From contig WFMF01000409.1 of NCBI GenBank assembly GCA_011033025.1, positions 62,001 through 126,000 on the forward strand: a stretch of DNA of 64,000 nucleotides, in the 5' to 3' direction. The DNA comes from Beroe forskalii. Taxonomy: Eukaryota; Ctenophora; Nuda; Beroida; Beroidae. The notes below the pieces were generated by a model, which had not been told where the DNA came from, made no database searches, and saw only the letters and a program-made list of their open reading frames with translations. Of the stretch, positions 1 to 64,000 are shown in pieces. The position numbers and the translations under genes are program-made. Positions within the stretch are counted from its first letter, which is position 1. Each line of letters opens with the position of its first letter.

Positions 1-155
1 CCCGGGGGACTCCCGGAGGACTCCCGGGGGACTCTCGGAGTACTCCCGGAGTACTCCCGGAGGACTCTCGGAGGACTCTCGGAGTACTCCCGGAGGGCTC
101 CCGGAGGGCTCCCGGAGGGCTCCCGGAGGACTCCCGGGAGTCTCCCGCAGTAATT
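1..155. repeat. GC-rich minisatellite of about 10 bp units
   Basis: Tandem array of roughly 10-bp units of the form CTCCCGGAGGA with variants (CTCTCGGAGTA, CTCCCGGGGGA). It begins at the window edge, so its left end is not seen. The unit is partly self-complementary (TCCCGGGA), so the array can form multiple small hairpins. No gene is associated with it. Confidence 0.85.
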
Positions 156-3100
156 CGCTCGTATGACCGAGTAGTCATGTGGAACAGATAGGCGGTTCAG
201 AGCAACCTCATGATGTTACTTTCAAGTGTCTATGATCTGGTGGCGCAACTTACAGAGATCACAGTGTGATTAGTTAGTTAATATCTTAAACGGTAAAACG
301 ATCTTCTGGTAATTTCATAGTTCATTGGAGGTCTAGAAGTCAACGCACCGTGCCAGTATCATTTCATGTATAACGCGCTTTTCACACTGTATTCCAGCCT
401 CTTTTGTTCGGAGCAGGGAGTATGTGAAATTCGAAATTCCAATAGTCGTACCTTTGTTCTTCAATTATATCAATTCATGAACTAGAGAACAATATCACAA
501 CTTTAAACAATATGAGATGGAATTATCAGAAATTATGGAAAGATTAGCGAGATATTACTCTAAATTAAGACCTTCAACACGAAGATATAGCAACTCCGGG
601 GAAAATAATCTCAATCTTCCCTAAAACTTCCAGGGTCGGGAGTTTCACACAAAGACAATGTTTAATAGCAACATTCTAGTCGTGTGTGCAAGCTAAACAC
701 GCGTACACGTTAACATTTCATAGCATTTAGGCGACCTTAGTAGTCCCTATACCCATTGAATTAAAGCTTGAAATGAGAAAAAAATGTGCAGATCGAAATG
801 AAGCAGCATACAAAATTTATGGACAGTTTTTGCAGAGAATCTAAATACATCTAGATTTTTTTCAAAGCTAAATCAACGCTCGGTGGTTAAAATCACAACA
901 CATCAACGTACCAACACACACGTATATCAGTTGTTGGGGTACATTGTTAATGTTTGGTGTGTCACGTGAGGAACTGAATAACTGCCGCTCATCCTCACTT
1001 AAATGCAACCACGAGCAGGGAGAATGAGGGACTGTGTGGAGAGGGGTCACAGGGCCACACTCGAGTGGAGAGGGGTCACAACCAAAAGGGCAAGGGGACA
1101 CAGGCGAGAAGAGGGGTCGCAAACGAGAGGAAATGGGTCATAGCGCCCGAGGGGCTCATAGAAGAGAGACAAGAGATCAGGCCAGTTAAGGGGATTTACG
1201 GACATTATCCAATGATTCATCTCGTGATACAGATCAGAGGAGCACAAAAGGCCGCAAAGAGGTACAAATTATCGATGAGGGATATCGCCTTCCACTGAAA
1301 GAGAGTAAGTAACTATGGATGGGATAAGGCCAATAAACTCAGCAGATAGATCCTAGGAACTCAAGAAGTAATCAAATAGATTTAACGAAGCAGTCAGCAA
1401 CATAGATGATATCATAAATTCTTTGAGCGAATTCGATTTGTGCTTCAATCGATGCTTATGCAGGTGCTCACGTGTAAATTGACAGTCTTGTAACGAATCT
1501 TATCATTAGACGTAAATGAAACATGTCAAAAACGTAATGAACGCATATCGCACAAGCACATCCGACCCCACCCCTCTTTTGTAAATTGTAAGAACTGTAG
1601 CAAAATAATGAGAATATCATCAAATTCTCAAATAAGTTACTGAAGCTAAAACTTCCCTTTTCAAACCATTTCCTGTGATAATGGAATGAGGAAGAGTCCA
1701 TGTGAAAATGAATGAGGAAGCAAAATAATAATAAAATCATGCAACATTCAACTTCCTCGATGACAAGTCAGAGGATGGAAGTCATCTTGGTCAATATATA
1801 ATTTTGGGTAGAAGCCAGCTCAAACTACCATTCTTCTGCTCTGTCATTACATCATATTTGGTGAATGGTGAATGGTTACTGTGGCGCTACAACCCATTTC
1901 CTCCATTAGATAACGACGGGTGACAAATCATTTTCCTTCCTGAAACGCAAATTCCCACAAAAAACAATCAACCGCGGAGACCGTGCAGACTGAATGTCAA
2001 GGTGATCTAGGTCTCTGTAAAGGGTCCTGCAAAAGTGCAAAGAACTTGTCTAAATGTGATCTAATGTAGTTCCAGACAGTGATTTTTGTGGAGGACTATG
2101 TTTCACGCGCGTGAAAAAAGGGGGCTGCTGCAACGTCACCAATTCCCTATTCTAAACTATGGTAATGACGTCACAACTCACCTCTTATTATTCTAGTGAT
2201 GTGTCCTGGACTATGTCAGACGGGACGTGTGACAGAGAACCTGGTCCTAAAATTACAGGGCAGAAAATGGAAGAGAAGTCATTAGAATCACAGGAATTAA
2301 TTGAATTAACCTCAATAGCACTCTAGAGAGTTGGTGATAAAAATAGCAGTTCTTTAAAGAAATCATCCGTTTCATTGACTGCAATAATTACGGCTGATAC
2401 ACACATTGATGATCATTGGCTATTTAGAGGTAATGTAATCAACAGAATGTGAAGTTTCAATTGATCCGTTAGATCCAAAAGATCCTGAAATTATCGTCTA
2501 GAAGAACAATTCGAAAAGATGCGAATTGAGAATCGAAACTACAAGCGTTGTCCAGAGTTTATCTTTGATCTATGAGAGATCAGTCTTCGTATATTGCTGT
2601 TATAATCGGTCATTATGGTTATTGGTACACAGGTGCAAACCATGCAGTTTGTACGGAGTGACGCAAGCAAGGGCATAACCCGACCCGAAGGAGGCACGAA
2701 GACAAAGCTAGTTAGTAGTTACAGCTGTAAGTCTTATCACAGAATGATCTGAAAGGACGCAAAAAGGAGGGCGTCGACAGTCAATGATCGCCTCCTAGCA
2801 TCAGAAGATCCAGCATTGATCTGGGCAAGGAATCTCCTAGAAGAATACAGGGGAAGAAAGAGAAGAAGGACTCAGGATTGAGCGGATAGGTCACAGGTTG
2901 CAAGTGTTAGATTGCAAAATGTACCATCATGACTAAACAGCAGTTATACCTAACGTCACATACGAAGTCTAGCAAGATGGTGCAAAGCTTGCTCCCTGGA
3001 TTACAACACAATACCACACCTTCCTCCTCCTCCTTCTCCTCCCATCATAAGATGACCAGATCACTATCTCACACCTTACAAACAACACACCCCAATAGCC

Positions 3101-4045
3101 TGAGAAAGGGAGAGAGCCCCTCTCGACAAAGCTTGAGAGACACACATAAACCATTGCAATATGTTACAATTCAATCTCCCTCCGTACATGGTTAGACCAT
3201 ATCGGGGCATACGATCCTCAATCACTCTCTCCAGCATTATATATACGTGATCATATGACTATATGGGTTGAAGCAGGTACCCGAGTATTCGTCATGGTCA
3301 GGGTTTAGAGTGGGGAGTTGTTGAGGAGGAATGGTGTATTCTTTTCAAATTGATATAAAGCTTGCACTGCAATCTATTAACACTTTATCAGAGAGAACCT
3401 GCAGTTTAATATTATTATCACTATTCGTGGGATGAGGTATGTTATCAGTGATTGGTTGATCCAATAGATATTGATAAAATATGTCGGTGATATATGCACG
3501 CATGTTGAGAGGACGTTACTATCAATTTCATAGCATAAAGTCGCGAGTTGATGACTTTCAACGACCCAATCCCTTGAGGGTATGACCACTGCCCAGTCCC
3601 TGAGATAAAGTTTTAACTTCTATCTGAAGCTCACAAGGAGGATAAAGTAGACGCTACGAAGCAAGGGCCTCGTAAGATGATGATAGGCTTGAGCCGCGCT
3701 AATAGAAATCATTCTACGAGTAGAAGCCGAGTGCAATAATTTTAATGAGCGGCATCGCTGTTTGCCATGCTCTTGAGTCAATCAACCCATGCGAAGAGTG
3801 CAATACTACGAATCATTGCATACCTACAAGCACCCTCAAAAAGGACTAATAGTTTGGATGTTGAAATGCGATGATAAGGCTAAAGATGTAATGCTTTAAC
3901 TTATAACTTGTGTGCAATAAAGGGATAATAGCGTTTCAGAAGAGTGCAGGAAGTTATGTATGATTTACGAGGGAGTTTTCTTTAAAAGCTTTTCGTCAAA
4001 TGTATTCTCTTCGAAAATGGGTGTATATTGGTGATTTCGGAGGGT
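156..4045. other. gene-free AT-rich stretch
   Basis: No reading frame here looks like a protein or has a convincing exon boundary. The open frames are short and overlap on both strands. I see no RNA gene. It is either intergenic or a long intron. Confidence 0.6.
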
Positions 4046-4054
4046 CGCGCAAGA

Positions 4055-4257
4055 GAACTGGTCAACTGGTGTCAGTGAGAACTGGTGTCAGGGGAACCGG
4101 TGTCAATGAAAATTGGTGTCAGATGAGGCTGATGTCAGAGAGAACTGGTGCCAGGTAGAACTGGTGTCAGGGAAGTTATTGCTTGAGGGGAACTGGTGTC
4201 AGGTCTAAATGTTGTCAGGGAGAACTGCATTCTACGAGAGTGACCTGATGTCAAGGT
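4055..4257. repeat. degenerate minisatellite, GAACTGGTGTCAG unit
   Basis: About ten imperfect units of 15-18 bp built around AACTGGTGTCAG (variants AACCGGTGTCAA, AATTGGTGTCAG, GGCTGATGTCAG). Unit length and sequence drift, as expected of an old minisatellite. Confidence 0.8.
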
Positions 4258-7200
4258 GTTTCTAAAATATACGCGGGCATATAAGTTGAATAAGTGCCAT
4301 GAAAAAGTTCTCACGATTTACATAAAAGAAAATCACAAAATCTAAACCTATATGATGATGAAAAGCTGGAAAATATTCCTATTATGATGCATGCATTTAA
4401 ATACAATACGTTTTATATATGGAAAACCTTGGCAAACACGCAATGATTTTAATAGCGAGCATGATAAAGATGGCAAGACAACAGATTGCCTAGCACGAAT
4501 TCTAAACAAATCACTTTTAAAATTATAATTCTAGGTGTGTATGCTTAGCTTAATCATGGAATTCCTTATTAGGATAACTTATATAATATGCAGTGCTTTC
4601 CAACAAAAAAATTACAAAAGTTCACACTATATATCGAGCTAGCTTATAACTTAACTCCACCTTGATAAAACACGCAGGAACAGCAGTATATATCTCGCAA
4701 GGAGTAAACACATGTGAGAAATGATTCTCTCCCAGCTCCCGCTGTCCTTTGACTATATGCCTACAAGCTGCGTGAGCAGGCGAACATATGCTCCATGACG
4801 TCACTATCATGAGTTATAATGTTAAACTGATATCATCACACGGTCTATTTACCATGCTCAATTCACACGGCCGTTCAATAAATGTGCTTACAAAAAGGAC
4901 ACCAAAGTTGGAAACACTGAAGACTTGGGTGGTATACTTTGCGGACGAATTCGCTGGAAAATTCACGAACTTGCGCAGTTGGCTGAATATTATAATGAAA
5001 CGATGTGAAGTCTTGCAAGATCTTATCATGTGAGGGGGAGGGGGATTTTAAATTAGATAGGAGCCATGTCATACTTGATGATATGGGGTGATTTAATCCA
5101 TTCGCACGTGGAAATAAGCACTTTTGGATCTAAATTAAAAGAAATCAAAAACAAAATATAAGTTTAAATGATAAGAATGATAACAGTATAGCTGATAAAA
5201 TCTGGAAATTTTCATATCGGTAGCTTAATTTAAATTCGAAAACGGGACACGTACAGATACTGCTGAACAAAGAAAATATAACTCGGAGACAAATATAATA
5301 AAATCCCTAGCTATTAAATCAATTATATATGAATCACGATATTAAGTTATGTTGGTGTCTCCAAAAAGAATTATATTAATAGATAATTCATTATTTATTA
5401 CCGTTAATAATAGATAATGTTATAAAATCCTGGAATTGATGAGGAAGAATACACTGAGCTAAATTAGATCCGATATATTTTATTTATACCTGAGAAATTT
5501 CATTTTTGTTGAAAGAGAGGACACTCGGTAAAAGCGCGAACATAAAAGTCTTATTTATAAAGATTAAATTTCACGAGCATGATTTTCGAACAATTTAATA
5601 GATTGTGTAACAAAAAGAGAATTTAATAAGGGGAACTGATCTGTGATATATCAACGCAGAATCTTAAAAATTAAGAGCGGCAAGATGCATTTAAATAGGA
5701 AAGACTGATTAGCAACAACAACAAAGAAATATGTATCAACCATAAAGCATGAAGACATAATGCAAGACATAATATGTAGCAGTATAAGCTCAACTCACTA
5801 AAAGTGGTTCCAGGAGTACATGAATTAACAGAGAAAACAAATGTGTCTCCCGGAATTTGTACTCGAGCTATGGTAACGGGACATGAATTCTTCGTCAAAT
5901 TTGAATTGTGGTACATGAAATAATTCATGATTACCGGGAATTTGAAAAGTAACAAATATTTGATTTTCAGAATCAGTGAGTAACATTAAAGACATTTTTG
6001 ATGAATGTCTTGAATGAAGACGGGAGGCATGATTTTGAAGTAATTCACTATATAACTGCAGGAAGGTGGAAAGTTGACTCTCATAACTCCGAATTTATTT
6101 TAATTCACATAAAATTTCCACCCAGCCACGAGTAATCTCAGAATATTATGATTTCTATTTTGAGAAGCATTATCTGGATTGAATGGATTTAAATTGTTTA
6201 ATACATGGAAAATGGCTGTTAGTTGGACGGTTAGAACGAGTGAATTGAAAAGGGTGGGGCTCTGCCTTCAACCCATATGAATCTAACATAGAAGGGGGCA
6301 ACACCATTTTAGGAAATTATCACAGGATATTTCAAGGGATATTTAGGTTATCCAGGGGTGGTTTAACTCGATAAAAAATGCTTATTTGCTGTCAGAAGTT
6401 GCATCTGTGTGTCGATTTTTGAGAATAGCGTAAAGTAGTAAACCTTTTAACTACGGAACGAAGTTTTATGTTTACCTGCAATAGTGCAAATTATTTACTA
6501 CAGCTGTTCTAGAGTGAGGATAATTTTGTCAATGTCATGTACTATAAGATGTCAAAGCATGAAAAATTGTATGAATTTCCGTCTCGAGATTCGAGACACA
6601 AAGTGAAGAATTTTGACTAGAGATTGAATTTGGGAGATGGAGTCACGGAATGTGGAGTTAGAAGACGGGAATGATCAATATGTCATGGTAAATTGGTTGG
6701 TGTAAGGCGTATAACTATGATCTGCACGTTCTAAATAGAGTGTGTAAGAAGGAAGAACGGGAATGGGATGTATCCTGGTCCTGGGAAAAAATTAATAGGA
6801 GGGAAAACAATTCGTAAAATTAATCAGAAAAAGACTCAAAAATAAAAATCATGCACAGTTTCATCTAAGATAGTTAAACAATAGTAAAACAATGAAACAG
6901 TCATACATCCACGATGATTCCAGCAAAGTGCCGCGCGGTAAATTGACAGTGAAATACTACAGCAAATCCGTCGTGCGTGACAAAACGATACCAATTACAT
7001 ATTATCCCAACGATAATACCTTTCAGTAGCCCAAGCTGTAATTACCAAGTTACACCGAATGTCGCGAATAATGATTTCCTGTCAGAACGACCATGGTTCA
7101 ATAATCAAAATGTGACGTCATTATCATATAAATTTATTCAAAAATAATGATTCAGAACAGTTAATTTTCCGTATGCAGATTTTTGAACGGCTGTAGATAT

Positions 7201-10200
7201 TCAGGGAGAATTTAAGACAGGATTTGCAAATTATCAAAGAGTGAAAATACGATTGCTGCGGCATAGGATATTACCTTCTCCACTTTGAGCGCCGTGCGCG
7301 TAACGCCCGAGCAGTGTGAGGGCGTTGCACGCCATTGAACAGCTCTCAATGTGATAAGGTTGAGAGCTGCTCGAGAGCATTATCAAACATAACGCCCGGA
7401 GAGGAATTATAGGTGAGTAGCAAACAGCACGCCAGGAATTTAAGTACGCGCTGAAGACACGCACTAGTGCAGCTCCCTTACAAATTGTAGGTTTAGAGTG
7501 GCGTCATTATCAGGGTTTAGAATGGCGAATTTGTGACGATAACCCGCCTACTTTTCATCTGCAACCAAGATGGCGACTTGACAAACACTATCCTGAGTTT
7601 AGGTGCTCAATAACCATAATCAAACTACCGGTTAACTGCCAATAACGTAGCAGGGAAAATTCCACGACATAATCGGATTAACACTCTCGAGATTATGATA
7701 TCTGAGAAAGAGAATGAAAGATATTATTATATTTCGGGGGAAAATGACAAGGTTAAAATATTTGTTGTGGGGAAATTCATCAGCTACTCGTGGCTAGTTT
7801 CCCACACACCCGTCATTTCATCAAATTAATCAGGGAGTTGCAGGGAGTTGCGCTGTCTTTAAACCCCTTCTGATTTATTTTTATCGGAAACTACAGTACA
7901 GTACTGACCATACTGATTTATAATAAAAGGGAATTTAATATCAACTTAATATCATTATAGGTTTATGCAAGTGTTGTTGAATAAAGGAGATTCAATGATT
8001 TTAAAGTGGTTTGTCATTAACCACCATTCATTCAGCTGTTATTTAGGAAGATGTACCGCACACGGTTTTTCATAGATCAGATAGGGGATGGGGATTTGCA
8101 CTGTTTGGCAGCAAACAAATAAGTTTGGAATTGTATCATGAAAGTGGATGAAAATGATGATATGGTTTGGCAAACACTGTAGCATGATATTATTATGCAC
8201 GTTATGTCTTGTGGTGTCCTGCCAACAGCTGGCTGCTGGAAAACATGTCGCATTCCATGATGATAAGATCATATCTTTCATTGACTTAGCAAATCCTAAT
8301 TTTGATCGAGGATTGGAATACAGCCAGAAAACATGGAAGTATAGATTATCGGGACAAAATGAAAACATTGTTTGAATTTTAGTGCAGCTTATAAGAGAAG
8401 GCTTAATTCAGCAGTCAAACTCCAAAATTTCCAATACAGATAGCAAATTATATGGGCGAACAACAAAAAACGATTAGCAATGAGGTAGGTACTGGGTTAA
8501 ACTACAACAGACGGGCATCACAACTGAAATTTGAAATATGTGATTTATGAGATACTAAGATATGCGAAACTTATGAAGTTCCACATATATAGACAATGCA
8601 ACAGTAATAATAGTAAATAACATGAAACACGCATACATTTGGTGATTGTATGCGCGACTCAGGAATACCAAAGATATAGCTGCCGAAACTTTTCAACACC
8701 TGATCAAACTACGGATAGGACAGTGTGATAAGTTCCACAAACTACTTTTGGAACTACTTCTGTAAATTTTAATATAAATAGTATTGTTCAAATGATTGGA
8801 TTACTGGAAAACTTCAATTAAAATTTGAGTTCAGCAGAAACATTCCATGAAAGTCACGATGACACATTCCACGGATGAAATAAATAAAAGGTGACAAAAC
8901 CCCTTAGCATCGCACCTAATTTGTATCAATTTACAGCTCTATCGAAAAATTCAAAGGTTTTTTTGTTGGACCCGAAGTTTTTCCCGGCCAGAAAAAGGGG
9001 GCTAATTTGATTTATATTGACCAGGTGAAACCCAATACCGAGGTACTCAGAACCTAAAATGTTTAGGAAATTCACCAAAAAAAACTCCACTCAACTTCAT
9101 CAATAACCATTCTAAACTATGACAATGACGTCACTCTCTTAACTGCGCATTGTTTTGCCGCAAACTGAAATTCGGTGTGTACATGGTTAATAAAATCACT
9201 GATTCTCCGTAGAGGGACTTTTGAATTATGCAATGAAAAAACCGAATATTTGGGAATTTCGAACATTTTATTATTCAGGTAAATATCAAATTTATTCGGG
9301 AAATTTTGCGACAAATTGTTAAAAAGTCGCAGAATAAATTATCTGTAGACTCAAGGCGCTGATTATGACTTACAATGTTTGGTGCCGCCTAAGAATCAAG
9401 ATATTGTTTAAATTAATGAATGGCGACTCAAATATGAAACGCTTATGGAAATATAATTTATATCGAAGAAATTACTCAATATAATTAGATAATCATAATC
9501 AAATTTTCTGGTTTTAAAAAACGATAAAACCATTTGCGCAAATAAATACCGATTTTCATTTGGAAGCTGAGCAGATACAAACGAAAGACACGACCGTTTG
9601 CACGGTGCTTTTAATAGCTGCATTCCCCAAGAACAGAACTACTTTTAGATGAAACCACAATATCGAGTACAACAAAACATGGAAAAGTTAGAACTATTTA
9701 GAGTGTAGTTAGAGTGTACATTTAGAGTCTTGTAAAGTCCTGCAAAGTAGACACATTGACGGGGAACCAGTGTAATCGTGCATATAATAGCCGCCCGAAC
9801 AACGGCGTACAAAACTACAATCCAAAAACATACTGCACACTGCAAACAGCGTACAAAGCTAGTCAACTATAGTTATACTCCAAGGCATTCTATGTAATAC
9901 ACGAACCACAGTACAGAAATGCTGCAGTTTTATTAATCCAATGCGGACAGCAGTGAAATGCTGTATGAATATAGACCCACCAGCCACAACGTTTCAAAGT
10001 GCAGGACTTTAAACCAATCTCAAGACAGGTCGTGGATTTAAAGATAATGTGTATTTAATTTGGCCCGAGTCCCACTAGGAACCGGGGTATAAACCTAGAA
10101 TGCAAGATTAGCGAGGAAATTTAGAGGGCTCAAAGTCGGTGGCATTCGGATTTATAGGCGATTGGTGTGATGCTATTATCAAGGTTTTAAGAAGTCAATG

Positions 10201-13200
10201 GCTGTCCTTTAACCGCCTATTTCTCACGCGCGACCACCAATGAGACAGGACGTCACTGGATCCCGAATTCCCTTGGTGTTTCACAGTGGAGCAGTGCATT
10301 CCTTCCTTCATTCCTCCAAGTTCTGGGATATGTCAGCCGTCTTTCCAGCGGGGTTATACTGTAATTTCCCCGTAAGACCATGCGGCATGCCATCCTTTCC
10401 CAAGGAAACCGACTGACTTCGGGGAAATGTATCATCAAACTCATCCTCTGAACCTCCCACTCTACCAGTCTTCTCACCCCCTCTCCCCTCTTCTCACATT
10501 GGAATGTGCCCTGTCGTGCTGGAATGTGGCATGAACTGTCATTCCATATTCTGGTGGAGATGGATCAAGGAGCAATCGTAACAACATTAACTCTTTCCTT
10601 CAGTTCCCGCCGGAATTGAACTACAAAGTTGTCCTATGAACTGAGTCATGAGTATTGAGTATTGGACTACCTATTGGAAGTGTGCATTGTCAGCATTTAA
10701 AGCTTTGTCATACAAGATTCCAGCCACATACCTGGTCGAATAACTGCCTCAATAACAAACTGAATCTAAAGGAATATTAATATTTATATAGTTATTAATA
10801 TTTAGTTTAATAATTTAGTTATTAAAATCAAATTAGGCACTGCAGTTGTGAGAAATAACGAAAACCCACATACACCAACAGACACCACCTAATATAAACG
10901 CTCGTGGAACTAAAAAATAAGGTTACAACGTCACAAAACATATATTATTCTTCGAATTATGTCCTATAATTTATGAAAATTATTATTCCGAACATAATAT
11001 ATTATTTATGCAGGCTTTGTGTTATGATAAATGCACAGGTATGTGGATAGGAGAGGTTTTCACGGTTGCTGTAGGGTAGTTTGAAGGGAAGTACCGAAGG
11101 GCGGAATTCTAATTATCTTGGAGTAGAGAATAAAGTAGTGGTCCGTACTGATAACATATTGATTGTTATTTCAGAGGTTTGAAAAGAGAGACAGGAGATT
11201 AAATGTGACGAAATATAAGTAAGTATTTTCGAGGTCTTTAGACGAAGTTGGAAGGCCTATTGTTCGTACAGGACAACTAAAGCGAAAATAACTAGTTAAT
11301 AAATAATTATGGTTAGAAAATGTTAAATGGGTGAATATGACTATAAAATAATCAATAAATATGACTACGAAATAATCTAGGGTGCGGGTGGGGGCCAGGG
11401 AAAGGTGTTGAATAGCAACCAGTAAAATAGGTACTCACAGCCAGATTTCAACTTCAATTTCTCAAGCCTGATTCGAGAAGGACTAGCTTTTAATTCATTT
11501 TTTGGGATGACATTATAAGATTACCTATCAGTTGGAAAAAAGAACATAGGCACCTCTAATCTAGGTCTCGTACACAAAAATGGAAGAATGAATTACCAAC
11601 AATCGAGGTATTTCATTGCAACTGTATCATCATGAAATCCATTGGCCCTAAAAATTTTCTGACTAACGCAATTTATTATAAACAAACGATAATTCAATCA
11701 AACCTAAGATCTGAGTCATTTAAGATTCGTGTGACGTAAACAAGTCCTTACCAATGACGTTAAAAACAAGTAAAATTCCCAGATTTACGGCTCCTAAACA
11801 TTGTCTGGAAGGTTTTCTGAGATGCTAATTCGTCGAATGAGATTCTAAGCTCGTTAAAATCCAAAGATTATGTTCCTAAATCCTAAAGAAGGTCATGTGT
11901 AAAAGGCTTCGGTCAGAAATATAGACGAAACATTCCAAATTCCAAAGAAGTCGGATTAGGAAGGCACGTGCAAGCTATCAATGCACCAAATAGTAAACTG
12001 TTTGCACTGGGGATGATGTCACTACCATGGTATAGAATGACAAATTGATGACATAACACCTTACATTCTTCGTCCGTGGATATAAATATTGAGACGAGTT
12101 GATCGTCTAAAATTAGTGGGAAATCTGCCACAAAGAGCAAAGAGAATGACTGCAGCAAGAGAGAAGGCTAAAGACAAACTCTCCTGGCTCCAATCATTTT
12201 ACTTCCTCCTCCTTCTCGCAGAGAATATTATTATTATTGTTATGTGTGTTGTAGCATGATGGGACGATTTATAAATATGGAGCTGTATCTGTGCGAGCTC
12301 CTCATTCAATTACATATTCAATCAGGAATTTCCAACGTAGAAAGATGTTCTCCTTTCGCACGGACAGTAATTACAATATATTCACAAAGCCGCGCACGCG
12401 CCAAAGATAGGCGTTGTGACGTCAATAATTTATAACTTCAAAACTAAAAAATGACGTTGGCCTTGGCTGCCTTCACTCGTTTGCTGCATCTTCGGTTTAG
12501 GTACGTGTGAGGATTAAATGGATAACTTTGATCATCGCAACCAAGATGCAATTTGAGATTCAGAACTTGGAAACTTCGTCAATGTGAGATTTGATACAGC
12601 CTGGCGTCAGTCCAACTCTACAAATCACAATTGATTTTGTGCCTTTTTGTGATCGAACTGTGATTTAATCTCACGCGGATGTTGGAACAAAATTTGATCA
12701 CTCAGTTCTGTATAGAAATTCAATTAAAAGGGCACTGTAATCAGCAAGGAAGTGATGACCCAAATGTTTTGATCATGTGTGTGATTGTGTCAGAAACTTT
12801 GAATTTCTTAATCGGTTTGAAAAATATGGTGGCAGGAGCGGAAGTCCAGTAGAACAGGATTAATATAACAGTATGTATCAAGGTCAGAGGGAACTTTTCA
12901 AAAATTCTTACTTTTAAATGGTTTGAGATCAGTAAAATAGTGACAAAAATTTTTATCCCTGGGGTGAAATATAAAATCATTCGACAATTCATTTGCGAGC
13001 CACGACAACAATTATTGGCCAAGACAACTATTAATGGTGAAGATCACGAGTGCTTGAGACTCATTTCTCACCCCAAACAATAGCATGAGGGTGGGATGGA
13101 CAACGAGAAACCGTGTACACTGAGTATGAAAACCATGAACTTGATTTCACCGCAAGATGTAGCGAGTATATCAGCCAACATAGTACTCCTCCCACCACAA

Positions 13201-16200
13201 ATCATGCATCTGAGAGACTGAAGAGAAGAGAGATTCTCAAGTCTAACCGCGCAGTCTCTGGCAGCCTTCATCCACCCACACCCACACACATAGAACTAGA
13301 GAAGTTAAAATGAAGAATATCACCACAGAACTCATGATCAACATGGCCAGGAGTGGAGAGGAGGAAATCTGTGTGTGAGAATGTTCGTGTATGAGTTTGC
13401 TGTAGGTGAGTTTGTGTGTTTGATTGTGTGTCTTTGGACTTTGTCCATGTGAAATGGTTTGTACGAGTACTGTTTTTGCGCCTTGAAGGGAGTCTTTGTG
13501 CGGGTTGGCAAGGTATTCTGACTCCTTGGGTCGTATGTAAACCATGAACTCCGCATCTTAAACCACATGTTCCATGCCAACATATCGTCCTCATGTTCCC
13601 ATGCACCCGGCACAGAGTGGAACTGGTAGCAAGCAATACTTGGAACAACGCTCATTATACTGAACAAATAACCACAAAATAATGAAATATATATGCTACT
13701 GTTTCGAATATCTTCATATGTTTTCAGTCTCGAAGTTGAAACCGGTAACCGTTTGAAAGAATCAGATGAATTGATATATCGTTTAGAAATCATAGCTAAA
13801 TAGCTAAGCATAAATCATAGCTCTGGATATTAAAGTATTATCGTTATTACATAAGTACAAACATAAGTTTTGCAGAACAAGAATATAAAGAATTGCTGAA
13901 TAAGCAAAAGAAAGGGTATAAAGGATTGTCGGAAAAATTGTGAGCAACCTAGAGGTTGTTTCACGTCAACGGACATCATATCATACCAGAACTTATTATA
14001 TTTGTTACCAGGACAACCAACAATTCATCCATGCCGACAATCGTCATCACAGTGAGAGTCAGAATTCCGGGGTCAAATTGACGGGGACTAACAAAATGGT
14101 TCTGATCTTCTACTTTAGAAAGAAAGTTCTAAATTAAATTTCAGCAACAATTCGTACGAAATTCAATTGAAACTGATGAACTGGTGCTGTGAAATAAATA
14201 ACTAATGAAATAAGGAAAAATGCTATGAAATTTTCGTTGATGCTAAATTGAATTGGTTATAAATTTTTCTCATTCCTTTCAGATCAATCACAGTGCAGAA
14301 GTAAAATGAACATCACAAAAATATCCAGAACTTTTTACAAAAGTAGAGAAATAGGTGCTAAAAAAGCATACGCGAGCAAAAAACGTAAAAATAAGGGAAG
14401 ACAAAAATCTTATACTAGTTTACCTTGCATAATGCATGGAAACCAGAAAATGCAACCAATGTCGGAACTGAGTGTACCAAGTCCACTATCTGTTCCTAAT
14501 TTGCTAATTACCGATCATATTTATAGGTACATTTAAAAAGAGATATACTCCACTACTTTCGAATAGACTTCACTACTTTGGAATAGACTTCACTACTTTC
14601 GACTACACTAAAAAAAGCTAGAATCTCACCAACTACTACAACTCACTACCTACTCATCCACCTCCTCCGGAGGATAGCTCGTGGGAAGGAGACTCCAGTG
14701 TTACCATGACAGCTCCTCAATTTATCCTATAAATTGGGCTCCAAATGTCATTCGTATTTTGTAACTAAATATAAATCTCATCTATTTATATTGTCCGTGT
14801 TGGCGTTGTGCCAGGGAAATATACCCATAACCTGGTCTGTTTCGCATGGCCCGAGCACAATGTTCTAATGTTTATACGACTTTACATTTATTATTTATAT
14901 TAGATTTGCAACATTAAGTAATTCATTAATTACTCGCTAATTGGAAGCCGTCACGGGGGCATTAAAATTGGTGCCAATAATAGCCACATTAAATTAAATA
15001 TAAATTCATAAATACAAATATAAATTATAAATGCGATGAGTTTCGACTTTCTACATCATATTTAACTTTTTACATCAAAATAGAAATCATCTGTTGCCCA
15101 AAGTATGCTCCAGGCATAAGCATCGTGGAATCCTTGTAGACTCCAAAATACTACCGAGCGTTAGGACTTGATGAAGCGTGAAATTTGAAGGGACTCTATT
15201 GTTGCCGAACAAAATGATAGCGTTGATAATTCCATCAACTTAGTACAATTATATAATGTACTAGGTAGGTATTGACATAGTGTACACTTCAGTAATCTAC
15301 TTAAATTCTGTAAAGCAGAAATGGAGTCATTCACACCAAAAAGTTGAGAACTTTTAACAAAATTGACTCTGTGGTCCGTATGCAAAGGTTATGGTTCCTA
15401 AATTATGACTTAACATTGAGGAATTGATCACAATAGGTACCTATATTGGCACTGCTGTACTGAGTTCTCACAAGGAAAATTTGAGAGTTGAGACGAATGC
15501 ATATTAAAACGGATTTGTTATCTTGTGACAAAGACATGATTAGAGAAGACGAATTCCGTAATTTCTGGTTGACTCAAGAAAACTGAATTAGAGAATGACG
15601 GATGTATGGTATATTTGCATTTGCCGACTTTTTCAAGACCGCAAACATGACATCAGCTCTATTACCTTTACTCTTTAACTTTCTAACCTTATCTTTGAAA
15701 GTTTGAAACTACAGCAAAAATGAAAATAGTAGATTTTTCACTGCCTTATACTCCCATAAATTCGCTATTAGGTACCTACCATATATTATACGAAATCAGA
15801 CATGCCGATTGGCAATACGATCAACCGCATAAACCTAAATACCAATTAACGGCTTAATTAATAGGTTATTGCTGCGCATTGGTCGTTATATATTTTCCGG
15901 AGAATAAAAGAGCCCTTCGAATATGAAAGAATGAAGTTTATTGCTTATGCAAATTACGAATGAACATTATGGCCAGCAGCAACGAAATACTGGAATATAA
16001 AAAGGATTGCCGTCTAATATCAAACAGCTCTTTATAAAACTATGAAAATATATAGTATGGCGTGACAATAGGCTACGGCCATTAGATTGTCCATTTCCAA
16101 CGCAATTAGAAGACATCTTACAGGTGTTCTGGAGTTAGTTGAATAGCATATTCATTACGAGATAATGAGGAGTAACCACACGAATATACAAATTAGAACT
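4258..16200. other. gene-free AT-rich stretch
   Basis: About 12 kb with no supported gene. It contains short inverted repeats, such as a 9-bp stem AGCTCTCAA/TTGAGAGCT around 7,338-7,367, and scattered open frames of 60-157 codons with no recognisable domain. The longest (minus strand, 13,338-13,811) is discussed among the rejected items. Confidence 0.55.
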
Positions 16201-16210
16201 GATATTTATA

Positions 16211-16234
16211 TTCTCCGCGAGGGATCGCGGAGAA
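16211..16234. repeat. perfect 10-bp-stem hairpin with GGGA loop
   Basis: TTCTCCGCGA, loop GGGA, then TCGCGGAGAA: a perfect GC-rich stem in an otherwise AT-rich area. Function unknown. Confidence 0.7.
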
Positions 16235-17068
16235 GGATTTTAGAGGAACATTCTGGAATTAGCAATTAATTAGTTGTGTGGATGATGATCAGCTGCCAAG
16301 TGGTTTTATGGGGCAATGAATGAAGAGCTGGTATAATGTTAATTTCATTAACTGCTACTCAGTATATGGGGTGGGGGTAATATCAACAAATTTAAATTAA
16401 CCGGTGACAGTGTCAATATACTACCTGCCTTCTACATCTCCTCAAATCTACTAGAAGTATCCAGAGCCAAATGCGACAGAGAACACAGATTACGGATGAC
16501 GGATCATGGTCCCTGGAACAATCCTTATCTTCCGATGGATAAATATACCTATCCAGTCACAAAAACATGAATCAGTCCAACCATATGCTCCAATGGACAA
16601 TGATTGTTAACTTACTAACAGATTAACAGACTACAGTCCAGACTGCAATATTCCTCAATGGAGTGATGGCACAATGGGACCGCTGCTCAGCGTCGTTGGC
16701 ACCACATACAAGCATAATACGTGTGGGAGCGTGGAAAACGGTCCGGAGAAATAAACAAGAAGCAAATTATAACGAGGTAGGAACACATAGAAGGGGGATA
16801 TCATTATATTATGCGTGCTAGAACTTTGGTAATGTCACACTTGGGCGCGAGAATTAGCGACATTTCACCAAACTTGGAGGAGAAACAACAACGACATGGA
16901 ATAGGGGAGGGTGATGGGGAAACATTGCTGGTAAAACGCCTCGATCAAATAAGATTTAGTTGGATGCCCTAAAGTTCTATACCTAGTACAAACGAAACAG
17001 GAAAAAATGGATTACTCGTTTAAGGTGACGGACAAATGGATTCTAGTTAGCATCTTAATCCGTTAATC

Positions 17069-17108
17069 GCAATTGTCCGTTCGATTCAAAGTTCGAACGG
17101 ACAATTGC
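17069..17108. repeat. perfect 16-bp inverted repeat
   Basis: GCAATTGTCCGTTCGA at 17,069-17,084 is followed after 8 bp by its exact reverse complement at 17,093-17,108. It could be a small MITE remnant or a structured RNA. Nothing around it decides this. Confidence 0.75.
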
Positions 17109-17802
17109 ATTTGACAGTCGACTAAGGTTATAAATCACTTATTCACAATCAGCATAAACAACTTATAACACATAACCAACCAACAATGTTCATGTCTCAT
17201 AGTTCACAACTTCACACTTCACTACAGAGATATAGAAAATACAATACAAAGGCGTCAAATGATTGAATGATTCAGTGACCAGCGACCAGTTACAGTGTTC
17301 TCTGAAAATCTGAAAGGTACTCAATGCGGAATCTAAACACTTAAGATCGAAAAGAAGTCAATAGAGCAATAGTCATTGGATCGACAACGCGCGTACACTG
17401 AAAAGCCGCGCGAGCCGTAATAACGATTACATCTTCAACAGCGCTCGATTTTTTTGAGTCGAGCGCCGCGCAATGCCAAATACTTGGAATCTGAAACTAA
17501 ACCATGAGGTTTATGGATAAAACATCGCAACTGATAAATTCTTGCCACATGCCATGTGCCCCTGTTTGTTCTCGCATTTGCACTGCCCGCGCTTGCCTCA
17601 ACCAGGACACTGGTTCCGCTCACATAGTGCGCCGCGCGGCGCAACGCTCCTGGTTTGGGGGTATGCCCGCGCCTAACCAGAGGCGTCGCGTCGCGTGCGC
17701 GTAAAAATAGGGATTATGGAATAGGGATCTGGTTAGAGCAAGTGTTAATTATCAAAACAATTCCACAAAACCAAGCAAATCCAGCTACTGTTGTTAATGA
17801 TA

Positions 17803-18020
17803 CCGTGGTGTTTCCACATAAAAGACGGCGCGCACTCAGTGCGCGCCACTGAGTGCGCGCCATTCCCACCTTGGAGATTTAATGGTGGGAATGGCGCGCA
17901 CTCAGTGCGCGCCATTTTTATCATGTGGAAACACCACGGATATGAAGTGAAACAAATTATGACCTATTTTTATCATGTGGAAACACCACGGATATGAAGT
18001 GAAACAAATTATGACCTATT
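17803..18020. repeat. palindromic element with tandemly duplicated end
   Basis: An inverted repeat starts at CCGTGGTGTTTCCACA (17,803) and is matched by TGTGGAAACACCACGG at 17,924-17,939. Inside, GC-rich arms containing GGCGCGCACTCAGTG face each other around a short AT-rich centre near 17,877. The right end, about 52 bp beginning near TATCATGTGGAAACACC, is duplicated directly after itself (period 52; second copy to about 18,020). This looks like a MITE-type element that afterwards underwent a tandem duplication. Confidence 0.7.
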
Positions 18021-19812
18021 TTTTATGATCTACTTATTGAAAGATTCAGTATATATTATTAAAAAAAAGTCAAGCCCCAAAAATGTGATAAACACTAAAA
18101 ATTCAAATCATTGGTGGTAGAGGGCATGCTACTTCTCAAGGATCAATGTATTCTTTCGATAATTTTCATACTAATTGTTTAAAAATGGTCTACTCTGCTG
18201 CTGCCGGTGTGTGCTGTCCCCCCCGTCCCCGTCCAACCACCCCCCATGCATCAACCCCTTTAATCCTATAAATTAACGTCAGTTAACAACAAGTAGGTAA
18301 ATTTAAGTTTACTGGTTAAACTCTCTCCATGCTCATTAGAATTTCCAATGCCAAAAATCAAGAAATTACACGTTAATTTTCGAAATAATACTGGTAACTA
18401 GTAAAAGCTCACAAGCACAAAAATGACTGCTAGTCGACTAAGGCAGCACTATAGTTCTGATTCTTATGCTTCTCCTGATGGCCCGTGGGGGCTCGATTCC
18501 GTCAGTATCGCAGGTGGTCCCCCTGGGTACCCGGTGGTCGTTGAAGCTGCGCAGGCAAACGATCCCCTTTCATCAGCCATCTTGCGATAGGGGCGGAAAG
18601 TCGTTGCTTCCCGCGGGTTATCACGGGGTCGAGGAGAGTCCAAATCAAATTTAATTTAATTCCAATCTTAAAATTGAATACTGAAAATAAAGCACGAGCA
18701 AAGAAAAACTGTCCATATGCATATATGCTTCACCGTCACGAACTAAAGGGGCATGAAATGGTAAAATTAGATAAAACTATCAAACAGATTTATTGAATAA
18801 AGTTCACTAAATTACTTGAAATCACCCTCAAGTTAAAGATCGTAACTTTATACGTGTTAAATAGCTGTTTCATTGATACAAAAGGTATGATGCGTTTTTG
18901 ACCAAGTATATGCGTTTGGTATCCAATTATCTCTCATCGAAATGAATAATAAGCAGCTTGATTTTATGTGAGTTTAGAGCGACACGAATGCTGAAATTTT
19001 AAACATGCACGTATTTATATTATTGATGCAAATTTGATACATTAAATAATCGGAATGCGTAGAATTATTGTTTTATTCAGTTTTGAATAACATGTAATTG
19101 ATGTATAACATAATATGTTTGATTTATAAGTGTGTTTAGAATTAGACTTATGCACTTGTAGTTACCTGTAGGCATGTTGAAACTTAAATGAATATTGAAA
19201 TCGTGCAATGATAATACGCAAACACAATCAAACGGAAGTGTATTTTATAAAACAATGCATATGGCTGATAGGTAGGTTTAACTATAACAAAATGATACGA
19301 TAGACTTATTATGATATTTTGCGTATTGTAAACGTATTATAAACGTATTATAAACGTATTATGAACATATTATGACCGCATTATGATATTATTTATAAAT
19401 TGATAAACGATGCGTATTTTATTAAATTTAAATAATGCGTCTACGGATAATAGATGAGGATACGCATAAAAATATAAAATATAAAATACGTATCCAAGAA
19501 TTCCTATAAGTATAACTATATCGGTTCGATCTTCGTTTTATCTAATATATTTTATTATGAATTTAAGTACGCACTTAGAAAGTTTAGAAATCAGCAATTA
19601 AATACTTAAAAAATTTTATTAGAAATTTTACGCATGAATACTTGATATTACTATTAGGCATAGTTTCAATGGTGTGAAAAGTGAACGTGCAGTGTATATT
19701 ATAATGGACATGAACGCGCACCATTGCGCCTATAAATATAAATAAGTGTGACGGTGTGTGTCCATGACCCATGTCAATATTTTATGGTTTTATCTTGATT
19801 CAAGTGAAGTGT
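18021..19812. other. gene-free stretch with low-order repeats
   Basis: No gene seen. At 18,475-18,640 there is a moderately GC-rich segment that includes GGGCTCGATTCC, resembling a Pol III B box; it may be a tRNA-derived SINE fragment, but I see no clear A box. At 19,322-19,380 an 11-13 bp unit (GTATTATAAAC) is repeated about five times. Confidence 0.5.
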
Positions 19813-20243
19813 ACGACCACCCGGAACCTGCCATGCGTCGCCGACTAGGGCCCTGAGTCCTCGTGCTTCGACCCGAGGACATACAGGCAGACTAGCGCGG
19901 CGGCTTTTGTCGGTTACCTGAGGAATAGGTTCTCACCCATGCCCTCCTGATCGGTTGTGCGCGTCGTTCGGTTGCTGCGCTCCCAAGTGCGGCAAGTGCG
20001 CATGCTGGGTCGGTCATACGGGCTGGACCAGCGCGGCGTGCGTGCAGTCACCGGCGCGCGCGGCTTGAGCCGCGCCCGCTGGGCATGCAGGACGCCCACC
20101 GTCCATGCCCGGTGGGTGCGGTGCTGGTCGCGCGCGTCGGTGGGCTCGGCCAGTTTGCGTGGCCGGTGTGGCGTTTGTTTTTGTGCGCGCAGTGCGGCAA
20201 TGGGCTGGCGCGCGCGGCTGGACGGATGGCATGGGTTGCATTT
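19813..20243. other. isolated GC-rich island, not recognised
   Basis: About 430 bp that are strongly GC- and CpG-rich, set sharply between AT-rich flanks. It contains short inverted repeats such as GCGCGGCT/AGCCGCGC near 20,060 and CCCACCG/CGGTGGG near 20,095. Both strands are open for about 115 codons, but neither translation resembles a known family; open frames on both strands are expected at this composition. It could be a transposable-element terminus, a foreign insertion or a CpG island. Confidence 0.5.
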
Positions 20244-20539
20244 AAAGTTAGATAATAAACAGTACAATACGGCTAATTTAATAATTGCAATCGTGCAACC
20301 ATAGATTATCTTAAGCTGCTATCAGGTCGACATGCAAAAAGCGCAAAAATGAAGTAGTGTACTGTTTAAAGCATGTTTGGGTTATTTATTTAAAGGGTCA
20401 AGGTGAGGAATTTTTTGTGTAGCTTATTTTTATTGTATTCCAAATTGATGATTAAAAATAAATTTCTTTTCCTTACCCCTTTTTCAATTTAATGATGAAA
20501 GTTGCAGCTTATATGACCAAGTTTATGTGCAACTTTCTT

Positions 20540-20812
20540 GTGGCAAATTTCTCAAGCGAACTCATGTTATGCCTTTTTTCACTCACAAGGAGGTTAGTAT
20601 GTGACATGTTCACACACTTTATAGCAACCGTTTTGGCACTATACAATGTATTTGTATTCATTAAACTTATGTGTTTGCAAATTTCTCAAGCGAACTCATG
20701 TTATGCCTTTTTTCACTCACAAGGAGGTTAGTATTTGACATGTTCACACACTTTATAGCAACCATTTTGGCACCATACAATATATTTGCATTGGTTAAAC
20801 TTATGAGTTTGC
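20540..20812. repeat. direct tandem duplication, two units of 134 bp
   Basis: Two nearly identical 134-bp copies. Each starts near CAAATTTCTCAAGCGAACTC (20,544 and 20,678) and contains CACAAGGAGGTTAGTAT. Their high identity suggests a recent duplication. Confidence 0.85.
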
Positions 20813-21560
20813 TCTTTAAATTAATCTTTTTAAATGAGAAAATGCTTTGTTTTCATTCTTTCCATGGTACTGGTACCAGAAGGTTTTCATACAAATAATA
20901 AATTAATGGATTTAGTTCATAGGTACAAGGTTTTGGTTCTTACAAATTTCAACTCTATAATTCACCCATCAGACAATATTTGATGCAATGAAACACTTCC
21001 CTGTTAATATCCCTGTCACAAAGAATAACTTCAAGAACATCAATTTGAAGTTGGAAATGATAATGTACAAATCAAACAAAGATAACTCAGCTGGTATAGA
21101 AAAACGACAGATGGGTGTTATTCTATTTCATCTCAAGGTGATTTCATAATCATAACGCATATGTGTGCAGACTGCTCGATTGACAGTGGCCTCGATAAAG
21201 ACACGCAGATTTCCTCTGCATGCTTCAACTTTCTATACAAATTCCGTCAAAAGCACACAATTTTTGTGTGTCTCTGTCAAGCCCTTTTTCAATCAAGCGG
21301 TCTGCACACATATGGGTACTCATTGAATTCTAAATGTATTCATGTAGGTAATACATGAATACATGGATAGGTATGTATCCATTTGAATCAACTCAAATGG
21401 ACACATGATCAATAGCTATGAATTTTAAGCCAATAAATGATCTGAAGTGCAAAAGTGATGCCCAAAAAGTCTGCTTATTTAAGATTTCATTTGATTTTAA
21501 AATATATACTTGCCTACATACTGTTGTAAATGTTTATTGTTTCATTACAACCTTTTGCAG

Positions 21561-22260
21561 GATATAATCTGTAACAGAGTGATAAGTGGTACCCATGAGT
21601 TCACTAAAGAAATGACTGGTATGGCTAAACTAGACCTCAAGATCTGCTATACCTCAGGAGTGTTTGGCTTTGGTTACTCCCGTAGGGTAAGCTTTGAAAG
21701 TGAGATATCAGACAATGAGTTTCCAGCAAATATAGAGGAGCGGCTTCTTCTCTCCCTCTTCCCTAGGTACAAGCCCCCTGCTGACAAGGCTGATGAAGCT
21801 CATGGTGGGATGCATGCTGTCAAAGACGTTCCCATTCCAGACATTCTACCCATGTTTAGAGACAAGGATGAGCCAGGAGCGGATAAGTTCCTAGACCCAA
21901 CCAAGTGGAAAGATCACAGTGCCTCTGCACTGATGAAGGACTGCAATAGGTTACACAGGCTGAGACAGGCCCTACTAGCTTGTGATTCCTACTACCTCAG
22001 GAAGGTTTTCTTGGAGAAACTTGTACTCCAAAACCAGGAGATGAGTTTGGCAGACTTGTCCAGGTACAAGGCACAGAAAGCAGAAGACAACGACACACTG
22101 AATAACCTGATGGCTCAGGCTGAGCAGTTAGGGTCCATGAATGAGGCTAATTTCACGAGAAGGATGTCCAGTGCAGTCAACCAGGATGATATTAGGGGTG
22201 TATTCAAGGACTTGGACAAGAGCATGCTGGCAGGAAAGGTGGTAGAGGGAGATGAAGGGG
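21561..22260 (+). CDS. 5' exon of a PH-domain gene (shared by two downstream cassettes)
   Basis: A 700-bp open exon preceded by a good acceptor (CCTTTTGCAG) and ending at a donor (GGGG|GTAAAT) in phase 1. It encodes about 233 residues, acidic and helix-rich, with no domain I recognise; segments such as KDVPIPDILPMF and LHRLRQALLACDSYYLRK suggest a folded or coiled region. The frame is open to the 5' splice acceptor, so the initiator may lie in an unseen upstream exon. Internal ATGs near 21,615 are possible starts. Reading through the donor gives a stop at 22,272. Phase 1 matches the acceptors of exon 2 in both downstream cassettes (22,708 and 26,952). No second copy of this exon is present, so the tandem duplication did not include it. 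Confidence 0.7.
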
Positions 22261-22707
22261 GTAAATTTGACTGACCTTAATTAAACAGCATAGGTTACTG
22301 AATTAAAAGTAATATTTATTGATGATTTTTGTGTGGCAATATATAGTACATGGAATGATATCTATTTGATGGTGGTTCCTGATTAATTTATAAATTCTAT
22401 TGTTTTTGAACTACAGATTTTTCATGATATGAATTGTTTTCCCATTATCATTAAAGATCAAACATAAATAGCTCTTCCTACTTATCTAGTGATAAGCTTA
22501 TCAGTGGTGATACCAAAATTGAATATTTTTTGATAAGAAGGGTAAAAGAATTTTGGTTAAATTGCATTAATTTTGCTATTTAGAAAAACAAAATTTTGAT
22601 AGGCAAATCATGATTTAACATCGTCATATCACTGAACATAGACAGTCAATGGTTAATTGAATTTTGTTACTTTTTTGACCACTTCATGTCACGAATTAGC
22701 TGTGCAG

Positions 22708-25700
22708 TTTGCCCTGAGATAATGGATGAAGAAGATATCAAATATGGTGGACTATTCAAGAGAGCAGGGTTCTTCAACGCCACTGGTGGAAGGCCAGCGT
22801 GGAATAAGAGATTTTTTGCTTTCAACAAGTGGACAATGATGCTCCAGGTAAAAAGAATTTCTCAACTTCAAACATTTGAGAATTACAGATACAATTTTTC
22901 CAATGGATCCCTCCTGTTTTAAATAAAAGCCTGGCATCTGTTATTTTGTTTGATAGATAAAAATCGTGAAATTTGTACAGGTCATTGCTATTGGGACAAA
23001 TGTGATTATACAGCCAAGATTTAGATTTTATTGTATTGTATGGATCCCCTTCCTGGAGGAAGAAGGACGTTTCCTTGTTGGGAAACACAGATACGGGTCA
23101 CAGGACATCACTTATAGCAAAATCTTGAAATAAAACTAAAATTAAATTGCTAATTTTTGCAACACTCATGACAACCGTCAACCATTCAAACTTGTAGCAA
23201 CCATTCAAGTCCCCACCCCATATCCTGCTCAGTTCTGGGAGGGGGAAGAAGAGATGAACTACAAGTTAGATGGGTTTGTAAGGAGTGTGCCTAAGAGAAG
23301 CCTATCTCTACTCTCTTCTCAACTCATTGTACAGCCTGGACCCGTCCAGCGCTCTGTCTTCGGGCTAAGGTTACAGTGGTGCTGGAATAACAGTTAGATG
23401 AAGTGTAAGAAATTGGAAACTTTAGATGAGACATCCCAATTAGTTTTAAAATCTGATTGCTTGTAAACAGAATTATGAACTTAAGTTCAATCGTATTATG
23501 ATCATTGATGATTAATAGTTGAACTTTATTTTAGGTACCCATTCATCATAACCAATGGCCCCGTGTTTGATGGACGAACCTTATATCTCTCTGCCCACTC
23601 TGAAGCAGTTAGAGATGAATGGATTGAAACTATAAAGGAATCTTTAGAACTACTTAAACAAAGGCAACGGGTTTGTTTTCATGGATCAAAGTTGCATGTT
23701 TGATTAATCAATTGAATGCAAGCTATTCTATGCTATAGTTATATAGTTATTGGTTCCCACTTGTATCTTGAAATTCAAGGCTTCAGCTCAAACAGGTCTC
23801 ATCAATCAGATTGCTCTGATGCGAAAGGAGATCGTGACAGATGAAAGTGATCCAGCATTTGACACTCTGGACAACCAACACAAGATTATGGTCCATTTAC
23901 AGAGTAAGATGAAGGAAATAGAGCAAAAGATCAGTAGAACCCACGTTAGTTTTGATTGCTGTCTTCTCTCGTATATTCAATGTTTCAGTGCTGTCATGTT
24001 GCAGTCGTGGGTCCATAAAAACCAGAACATGTTCCATTAAAAATAATCAGCTACATTGACTTCCACCTCTTCAGTTCCAGTGCAAGGTTATGCATGACAG
24101 GAACAACTCCCTTCTGAAGAAGCAGGAAAATGTGTGGGACCTTCACAGACAAGTCGATCAGAAGTTGTATGCACTGACATGCGAGGACACCCACCCTCAG
24201 TAAGTTGGTAAATGCCATACCTTACGAGAAATATATTTATGTGGCAACATATCTATAACACAGTCAGTCTCATCCCATATTATAGGAACGGAACAACACC
24301 CTCCCTCTCCCACTTACCTAAGCTTACTCCACAGTGTGGTTACAGTGTATTATGTACAGAGACGGGTAACAATAAGTAAAAGGGTGTACTTTCTTTCCCT
24401 CCCAATCATTACAGCAAACTCTCAATATTTTCCTCTCCAGTCAACACTCCTTCATATTTCCACTGTAACGTCTCACAACCCGATTCCTCTTATTACTTTT
24501 GAAATTTGATTGTCAGATTCTGACCAGTTTCCAATAGTTTCCCAATATAATTTGATATTAGTACATTTCTTACAGGCACCGGTTCAGGTTTATCATACCT
24601 AACTCATTCGAAGAAATGTATAACCTGCCATTTGGGATCTACAAACACACCACTCAAGATTTCATCTCAAAGAAGTACCATCGTCCTGAATCAATGACTC
24701 GGCATCAGATGTATCTGTATGGGTAGGTCAACCAATGTAATTTTTCGGAGCAGTGAATCATAGAACCATTTGATGCAAGTAGTTGCTGTTTATCTTATGG
24801 GCAATTATAAGATGACACACGAAGGGATATATTTAAAATAGATCTTACCGGGCACATGTATACATCAGTCGAGCAAATGGAATTGGAAGATCAATCAAGT
24901 TTTCCATTCAAACGAATGATGGTTCTAAAGCTAAACTTCTAAACTCTTCAAAGTTTAAAACATCATTTCAGTGCTAATAGGTTGAATAAGATGTTCGACC
25001 GGGCTGAGAATCCTATCCGTCCTGAATTCCATCTTGAAGACCAAAAATACTATCCTGATTTCAATGATGACGTCATTGTTAATGGAGTTCATACCCCACG
25101 GGACAAAGCAGGAGAAAAGGTTACTTCTGATTTGTTCTTGTGTCTCTCAAATCTCAATATTAAGCGGGATAATGAGTCCTAAGAAAATTTTGCTTTCAAA
25201 ATTTTGAATTGTGGCCATTTTCAAGAATTACAGCTTTCTCCAAAACCCAATTTATTGGCTTAAATGGACTTTTTTGTCCATGAGTGGGCAAATAGACCAA
25301 AAATATGATTTATTTAAGCTGCATTTTACCATGGGACTGTATTGCAGAGAGTGCAATAGAACTAAATAATGATGCAGTTTTACACAAATTTTTCCCAAAG
25401 TCCAAGTGTGTGAGATTATTTTCTAAATTTTGATCAGAGTCAAGGGGGTCGTCCAAACGTTTTAACTACTCATTAACTGTTTCTGTTCCCTTACTCAGAA
25501 ATAAAGGACGTCGATCATCAAATCAGACAGTTAGCAGACAGTGAAGACATGGATTTGTGGTCCCTAAAGCAAAGCAATGTATTCGATCTGGTGAAGAAGG
25601 AGAAGGAGAGAGATAACTTCCAGAAGATCAAGGAACTTGGCGCTTGTAAGTTGTAGAAGTCTATGCTGGGCTATCTCTAGAAATTTTGCAAACCTCTTTC

Positions 25701-26368
25701 CTATTTTAGTATCGTCCGTTCATCCATTTTCTTTTGAAAATAAACCTCACAACTTTAAACCTATCAGGCTACGATTATAACATGACACACTGGGAATTTG
25801 TACCAGAAGGTCCCGATTCAGAAACAGAAGAAGAGAGGGTCGAGAGGATGATTGAACTACGCGAACAAAATGTTAGTTTGTTCTTTCTAAACCAGGCGTC
25901 TCGTCCTCGAGGTGATTGGAGTGCTATGCTGCGCTGGGGTACTTTATTGCGTTGCATGACAGTGCCCAAAGTCCTTTCGATGCCACGTGCCTTTAGGAAA
26001 TACCCAAGCGCGGTGTAGTAGGCTGCACCTCAAAAGATCGAGACACCACAGGAAATCAAATGAAATGAATTAAACATGGAGATATATTGATTGGCAATTG
26101 TTATATTTGAAGTTTTTAAAGCTCGAATGAAAGAACTCAGGAATATAATTTGATCAAATATAAAAGTGTTGACTGATGAAGTGTTTGCTCTATTTTCAAT
26201 CACAAAAATATAATAACATAAATAATTCAGAGTCGGGACCCGACCGATCTTCTGCAATCAGCTGCCTATCGACCTATAGAAACATATGAAGCGGCTCTGG
26301 CAGAAATTGCTGCATACGAAAAAACAGATCTTCAATACAAAGTCCCAGGGAAGACAGCTAGGTTCTGA
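22708..26368 (+). pseudogene. first 3' cassette of the PH-domain gene, decayed
   Basis: Homologous exon by exon to 26,952-31,622. Exons: 22,708-22,847; about 23,198-23,369 (damaged); 23,535-23,670; 23,780-23,944; 24,075-24,199; 24,576-24,722; 24,972-25,119; 25,499-25,645; 25,768-25,871; 26,231-26,368 (stop TGA). The first three encode a pleckstrin-homology domain: GGLFKRAGFF with NKRFFAF near its start, and the helix VRDEWIETIKESLELL at its end. A coiled coil (INQIALMRKEI) and a C-terminal region (RPEFHLEDQKYYPDF, KVPGKTARF) follow. Two lesions are visible. The 5' part of exon 3 is replaced by an insertion containing stops. The 24,972 exon is 148 bp, against 149 in the other copy, so joining it to the next exon reads into TAA at once. 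It may be a pseudogene, or still contribute the intact 23,780-23,944 exon by alternative splicing. Confidence 0.65.
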
Positions 26369-26951
26369 AGGGCAGTATAGACGAAGAAAATAGATTTATA
26401 AAGACATTCTTTTCTCATCAATAGTAATCCCAAAAGTTCATTTGATATCTTGCTATCATGATGGTATTCATTTATGTTACAGTAGCGTCTCATAAGCTCA
26501 TATTATTTTGATGGATATTTGCCGAAAATGGATATTTGTTCATCAAGCCACTTCTCCACATGGGTGAAATTCATATTTTTTAGAAATAAATTGATTTTTC
26601 TGGTCTTTTTTCGCCCTTTATAGTTGACTTCTTTTTTCATGTAGATTGTAATTGAATATCATATCGATTGTTGGTCATCCAGATTATGTATTGATTGTTG
26701 AAATTGTTGAACTTGTAGTTCTATGAAAAATCAAAAGACTCAGAAATTCGGTGGCGAATTGAATTTTTATCATTTTTGACTGCACTTCATATCACGTCAG
26801 ACCATGACTTGGTAAGACAATGACCAAAAATTGTTTTCACAGACAATTTCTAAAGTATGTTATGCCAACATTTAAGAGGTTGATAACATGGAATCTCTGT
26901 TGTTTTGTCTTGATAAAATAATTTAAATAATATCACGAATTAGCTGTGCAG
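26369..26951. other. 3' flank and duplication junction
   Basis: 3' flank of the first cassette, then the start of the second duplication unit. Near-identity between the copies begins at TCACGAATTAGCTGTGCAG (about 22,689 and 26,933). No exon equivalent to 21,561-22,260 occurs here. Confidence 0.6.
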
Positions 26952-29900
26952 TCTGTCTTGAGATAATGGATGAAGAAGATATCAAATATGGTGGACTATT
27001 CAAGAGAGCAGGGTTCTTCAACGCCACTGGTGGAAGGCCAGCGTGGAATAAGAGATTTTTTGCTTTCAACAAGTACTCAATGATGCTCCAGGTATAGGGA
27101 CTGCCTTTTCAAAGTTTTAAACTTCAAACGTTTTAGATGCAGCTTGATAATTTCCCCAAGTACACTTTGTTTGATCAACAAAAAATCTTGAGAAATAATG
27201 CTAAATTGCATATTTTTGCAACACTCATGACAACCATTCAAGTAGCAACCATTGAAATCCCCACCCTAAATTCTGCTCAGTTCTGGGAGGGGGAAGAAGA
27301 GAGGAACTACAAGTTAGATGGGTTTGTAAGGAGTGTGCCTAAGAGAAGCCTATCTCTCCTCTCTTCTCAACTCATTGTACAGCCTGGACCCGTTCAGCGC
27401 TCTGTCTTCGGGCTAAGGTTAGAGTGGTGCTGGAATGAAAGTGGGATGAAGTGTTAGAAATTGAAACTTAAAGTTATACATCTCAATTAGTTTTAAAATC
27501 TGATTGCTTGTGAACAGAATTATGAACTTAAGTTCAATCATATTAAGATATTATGATCATTGATGATCAAAACTTTATTCTAGGTACCCATTCATCATAA
27601 CCAATGGCCCTGCGTTTGATGGACGAACCTTATATCTCTCTGCCCACACTGCAGAAGTAAGAGATGAATGGATTGAAACTATAAAGGAATCTTTAGAACT
27701 ACTCAAACAAAGACAACGGGTAAGTTTTCAGTCTTCATGCACCAGAGTTGCATGTTTGGTTTATCTATCGATTGGAGGCTATTTGTGAATCTATCGATTG
27801 TCAGCTATTCTATAACTGTGTCTTGAAATTCAAGACTTAGTCTAAAGTCTATGTCATAGAAGTCTCATCAATCAGATTGCTCTGATGCAAAAGGAGATTG
27901 TTACAGACGAATATGATCCAGCATTTGACACTGTGGACAACCAACACAAGATTATGATCGATTTACAGAATAAGATCAAGGAAATAGAGCAAAAGATCAG
28001 TAGAACCCACGTTAGTTTTCATCTCTGTCTTCTCTAGTATATTCAATGTGCTTTCATGTTGCAGTCGTGGGTCCATAAAATCAACATGATCGACTTAAAA
28101 TGATCAGTTACATAGACTTTCACCTCTTCAGTTCCAGTGCAAGGTTATGCACGACAAGAACAACTCCCTGCTGAAGAAGCAGAACAATGTGTGGGACCTT
28201 CACAGACAAGTCGATCAGAAGTTGTATGCACTGACATGCGAGGACTCCCACCCTCAGTGAGTTGGGATTCATGTTGTACTTAGAGTCAAAAATTTGGTAG
28301 CCTATTAGCCCGCAAACTGCTATTTTGTGCAGCCGCACACAAAAATGGCACACTTTTGTTGTTACATTTTCATGGGTTTTAAATTTTCATGCTATTTATC
28401 AGTTTTCTCACTTGCTATTTATCAGTTTTCTCACTTGCTATTTATCAGTTTTCTCACTTGCTATTTATCAGTTTTCTTGTGCGTGTTAATTAAGCAGCTC
28501 TCTTATCAGTACATTGCAACTTGAACGCACTCAGCACACACCGTTACCCTGTTGTACACAGCCGTGTACTCACAACATGGAATTCTCAATAGAAAACCTA
28601 TACAGCGTGGAGAAGGACGTGGACTCAGTGTTCGGCGCTGTGTTTGGAGTTAACTGGACTGAGGTCAACAAGACGACAGTGACGAAATTTGACAAGGCGA
28701 CTCTCACCAATCTCGTTTTGTCAGTTGTTAGTGTGCTCGGGAAAAGTAAGGAGGTGCTGCGGTTAGCTGCTACCAATGTTGAACAACTAAGAAAAGAACA
28801 GATAGAGAACCAGAAGACGTCGTTCAAGCTCCAGGAAGATCTGCTGAAGAGCAAATGTGATCAAGTTGAGGAAGTGCAGAAAACAGTGAAGGAGGAAATT
28901 CGGAGTTTCAGCGATGCTGTCAAGAATGGATGTCCAGATGCAGGCATGACGAAAACACTAGTTAAAGCTGCTGTGAAGACTGCCGTGAAGGCTGCGGTGA
29001 CGGAAGACGACAGGACAAAATCATTTATGGTGTTCGGACTAGGCGAGGGCCCCGGCGAAGTTTTGCGGTTGAAGGTGGAGGACTTACTAAGCTGTACTGA
29101 TGAAAAGCCCCAAGTCAATGACTGTTACCGCGTGGGAAAGGTCGTGCCGGATTCTGAACGTGCAGTGAAGGTGGTGCTCCGCAGCGGAGAAGCAGTGACA
29201 AGGGTGCTGAGGAATGCAAAAAAGTTGAGAGCAACGACGCGTTTCAGGAAGGTGTACATCGCCCCCGACAGGAGCCGAGAAGAGAGAGAACAGCGGAAGA
29301 ATCTCGTTGCTCAGATGAAGGAGAAAATAAGCAGCGATCCCCAGCAGTATCATTTCATCAGGAACGGTACTGTCTGCAGCAGAGAGAAGGAGCTGGCAGC
29401 CCCCACTCTACCAACGAACAGCTCCTCCTCATCATCAGTTCGGACTACGACGTCATCACGAACTGTACCCCCGGCCCAGACTTCAACACCACGAACTGTT
29501 CACCCTAAATCGCGCTGAATAGGACAACTCAAACTCCTCGACTAGATGTTTCCAAGACTTTGAGTGTTTTACACTTTGCGATGTTTTGATTTGAGTGCTT
29601 CTTGTGTGTGGCGTTAGTTTGAGTGGCAATGGGCCACATGTGCTGAGAACACATGCCTTAATTGGCATCTCTTTGTGCTTGTGGTTTATATTATATTGTT
29701 ATTGTACATATATATAATATTGTTTCAAAGCCCTTATGGGTACCCCACCGTGGGTTTTCAACAAAAAAATCATTTTTTAATAACTTCCCAATATTATTTG
29801 ACATTAAATTATTTTGCCAGGCGCCGGTTCAGGTTTATCACAGCAAACGTCGTCGAAGAAATACTTGACCTGCCATTTGGGATCTACAAACACACAACTC

Positions 29901-31622
29901 AAGATTTCATCTCAAAGAAGTACCATCGTCCTGAATCAGTGATTCGGCATCAGAAGAAGCTGATTGCGTAAGTCTTCAAGTGAATCATTGAATTAACTGG
30001 TATACTTTTCGGGGTCAGTGAATCATAGAACCAATTGATGCAAGAACTGGCAGATCAGCAGATGATCTTACGGGCTCAGCACCTTCTGATAATAATCTTG
30101 CGATGTATATGCCTCTTTTTCTCTTGTTGTAATTGCATGCACACATCGGTCGATCGAATGGAATTGGCCGATCAATCAAGTTCTCTATTCGAAGGACTGA
30201 TGGTTTTAACAGGTCCCAAATGACTAAGTCGTGACTCGTGCTTGAATAAGTTGACATGAAGTTGATCAATCGACAAATTTTATTTGATTGACCGATGCCC
30301 TAAACTTCTCTCGGTATTTCAGACCTAAAAGGTATAATAAGATGCTCGACCGGGCTGAGGAACCTTTCCGACCTGAGTTCCATCTCGAGAACAAGGAATA
30401 CTATCCTGATTTCCATGATGACGTCATTGTTAATGGAGTACATACCCCACGGTGCAAGGCACTCAGAAAAGGTTACTCTGAAATGCCATTGTGTTGCTTT
30501 ATCTTGATATTGGCTATTTCCACATAGGTGGGAATAGTTTGGTCTGTACGGGAACCCCTTAATTTCAATTCCTTGTTCAACATACAAGGGTATTAAATTC
30601 TGAGTTCCCCGGGCTCGGCACATAACCGAGTATTATGACATGAGTTGTACTTATAGGATCAGGATCTTCGAGACATTTCCTTTGTGTTCGAAAATTGATG
30701 CCAACACAGAACTTGTTATGATTAGATAACATAGTTTTTATCTTATGAACTTGTACATTGGACTAGAGCCGTATCTAAAGTTTCCATTTCGTTTTTGATG
30801 GGAAATATCCTCCCATCAATGTAAGGAAATCAAACAGTAACTGAATTTTGTAATTTTTACCCTTACTCAGAAATCAAGGACGTCGATCATCAAATCAGAC
30901 AGTTAGCTGATAGTGAAGACATGGATTTGTGGTCCCTAAAGCAAAGCAATGTTTTCGATCTGGTGAAGAAGGAGAAGGAGAGAGATATGTTCCGAGATAT
31001 CAAGCAACTTGGCGCAACTTGTAAGTTGTAGAAGTCTGTACCTACATCAGGAACTTATCTCTTGAAATTTTGCAAACCTCTGATTTGAGTCTTATTTAAT
31101 CTAAGTCCTGGCTACATAATCACGTTCGTCGTAAACACAATTTCCACGACTTTATACTTATCAGGCGATGAAAACTGGCCCGAAGGCTGGGATCATGTAG
31201 AATGCGAGGAATTCTTCGAATCAGAGACGGAAGAAGAGCGAGGCGAGAGGATTATTGAAATACGCGAAGAATACGTTAGTTTGTTAACACTAACTAAAAA
31301 TTAAATGAAACGAATTAGATATTTGAATGTCATATTTATGTTTATCTGGAATAGTTGAAGTCTTAAACCGCAAATGAAAGAACACCCATCACAAGAACAA
31401 AATTCGATCGAATAATGTCGAAGTGCTCAGTGCTGTCCTTGATATTTTTGAATAACAAAATATATTAATAATAAATTAATTCAGAGTCGGGATCCCTATG
31501 AAATTCTGGATCAAGACCTAAATAGACCAATAGAGACCGTAGAACAGGCTCAGGCAGAAGTTGATGCATACGAAGAAACGGACCTCCACTACAAAGTCCC
31601 AGGGAAGACAGCGAGGTTCTGA
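26952..31622 (+). CDS. second 3' cassette of the PH-domain gene, intact frame
   Basis: Exons: 26,952-27,091; 27,137-27,417; 27,584-27,719; 28,132-28,256; 29,821-29,967; 30,323-30,471; 30,871-31,020; 31,165-31,274; 31,485-31,622 (TGA). With the upstream exon 21,561-22,260 they total 2,076 nt (692 codons including stop), and every junction phase agrees. The PH domain spans the first three exons (GGLFKRAGFF near the start, DEWIETIKESL in the closing helix). After it come a segment with NVWDLHRQVDQKLY, a conserved region LPFGIYKHTTQDFISKKY, a block with DDVIVNGVHTPR, an acidic stretch and the end KTARF. The exon matching 23,780-23,944 lies at about 27,860-28,010, but no acceptor there keeps frame; skipping it does. 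PH domains commonly bind phosphoinositides or proteins, so a membrane-associated adaptor is plausible. I do not recognise the family beyond the PH domain. Confidence 0.65.
28391..28482. repeat. four tandem 23-bp units
   Basis: GCTATTTATCAGTTTTCTCA plus CTT, repeated four times (starts 28,391, 28,414, 28,437, 28,460), about 100 bp upstream of the retroelement ORF1. Some LINEs carry 5' monomer arrays, so this may belong to the element. It is absent from the matching intron of the first cassette. Confidence 0.9.
28577..29518 (+). CDS. LINE-type ORF1 protein (RNA-binding, retroelement)
   Basis: A 313-residue frame starting at ATG 28,577. I see an N-terminal part, a heptad-rich coiled coil (about residues 60-115: VEQLRKEQIENQKTSFKLQ), an RRM-like segment (SFMVFGLGE ... 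YRVGK, about 150-190) and a basic C-terminal part (RKVYIAPDRSREERE), then a Ser/Thr-rich tail. This order matches ORF1 proteins of non-LTR retrotransposons, which bind the element RNA as trimers. No reverse transcriptase or endonuclease frame follows. Downstream is a 3'-UTR-like stretch ending in a TATA-rich tail near 29,715. The insertion lies in the intron between 28,256 and 29,821 of the PH-domain gene, and the first cassette lacks it, so it came after the duplication. It is likely an ORF1-only (half-LINE) copy. Confidence 0.75.
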   Translation: MEFSIENLYSVEKDVDSVFGAVFGVNWTEVNKTTVTKFDKATLTNLVLSVVSVLGKSKEVLRLAATNVEQLRKEQIENQKTSFKLQEDLLKSKCDQVEEVQKTVKEEIRSFSDAVKNGCPDAGMTKTLVKAAVKTAVKAAVTEDDRTKSFMVFGLGEGPGEVLRLKVEDLLSCTDEKPQVNDCYRVGKVVPDSERAVKVVLRSGEAVTRVLRNAKKLRATTRFRKVYIAPDRSREEREQRKNLVAQMKEKISSDPQQYHFIRNGTVCSREKELAAPTLPTNSSSSSSVRTTTSSRTVPPAQTSTPRTVHPKSR

Positions 31623-34600
31623 AGGGCAATAGAGAGTAGAGACATTCTTTATTCAATAGACATTCCAAGAATTCTTTAATATCTTGGGTTGTGGTATATG
31701 ACAATATTTATGTAGAAGCATACACATATTTGATGGATTTGTTGTCGAAAATGTGGTTCATCAAGCCACACCTCCAATGGGATATTGAAATTGTTGTTTT
31801 TCGATATAGATCATGTTTTCTGTCTGCCCTTTATGGTAAATTTTCCTTTTCATATAGATTGTATGTAATATAGATTGTATGCCATTCAGGTTATGTATGC
31901 ATGTGTATTGATTTGATGACATTGTTAAACTTCTATGAAAAATCAAAATTTCTCGTGATTTATCAATTGTTATTCATATCCGATGAAAATCGTTTAAATT
32001 AGTAGTTGATTCCCAATCAAAATATTTTGATCACAATGAAGTTAAGGAAGTTATTTTTCAAGACACCAATGGGGTTGGCAAGTAGGTGGGGGGGTGGGGC
32101 GTGTACACGGGCTTTCCTATGACCTATCCCCTGCAATCAAGAATAATTTAGATTTATCCATACCCAGGTTATCCCAAGTGTGGGAAGCCTAGGTTTTGCT
32201 CGGGTTAAACTGTGCCAATCTGGCTCCCCATTTTCCGAGCTCATCTTCTTGCCAGCCACATTTCGATCTGCCTTGAAAAGTTTGTGCGCCAAAAATGGCA
32301 CAAATTATACTGAACGTAATTGTTACGCGCGGTGACAATTCACTGAATGACGCAAAATCGTTTATTTCTCGGACGAAATTGAAAACGTGCGCGGTTTTTT
32401 CTTACGGTGTTCCTGTGTACGCGTTACTCGGAGGCTAAGTTGGGAATGTGATTTGCATGTAAAATGTAAACTAATTATACACACTCTTACACGCCCAGGA
32501 TAGTTCAGGATTACTTTGTGTTCCTTTCAGCTCAGTCAGCAGAAATATTCATATTGGTTGATTGGATGAAAAAGTTGTAGATTTTCCTGAAGAACTTTAT
32601 CATTTGTGCGTTTAGAGAGATCAAGCCAAGAAATTTTATTAACGGGAAATGCTGAACCTAATTTCACGGACCTTAAAATCTCAGATATTTTTGCAAATCG
32701 AGGAACTCGCCACAAAGGTCCAGGTTTACCGGACGTTCACTTTTAGACAACGTTCTTCGTTATGGGACATAATAGATGATGATTGTTGAACCAAGTCAAA
32801 AGTATTGGACAAAAGTTTGGACAATAATATTCCCGATAAGGTGCCCAGCGTGACTATAATGTCCGTGATAATTAGTCTGATACCTGAGGTGTTTTTTGCA
32901 GCGGCATAACGGAGGGGATTACTAAATTAATGCGTAGAGGTTATTTTTTAGCGTCAAGGGCTGGTATAATTCTGTTAATAAAACTGAAACTTTGTGACGA
33001 TAAAACGCAGAAGAACAAACCGAACGAAGGAAAAGTCGCTGAAAATTGCATTTATTTATTCCTCAATCAGTGAGTAGCTGATACTAGACATAGATAGTGC
33101 AGCAGCATCAATTTGAAAAGGTTACGGGCCATTAAATTAAGTTGGCTTTCTTTGTTACATCATTGAAAATACGGATAATGTTTCGGGTAATTAGCACTGT
33201 ATAAGGAGAAGAGCAGTAGTCGGTGGGCCTTGGTAAGGTAGGTACATTAGATTCAATCAATCGGAGTGGCAGAAAACCTGTAATTTCTGGGCAGGCGAAA
33301 TGTTGACCAAAAATCCAACACTATGTTTCTCATTACTGTCATTAACGAGATGCAACCTATTTTCCTCGAGGTAGGCAGTGCATGAGTAGCTTCAAAGTTG
33401 TTAATTATAGTAAGTACACTGCAATACACTATCTGGCTACGACACTCATTTCAATAGTAGGTACCTGCACTATACAATATACACTACCCTATACACGAAT
33501 GTGAGATGATATCTTGAAGTCATAATTAGTTTTACTATATATTTCGAATACATAGTAGCATCCTCTATCAGAAAATCGTCCGAGAAACGCGGACGTTTTT
33601 TGGTCAACGAGAAATGTCAAAAACCCCCGCGCGTTTTCTCGGACGATTTCTCGGATAAAATCGTGCGCGTATTTTTGAACAGGAACATCGTAATCTGTTT
33701 TCCGTGTACGTTTTCATCCGCGTTTTTGTCCGAGAAAACGCGGTACAGGAACATCGCTGTAACCCTCTTAGCACAGAATATCCCGATATTGCTCCTCAAT
33801 GTCAATTTACGAAATTTAGGACCCCTTTCTACATTGACGAATGAAAACAATGAACTATAAAAACAGTTTCTCAAAGTTTGAAAGATCAATTTCATCTGAT
33901 ATCCTAAACGCATAACAGCTCTGTTCTCCGGTCTGGGCGCCGTGTCTTCAGTCTTGTTATCCATTCGCGGATGTGGCTTTAATTTGTCCTAAGATATTCT
34001 GAATGAGCCAAAGTGAAGCAGCTGCAACTTCCTTCTTTGCCTCGTCATGGTTTAGCGTCAACATCCGATCAGGGCAACCCCTTGGTTCAAGAATTCATTA
34101 GCGAGCACCAGGGCCGATTCTATCAGATGACCACCATTGTCATCACGTCAGCCTCGTCAGGTCATAGATCATTGTCACACTGCCAGCATCGGATGGGAAT
34201 AGTAGAATAGGGGGATTGGGGGAAGACCCCAAACTCCAAAGGCAGTTGTGAATCGCAGGTGGTCTCTTCCAACTGTGTCAGCATTCTGGGACCAAACCGG
34301 TCTTCAGACACCCCTGAAATGAAAGATAGTTGAACAAACTTTCTTATGTCGTAGAAACTTAAAAATACTGCAGTAGTTTTCACATAATATGTACAAAAAT
34401 TAAAGGCATTCCTGGGAATCTTTAGAACCATTCTTTAGAAAAGAACTACGTCACAATTTGTCCAGCCGTTGCAGTTCAATTAAAGAAATACGGATCAGCT
34501 GATGACTTATTGACTTCTGTGTCTTCTTGTGTTTCTCAACACAAACCCACATTGATCACTCAGTTCTTGGGAAAAACATGACAGAATCCATGGTGTTCAG

Positions 34601-35147
34601 TGCAGGCGAGGAATCAGCATGTAATTTTATACGGCAGATAAGAGGTGAACATGGAGAAGGATGCAGAAACTCAATACTTTTCAAAGTTTCATGTGCAGCA
34701 ATTGGGATTGAAATTCAATTGATCAGATTCATTTCACATTTGAAATTGACATTCGTATTGCCCTGCTCAGTTCTCATTATTGCTCAGTTGGCATCACCAG
34801 TATGCAGTATAAGAATTAAGATCTAGATAGATATCCCAAATACCAATTAAGAATTAATTTTGATTTACATCAAGACATCAATGTGATACAGGAGATATTC
34901 CATCGTGACAAGTGTCGGCATGAGCATGACAACTACAAACCTTGAATAATAAGTTTAAGTACTGATGCTGCATAACATCCTTAACTCCAATGCGTACATA
35001 TTGTTTAGTCATGAGTGCCGCATTTGGGTACCAAAAACATTACCGGTCTTTGTTCAAGTTTTAAATCACAGATCTTGGTCACATATATTTAGATAAAGTA
35101 TTTCCTTGTGTTTGAACTCGTCACTACGCCTCTCAGATACTCCCACC
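31623..35147. other. intergenic stretch with weak exon-like segments
   Basis: No gene assigned. At 33,571-33,760 and 32,345-32,420 the motif TTCTCGGACGA and its reverse complement recur several times among CG-rich words. At 34,054-34,152 (+) and about 34,190-34,318 (-) there are splice-flanked open segments that read like protein (for example PLVQEFISEHQGRFYQM on plus and QLPLEFGVFPQSPYS on minus). I could not connect either to a gene. Confidence 0.4.
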
Positions 35148-36593
35148 ATGAACATCAACCTGTGGAACATCAACATCTTGGGAATAGGATTCATGCTCCT
35201 CTTTTCAGCCTTCTCAGCAGCCTCCTTCATGGAGTCCATAGTTTTCAAGGACTTCAACAGACACGGTATCACTATTCAAACCGCATTCCAGAGTCTCGCG
35301 ATTGTGTTCGGAGTGCTCGGAGTATCGAACTTTTTTGGGCCTGCAGTGATTCAAAAGCTAGGTAAGTTAATGGACAGTTCTTCTCATTGACATTCAAAGT
35401 CAATGCCAAGTTTTTGTGTATCAGTATGATTTCCAATATAACGCCAGAAAATCCCATTTACTGTCCACTTGTACAATAATCCTGACATATCCCAATCTCT
35501 CTTTTTCTCAGGCTCGCGAATGTCGCTCTTCCTCTCGGTGATCCCCAACGTAGCCTTCATATTCAGCCTGTACGAGCCCTACCAGTGGTCTGTCTACCTG
35601 CTCTCTGTGTTGCTGGGTCTGGGCGGGGGTGTCCTGTGGACTGCTAACGGGGAGGTCATCGCCCAGAACTCCCCGGGGGACACCAAACCCCGGAACACGG
35701 GCATCTTCTGGTCGTGGTTCCAGCTGAGTTGCCTCGTCGGGAATACCTTCCTCTACTTTCAGCTGGGGGACGCGGAGACCATCACGGATGAAACACGACA
35801 CATCGTGTTCCTGGTTTTGGGAGGGTTCAGTACGGCGGGTATGCTGGTGTTCCTGCTTCTGAAGAAGCCTCCCAGAGCTGCTGATTCTGAGGAGATTCGG
35901 GAGCACCAGACCATCTTACAACCCATTAAAGACGGGTTGAGATACGCGGTATCCCGGGAGATGGCCTTCCTCTACCCCTCCTTCGTGTTCACCGGACTAT
36001 CCATGAACTTCTGGAGCACCATGCTGATCGTGTGTGTTGGGAACGTGTTCGCTAAGAGGAAGTACCTGGCTCTGACAGGGGTCTGTGTGGGACTGGGGGC
36101 TGTTACAGGAGGCTTCCTCTGGAGCTCCCTGACTTACAAGATAGGTAGACGAGGCGTTCTGATCTGCTCCACGCTCATCTGCCTGACCTGCTACACCCTG
36201 GTATTCCTAACCCTCCCATTTGACGCTGCCACCACCCCAGAAACCCGGGCTCAGGACACGCCCCTCTTCCCCAGCAACATCTACCTGGCTCTGTTAGCAG
36301 CCTTCCTGGAGGGACTGGGAGACGGGGGCTTCAACGTCTCCCTCATATCGACCCTGGGAGCTCTCTACGAGTCTAACCCAGCTCCTGCATTCGCCGTGTT
36401 CAAGTTCGTGCAGGGTATCCTAGCAACGGCAGCGTTCCTGTATTGCGGAGTGCTGCTGCTTCCTTTCCAACTGCTCCTGCTGGGTGTGACGTGTGTGGTG
36501 GGCAGTGTGGTGTTCTGTGTGTTGGATGGGGTCCAGGACAGACAGGTAGACAGCTCTCAAGAGGAGGAGGATGTGGAACCGATAAACGCTTGA
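35148..36593 (+). CDS. MFSD11: UNC93-like protein MFSD11-type transporter
   Basis: Two exons, 35,148-35,361 and 35,512-36,593, joined AAGCTAG|gtaagt...tttctcag|GCTCG in phase 1, giving 431 residues (human MFSD11 is about 449). The start ATG at 35,148 has the strong context CCCACCATGA. About 11-12 hydrophobic segments are evident. Family landmarks: NINILGIGFMLLFSAF at the N-terminus; GGVLWTANGEV then RNTGIFWSWFQ, the usual ILWTAQG / RNSGIFW pattern; a central hydrophilic loop (KKPPRAADSEEIREHQ); and LLAAFLEGLGDGGFN with APAFAVFKFVQ near the end. The tail is acidic (SQEEEDVEP). This is the UNC-93 branch of the major facilitator superfamily; MFSD11 is an orphan multi-pass membrane protein, so a substrate cannot be given. 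Coding GC is clearly higher than the flanks, as for other expressed genes in this window. Confidence 0.9.
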
Positions 36594-37552
36594 TAAGTTG
36601 GATGGACTATAGCATGTGCTAATGGGGCGAAAATAGGAGACAGTGAGGGGCTTAGAGTCATCAGCTCTAGATGGATAGTATAATGATTGGCATCAAGATT
36701 TGAGACCCTTCGAGGTTTCTTCAATTGCAAATAAACAAGAATTTTTCTATATTCTGAATGGGGATGCTCAGTCCACTATGAAGAAAATGGCCCATTGGAA
36801 TTTAATTAGTTTAACAATTTTGGCCCTTAACTAGTTTAACAAATTTCCACATTCTTTTTCAGAGGAACCGGCTCAAGTAAAATTAAATTTCTACGTTTCA
36901 AAAGAAGGAACAAAGAAGTTTTTTTTGTTGGAACATTGAAATTAAATCAAACTGACTCACATGGTAATTTGTTTAATTGAATTAAACTTTAATACCACAT
37001 GACTGGTTAAGACTTCCGGTTTCAAAATAGGGAAAATAATCGCCATCTCAGCTGATGGTCACTGGTCAGTAGAAAGCCGTTATCAGTAATTATCATGTAT
37101 CACAGCATTTCACCGGATCTTTCTCAAGAAATCGTATCAATGGGCACTTCATTAGACAATTAGAACGTTCTGAAGACTTGTTAGATTTAACAACTCATCA
37201 TGGTAAGTTCATCCTTCACAAGAACAATCACGTGCCCGCTTAACAATGAACAGCCGGTCACAGGTGTAAAAAACTGGTTCCATGATTCCTGGTTCCATGA
37301 TTCCATGATTCCTTTGGTTCCATGATTCCATTGTTTTATTGGACTTCCTCTCCCTTTCTGACAATACTCAGAGGGAGGGAACAATTAAATACTGGATTTC
37401 TCACAAGTCTAAGGAACCACCTCCCACCTGGTACTCAAATCTGACGATTCTGGAAAGTGGAAAGGGTTTTAAGACACGGTCCCCACAAAATCCGCTCATT
37501 TCTACGCAACTCTTCAACTGACTTCTCCACGAGATCTATCCACCACTACACC
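36594..37552. other. intergenic
   Basis: MFSD11 3' flank and the upstream region of the secreted-protein gene. It contains a small direct repeat of TTCCATGATTCC at 37,278-37,330. No gene seen. Confidence 0.5.
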
Positions 37553-37964
37553 ATGTTTGTGCTCCTGTTAGCTGCCGCTCTCTTCACTACCACCCTTGGA
37601 GACCTCGTTATCGTCAACACTCCTGATGGAAAGTACTACCCTGAACCCTGTGCTCGAACCTGTGCCGGAGTAGCGCAAGCCACCCCGGATTCGTGGGAAG
37701 AAGGGCATCCCCGGAGGACTCAGCGGGGTCTCCCAACTCATCGACATTTCCGGGTGTCAGTTCGTGCATAGCCCCCTCGTTACTGCAACTCTGAACGGGA
37801 AATCGACGGGAAACCCCACGGTCTCCTGCCCTGCTGTGTACACCGTGTCCCATACCGAGAATACCTTCGAAGTGAAGGTTGTCGGGGAAGCTACTCTACT
37901 GGATGTGGAGTTGGCAGGGTGCACTGTCCATTGGGTTGCTCAGGGCTTCGTTTGCTCACTCTAA
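37553..37964 (+). CDS. small secreted protein, one frameshift
   Basis: ATG at 37,553 opens a typical signal peptide (MFVLLLAAALFTTTLG) followed by YYPEPCARTCAGVA. The frame then shifts by one base near 37,694-37,700, and the downstream frame (37,695-37,964) continues sensibly: LSGVSQLIDISGCQF, PLVTATLNGK, YTVSHTENTFEVKV, CTVHWVAQGFVC. Together that would be about 136 residues: a compact Cys-containing extracellular domain with the order CAG...W...DISGCxF...VTATL...VHWVAxG. I have the impression of similar domains in uncharacterised secreted proteins but cannot name the family. No plausible intron covers the shift, so it is an assembly error, a polymorphic lesion or a pseudogene. The stop TAA overlaps an AATAAA (37,963-37,968). 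Confidence 0.55.
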
Positions 37965-39512
37965 TAAAGAGCTCACTCTCAGGAGTCAAGACTTATCGTT
38001 ATATCATGAACATGATTCAAAATATTCAAATTGGAATAAATTTAAAATATCATTATCAAGATAGTTTTTATTTGTTAAAAAAGGCTTCTGAAGTGGGTAC
38101 AATTAAATAAAACGTCTCACCCACGAAATGAACTGCATCGATGTATCAGCGGCATACTTATAGAGCTGTGAATAATTTGGCCGGGGACTGGACCTACGAT
38201 CTCTAACTCAATATCAAATCATCATTGCATAACGCTTACGTACAATGGCCTTAAAGTCAGGAAACTTATAGATCTCACCCGAAGGATGTCAAAATCCCCA
38301 GGACCAATCAGCATTCGAGTTTACAGTCAACTCGCACGCTGATTCGTCAATGTTCAATGGACTGTGGGTATATATTGGGTAAGCTAAAATAACACACTGT
38401 TGATGTTAGAGCAAGGTCTCACCATGTCTCACTGTAAGGGATATCTGCTGCTTCTCTCTCTACAGAGAGAACTCGTAGACGTTGACATCGTGTCCGGTAG
38501 AGACGCTGGTCTCCAGTCTCCGGGCCTTGAGCTCCCAATACTGGAGAAGGGGCACAATGCACCTCGAGGAACTGGGGGGGAGGTGGTAATTGAAGTAGGA
38601 AAATACTATAGGCACTGTGGGGGGACAGAGGGGGTAATTGGGGTAGGAAAACTTAATCGTACTATGTTATGTCATTTCGAGAAATATCATGTTCTTTCAG
38701 ATGATGGGACAGGATTCTGGATTATTTTTACAAAAGAAGTAAAAATTGATACCTCGTGATAGAGTATGGCAGACATTTCGGTAGAATAAAAGACATTTCA
38801 ATTAGTCAGTCAATGGATCACTGACTAAGCATATACCTTCTAACTTGATAAGACATCCAGCATTTAGCCCCCGGCTTGAGTTCCAAACCGTATCTGATCG
38901 TAGCAAATACTCGATCGAAATCTGCGGGATAAGAGTTGACTATACCTCAAAAATGGAAGCCTAAAATGTGATACGAATGAAAAAGTCATTTTCACTTTCT
39001 GCGTGTTTAGGCACTCAAATCCCATTCTCAACTCAAGATTTAATAGTCTGAACCCTGGATGCCGGACAAATGTCAGAAAATCAATTATAGAGGCTTTATA
39101 GGACAGCTATTAATTAATTAATAAGCAGAGAAGAGCAAAGTTTTTACCCCCACCCCTTTTTAAATCAAATACGACAAAAACTCAATGATTAATAATTAAT
39201 CAAAATCGAATAAGTGATAAAAATATGAAATCTGGTGTCTGCAAAAAAGGTCTGAAATCTGAATAAATAATGAAAATGATATTACCAAATTATCAAATTC
39301 TATGAAAGTCAAAAATAGGCATATTTATAAATTAGAAGAAGAAATAAAACTATATAACAAATAAAAAAACTACGTCCTTTTAGGTTTCGCAATGAAAAAA
39401 CAAACTTTGCAAATAGCGGGGGTTATGACATCGTTGACCAAGTCCTAAGATGGCAAGATGTTGATAATGACTAAAAAATCGTTTATTTTTTAATCTTTTA
39501 AGAAACGCCCTA
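37965..39512. other. intergenic stretch
   Basis: No supported gene. On the minus strand around 38,175-38,250 there is a tRNA-like piece with a possible B box (GGTCCAGTCCC) ending in GGCC, perhaps a SINE or tRNA relic. The plus-strand open frame at 38,400-38,759 has no recognisable feature. Confidence 0.4.
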
Positions 39513-40087
39513 TCAACAAGGAGTATAGAAATCCTCGTAGTTAGGAGGGGGCTCCACACAGTCATGAGAACTTTCTGGGTAGGGCGGGGGAGGGTCGCTA
39601 CCAGCAGGAAATGGACTTCCCTTCCCAAGAGATGTAACTGATGCGAGAGAGTTGTTTCCAAAATCTCCATCTGACTCGTCGTGAACTTGCAGTGACTCTT
39701 CCTGAACTTGCAGTGCCTGGAGGTGGGAGTGAGCAGTAGATCCAGTATGGACCTCCTGCTCACTCCCAGCATGTTCTGCTGGTACTGGAATGTCGTACTG
39801 TCTCTTCAACCTGCAGATCTCATGACCCCCACAGCACATCCCGCACACCAAAACTCCAGCGAAGATACAGAGCATACACATCCCAACCGTTGACAACCTG
39901 GCCCCCTCCTCATCTACCTCATCTTCCTTTTTCGTAGTCTAGAGCCACGCAGCGGGTGCACCTGTATCCTTGCTATTGATACACACTTCGGTTCCGGAAC
40001 AATTCAGTTTGTGTGGGCAGTCAATTGGGGCGAAGTCGAGGGAAATGAGAGAAGGAGGGGGAGAAGGGGGAGTGGGAACATCAACAT
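39513..40087 (-). pseudogene. Cys-rich PPxY-tailed membrane protein, degenerate paralogue
   Basis: Paralogue of the minus-strand gene at 40,738-41,660. Reading from 40,087, ATG begins a Leu/Pro-rich signal peptide (LPLLPLLLSFPS) preceded by a splice-acceptor-like CTCACAG. A one-base shift then leads into IDCPHKLNCSGTEVC, followed by an in-frame TAG near 39,942. An open segment to 39,513 has a transmembrane helix (MCMLCIFAGVLVCGMCC) and a long cytoplasmic tail with DPPPPYPE and EPPPNYEDF. PPxY motifs bind WW domains such as those of Nedd4-family ubiquitin ligases. Compared with its neighbour it keeps a single short Cys block. The shift and stop suggest a decayed copy; alternatively the 39,513-39,896 part is an exon of a gene I have not resolved. 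Confidence 0.5.
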
Positions 40088-40737
40088 GAGAATAGACCAG
40101 CTATCTGTGAGGAGATTAAATAGATAAATTTGGTGCACAGAAGACCCCGATATATATAGCAATAGGGTCGAGTTTGAACAATGAACATAAACCCCTCAAA
40201 GTCAACTCCCGCGGATAAGTACAACGGTCTACGATCGAAAACGAATGATAATTGTCAATTGAGAAGAAGGATCAGTGTGACTGTGAGTCATACTTCCTTC
40301 AGAGTTATCAAATTACCATTCCTGTTGTTATTGATCTTCGTGATCTATCTTATTTGACTATATCATGCCAGTTGTTTTATTTTGTAACAAATACCGAGAC
40401 GCCTTAACTCTGAGAAATAATGATTAACCATAAAACAGAAACAAGAATGTTTCATTACAGCGACAGTTAATTCATTGAGTTTAAGTATATAAAATTCAAT
40501 TTATAATCTGTACTTTTATAATTCTAGGTAAATTGAAAATGAAAATTGCATAAAATCAAAAAACATATATAGTAGAACGTTTAACGTTCATAAAGTTTGA
40601 TAAAACTGTCCTTTTATAAAACAATTTTTTAGGTCCGGTTCTACAGTCATTCGAGACTATAATACACGTATGATATTATGGGGTTTCCCACATTATCAAA
40701 TATCATAATTCATACAGATACAGAGCCATATTTTCCA

Positions 40738-41660
40738 TCAGCAAGCTGAGGTAGTGGTGGGAGGGGCTGAGTAACAGTATTTATCACCAGGAGGGGGTGG
40801 GCCTAGAGGGGGTACAGCGTAGGCAGCAGAGTTGGCTTCCTGGTAGGACGGGGGCGGATCGTTCATTAGTCCTGCTCCAGTAGGGATGGGAATCTCTCCT
40901 TTTCCAGTGTCTAACTCAATGTGGTCCTCAGGCAGGGTCACAACACGAGCCCCAGGCTCATACTCAACCTCTCCTCACCCCCACTCCTCAGCCAACATTT
41001 ACATGCCGAGTAACACAATCCGCAGACGGCTGATCCAACCGAGAGACAGATGCCGATAATCGTTATCGTGGACAACTTAAACCCTCCTCCTTTTGCCTTA
41101 TCATTCGGGCCAACACACTGACCTTCCCCTCTCCTCTTGTCATGAGTACACTTCTTCCAGTTAGGGCAGAAATCATACAGAAACGTGGAGATGTAATTGT
41201 CGAATGGGCGTGGCTCGCAGCTCTTATTGTCGTAACAGGTATTGAATTCCATGTCACAGTCAATAAAATCCCTAGAGGGCGTGTCCCAGCACTTGTTGTC
41301 ATAGCAACGGTAGCCCCACCCTTCGTTATCTTCTTCCTTCTCGAAATCACTCGGAACACAGTGCGGTAACCCCGTCACGTTGTCATGGACACACACATCC
41401 GTACCGTAACACGTGGTCTCATCATAACCCCAATACCGCTCATAGGGCCCATAATCCCGACACTCCGCCTCGGGACTCCACTCGTATCCCGGATTGCACT
41501 TCTTAGTCTGTCCGTCGCAGGGGATGTACGTGTTATTGTAGTTCCGGCACTTGGTAGCGTAGCAGTCAATCCACGCAGAAGAGGGGTGGAGAAGGAGGAG
41601 GAGGGGAATGAGGAGCTCCAGGAGGAGGCTAGGGATGGAGGATATCATGGGGCTGGACAT
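40738..41660 (-). CDS. Cys-rich single-pass membrane protein with PPxY tail
   Basis: ATG at 41,660 starts a signal peptide (SLLLELLIPLLLLLHPSSA). The extracellular part has two related Cys-rich repeats, one beginning IDCYATKCRNYNN and the other YRCYDNKCWDTPS, each followed by further Cys and aromatic/acidic residues, ending CPNWKKCTHDK. A transmembrane helix (STITIIGICLSVGSAVCGLC) and CKCW follow. The frame stops at 40,938, but the cytoplasmic tail is clearly present in another frame (40,738-40,941): PTGAGLMNDPPPSYQEANS and PPPPGDKYCYS. A 68-nt GT-AG intron (GTGAGG...GAGTTAG, about 40,914-40,981) would join them in phase; a frameshift is the alternative. By architecture it resembles Shisa-like adaptors: secretory-pathway sorting, with a PPxY motif for WW-domain ligases. 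Family unnamed. Confidence 0.6.
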
Positions 41661-42597
41661 GCCTAGGGCACACTTGGGTTAGGATGGAGGGCGCCTTTCA
41701 TCACGGAATTCCGCGATGATGGATACTGTCTAAGTTTGCAAGTGATGTTTTTCTTAAAATAGAAGTGAATCTTCAGTTAATAGGCCGTCGTGAAGAAACA
41801 AGGTACTCAATCACTTTGCGAACTGGGAGCTGAAAAAGAGTCCCTATTGCAATTAGATCACAAAACCTCTGACTTGCGGATTTAATAAATATTTTCGTAA
41901 CTGATCATCATAAATGTATGATTATGTATAGATAACATGTATAGCTACAAATTGCAAATAGTGTACTTTTTCTACTTCCACTCAAAAACATCGCGGCTCA
42001 AAGCGTTAATATAGGAAATGGAATCAAGGCGCTACAAAAAAATCATAAACGACCCTAGCCACAAAATCAGAGGCAGTGCTAATAACGATATCACTATGTA
42101 GTATGTATTGCACATGGAAATGCTCGCTGATTATGCCATAAGATGTTACCGCTACCAGTATACTGGCCATAGCTGCCATTAGCACTGGTTCCACTGAGTT
42201 GGCAGCCTTCCAACGCAATCGAAACAGTGACACAACTACCACACAGGTATTGTTTCCCATGTGTGTGGAATGTACATTGTACAGCAACCGCCTTGAATAC
42301 ATGAGTACATGGTTTTGTATTGGCTGTTGGTGAGACCTCAATAATTTGGCGTCTCATTAAATGACAATTAAAAATGAATCAAAATCAAGATGGATCTTGG
42401 GCAATTGTATAATCGAATCCCAAATCCATTCGTGTTGAGCACATGAATAACGTATGAAAACAGAGATTGCAATTTACAGCAATTAACGTACAGAGTGTAA
42501 CTCGATATCAGTTACTTTTAATAAGATTAATCCATTCTGAAAAGGCCGTCAGTCTCTCGCAAATAATATGAACAGCGTTTTATCATTATGGACATGA
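41661..42597. other. intergenic
   Basis: Upstream region of the Cys-rich gene and flank of the tRNA. No gene seen. Confidence 0.5.
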
Positions 42598-42669
42598 GCG
42601 ATGGTGGTGTAATGGTCAGCATAGTTGCCTTCCAAGCAGTTGATCCGGGTTCGATTCCCGGCCATCGCA
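42598..42669 (+). tRNA. tRNA-Gly (TCC)
   Basis: 72-nt cloverleaf. The acceptor stem GCGATGG/CCATCGC has discriminator A. The D-arm contains the A box (TGGTGTAATGG). The anticodon loop CTTCCAA gives anticodon TCC at 42,631-42,633, reading GGA. The T-arm GGGTTCGATTCCC carries the B box. No intron. A Pol III terminator of six T (42,674-42,679) follows within 5 nt. Very close to the typical animal tRNA-Gly(TCC). Confidence 0.96.
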
Positions 42670-42679
42670 AATATTTTTT

Positions 42680-43199
42680 GAAAATTTAATTTCTTTTTTG
42701 TTTCTCGAGTCAGGAAAGCTTGCATTTTTATAATAAAAACAATGTACATGTGCAATGCATTTATCCAGAGTAAATGATACACTATACAATTTATTATACT
42801 CACTACCTGTAGTATAGTGGTCTGTGATATGAAAAAAACTACATATTCGTTATTTTTCTATTATATGGCGATTAGCGAAAAAGAGAGACCGAAATCTAAG
42901 GAAAAGGAAGAAAGAATAATATGAGGATACTTTAAGAAACGACATGATACATGTACATCTAATTCCAATGTACTACTGAATACAATGTGAAAGACATGAG
43001 AACAAGTACATTGTACAATGTACAATAAATTGGATGTACACTGTATTGCGTACAATGTACATTACACTTACAGTCTACAGTGTACAGTGTACACTGTACT
43101 GTTGCAGCTGAAAATCAGCGGGCAAACAGAGAGTGAGCTAGATAACTAATAAGATGACTGAGGACATACATGAATACATGATACATGGTACTTTAGGAG
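42680..43199. repeat. cluster of GTACA/TGTAC palindromic words
   Basis: At about 42,950-43,105 the words TGTACAATGTACA, ATGTACACTGTA and TACAGTGTACAGTGTACACT recur densely. All are built from the palindrome TGTACA. No gene is seen in this interval. Confidence 0.55.
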
Positions 43200-44535
43200 T
43201 TAAACTTCGAGCTGGAGACTGAGAGTACTTGTTGAAACTTTACACCTCTCAAGAATTCTATCTAAGATATCATCAACTTCAAGTGAAGTTTCAGTTTCAG
43301 GTTATTTTTCTGGCCGATATGAAGATTCAATAAAGTCGCACAACCGACTCACAGCTAATTTACAGTTCAGGTTTGTAAAATTCAGGTAGCATATAAAGTG
43401 AGTAAAATGATATTGATAACAGATAACTCGCTGGCGAAAGAAATTGTTAAAAATTGTGCCCCCCCCATGAAGTGGTAACACCCCCCCCCCCCTCCCGTAA
43501 ACTTACAGAGAAGAATATAGTGATTAAAAACTTTAAATTTCAGAAAAATTAAAACATAAAATTGAGAAATTGCACACACCTTTGGTATCGTAGAGGAGAT
43601 CGGACGCCAGGATCAAGTCAACAGGAATCAACTTCTCATACTCCAAGTACTTTATAGGGATGAACTTCACTTCGGTTCCGTTCAGCGCTCCTACCTTCCT
43701 GCAAATTAGGTGGGTATCCGTATATTTCAAAAAGCATCAATACATGATATTGATATGATATCCAAAAGTGCGAGGACACATGATCAGACTTCTGTAAAAC
43801 TGAAATTGCGTTTAGATTTAAAGCAGATAATCTTGTGACCGTCTTGTGAGTTGTCCTTCGTAATTTTACAAGTTGATATTTATACCTCCAGTACTCAGGA
43901 TCATGAGTCACGTCAGAAAGGGTGACGTCACAGCCGTGTTTTGCAGCCACCAAACCAGGCAATCCGGTGCCACATCCCAGCTGAAAGAGAAGCAGGATTG
44001 TATTTTCATTGTGAGCAAAAACATGCAATTGGTTCCATAATCAAACGAAATGATGAAGGTTCGATGAGGAAGGGTAAAATTACAGAAAAATGTGAACGAT
44101 CCTTTTATTATTGTCAAGAGGCATTATTAGTGACTGTGAACTATCTCACCTCTAGAACGGAGCAGCCTGGAGTGATATTCTGGTGCACATAGTCAGCTAA
44201 CACCTCAGCACAGGGCCAAGTGAAGAAGTTGTACTCCTTACATGCTCTCTGAAAAGCAACATGCATCATGATCAAGAACGGGATAATCATAATGTAGCCA
44301 TGGGTATAGTAAAATTTGAAAATTGAGTTAAATTTCAGATTTCATGGTCATCTCAAGGGTTTTAAAGGTCCATAAATCACAAATTTGCAGTTTGAAAACC
44401 TATCACGATCATATACCGTGTTTCAAAGGGCGGAAAAGACACTTCGCCAGAACAGACTCCCACGTACATCGATGATGGTCAGCGAGAGGTCTCCGAAGTG
44501 GAAATCCTTGGAGAACTCCCGAGCAGCGTCTGCAC
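43200..44535 (-). CDS. METTL23: METTL23-like class I methyltransferase, 5' end unresolved
   Basis: Five exons on the minus strand with consistent phases: about 44,535-44,468 (FSKDFHFGDLSLTIID); 44,248-44,150 (EYNFFTWPCAEVLADYV); 43,980-43,886 (LGCGTGLPGLVAAKHGCDVT, the SAM-binding motif I, with LSDVTHDPEYW); 43,698-43,580 (VDLILASDLLYDTK, motif III region); 43,276-43,200 (VDDILDRILERC, then stop). The W-PCA-L-Y block before motif I and SD-YD after it match the METTL21/METTL23 protein-methyltransferase family. METTL23 fits best; human METTL23 methylates histone H3 arginine. The last exon is short, so C-terminal strands may lie in exons I missed. The initiator must lie between 44,535 and the RACK1 stop at 44,881, so the two same-strand genes are under 350 bp apart. 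Confidence 0.7.
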
Positions 44536-44880
44536 TTGGCTCAATTTCTTAGCCTCAGTTAGTTAAGAGGGTTGATGTTTCAGTCATTATATTTGGGGGA
44601 AATTTTACACAACCCGGTTCATTGAACGGAATGCTGGAGCAGTCCGAGAGAACAAATTGATGACGTTGAATGTGAACAATCAAAAAGCCTACACGAAACT
44701 TTGACGGTCTGCCGCAGTCAAACCCGCTCGTATGATTTTTAACATAAATTCATGGCCCTTATTCAAATATAATTATGAAATCTTGTCAATTTAATCCCAC
44801 TTACTTCCCCATACCCCAAACACAAAGAGAGAAACGATTAAAAGACAAAGTTCGCATAAATAAAAAGTAAAATATTTCAA

Positions 44881-45825
44881 TTATACAGCTTGAACCTCGT
44901 AAACACGTATCTCATTGTTCGTGTAGCCAGCGAATAACGTTTGCCCGTCTGAAGACCATGCGAGACATGTGCACTCCACTGGGGTATTAGAGGTAGTGTT
45001 GTCGAGTCTCTGCTCGTCGACGATTTCTTTGCCTTCCAGATCCCAGATCTTGATTTGAGCCCCAGTAGCAGCGCAGAGCCAGTATCGGTTAGGTGAGAAA
45101 GCCAGAGCACTGATCTTCTCCCCACAGTCCAGAGTGTAGAGATGCTTGTCGGCGTTCAGATCCCACAACATCGTCTTGGTGTCCTGTCCGCCGGACGCAG
45201 CCAGAGAGCCGTCAGGGGAGATAGTCACGGTGTTCAGGTGGTCGTTGTGTCCGATGTGGTTAGTCTTGAGCTTGCAGTTGGTCAGGTTCCACACTTTCAC
45301 CAGGCCGTCCCATCCAGCAGAGACTAGGAGAGGGTTCTTCTGATTAGGACTGAATCTCACGCAGGATACCCACTCGGAATGGCAGTCCTCCTGGATGGTG
45401 TACTTGCACTCAGCCAGGGTGTTCCACAGCTTGATCGTCTTGTCTCTGGAGCCCGACACGATCTGCCTGTTGTCAGCGGAGAAAGCAACGGACAGGATAT
45501 CTTTCTCGTGACCCCAGAACTGACGGGTGGTCACTCCAGTAGACAAGTCCCACAGCCTCATGGACTTATCCCAAGATCCGGACAGGGCGAACTGCCCATC
45601 TGACGAGACGACGACATCTGATACGAAGTGGGAGTGACCGGTCAGGGCTCGCTTGGCGTGTCCGTAGTTACCATCTCCGTCTTTGTTCAACTCCCATTGG
45701 ATGATAGTGTGGTCACGTGACGAAGAGAGGATCATGTCGGGAACTTGAGGGGTGGTGGCGATTTGAGTGACCCAGCCATTGTGCCCCTTTAGACTCCCCT
45801 TCAACACCAATTGTTCTGTAGCCAT
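44881..45825 (-). CDS. RACK1: RACK1, receptor for activated C kinase 1
   Basis: A complete single-exon frame of 314 residues (family about 317), starting [19 protein letters not shown] and ending in [11 protein letters not shown]. Seven WD40 repeats form the beta-propeller, with repeated GH...WD/WN ends (for example [57 protein letters not shown]). RACK1 is a core 40S ribosomal-subunit protein near the mRNA exit and a scaffold for protein kinase C and other signalling proteins. The DxK motif used for 40S contact appears in repeat 1 as SSSRDHT, with H where K is usual. No introns interrupt it, unlike several neighbours. The frame is intact with high coding GC, so it looks functional. Confidence 0.98.
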
Positions 45826-46766
45826 GCCTCAAATTTGAGAGGTTAGAAATTGTCTAAACACGGTACAATTCTAACATGAATTTATTTGAAGAACTCGAGG
45901 TTCCCAATAAAATCTTAAATGATAATATGCATTGATAAAACTGGCGAAAAGTGACGCCAAATAAAATGATAAATCTACAAAATGATCATTCGAACCGCGC
46001 AAAGCTGCGCGCGGCAAAAAATTAATACTGTAAATGGTAACAGGAGTCATTGATGGCAGCTAAAATTTGTTCGCGCGTTCCGTTTTAGTATGAAATTGTA
46101 CGTTATACGCGTGTCACAACTGGCAATTTTCTCGGTTTTCGTTTCAAAATGCCACGTTTGTGGCAAAAATGCCCGATCAATGTGATCATAAACTGCACAA
46201 AACAGTAACAGGCATTCCACTAATAATAGGGAATGAGATCATGCTAAAATCCGGTACTGAAATTCATCTGACGTACAGAATTCAAAAAAGCAAAATCATG
46301 GTCCAAAAAGAATCCTTCATCAAATGGGGGCCGTGCCTTTTCAGTCCAAATCGTGCGATGAAAAGTATTGATTTTGTAAGCCATTGAAAAGTTTTTGAAT
46401 GAAAGATCGTGCGGATGCGTGAAGAGTTTACTTGGCTCACTGGTGAGCAAGTAAGGTATCTAGCAATGAAGGTGTTGAGAAAAATTTGAACTTCGGTAAT
46501 AAAACACCCAAATGAAATAGAATAACTGGATATCACATAAATATACAAAAAATGAAATACTATGAAGGTATGAAATTAAGATTCCAATAACTCAATTACT
46601 ATGCAACGAGAGTTTAGACGCGAATTCGTTATATGGTAAGTTTTCGTGATAAACGATGAAATCATTGAAGAAAATATCCACCTTATCAATGATGAACAAG
46701 ACCGATCCATGATAATACTATAATCCAATTATATGTACGTACACGATTATAACACAATGAAAAGTT
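45826..46766. other. intergenic between RACK1 and OXLD1-like
   Basis: RACK1 5' flank and OXLD1-like 3' flank. No gene seen; the small open frames overlap on both strands. Confidence 0.5.
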
Positions 46767-47093
46767 TCAGTTTTTTAGTTTGAACATGAGTTCCATTTCA
46801 ACGAATGCTCTCAAACTAGGGTCGTCTATTTTCGATAAAACGTCCCTTACAACTGCGTTGGAGCTACTCCCATAATTACTGATGATGGTTTCTGCGTACT
46901 CGATCCAGACACAATTAGCACAACCCGACATGCAACAAGTTGTGGGAGCTGGTGGTAGTTCAACGGGTGGTTTAGCATCATTGGAAAGAAGTCTCGTATG
47001 GGTCAAAACTCTGTTTTCGGACAAAATACTCTTATAGGTCAGAATTCTGGTGAGTGATGTAAAACGGAGAACCAACCGACTGCAACATGCCAT
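46767..47093 (-). CDS. OXLD1: OXLD1-like oxidoreductase-like domain protein
   Basis: 108 residues in one exon, ATG at 47,093. The N-terminus is basic and Ser/Arg-rich (MACCSRLVLRFTSLTRILTY), consistent with a mitochondrial presequence. The rest is the oxidoreductase-like domain: PPTTCCMSGCANCVWIEYAE in essence (CCxxGCxxCVWxxY, three closely spaced Cys), ending DDPSLRAFVEMELMFKLK, matching the DPSLxAFxxME pattern. Family members include human OXLD1 and yeast OXI-type proteins; the biochemical role is uncertain. It lies 71 bp downstream of the TFAM-like gene on the same strand. The gap contains TACTAAT (branch-point-like) and acceptor-like CTAG and ACAG. Confidence 0.85.
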   Translation of the reverse strand: MACCSRLVLRFTSLTRILTYKSILSENRVLTHTRLLSNDAKPPVELPPAPTTCCMSGCANCVWIEYAETIISNYGSSSNAVVRDVLSKIDDPSLRAFVEMELMFKLKN

Positions 47094-47164
47094 TTGCTGT
47101 CATCATATAGCCTAGATAAATTGATCATGATTAGTACCAACCCGTGTTAATTTCAATAACTGTG
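47094..47164 (-). promoter_or_regulatory. short intercistronic region with branch-point and acceptor-like signals
   Basis: 71 bp separate the TFAM-like stop from the OXLD1-like ATG. On the minus strand it reads TACTAAT, then ATTTATCTAG, then GATGACAG just before the ATG. This resembles a branch point plus 3' splice sites. With no exon just upstream except the TFAM-like stop, a trans-splice acceptor is a possible reading. Confidence 0.35.
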
Positions 47165-47938
47165 TTACGAATTGAACATCCTATCCATATTGCTATTATA
47201 CCCCTCCTTCATGAGCTCTACTTCCTTCGCTAGAGCACTTTTCTCAGATTCCGTTAACCGCTGGTACTTCTGAGCAAGGAGAACCATTATCTCACTATTC
47301 GGAACATTAGCGTCTGCTTTGAAGTTACGAGAGATAAACAGATTGTAACCGGAAAGCGGGGGTTTCTTGGGGAGCCTTCCGTTTTCCACCAGTTTCCTCA
47401 TGAAGATCTTCTTTTCCTTCTCATCCTGTATTTGGTTGAGCGTGTTGAGCGGTGCCCGTGTGAAGAATTGATCATACTTCTTCCGATCAGCACTTACCTT
47501 CTGGTTGTAAACCTCCTTCTGCGCACTGGATAAGTTCTTCCACTTGCCTCCAAGCGACTTCACGATATGTTTGCTGTGAGTATTTGGCGGGTGGTGGCTC
47601 TTCTCTGTCTGGTAATTATCAGAAGCAAAGTAGGTAAAAGGGTTACCGGGTCGTTTGGGGAGGGGAGAGAGGTACGTGTTTTCCTGACTAAACTTCGTCA
47701 TTTCGTCGTTATACCTCTCGTAGTACACTGACTTGTCTGCTGAAGGAAGCTCATTCCACTTCCTGGCGAGGCACTTCACAATGTCTTTGCTGGGTGTCTT
47801 CGGGGGATGGAGAACGCTTTCCTCCTTGAATTTGTCAGAGACGAAACGTTGGTAGGGGTTTGGGGGCCGCTTTGCCAGGGTTGACAGCGTTACATTGCAC
47901 TGGGTCCGGAGTAAACATGGCAGCCTTTGCCACAACAT
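47165..47938 (-). CDS. TFAM: TFAM-like mitochondrial HMG-box protein with three boxes
   Basis: 257 residues in one exon, ATG at 47,938. The N-terminus MLWQRLPCLLRTQCNVT is a plausible mitochondrial presequence. Three HMG boxes follow: about residues 24-88 (RPPNPYQRFVSDKF ... LARKWNELPSADK), 93-160 (KRPGNPFTYFASDNY ... GGKWKNLSSAQKEVY) and 190-255 (KKPPLSGYNLFISRNF ... QKYQRLTESEKSAL). Boxes 1 and 2 are close to each other (HPPxTxSKxIVK shared). TFAM coats, bends and activates transcription of mitochondrial DNA, and normally has two boxes. An extra box from internal duplication is unusual. The neighbouring OXLD1-like gene is also predicted mitochondrial. A nuclear HMG protein is the alternative but would not need the presequence. 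Confidence 0.82.
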   Translation of the reverse strand: MLWQRLPCLLRTQCNVTLSTLAKRPPNPYQRFVSDKFKEESVLHPPKTPSKDIVKCLARKWNELPSADKSVYYERYNDEMTKFSQENTYLSPLPKRPGNPFTYFASDNYQTEKSHHPPNTHSKHIVKSLGGKWKNLSSAQKEVYNQKVSADRKKYDQFFTRAPLNTLNQIQDEKEKKIFMRKLVENGRLPKKPPLSGYNLFISRNFKADANVPNSEIMVLLAQKYQRLTESEKSALAKEVELMKEGYNSNMDRMFNS

Positions 47939-48186
47939 CCTCCTAGATAGAAGAGTTGATGTGTATCATGGGACACAGTATCCAAGAATACTGACCATTT
48001 TGTGGATTGGGTGGAATATGGAAAAGAAATTTTCGTCCCTCACTATCCCTCACCCCTGCATTAGCGATCCCCCATATATAATAAGTCATTTTTCTGAAAA
48101 TGGGCGTGGCCACTATGCTCTTAAGGGTCACCCAATTTAGATAAACTTTATTACTGTATAATAGTTTAACGAGCAACACATAGATC
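47939..48186. other. 5' flank of TFAM-like gene with a solo satellite unit
   Basis: At 48,085-48,140 a diverged unit of the 130-bp satellite found at 51.75-52.37 kb occurs once (AAAATGGGCGTGGCC ... GGTCACCCAATTTAG). No other feature seen. Confidence 0.5.
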
Positions 48187-48466
48187 GGGACAGAGAAAAG
48201 GGAACAAATTGGACTCAAAAAAGCAAATGCGGACTGGGGCAAATGGGACAAAAGTGACAGACAACTGGGGCTCAAATGATGGTGATTTTGAGCTGCAGTT
48301 TAATGTTTTTGTCTCAGCCTGTTACATAGCGGCACTTGCTGCGTTGCAACTTCCACTGTCTTTTTTCTATCATAGGTTTTGGGATAGGGAAGTGTCCTAA
48401 AAACCAGTCCCAAACTCAAGAAAAAGTAAATTGGGACAGGGGCAATTGGGACAGTGACACTCCCCC
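48187..48466 (-). mobile_element. truncated copy of the GTCCCAATTGTCCC element
   Basis: Reverse-orientation partial copy of the element at 53,463-54,145. Its end GGGACAGTGACACTCCCCC (48,448-48,466) matches that element's terminal inverted repeat, and the internal words GTTGCAACTTCCACTGTC and GACAACTGGGGCTCAAATG are shared. It lacks the other terminus. Confidence 0.75.
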
Positions 48467-49102
48467 TATATTCTATATTTGAGCAAATTTGCTTGCTGTA
48501 ATCTACGAAATGAATCAGTTTCAATTTATTGAATACTGTTCCATTGGGTAAAAGGACGTCTGACCCCCCAACCTTACATCCCCTACGTGACAACCTCTAC
48601 TTCAGTGTAATGCAAATATATAAAGGAAAGTGGGCGGGGGGCAAACCGCAAACATCCCAGTTCGATAATTGCTGCGACATTTGACCCCATCATCACATCC
48701 CCCTGATCAAGAAACACAAACCAAACGGATTGATCTGGGCATTTTCGAAGTGCGACATGTGATCCCCTATAGGCACAGTAAACTACTATGCAGCTGTGCT
48801 TGGGAACGGGGGTTTATGTGTTGCACCATCACCTGGCCTGAGGACGTTGTGTAAACCAACATGAAACCTGTCAGTATGACTCCATGAGAACTTTCCTGAC
48901 TCCATGGCCATATAATCATTGTATGACAAAAGAGAATAGAGGGCCCTTAATTTTTTCTGAGTCAGTTTGTGAGAGGGCATGGGGATTGGACGTTTAAAGA
49001 AGCCCCTCGCTCTATAGCTAACTTCACACATCTTGCGAGGCAGTTAAAATCATGGGTCGATCTTTCAGCCTTTAAGTACTTGAACTGCATAAACTTACTT
49101 AT
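48467..49102. other. gene-free spacer
   Basis: No gene or clear repeat seen. Confidence 0.4.
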
Positions 49103-51283
49103 GGTCATGTTGAAAGCTGTCTTGACAAATTTTATAGTCTATAAAATGCTTGGTTGAGGGGCTCCACAAGTATTTATCATTTTGAGTCATGTGGAGACTT
49201 CTGCCTGAGGAAATTTTACATCCATTTTTTAAAGAACGAAATTTAAAGCTTGATTGGTTCAAAAGCTATAGCCTAATATATGACGTGTGGAGCTACGTGT
49301 GGAGCAAGGCCCTCAACCAGCTCCAGATGGACATTTTTGATTGAAATTTTAGTAGCTAATGAGTTACATCATTTCACAACTTTTTATTAAGGTTTCTAAC
49401 ATTTATTCCTCAACCAATGTGGAGAAATGTTAAAAATCAATATTAAAATTCCCTCAACCAGGGGTTTTATGTCCAATTTGGAGCCAGAAATTCCAATTTT
49501 AGCTGAAGTCATCTTCTGGCCAAATGTTGGAGGCCATAAAAGTTCTCTAGTGTCCTCAACCAGTGTGGAGAACCATTTCAAATACTCTCACCTCTTCAAT
49601 TCTAAAATGTGGAAAATGAGAAATTGTGGGTAACCATCAAATTTGTATCAATTATGAAGCAACACTTTGGTTATAAAGGCCCATTTAGTATTCTGTGGCT
49701 CATCAAGGGTTTACTGACAGGATTGTTAGCTAATTGTATGATCTAGCCCTCAACCATGTGGAGCTGTACCCATATCTATAATTTATATCAGTCTCCACAT
49801 CTGGTTGAACATTCAAATCAATGTAATGTTTATTCAATGTTATCTAATATCTATTTGTGAACAAAAAAGGATGCAATCTTGAATATTATCTCAACCATGT
49901 GGAGACACTCTTCCATTTTGTATTGGCAACTATTATCAAATCTTTAGCTAATTTATTTGTCAACTTAAGATTAATTCTTGCTTTGGTTAAGGAAACCATT
50001 AACTTTTAACTGATAATATTCATGTTTGGAATTATGAACCATCAAGGTGAACGAGACTCTCAACCATGTGGAGCACACAAGTCACACATGAAAACTCACA
50101 CAACACAATAACAGTAACGGTAATTAATTTTGCTGTAGGTAATTAGATATTGTTTTGAGACTGCTCCACTTGGTTGAGTTTTTATGATGTGCCACCGACA
50201 AAACAAAACAACATGATTTTGTGATTACATATCAACGAATTACATCATCACTAAATCGCCCAAAATACTCTTATAGATCACGTTAGCCAAGTGTGTTACA
50301 AATCATGTCCCAGACTTGCATGACAGCAAGCTCCACACTGGTTGAGCTTTAGCCATTTCACTCAGCATGTTTTCAAACAGCAGTAGAAAACATCGCTGGA
50401 TTGTTCATCTTGTTCTAAATAGTAGCAAAAAATGGAACCTATATTGAAGCTGGATTATAGATGATCAATTCGTGCCCCAAATGTCTCCACATGGTTGAGT
50501 AGAGACAACTGAGTGCTGGTTTAATGTTAAGTATCAATGAATGATATTTTATGCTTGATTTAAAACCTTTAAAAGATGTACCTCTTGTTAAAAAGAGATG
50601 ATAGGTTTGTACATCTTCATTTGTGAATAAAAGGCTCCACATTGGTTGAGGATACCTATAAGGAGTCACATAACTTACTTTTTATCTATATTCTTCCTGT
50701 CATAGCGATCAAAGACCCTTTCTGGTTAAAAAGGCGACTTAAATTGAACTTAAAGCACTTTTCATTAACATTCAATTCATTAGAATGCAGCTCCACAATG
50801 GTTGAGGACTGTAACACATTTCAATCATGGAAAATTGGAATCATATATGTTTGTTTTAGTTTTTAACAAAGGTTTGACATCTCTATTCACTAAACTTTTG
50901 ATTCTGTGAACGTTCAAAAATTGCCTTAGATTAAGAAGGATGCTCCACATCAGTTGAGTAACCAAGGTTACTCAACCGGGGTGAAGTATGTTCTCAAGGC
51001 ATTTCCAGAGATAAATCAATTTCAAAAATTATGTTTAACCTAATGCTGCTCTCTGGAATCCTATGAACAAAAACCTGGTTAATTCTAGTCACTGGCTCCA
51101 CAGTGGTTGAGATACAGACCTAAAATTGGTATCATAAGACATTTCAATCACTGTGCAATAACGTCATTAAGTATCATCTCAAAATTATGTGTATAAGTAC
51201 TAATAACACGTAATTAACATTTTGGGGTGAAAAATGGGTAAAAATCGGTCCTCAAATGTGTCAAGACAGCTTTCAACATGACC
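49103..51283. mobile_element. non-coding inverted element with phased 15-16 bp motif array
   Basis: Bounded by a perfect 25-bp inverted repeat (49,103-49,127, starting GGTCATGTTGAAAG; complement at 51,259-51,283). Inside, a 15-16 bp motif recurs between unrelated sequences. As CTCAACC-N2/3-GTGGAG: 49,409, 49,555, 49,749, 49,890 and 50,059 (half-sites at 49,187, 49,296, 49,310 and 49,453). As its complement CTCCAC-N3/4-GGTTGAG: 49,793, 50,164, 50,331, 50,485, 50,635, 50,791, 50,943 and 51,096. Right-half spacing is 150-167 bp. Orientation flips near 50,110, so the whole is roughly mirror-symmetric. No coding frame is present. It could be a non-autonomous DNA transposon with subterminal transposase sites. 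I see no target-site duplication, so the true ends may differ. Confidence 0.65.
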
Positions 51284-51749
51284 TTATTGAGGACTGCTAG
51301 GGCACGTAAATGCCATCCCAAGGTCATTTAGGTAATGCATGGAGACAGTTGAATGAATGAATGAATAAAATGTTTACAGCACAATTACAATGTATATATT
51401 TTCCCGAGTTTATATAAATGAAGCTTCTAATTTGTGCTGAGAGAGAACACTCAGCCAATAATTAAGTTAACTCAGGAAATCATACATGTATTTGAATTAA
51501 TAATGAAATAGTTTAAACAAGCCTGGCAAGGATAAGAATATATGGGGTGGATTTACAGTAGGGATGATCTGCACTTGAATTAAATAAGGGTTTGAAGTCT
51601 CAAGTCGGAGACCATTACCAACTTTCTTACTTCCTTCGATATTGACAACATAAAACAGCATTAATTATACCTACTAGTCGGTTCCCGTCCTACGGACGGC
51701 GAATGATGGCAGCCGTATGAGCTAACGGCCACATGTCCCTTAGAGTGAT
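51284..51749. other. spacer with one half of a dispersed repeat
   Basis: 51,370-51,470 (TTTACAGCACAATTA ... GTGCTGAGAGAGA) is similar in the same orientation to 52,750-52,840 (TTTACAGCACAATTA ... GTGCTGAGGGAAA). No gene seen. Confidence 0.45.
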
Positions 51750-52372
51750 TTTGACCAAAGTGAGTTTTGAGGGGAAATTCGAACTTTAATTTCTGTGAAA
51801 AAGCTTCCCACGCCTCAACGGTGTCCAATATTGCCGACAATATTCTCAAAACCTTTAGTCATCATAAGCAACTCATAGCGGAAGGAATTTTGAAAAAATT
51901 CGAAACTTTGATTTTTGTGAAAAAAGGGCGTGGCCTCCACGCCCCTCAGGGTGACCCAATTTCGGACAAAATTCTCAAAATTAGTATTCATCATAAGGAA
52001 CTCGATGGCGGAAGGAATTTTGAAAAAATTCGAAAGTTTAATTTTGCGAAAAAAGGGCGTGGCCTACCGCCCCTCAGGGTGACCCAATAACTCGGACAAA
52101 ATTCTCAAAATTTTATTCATCATGAGCAACTCAATGGCGAAGGAATTTTGAAAAAATTCGAAAGTTCAATTTTGCGGAAAAAAGGGCGTGGCCTCCCACG
52201 CCCTCAGAAGGTGACCCAATAATTCGGACAAAATTTCTCAAAATTTTTATTCATCATAAGCAACTCGATGGCGAAGGAATTTTGAAAAATTCAGAAAGTT
52301 TAATTTTGCGAAAAAAAAGGGCGTGGCCTCCCTCAGGGTGGCCGAAAAAATTTCTCATTATTTTTCTGATTT
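51750..52372. repeat. tandem satellite, about five units of 130 bp
   Basis: Units of 129-133 bp. GAAGGAATTTTGAAAAA recurs at 51,881, 52,011, 52,140 and 52,273, with AAAAAAGGGCGTGGCC and GGTGACCCAAT in each. The first unit is most diverged and the last is truncated. A single relative occurs at 48,085. Open frames across it are by-products of the repeat. Confidence 0.9.
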
Positions 52373-52884
52373 ATTATAAAGTTTTTGCAACACGACTAAA
52401 GAATAATTTCGTTGCCTACTTGAATTTGCTAACGCCTGCCAGCACATATATATATATATTAACAACACGCATTATATATAGTAAGATTGAGCATGAACAA
52501 TGACAATTTTTGACTGCTTCAACCAGCTTGGTGGACATCCCCCCTGTGATAGACCATTCAAATGAGCAGGAAAATGTCAGTTGTGGAAGTTGTAATATCT
52601 AGTAACATTTTAGTTGCAACCTTCAACTAAAATGTTCCTGGACGAAACCATGAATAAAAAAGGGAAAAACGGCCAATGAGCAATTGGCTGATTTCGAGAA
52701 TTTTCTAGACAAATGGAAAGGGGACTTACTTCAGTTCAATTCAATTATATGTTTTACAGCACAATTAGATAAAATATATACTGCTTCTAATTATAAAGGA
52801 GGCTTTTCTGGTTGTGCTGAGGGAAAGCACCAAGGCAATCATTAAGACTGTTGAAAGGGCCACCCCAAAAAAGGACTATCTATA

Positions 52885-53203
52885 CATATATGTAAAACAG
52901 GCTGAGACAAAAAACACTTTAGTTATACTGTTGCTCAAAAACACAATGATCCATTGAGCCCCAGTTGTCTCTATCACTTTTGTCCCAAATGTCCCATTTG
53001 TCCCAGTCTGCATTTGCTTCTTTGAGTCCCATTTTCTCTGTCCCATTTGTCCCAATTCCCAAATGTCCCAGTCTGTATTCACTTTTAGAGTCCCATTTGT
53101 TTCATTTCCTCTGTGCCATTTGTCACAATTGTCCCTGCCCCCATCCAATTTTTCTTGAGTTAGGGACAATTGGGACAGTGACATCTCCTCCCTTCCTATA
53201 GTC
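52885..53203 (+). mobile_element. partial copy of the GTCCCAATTGTCCC element
   Basis: Same-strand partial copy of the right part of 53,463-54,145. It begins CAGGCTGAGACAAAAAAC, includes GAGCCCCAGTTGTCTCT, and ends GGGACAGTGACATCTCC at the terminus. The internal GTCCCA repeats are shorter and more diverged. Confidence 0.75.
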
Positions 53204-53462
53204 ATGCCAAGTGCACACACATAGTGGCCTATTTTGGGTCATAAGATGGCAATTTTGGGTCATAATATGGCCATAATGGCCACAATTTGAAAGAAATCGG
53301 ATTTATAATATTTACATATTATACATATGATTCTTTCTGCATCAGTAAGAAGAGACAAAGAGCTGAATTTTTATTTAGGCCCCAAAAAAAGTTTGAGCCT
53401 ATTTGGCAAAAATGGGCTCAAAATGAGGTATCTTCAATCTTTCATGCTTAAGTCTGGTTAAA

Positions 53463-54145
53463 GGGGGGAGTTTCACTGTCCCAATTGTCCCTGTCCCAAT
53501 TTACTTTTTTTTGAGTTTGGGACTGGTTTTTGGGACAATTGGGACAACTGGGACATTTGGGACAATCGGGACAAACGAAAACTTGAAAAAATCAGTAATT
53601 TTTCATTTTTACATTGGTCAATGATTTTCTATCATTGAAATAAAAGTTATATCCATACTACAATCCTAAGTACGAGTTTTGGTTGTGTTTGTTTGCAGTT
53701 GTTAAGTGTTCCCACTTCCCTATCCCAAAACCCATGATAGGATAAAGACAGTGGCAGTTGCAACACAGCAAGTGACGCTATGTAACAGGCTGTGAGACAA
53801 AAATACTGATCTGCCGCTCAAAAACACAATCATTTGAGCCCCAGTTGTCTCTGTCACTTTTGTCCCAATTGTCCCAAATGTCCCATTTGTCCCAAATGTC
53901 CCATTTGTCCCAGTCTGTATTCACTTTTTTGAGTCCAATTTGTTCCATTTTCTCTGTCCCATTTGTCCCAATTGTCCCAAATGTCCCAAATGTCCCAATT
54001 GTCCCAGTCCACATTCACTTTTTTGAGTCCCATTTGTTCCATTTTCTCTGTCCCATTTGTCCCAATTGTCCCATTTGTCCCAATTGTCCCTGTCCCAATC
54101 CACTTTTTTCTTGAGTTTGGGACAATTGGGACAGTGACACCCCCC
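53463..54145 (+). mobile_element. TTAA(A)-flanked non-autonomous DNA element built of GTCCCAATT repeats
   Basis: 683 bp with terminal inverted repeats (left GGGGGGAGTTTCACTGTCCC, right complement GGGGGGTGTCACTGTCCC) flanked by the direct repeat TTAAA (53,458-53,462 and 54,146-54,150). TTAA targets are used by the piggyBac superfamily, so a piggyBac-type MITE is likely. The interior is largely a 9-10 bp minisatellite (GTCCCAATT/GTCCCATTT) in both orientations. Open frames across it (MSQLSQMSQMS type) are repeat artefacts. Confidence 0.8.
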
Positions 54146-54246
54146 TTAAAGTTGACTGAAGGATCATAAAACAGCAGTGTTAATCAAAGTTTGAGAATAT
54201 CACAAGGTGTCACAAGGACCAACCTAATTAGTCCATTTGTTCTACA

Positions 54247-54741
54247 AAGAATAGACAAAATGATAGTACTGTGAACTTCATCCTTGAATTCAAGGTACCA
54301 AGTAAGACAGAGTCTTTGCGGAATTTTCGATTAATTCATGACATTAATCATCATCAATAAATTAGTCAGGTTAATATTTACATTGAATAGAGTATTATCA
54401 GAGTTATCACGTTGTCACGTATATCTCGTAATAATTCATGATAAGGTATACATAAATTTCATAATCTCTAAGGGTACGAACGAATATTCAAACATATTTT
54501 CATATGACTTGTCCTTAGAGAATATGAATTTATTCATTCGTGTTGCCTTATCATGAATTATTACGAGATATACACGTGACAACGTGATAACTTCTGATAA
54601 TATCCTTCTATTCAATAAATAACTGACTCAATTTAGCTGATGATTAATGTCATGAATTAATCAAAATTCCAAAGACTCTGTCTTACTTGGTACCTTGAAT
54701 TCGAGGATGAAGTTCACAGTACTATCATTTTGTCTATTCTT
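54247..54741. repeat. foldback element with 200-bp arms
   Basis: Arms 54,247-54,446 and 54,546-54,741 are inverted copies (outer GAATAGACAAAATGATAGTA; inner TTCATGATAAGG) around a 100-bp centre. Directly repeated host-like words lie outside: TTCTACAAAGAA at 54,240 and 54,780, and ACCTAATTAGTC at 54,222 and 54,797. These may reflect an older duplication around the insertion. No coding capacity. Confidence 0.8.
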
Positions 54742-55340
54742 CCTATCAAAAGTAAATAGAGGAATAACCCACAATGTCATTCTACAAAGAAGACTACCTA
54801 ATTAGTCTTTAGTACATTTATATTACTTGTTTTTGGGAGTTATGCTCCTAAGATAACCTTCATTGGGTCTAAGGAATTCCTTTACTCCCAAAGGGGCTCC
54901 CAAGATCAACATCAAAAATAGCTAAGATGAGAAATTTTGTTTTATGCCCTAGAATAATTAATTAATTAATTAGTTCTCATGATATAAAGTGTGTCATGAT
55001 ATAAAGTGTGTCATGAGAACTAGAATATAACTAACAGGTTTCAACAGTTTTCCTAAAACAATGTTCAAGATACATCTGAAAGTTAATTTCCTGTAAATGG
55101 TGGGTGAGCAATGAAGTTAGCACTGCAAACCCACAATATGAAAATACAGAGCTTTGGCTAGGAACAATGTTCTATCAAGGGGTAAAAACCTACAAGTAGC
55201 TAGCATTCTGCTCCATGAGAAACATCATAAACAGGAAATTGACCCCATAAGGCTAAGTGTTGTGTAATATTGATAGAATAATTGCTCACCTGGGGATATA
55301 GGGTTATAGGCTCAACTGCAGCTATTACAACCCCGATGCG
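54742..55340. other. spacer
   Basis: No gene seen. TGATATAAAGTGTGTCA is repeated directly at 54,979-55,015. Confidence 0.4.
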
Positions 55341-55821
55341 CGAGGTTGCGCTACATGCTAGTACCTTGTGCGCAGTTTTGGGAATTGCACCAATTTCGCG
55401 ACAACATCGCACGATTTGAGGGTCTAAACTTAAGAAAAATGAATTTTGAAGGTGACCATTCAATAGAGCTCAGCTGTACGAGTTTATAGGTGAAAAGATC
55501 ATTAAGATACGCTATTCCTACCAGGAGTTATGTTCAATAACAGTTCGCAACAGAAAACACGTTTTTCTAATTGCGCCGTCTTCCATGGTTCATTGTGGAG
55601 CTCAGGAGCATGATATCCAAAATCTAAGATCAACTTGAAGTACAAAATTTTATCCTCTAGCGATTCCCGAAAGTTTCAAGTCTCTATCTTCAAAAATGTG
55701 GATTTCTATAGAACGACACCACGAGTCGGTGTAAAATTGGTGTAAATTTATCCCGAATGAGGTTGCGCTACAAAATTGTAGATGAATTTTGCCGAGCCGC
55801 GCGCGCTGTAGCGCAACCTCG
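55341..55821. repeat. inverted pair of CGAGGTTGCGCTACA
   Basis: CGAGGTTGCGCTACA at 55,341 and its complement ending at 55,821 face each other, with a third copy (GAGGTTGCGCTACA) at 55,759. It may be a MITE with short ends. The remaining sequence is not obviously symmetric. Confidence 0.45.
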
Positions 55822-56831
55822 CTCATTTCGATTGATAAATCAACGTCTTGATCCGAGATCGTATCGACAAGAAATTTCGATTTTCCTTGTGAATTTGCAT
55901 TAAACAAGACGACAGCAGCATCTTCACAAATCTGCTAATTATTGATATTGATTAACTAATTATTTGTCATTTCAGGCGACTCACATAAGGTGAAACAGAA
56001 TCTGAGATGCTGGGGTACAAGAACCGGAGAAAAATTCTCAACAATTCTACCAACAGATGAGATTAAGAGGTAATTTCAGATGGCACAGATTTTCGTGATT
56101 AATATTCCATTACAAAATATTTCCTTGTATTTCATTGAGACAAAGAAGTACTGAAAATCGATCACATTATCACGGTTTTGGTCGCTAAAACAGTGTAGCA
56201 TTTTGGCCTACAAGCAATACCCTATATCTTAAACACACATGATGCTTTGAAAGTGTCCACCATAAGATTTTAAGCAGCAAAGTGGGGAACCTCGAAATTT
56301 TCTACCTACAACACTTTACCGCATGATTTTTCAACTATAGACTAAGGTTAGGGTCTTGGTTAGGGTATGGAATAGGGTCAAGGGTTTGGGTTGGGTTAAG
56401 GGTATGGTTAGGGTCAGAGAAGAGATAAAGTGCTGTGAGGTAAAATTTCTGAGGTTTCATGAGGCAAAAAACAAGCAAATGAAGGACTTTTGTCAGTTGA
56501 TTATCAGCAAAACATGGTGGCAATGGGAAGTAGTCAAGCTCTCGCCTCACGAAATTAAATGCTAAAATTACTGTTATCTATAGTCCAGCAGCGAACAGAA
56601 ATATTTAAGTATAAAAAGAACTGACTTTGAAATAGAAATTATGTCAAATTAACATCACTTCTAACAGCAGTGGATAAATCTCGAATCAAATAGCCGAGAG
56701 AACAGTGAACTGCAGTGAAAGCAGTGATAGCAGCAGGCCAAATTCTGTGAAAGCAATCATTTCGAGAAAGTTAAAATCATACGCAAGCAAGAGAAGTAAA
56801 AAGATACAAAATCGAACACGAGAGAATTAAA
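55822..56831. other. spacer
   Basis: No gene seen. At 56,343-56,420 an irregular GGTTAGGGT-like run (GGTTAGGGTCTTGG, TATGGTTAGGGTCAG) occurs. It is too irregular to call telomeric. Confidence 0.4.
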
Positions 56832-59097
56832 GGCTATATACTGGGTGAACTGCAGTTCATATGAAGTCGCCGCGCACTTCATATGAATTCATATGAATTC
56901 ATATGAGTTCATTTGAATGCGTTTACCAGTTCAATAAATTTTTATATGAATGAACTTCATATGAACTTCATATGAATTCATATGAACTTCATATGAACTC
57001 CACCTAGTTCATATGAACTTCATATGAACTCATATGAATTCATTAAACACGGATGAACTAGTTCACCAAAATTTAGTGAACTGAGATGCATATGAATTCA
57101 TATGAACTCATATGCATTCCAGTTCGCCTTGAATTCATATGAACTAGGATGTTCATCTCGCGGACTCCAGTTCAACGGAGTTCAACGCAGTTCAACGGAG
57201 TTCAACGCAGTTCAACGCAGTTCAACGCAGTTCAACGAATTCATCTCGAAGTTCATCTAGAAGGTCAAAATGATAACTTAACAGATATTTCGGGATGGAT
57301 CAAAAAATGGATCAGCGACGTACGAGAGCGGCAGTGCGGCACCGCAGTGCCGCGTTGACGCCAGGGCAGTGCCATGGTGAAGCCACGAGGACGCCACTAC
57401 TGGGCAACGATGAAGCCACAAGGGGCGCCCACGGTGACATCATGGCAGTCATGGCAGTTCCACTGTGAAGCCATGGCGTCTTCATGACCGTCGTGGCTTA
57501 CACCATGGCACTGCCCTATGCGTCGATGTGTGGCGACTGGCGCTACCATGGGGCCCTCTTGGCGTTGCTGCTCTGATCTATGCCCGATAAGTCTCTCATT
57601 CCGTTGACTGCTGAGTGGCGTCACCTATTGAAAGGCTTTTTCAATTTTAAAGAGGCTGTTAAACTTCACCAAATTAGCTGCATCTTGATCCATTTCACTA
57701 AAAGGGCTTCCAAAATCAAATAGTTAAAATCAGACTCAAGTCTTAATGAGCTCTTCCATAAACGATTTTTTCGTACTCTTGTTAAGTGTACAGTCACGTG
57801 ACAGCTAAAAATTTCACTTACATCATGAATTAACTCTAGTCACTCTACAACACTCAGTGACTCGACGACTCAAATAGACTCGATGCCTCAACTCGACGAC
57901 TTGATTTGGCGACTCTCTGACTTGTCTCAACGACTTTGACTCGACGACTCGGCTCAACGACTCGACTCGACGACTTCGACGACTCGACTTCGACGACTCG
58001 GCGACTCGGCTCGACGACTCGACTCGACTCGACTCGACTCGACGACTTCGACTCGACGACTCGGCTTCGACGACTCGACTCGGCGACTCGACTTCGACGA
58101 CTTCGACTCGACGACTCGACGACTCGACTCGGCGACTCGGCTCGGCGACTCGACGACTCGGCGACTCGACTCGGCGACTCGACTCGACGACTCGACTTCG
58201 ACGACTCGGCTAATCGACTCGACTAAGTCGTCGAATCATTGAGTTGTCAGGTCGTCGAGTCGTCGAGTCGTCGAGTCGTCGGTCGAGTCGTCGAGAAGTC
58301 GAGTCGAGTCGAGTCGTCGAGTCGAGTCGAGTCGTCGAGTCGAGTCGTCGAGTCGGAGTCGTCGAGTCGAGTCGTCGAGTCGAGTCGAAGTCGTCGAGTC
58401 GTCACTCGAGTCGTCGAGTCAGTCGTCGAGTCAAGTCAGTCATTGAGTCAAGTCATTGACTACCTCCGCTGTCAGATAACATTTCTATCTACATTATTAT
58501 TTTCTCATTCCTAATGAGCTAATGGAATTGGAAATTTGGAAGGACGTGTTGCGTAAAATAAGTGCTCGCAGTGGAGGGTAGGGTAACACTAACAGTTACA
58601 TACAGTCGTTTAGGTCTATTCTGTTGCAAAGCTAAGTTTTTCCAAAATAACATATTGTTATTCCCATTGAGTGACATGAACTCAGGTGAACTCAAATGAA
58701 CTCAGGTGAACTCCAGTTCAACGCAGTTCAACGCAGTTCAACGCAGTTCAACGTAGTTCAACGCAGTTCAATGAATTCAGGTGAACTCCAGTTCAACGCA
58801 GTTCATATGAATGAACTAGTTCATTCATATGAATTCATATGCATCTCAGTTCACTAAATTTTGGTGAACAAGTTCATCCGTGTTTAATGAATTCATATGA
58901 ATTCATATGAAGTTCATATGAACTTGGTGGAGTTCATATGAAGTTCATATGAATTCATGTGAAGTTCATATGAAGTTCATTCATATAAAATTTATTGAAC
59001 TGGTAAACGCATTCATATGAACTCATATGAATTCATATGAATTCATATGAAGTGCGCGGCGACTTCATATGAACTGCAGTTCACCCAGTATATAGCC
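56832..59097. mobile_element. foldback transposon with about 280-bp repeat-built arms and 8-bp TSD
   Basis: Starts GGCTATATACTGGGTGAAC at 56,832 and ends with its complement at 59,097. GAATTAAA is duplicated on both sides (56,824-56,831 and 59,098-59,105). The arms, to about 57,110 and from about 58,812, consist largely of the palindromic word TTCATATGAA in variants. Inside are direct arrays of AGTTCAACGC (57,169-57,238 and 58,713-58,775), a 600-bp unique part and a mirrored TCGAC array. No transposase frame. Long arms made of short repeats and an 8-bp TSD are typical of foldback or Mutator-like elements; hAT or P types also make 8-bp TSDs. Confidence 0.85.
57850..58465. repeat. mirrored CTCGACGACT / AGTCGTCGAG array
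   Basis: Left of about 58,228 the sequence is permutations of CGACTCGACGA; right of it the same is reverse-complemented (GTCGAGTCGTCGAG). This makes a 600-bp foldback at the core of the larger element. Several frames stay open (Arg/Ser/Val-rich) only because the repeat lacks stops. Confidence 0.9.
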
Positions 59098-59105
59098 GAA
59101 TTAAA

Positions 59106-60477
59106 TACAAAATCATGAAATAAAGTTTGGAATTTGCGTTGATCATTTGCATTGCCATGTTGTCATGGTAACATTCTTCGAAATAGCAAGAGTTGAGTGA
59201 GAGCAACGTCATTATCATTAGTAACAATGGTGTATTACTTTTTCACACACTGAGAAATGATGTCAAATAAATGCCGCCTAATTACCAACAGTCTGATACA
59301 TTGCAACTGTCCCATGAGAAAATATAAGATACTAGACACTTTTAAAGTCATTGACATACCATATTCAACCATAGTAATTACGTCATTCTCATTTGCCTAT
59401 TATTACAGTGCTGCAAAACCGAGTTTCACCAAATGTAAATTTTCTCAATTTAACCGATTTCCTTTCATCTTTTGTATCTCATTTCATGTTTTTGTTTGTA
59501 ATTGATGCGTTTCAAAGTGACATGCTACCAACATTCTGCTTGTGTTTCTATCAAATCTGATTTTTGTTTGTTCTTCAAATTACTAGTGTTTTAAATTTCA
59601 TTAAGCATCACCACATTTNNNNNNNNNNNNNNNNNNNNNNNNNNNNNNNNNNNNNNNNNNNNNNNNNNNNNNNNNNNNNNNNNNNNNNNNNNNNNNNNNN
59701 NNNNNNNNNNNNNNNNNNAAAAGGGTGTTTCCCCCCCCCAAAAAAAAAAAAAAGGGGGCCCTTAAAGGGGGGGAAAAAATATCAAACCAAAAAACCCCAC
59801 TTAATTTTACTTTAAATGATATGAATATAAAAAAGTTGATAACTAAAAAGTTACCCACTAAATGTTTACAAGTTACACAGAAATACATGCCCAGTATATG
59901 TCTAGACTTCGCTGAATGTTAAAACAGTCGCAATCAGCAATGTACGTTTGCATCACGCATTCGCAATATCTGATATCTGATATCTAGATCCATACTTCAA
60001 GTTGGTGCAACTTTCGTTAAAGGAGTAGGAAACTTTAGGCAAGAGTAGGAAACGTCCTAAAATGAGCTTGATCCGACAAGTTACTACTTTCTTGTTGGTC
60101 ACGTGCATCGTTGAAATGGTGCGAAGTGCCAACGGAGAGCCGCGCTCGCAACTTGCTTGGTGCGCCGCGCAGTGCAGCTCGATCACGCGCGGCTAAGTGC
60201 TTACAAAATAAAATTAGTTTCAAAATGAAAACGTCGCCGCGTGCTACGTCTATGTTTTGGAAATTTGCCAAATGTGCCAAAGAATAGAAACGGTTTCATT
60301 ATTCTTAATTGACGTGTCATAACATTGTGATCTATTGAAGCCAGTATGATTTTAACCACTCAACTTAAACAGCTCACATTTTGTGATTACATGTGGACGC
60401 AATTTTCATGGAGCCTACCTCCATTGGAACCAAGGTATGATTGGCAGCCAAATAGTGACAGCTATAAGAAAACTTAC
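59106..60477. other. gene-free stretch including an assembly gap
   Basis: Positions 59,619-59,718 are 100 N, a scaffold gap. The next 60 bases are homopolymer runs of C, A and G that look like low-quality sequence. A CG-rich patch lies at 60,120-60,195. No exon recognised. Confidence 0.7.
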
Positions 60478-63147
60478 TTCTCAAGTTTGATTCGTTCCTG
60501 CTCCAAAGCTGTCCTAGCCTTTTCTGCTTCCTCCAATTCTATCCTCACTTTCTCTGCTTGCCGGAGCTCTTTTTCCAGCCTAGCAACAGAGAAAGTAAGA
60601 AAATCAATTACAACTATTGTGTCAAACGTTGGTATATACAAAGTGTCCTAGTATACAAAGTGTGTTTCTCAACACAACCCTAGATACAAACTATGAGACT
60701 TTAGTGCATTGAATCATGTTTAACAGGGCCGTCGAGAGGGGGCGTTACGGCGACAACTGTCGCCGGCCCCAGCTTCCCAGATAGGCCCAAAAATGCCAAG
60801 ATAGGAAAATATTTTCGATTATCGTATTGAGATGGCAATTTCATTTAGTCAAAACGTCTGGCTTCTGGGGGCTGCCGCCCCCAGACCCCTGCTGTTATTG
60901 TAGTGGACTCGCTTTCTTGATGTTGCTTCGACATGAAACGTCAGATATCAAAAAAGTGGGAAATGCCATTGAGGCAATCATTCGATTTACCTTAGTACAG
61001 AATATTTATACATCACAATATTTATACGAATTTTGATTTTTTCGTATAAATTTCATGTCGTATAAAATTTATGAAGTATAAATTATGTGTCGTACAAATT
61101 TTCCATTCTTGTAACCACTTGATCTGACTGTCAACCGTGAATTGAAAAGTATTGAACAGGATTCTAGTGCTGAGATTACTAGTCTATGACCTAACATTTC
61201 TCCAGAAATAGATGACATCAAAGTAAATACAGGAAAAGCTGTTCTTCGAACTCTGCATGCAAAGACAATATTCAACGCTTTCACTTACTTTAAGTTTAAG
61301 ACGCCAGAAAGAAATTCAAATATCTTACAAGGATAGTCTGCAGCAGGTATTGCTTATAAAGCACTAAGCAGTGAAAAGAATACGTGATACTCAAAACATA
61401 AGGGATACTGATGGCTTAGTGGACCCATTCTCTCGTCTCACATTGAATAATTAATATCAAAATTTTTACTGAATTCATCAAACCGAATTTCTTTTTCCTT
61501 GGTGGCTGATAACATCGTATAAATTTAATGTCGTATAAATTATATCCGTATAAAATTCGTGACGTATAAATATTCTGTACTAAGGTATTCAGATCGTCTG
61601 GCTTCCTGGGACCCTTTAGTGGAATTGCTTTCTTGATGTTGTTTCGACATGAAACGTCAAATGAGACAAAGATGCTAATGAGACGGTCATCCCATTTACT
61701 CAGAACGTCTGGCTTCTGGGGGCTGCCCCCCCCAGACCCCAGCCCTAAATGAAAAATGTCTCATTGTGGAAAAGATAATAGGCCCCTGGTAGGGATGTCG
61801 CCGGCCCCTAAAATCCTCTCGACGGCCCTGATGTTTAATCGGCTTAATATTAAGTCCCGCTCATTTAACTTCTCCATTCTAGATATATTGACAATTTCTA
61901 AGCGGGTAAGAAATATTTTGATTTATTTCCTTACTTCTCCTTCTCTATCCGGATTCTCTCCGCCTCCTCCTTTATCGCCTGACTCTTCCGCATTTCTTCC
62001 TCACGTATCCGCCGGATCTCCTGAATTACTCTCGTTAGGATGGTATATCGAACTCCTACGTACGATCGATGAAGGGATTGACATAAACTCGCATTTTACA
62101 GAGCGTGAAATTTATTTTCATAGAATTTCCGTCGAAAATACAGTATTTTTACGCATTTTATCGATCCATGCTCACACACGTACCTCTTCCTTGTGCTTTT
62201 TCTCCTCTGCTAGCTGAGCTTCCAAGAGCTGCTGCTGCGCTAACAGGTGCTGCTGCTTCTCTAACTGTGCTTCTATCTTCTTCTCTTCCTGCAATTTTAG
62301 TAACTATAATAGTGTTATTAGTAACTTAAAGTGGTATTAGAAACTAGTAGTGGTTCTAGTAACTCATAGTGTTATTAGTAACTAATAGGGTTATAAGTAA
62401 CTAATAGTGTTATATTAACTAAAGCTCTAATAGTGTTACATTACATAGGTTTTGCGAGTTTGAAGAATGAAAATCGGTCTGAAATTTTCGAGTCACGCGG
62501 CGGCGACAAGTACGTATATGCTATACTGTCAGTATCACGTACGTACAAACGGTGGTCGTGAGGAACTAACAGAAGGTATTCTCAGACCTGGTGACATCTA
62601 AGTTACCTGATTAATTGATATAATCAGATAATAGGGTAAGTGTTACCTAGTAATCATGTTCCATCATCTAACTATAACAGTACTATAAGTAAGTAATAGC
62701 ACTATAAGCACCATGTAATAAGAGAAAGGGTAGTAATTTAATATGCGGACAAGGGTGAAGGGGGCACAATGGAAATAAGAAACTTGCTTTGTCCACACAG
62801 TCAGTTTATTTAATGTACAAGTTACAACTCATGCGATGTATACAATCACTATACAATCCAAGATACATATCGTAGTCAGCTTTAAACTTAATGCAATCAA
62901 ATTTGGGACCTAAAGATGTCGTAAAACGACGAAATTGATTGTCATTAACGAACTACATTTGTACTTGTACCATTGAGTCAAAAGAGAATAAATTAAGTAC
63001 TCATTATAATCGTAATCATGCGACTCTTATTCAACAACCCGATGGCCGATCCGTGAAATCAGTTACCTCAAGCTCTTGTATTCTTTGCTGCTCCATGGCA
63101 TGTTGGATCTCTTTCCTCATTTCCTCAGCTCGTTTAGCTTTCTCGTC
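60478..63147 (-). CDS. coiled-coil protein, four internal exons, incomplete
   Basis: Minus-strand exons with good splice sites and agreeing phases, in transcript order: 63,147-63,067 (81 bp, includes KAKRAEEMRKEIQHAMEQ), 62,288-62,184 (105 bp, LEKQQHLLAQQQLLEAQ), 62,020-61,935 (86 bp, REEEMRKSQAIKEEAERI), 60,579-60,478 (102 bp, KELRQAEKVRIELEEAEK). All encode charged E/K/R/Q-rich helix with heptads, about 125 residues in total. Such stretches occur in myosin tails, ERM-type proteins and many cytoskeletal proteins, and I cannot choose among them. Both ends of the gene lie outside what I can resolve: the 5' part is beyond 63,147 and perhaps outside the window, and the 3' part is below 60,478, possibly in or beyond the gap. 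Confidence 0.7.
60724..61830. mobile_element. hAT-type non-autonomous transposon
   Basis: Ends CAGGGCCGTCGAGAGG at 60,724 and its complement at 61,830, flanked by the 8-bp duplication ATGTTTAA (60,716-60,723 and 61,831-61,838). A CAGGG terminus and 8-bp TSD are the hAT signature. Inside, ACGTCTGGCTTCTGGGGGCT is repeated directly (about 60,857 and 61,700), with TTTCTTGATGTTG and CGACATGAAACGTC also repeated. No intact transposase. It lies in the intron between two coiled-coil exons (60,579 and 61,935). Confidence 0.88.
60990..61585. mobile_element. TA-flanked element nested in the hAT
   Basis: Inverted ends CCTTAGTACAG (perfect for 22 bp) at 60,990 and 61,585, each flanked by TA (60,988-60,989 and 61,586-61,587), as for Tc1/mariner-type elements. 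The subterminal parts repeat GTATAAATT-like words. The centre (about 61,180-61,330) reads on the plus strand as a broken peptide (VLRTLHAKTIFNAF, then stops), origin unknown. Confidence 0.75.
62293..62420. repeat. degenerate GTTATTAGTAACT repeat
   Basis: Irregular 13-16 bp units (TAGTGTTATTAGTAACT, TAGGGTTATAAGTAACT) within an intron of the coiled-coil gene. Confidence 0.7.
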
Positions 63148-63355
63148 CTGTAAATGCAATATATTATTGTTTCTATAATTATTATTTCATTAAGTACATA
63201 AATTCCCAATCGCTCTGACAAGAATGAAATGCTGATATACTGAATTAAACTCTCATTAATATGAGGCAGAAATCTTTCGTTTTACACATCATCAGTGCCT
63301 ATAATGAGAATAAACTAGATTAGGAAAACAGCAAAGCAAATGTACAGAAAACCAC

Positions 63356-63628
63356 CTAAGTCTTGAATGAGAGTAGAGGTATCCCAAAGGGGTCATTAGA
63401 ATTAATTCCAAAAGGTTTAATTGATCTTAATTTTTGAATAAATTTATGTTCATTGATTTCTAAATTTTTGGGACTAGAATTCATTAAGATAAGAATTTCA
63501 TAAGAGGTATTAAAATTAGCTTTATCTAAAAATCCATGGTCATCGACCAAGTGAGCTCCCAGACTATAAATATCGGAAGTTTCAAAATTATCTGAAAAAC
63601 GAACATTCGGTATTATTTCATTAAACAC
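63356..63628 (-). pseudogene. retroelement-derived ORF fragment
   Basis: Minus-strand 90-codon open fragment without an ATG start. The part INEHKFIQKLRSIKPFGIN and DPFGIPLLSF resembles the C-terminal region found after the reverse transcriptase in some retroelement polyproteins (GIY-YIG-like ends have EHxWIQKLxTLxPxGLN). That match is from memory and uncertain. It lies upstream of the first coiled-coil exon seen, on the same strand, probably in an intron. Confidence 0.4.
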
Positions 63629-64000
63629 ATGTTACTCTATTCTACACTTAACATACCTACACACATCAGAAAATAAGAGATCACCGTAGTACTAAATCTT
63701 ATTCTCGAGCCGAATTAATTCATTAATCTTAGTGGCTTATTTATTCTTACATCAAGTTATTTTGGATACGTTTACACTCTAATTTATGTACTGTAGAAGT
63801 ATTTATAAGATTTGAATAACAATTTACAGAATTCAAATGTAATAATTTATTATTGAGATCTGATAAATGAAGGAGTAATATTAGCATGGTTTTATTTATT
63901 TGTTAAATGTATTGCAAATTGCAATTTGATACCCAGACACTGGTTAATTCGCGTATTATCTGTAATTTGCTAAAAGTAACTGTGGGAAATCTAAGTTTGG
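63629..64000. other. gene-free end of window
   Basis: AT-rich sequence, probably intron of the coiled-coil gene. No exon seen. Confidence 0.4.

Follow-up and report, generated by a model that had tools for sequence, protein, structure and literature searches.

Phased, mirrored site arrays in a probable non-autonomous DNA transposon of Beroe forskalii and their putative zinc-finger transposase

Positions 49103-51283 of the window, the 64,000-nucleotide stretch of Beroe forskalii DNA analyzed here, are likely occupied by a non-autonomous, internally deleted DNA transposon with phased arm sites that the zinc fingers of a long copy would bind. This reading draws on terminal inverted repeats (TIRs), 4-bp target-site duplications, copies dispersed through the genome, conserved half-sites, and right-arm spacers that do not align with each other and are nearly constant in length. 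The initial annotation had listed a non-autonomous transposon with phased transposase sites among its possible readings, and this one gains support from the dispersed TIR-bounded copies, the 4-bp duplications and a long coding copy. Its other two readings, a boundary or silencing element and a new repeat type, did not.

Layout and genomic copies of the element

The element measures 2,181 bp in a genome of 216 Mb. The 25-bp perfect inverted repeat that the initial annotation saw at its borders is present (GGTCATGTTGAAAGCTGTCTTGACA) and forms the core of a 33-bp pair with 94% complementarity. The features of the window copy are as follows.

49099..49102, no strand: target-site duplication TTAT, 4 bp, left
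49103..49127, + strand: left terminal inverted repeat, 25 bp (58 genome matches when up to 3 mismatches are allowed, 53 exact; none for the reversed control)
49128..50073, + strand: left arm, 5 full sites CTCAAC..GTGGAG and scattered half-sites
49409..49424, - strand: left-arm site CTCCACATTGGTTGAG
49555..49570, - strand: left-arm site CTCCACACTGGTTGAG
49749..49763, - strand: left-arm site CTCCACATGGTTGAG
49890..49904, - strand: left-arm site CTCCACATGGTTGAG
50059..50073, - strand: site CTCCACATGGTTGAG, the final one of the left arm
50074..50163, no strand: central junction of the arms, where the long copy C740 has about 4.5 kb of extra interior
50164..51258, + strand: right arm, 7 full sites CTCCAC..GTTGAG
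50164..50178, + strand: site CTCCACTTGGTTGAG, the initial one of the right arm
50331..50346, + strand: right-arm site CTCCACACTGGTTGAG
50485..50499, + strand: right-arm site CTCCACATGGTTGAG
50635..50650, + strand: right-arm site CTCCACATTGGTTGAG
50791..50806, + strand: right-arm site CTCCACAATGGTTGAG
50943..50958, + strand: site CTCCACATCAGTTGAG, without the G before GTTGAG and missed by the exact pattern
51096..51111, + strand: right-arm site CTCCACAGTGGTTGAG
51259..51283, - strand: right terminal inverted repeat, 25 bp
51284..51287, no strand: target-site duplication TTAT, 4 bp, right

Of the twelve near-palindromic sites in the window copy, the left arm contributes five (CTCAAC-N3/4-GTGGAG) and the right arm seven (CTCCAC-N3/4-GTTGAG); the leftmost 300 bp of the element lack full sites. 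All twelve have the GTTGAG half towards the near end, which makes the arms mirrored, and the reversal of orientation that had been noticed lies between the sites at 50059 and 50164. The motif array is real: an exact search of the window for CTCCAC-N(2-5)-GGTTGAG gave 11 matches, which all fall in 49409-51111, and 100 shuffles gave none. The half-site GTKGAG occurs 33 times in the element, whereas 300 shuffles averaged 1.7 and never exceeded 6. The regularity described for the right half is equally clear, with intervals of 167, 154, 150, 156, 152 and 153 bp (SD 6.1 bp, CV 0.039) and no arrangement as regular in 1,000,000 random placements. The proposed phasing at about 150 bp applies to the right arm only, since the left-arm intervals are 146, 194, 141 and 169 bp. 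By these counts, a chance motif was rejected. A CRISPR-like array was discarded as well, because the repeats are mirrored, the spacers recur across aligned copies and the genome is 216 Mb in size.

Several other features were seen nearby. A 129-bp tandem repeat of 3.9 copies (51825-52332) starts about 540 bp to the right of the element. Another mirrored element of about 2.27 kb (56832-59097) has inverted arms of about 270 bp that are 97-99% complementary and rich in 10-11-bp repeats of the ATGAATTCAT type, with a mirrored CGACT minisatellite within. The window also holds a single open frame that is RACK1-like by eye (44881-45825) and a tRNA-Gly(TCC) gene (42598-42669).

A DNA search of the genome showed that nearly full-length copies number at least 17 including the window copy, and that the other 16 share 85-96% identity with it, which answers the initial annotation's call for further full-length copies; partial copies are also present. 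Four other copies match the window copy at 92-97% identity. Eleven copies at different places form subfamily B, with pairwise identities of 99.2-100% over ungapped columns; from this degree of identity, the family looks recently active. For 21 distinct copies, both TIRs are present in exact form within one fetched locus; among these, the 4-bp duplication is exact in 14, one base off in six and without fit in one. The exact duplications of these 14 copies comprise TTAT, ATAA, ATAT, GTAT, AGAT, TTTT, TTAA, ATTA and ATGT. TIRs, a duplication of fixed length and dispersed copies, the features by which a cut-and-paste DNA transposon is recognized, were all found.

The genome-wide motif search that had been suggested gave 297 exact matches to CTCCAC-N(2-5)-GGTTGAG and 11 to the reversed control. 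Among the matches listed, four isolated ones lie on contigs without a family match (C199, C202, C209 and C214), and the exact motif is largely confined to the family.

Some loci have rearranged family sequence. In L054 (G000:C233:222200-224400), one element end, consisting of the TIR and about 240 bp, occurs as three successive copies at distances of 516 and 518 bp; this is an element end turned into a small satellite. L056 contains a diverged stretch that is 71% identical to the element centre. This stretch matches DNA in L045 at about 96% identity, and 765 bp of it occur in L045 as an inverted duplication; both sites found in L056 carry a mismatch each. A 1.1-kb insert at L040:1553-2653 (G000:C172, about 41.85-42.95 kb), with TGTTAACAACA at both sides, lies inside the central remnant of the element and is probably a different mobile element nested in a family copy.

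Conservation of the sites and spacing of the arms

Column counts were made on eight of the 18 aligned sequences, with partial copies left out of the alignment. The near-identical subfamily B was reduced to one copy for the count of variable columns and to a majority row for the count of shared and private differences. In the eight rows, variable columns amount to 7/144 in the half-site cores, 34/144 in the 6-nt flanks, 6/43 in the site middles, 1/60 in the TIRs and 437/1,736 in the rest, and four of the seven in the half-sites are due to a single copy, L015, at a deletion edge. Half-site variability was as low in only a fraction of 0.0004 of 20,000 circular shifts. Since half-site columns vary far less than the flanks and the rest, the selection on binding sites that the initial annotation suggested is supported. 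Half-sites outside full sites are hardly conserved (11/54 columns variable).

Differences common to at least two of the eight rows are absent from the half-sites (0/144) and frequent elsewhere (186/1,934; Fisher p 1.2e-6). Half-sites are depleted of private differences too (7/144 vs 296/1,934, p 0.0002), and the contrast between private and shared differences is barely significant (p 0.048). Most simply, copies would drift once inserted, and only those with intact sites would move again. Drift after insertion alone is not sufficient to explain the depletion of private changes in the older copies, unless many of these changes arose before insertion.

In the young subfamily, there is no significant excess or lack of changes in the sites (variable columns 2/144 vs 37/1,934). 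The sites of the young copies, L025 included, make up 8.4% of the length and hold 11 of 165 indels and five of 38 substitutions. Small indels inside the sites of some young copies would be expected if the sites were nuclease targets that are cleaved and then repaired with small indels, but they are not enriched there (P 0.83), and the indels themselves have another probable source, which makes cleavage a most improbable account. The 165 indels were scored against the majority in subfamily B and L025 (L013, L014 and L016-L025); 126 of them are single-base, 112 of these stand beside the same base, and this class looks like assembly error. Assembly error may also account for the one-base mismatches in the duplications of six of the 21 copies.

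Spacer similarity was tested on C740, the long copy of the family. Its right-arm spacers do not align with each other (15/15 pairs at z -0.6 to 1.9), and neither do left with right spacers (54 pairs, z -1.9 to 2.6). The left arm is different. Its intervals alternate between 141.8 +/- 3.3 and 191.8 +/- 3.2 bp, an extra site or half-site follows 44 bp on at three steps (647/691, 981/1025 and 1316/1360), and a three-site unit recurs at about 335 bp. Alignment of three whole units, sites included, gives z 5.6-6.8, to which the sites contribute, and the stretch preceding the whole units aligns at z 4.0-5.3. When the sites are removed, the first spacers still align at z 2.0-3.9; the second spacers do not (z -0.5 to 0.7). 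The initial claim of spacers without similarity is therefore correct for the right arm and between the arms, and is not for the left arm, which is weakly similar to itself with a 335-bp period. The alignment of whole units and first spacers makes an old tandem duplication likely on the left.

This period invites the explanation that a site-bearing unit was duplicated in tandem to give the arms, the regular spacing being an unselected relic of a decayed satellite. We regard this as quite improbable for the element as a whole: the 335-bp order with its aligning units and first spacers agrees with it, but the second spacers and the right-arm spacers do not align, and the half-sites are conserved far beyond their flanks. 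A plain satellite as the whole answer was rejected on the right-arm spacers, although the left arm probably did originate by tandem duplication. The relic explanation is also at odds with spacer length. From the indel-to-substitution ratio of the family and an assumed 0.3-1.0 substitutions per site on each lineage, drift should give an SD of 20-37 bp, compared with 6.1 bp in the right arm and 3.2-3.3 bp within the two left classes. The ratio was obtained from three pairs of copies, with events in the freely varying centre counted in. In these pairs, all 19 indels of at least 3 bp fall in 49851-50600 and none in the outer arms, with a boundary picked post hoc and with some events recurring across pairs. 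In the young copies, indels of this size are also found in the outer arms (11 in 12 copies across the element). Spacing that is tighter than the family's indels predict points to selection on spacing, which we consider likely by inference; the drift argument does not apply to the right spacers if these never had a common ancestry.

The long copy and its predicted protein

The long copy (C740:66258-72991, corresponding to L039:359-7092) has 6,734 bp, TIRs as in the short form and the duplication ATAA. Its 17 exact sites comprise ten in the left arm, nine of them in the usual orientation and one reversed, and seven in the right arm. Between the arms, the minus strand carries an 847-codon open frame and a zinc-finger frame. 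With two introns placed by eye (GT..AG, 162 and 263 bp), the frames yield a predicted stop-free protein of 1,070 amino acids with C2H2 fingers at residues 11, 41, 88 and 120 (Pfam zf-C2H2, E 5.5e-17), a leucine heptad at 221 and a proline-rich repeat. AATAAA was not found up to 400 nt past the stop codon.

The motifs VMDFSEN, SDNCSQ and EVDSAGG, read by eye, provide a candidate DDD triad (D696/D778/D819). The catalytic part has no significant family in Pfam (weak matches to ApeC_platyh, E 0.019, and DUF7869, E 0.025), and its sole match in NCBIfam (E 0.00025) is on a repetitive stretch and far below the model's cut-off. A comparison of the protein with the PDB gave two matches, E 0.11 and 0.21, neither significant. 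A transposase scan of viral contigs and genome contigs returned one and five pattern matches, respectively, with no relative among them. The protein search of the window and all fetched loci finds the transposase in the C740 loci only, which leaves one coding copy. Inserts in C172, C902 and others were rejected as autonomous copies, having no DNA match to the C740 interior at E 1e-8.

Six of the eight aligned rows, the window copy not among them, keep a central remnant, such as CTGTTGCTAACACAGACG, with similarity to the right end of the C740 interior (GTTGCTGCGACACAGACG). Because of this similarity, the short form appears to derive from the long one by internal deletion. We infer that the C740 protein is the transposase of the family.

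The fingers of this protein can be compared with the sites. Finger 4 has the helix NKASLKR, which we take to suggest GTN. The helices of fingers 1-3 (QAKNLKR, RKDALKR and RRENLER) resemble modules for GAA, C/GTG and GAG, which are printed as QSSNLVR for GAA, RNDALTE and RSDELVR for CTG or GTG, and RSDNLVR for GAG (PMC5260015, PMC9705829). In PMC5260015, the modules are mostly outputs of design tools, and the experimental entry for one GAG has another helix. Fingers 2 and 3 are separated by a 25-residue linker. The pairs formed by fingers 1-2 and 3-4 suggest GTGGAA and GTNGAG, and the half-sites, GTGGAG and GTTGAG, are similar to these predictions. The probability that a random 16-mer contains GTNGAG and a non-overlapping GTGGAA at up to one mismatch is 0.00035. 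The prediction is one base off, GAA being predicted where GAG is seen, and it is weakened by having been made after the site was seen.

Each of the 12 window sites and of the 17 exact C740 sites combines a GTGGAG half with a GTTGAG half, and no site has two identical halves; recognition by two distinct finger pairs would explain this. The dimer-binding site proposed in the initial annotation is possible, yet this constant pairing fits two different finger modules at least equally well. As judged from the sequence, the arm sites are probably docking sites for the zinc-finger transposase of the longer relative.

Even in a transposon, the sites could be bound by a host zinc-finger or silencing protein instead of the element's own transposase, and would then be kept as a promoter, insulator or silencer that exploits the host. 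Any bound protein would be compatible with conserved sites between inert spacers, and non-autonomous copies, which encode no protein, retain the sites. A host protein is nevertheless unlikely, given that the exact motif is largely confined to the family by the genome-wide counts, that the element's own fingers approximately predict both half-sites, and that the sites are mirrored about the centre with a constant orientation of the GTTGAG half in the window copy.

In the transposon reading that we prefer, transposase from long copies would load on the sites in the arms of both forms, long and short, with finger pairs 1-2 and 3-4 each reading one half-site (about GTGGAG and GTTGAG). Many protomers would load along both arms at set spacing, the loaded transposase would bring the two mirrored ends together, and the catalytic domain would cut at the TIRs. 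Insertion into AT-rich targets would then produce the 4-bp duplications. Of these steps, loading, pairing and cutting are proposed from the element's features. Deleted copies would keep their arms because only copies that load transposase get moved.

As a tentative extension, which we hold to be possible and rather doubtful, the transposon ends may act as a chromatin-scale ruler, with about one transposase site per nucleosome-sized step. Selection would act on the spacing and leave the spacer sequence free, and the transposase would assemble across several nucleosomes per arm. Two distinct finger pairs belonging to a single protein would read each site in opposite directions, and this would again explain why its halves always differ.

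Comparison with known transposons and significance

Target-site duplications are diagnostic for several superfamilies. Kolobok and piggyBac duplicate TTAA, which is found in one of the 14 exact duplications here, and both were rejected. Transposons of the hAT group make duplications of 8 bp; hAT was excluded because the duplication here is 4 bp and Pfam shows no hAT domain in the C740 protein. Sola transposases use DDD catalysis. Pfam and NCBIfam give no Sola match for the C740 protein, in which the candidate D696/D778/D819 was assigned by eye.

In overall layout, the element resembles hAT transposons (Hermes, Ac and Tol2), which have TIRs and many short subterminal sites that are bound by an N-terminal zinc finger (BED) of the transposase (PMC10368747). 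In Hermes, some of the zinc-finger-bound subterminal repeats are quasi-palindromic, and the dominant orientation is opposite at the two ends (PMC10368747). The Hermes sites are 4 bp long, concentrated near the tips and asymmetric (PMC10368747), whereas the sites here are 15-16 bp long and about 140-195 bp apart over about 1 kb per arm. Mutation of putative inner end sites at one end of Hermes leaves about 70% of the activity, according to the excerpted account, which implies that not every such site need matter (PMC10368747).

The CACTA elements (Spm/En, Tam1 and Tgm) also have motif arrays in their ends, with motifs of 12 bp in En-1 and 17-20 bp in Tgm1, and those of Spm/En are recognized by an element-encoded DNA-binding protein, TNPA (PMC2613891). 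Their arrays are dense, and at one end of Tgmt*, for example, 732 bp hold 24 repeats (PMC2613891), whereas the sites here are sparse and phased. CACTA elements have ends that read CACTA, and Tgmt* makes a 3-bp duplication (PMC2613891); the ends GGTCATG and the 4-bp duplication found here led us to reject CACTA/EnSpm.

Sola2 elements have TIRs and 4-bp AT-rich duplications, and their transposase in Dictyostelium fasciculatum has 888 amino acids (PMC3627910). The element described here has the AT-rich 4-bp duplication, the TIRs and a long putative transposase as well, a likeness by description, not by transposase sequence. However, the AWWT pattern of the D. fasciculatum families (PMC3627910) fits only two of the 14 exact duplications here, and the excerpted Sola2 descriptions make no mention of phased site arrays. 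Among the matches listed in a search of open-licence literature, the titles and the first parts of the abstracts held no phased subterminal arrays of this kind.

Subterminal transposase sites are already known, and in Hermes and CACTA elements the excerpted accounts describe them as short or dense and near the tips. The sites found here are long, sparse and evenly phased over about 1 kb per end, with freely changing DNA between them. Apparent recent activity and a stop-free coding copy in the same genome make it testable whether transposon ends are measured in chromatin units. The family also offers a natural case in which selection may preserve zinc fingers jointly with the DNA sites they would bind.
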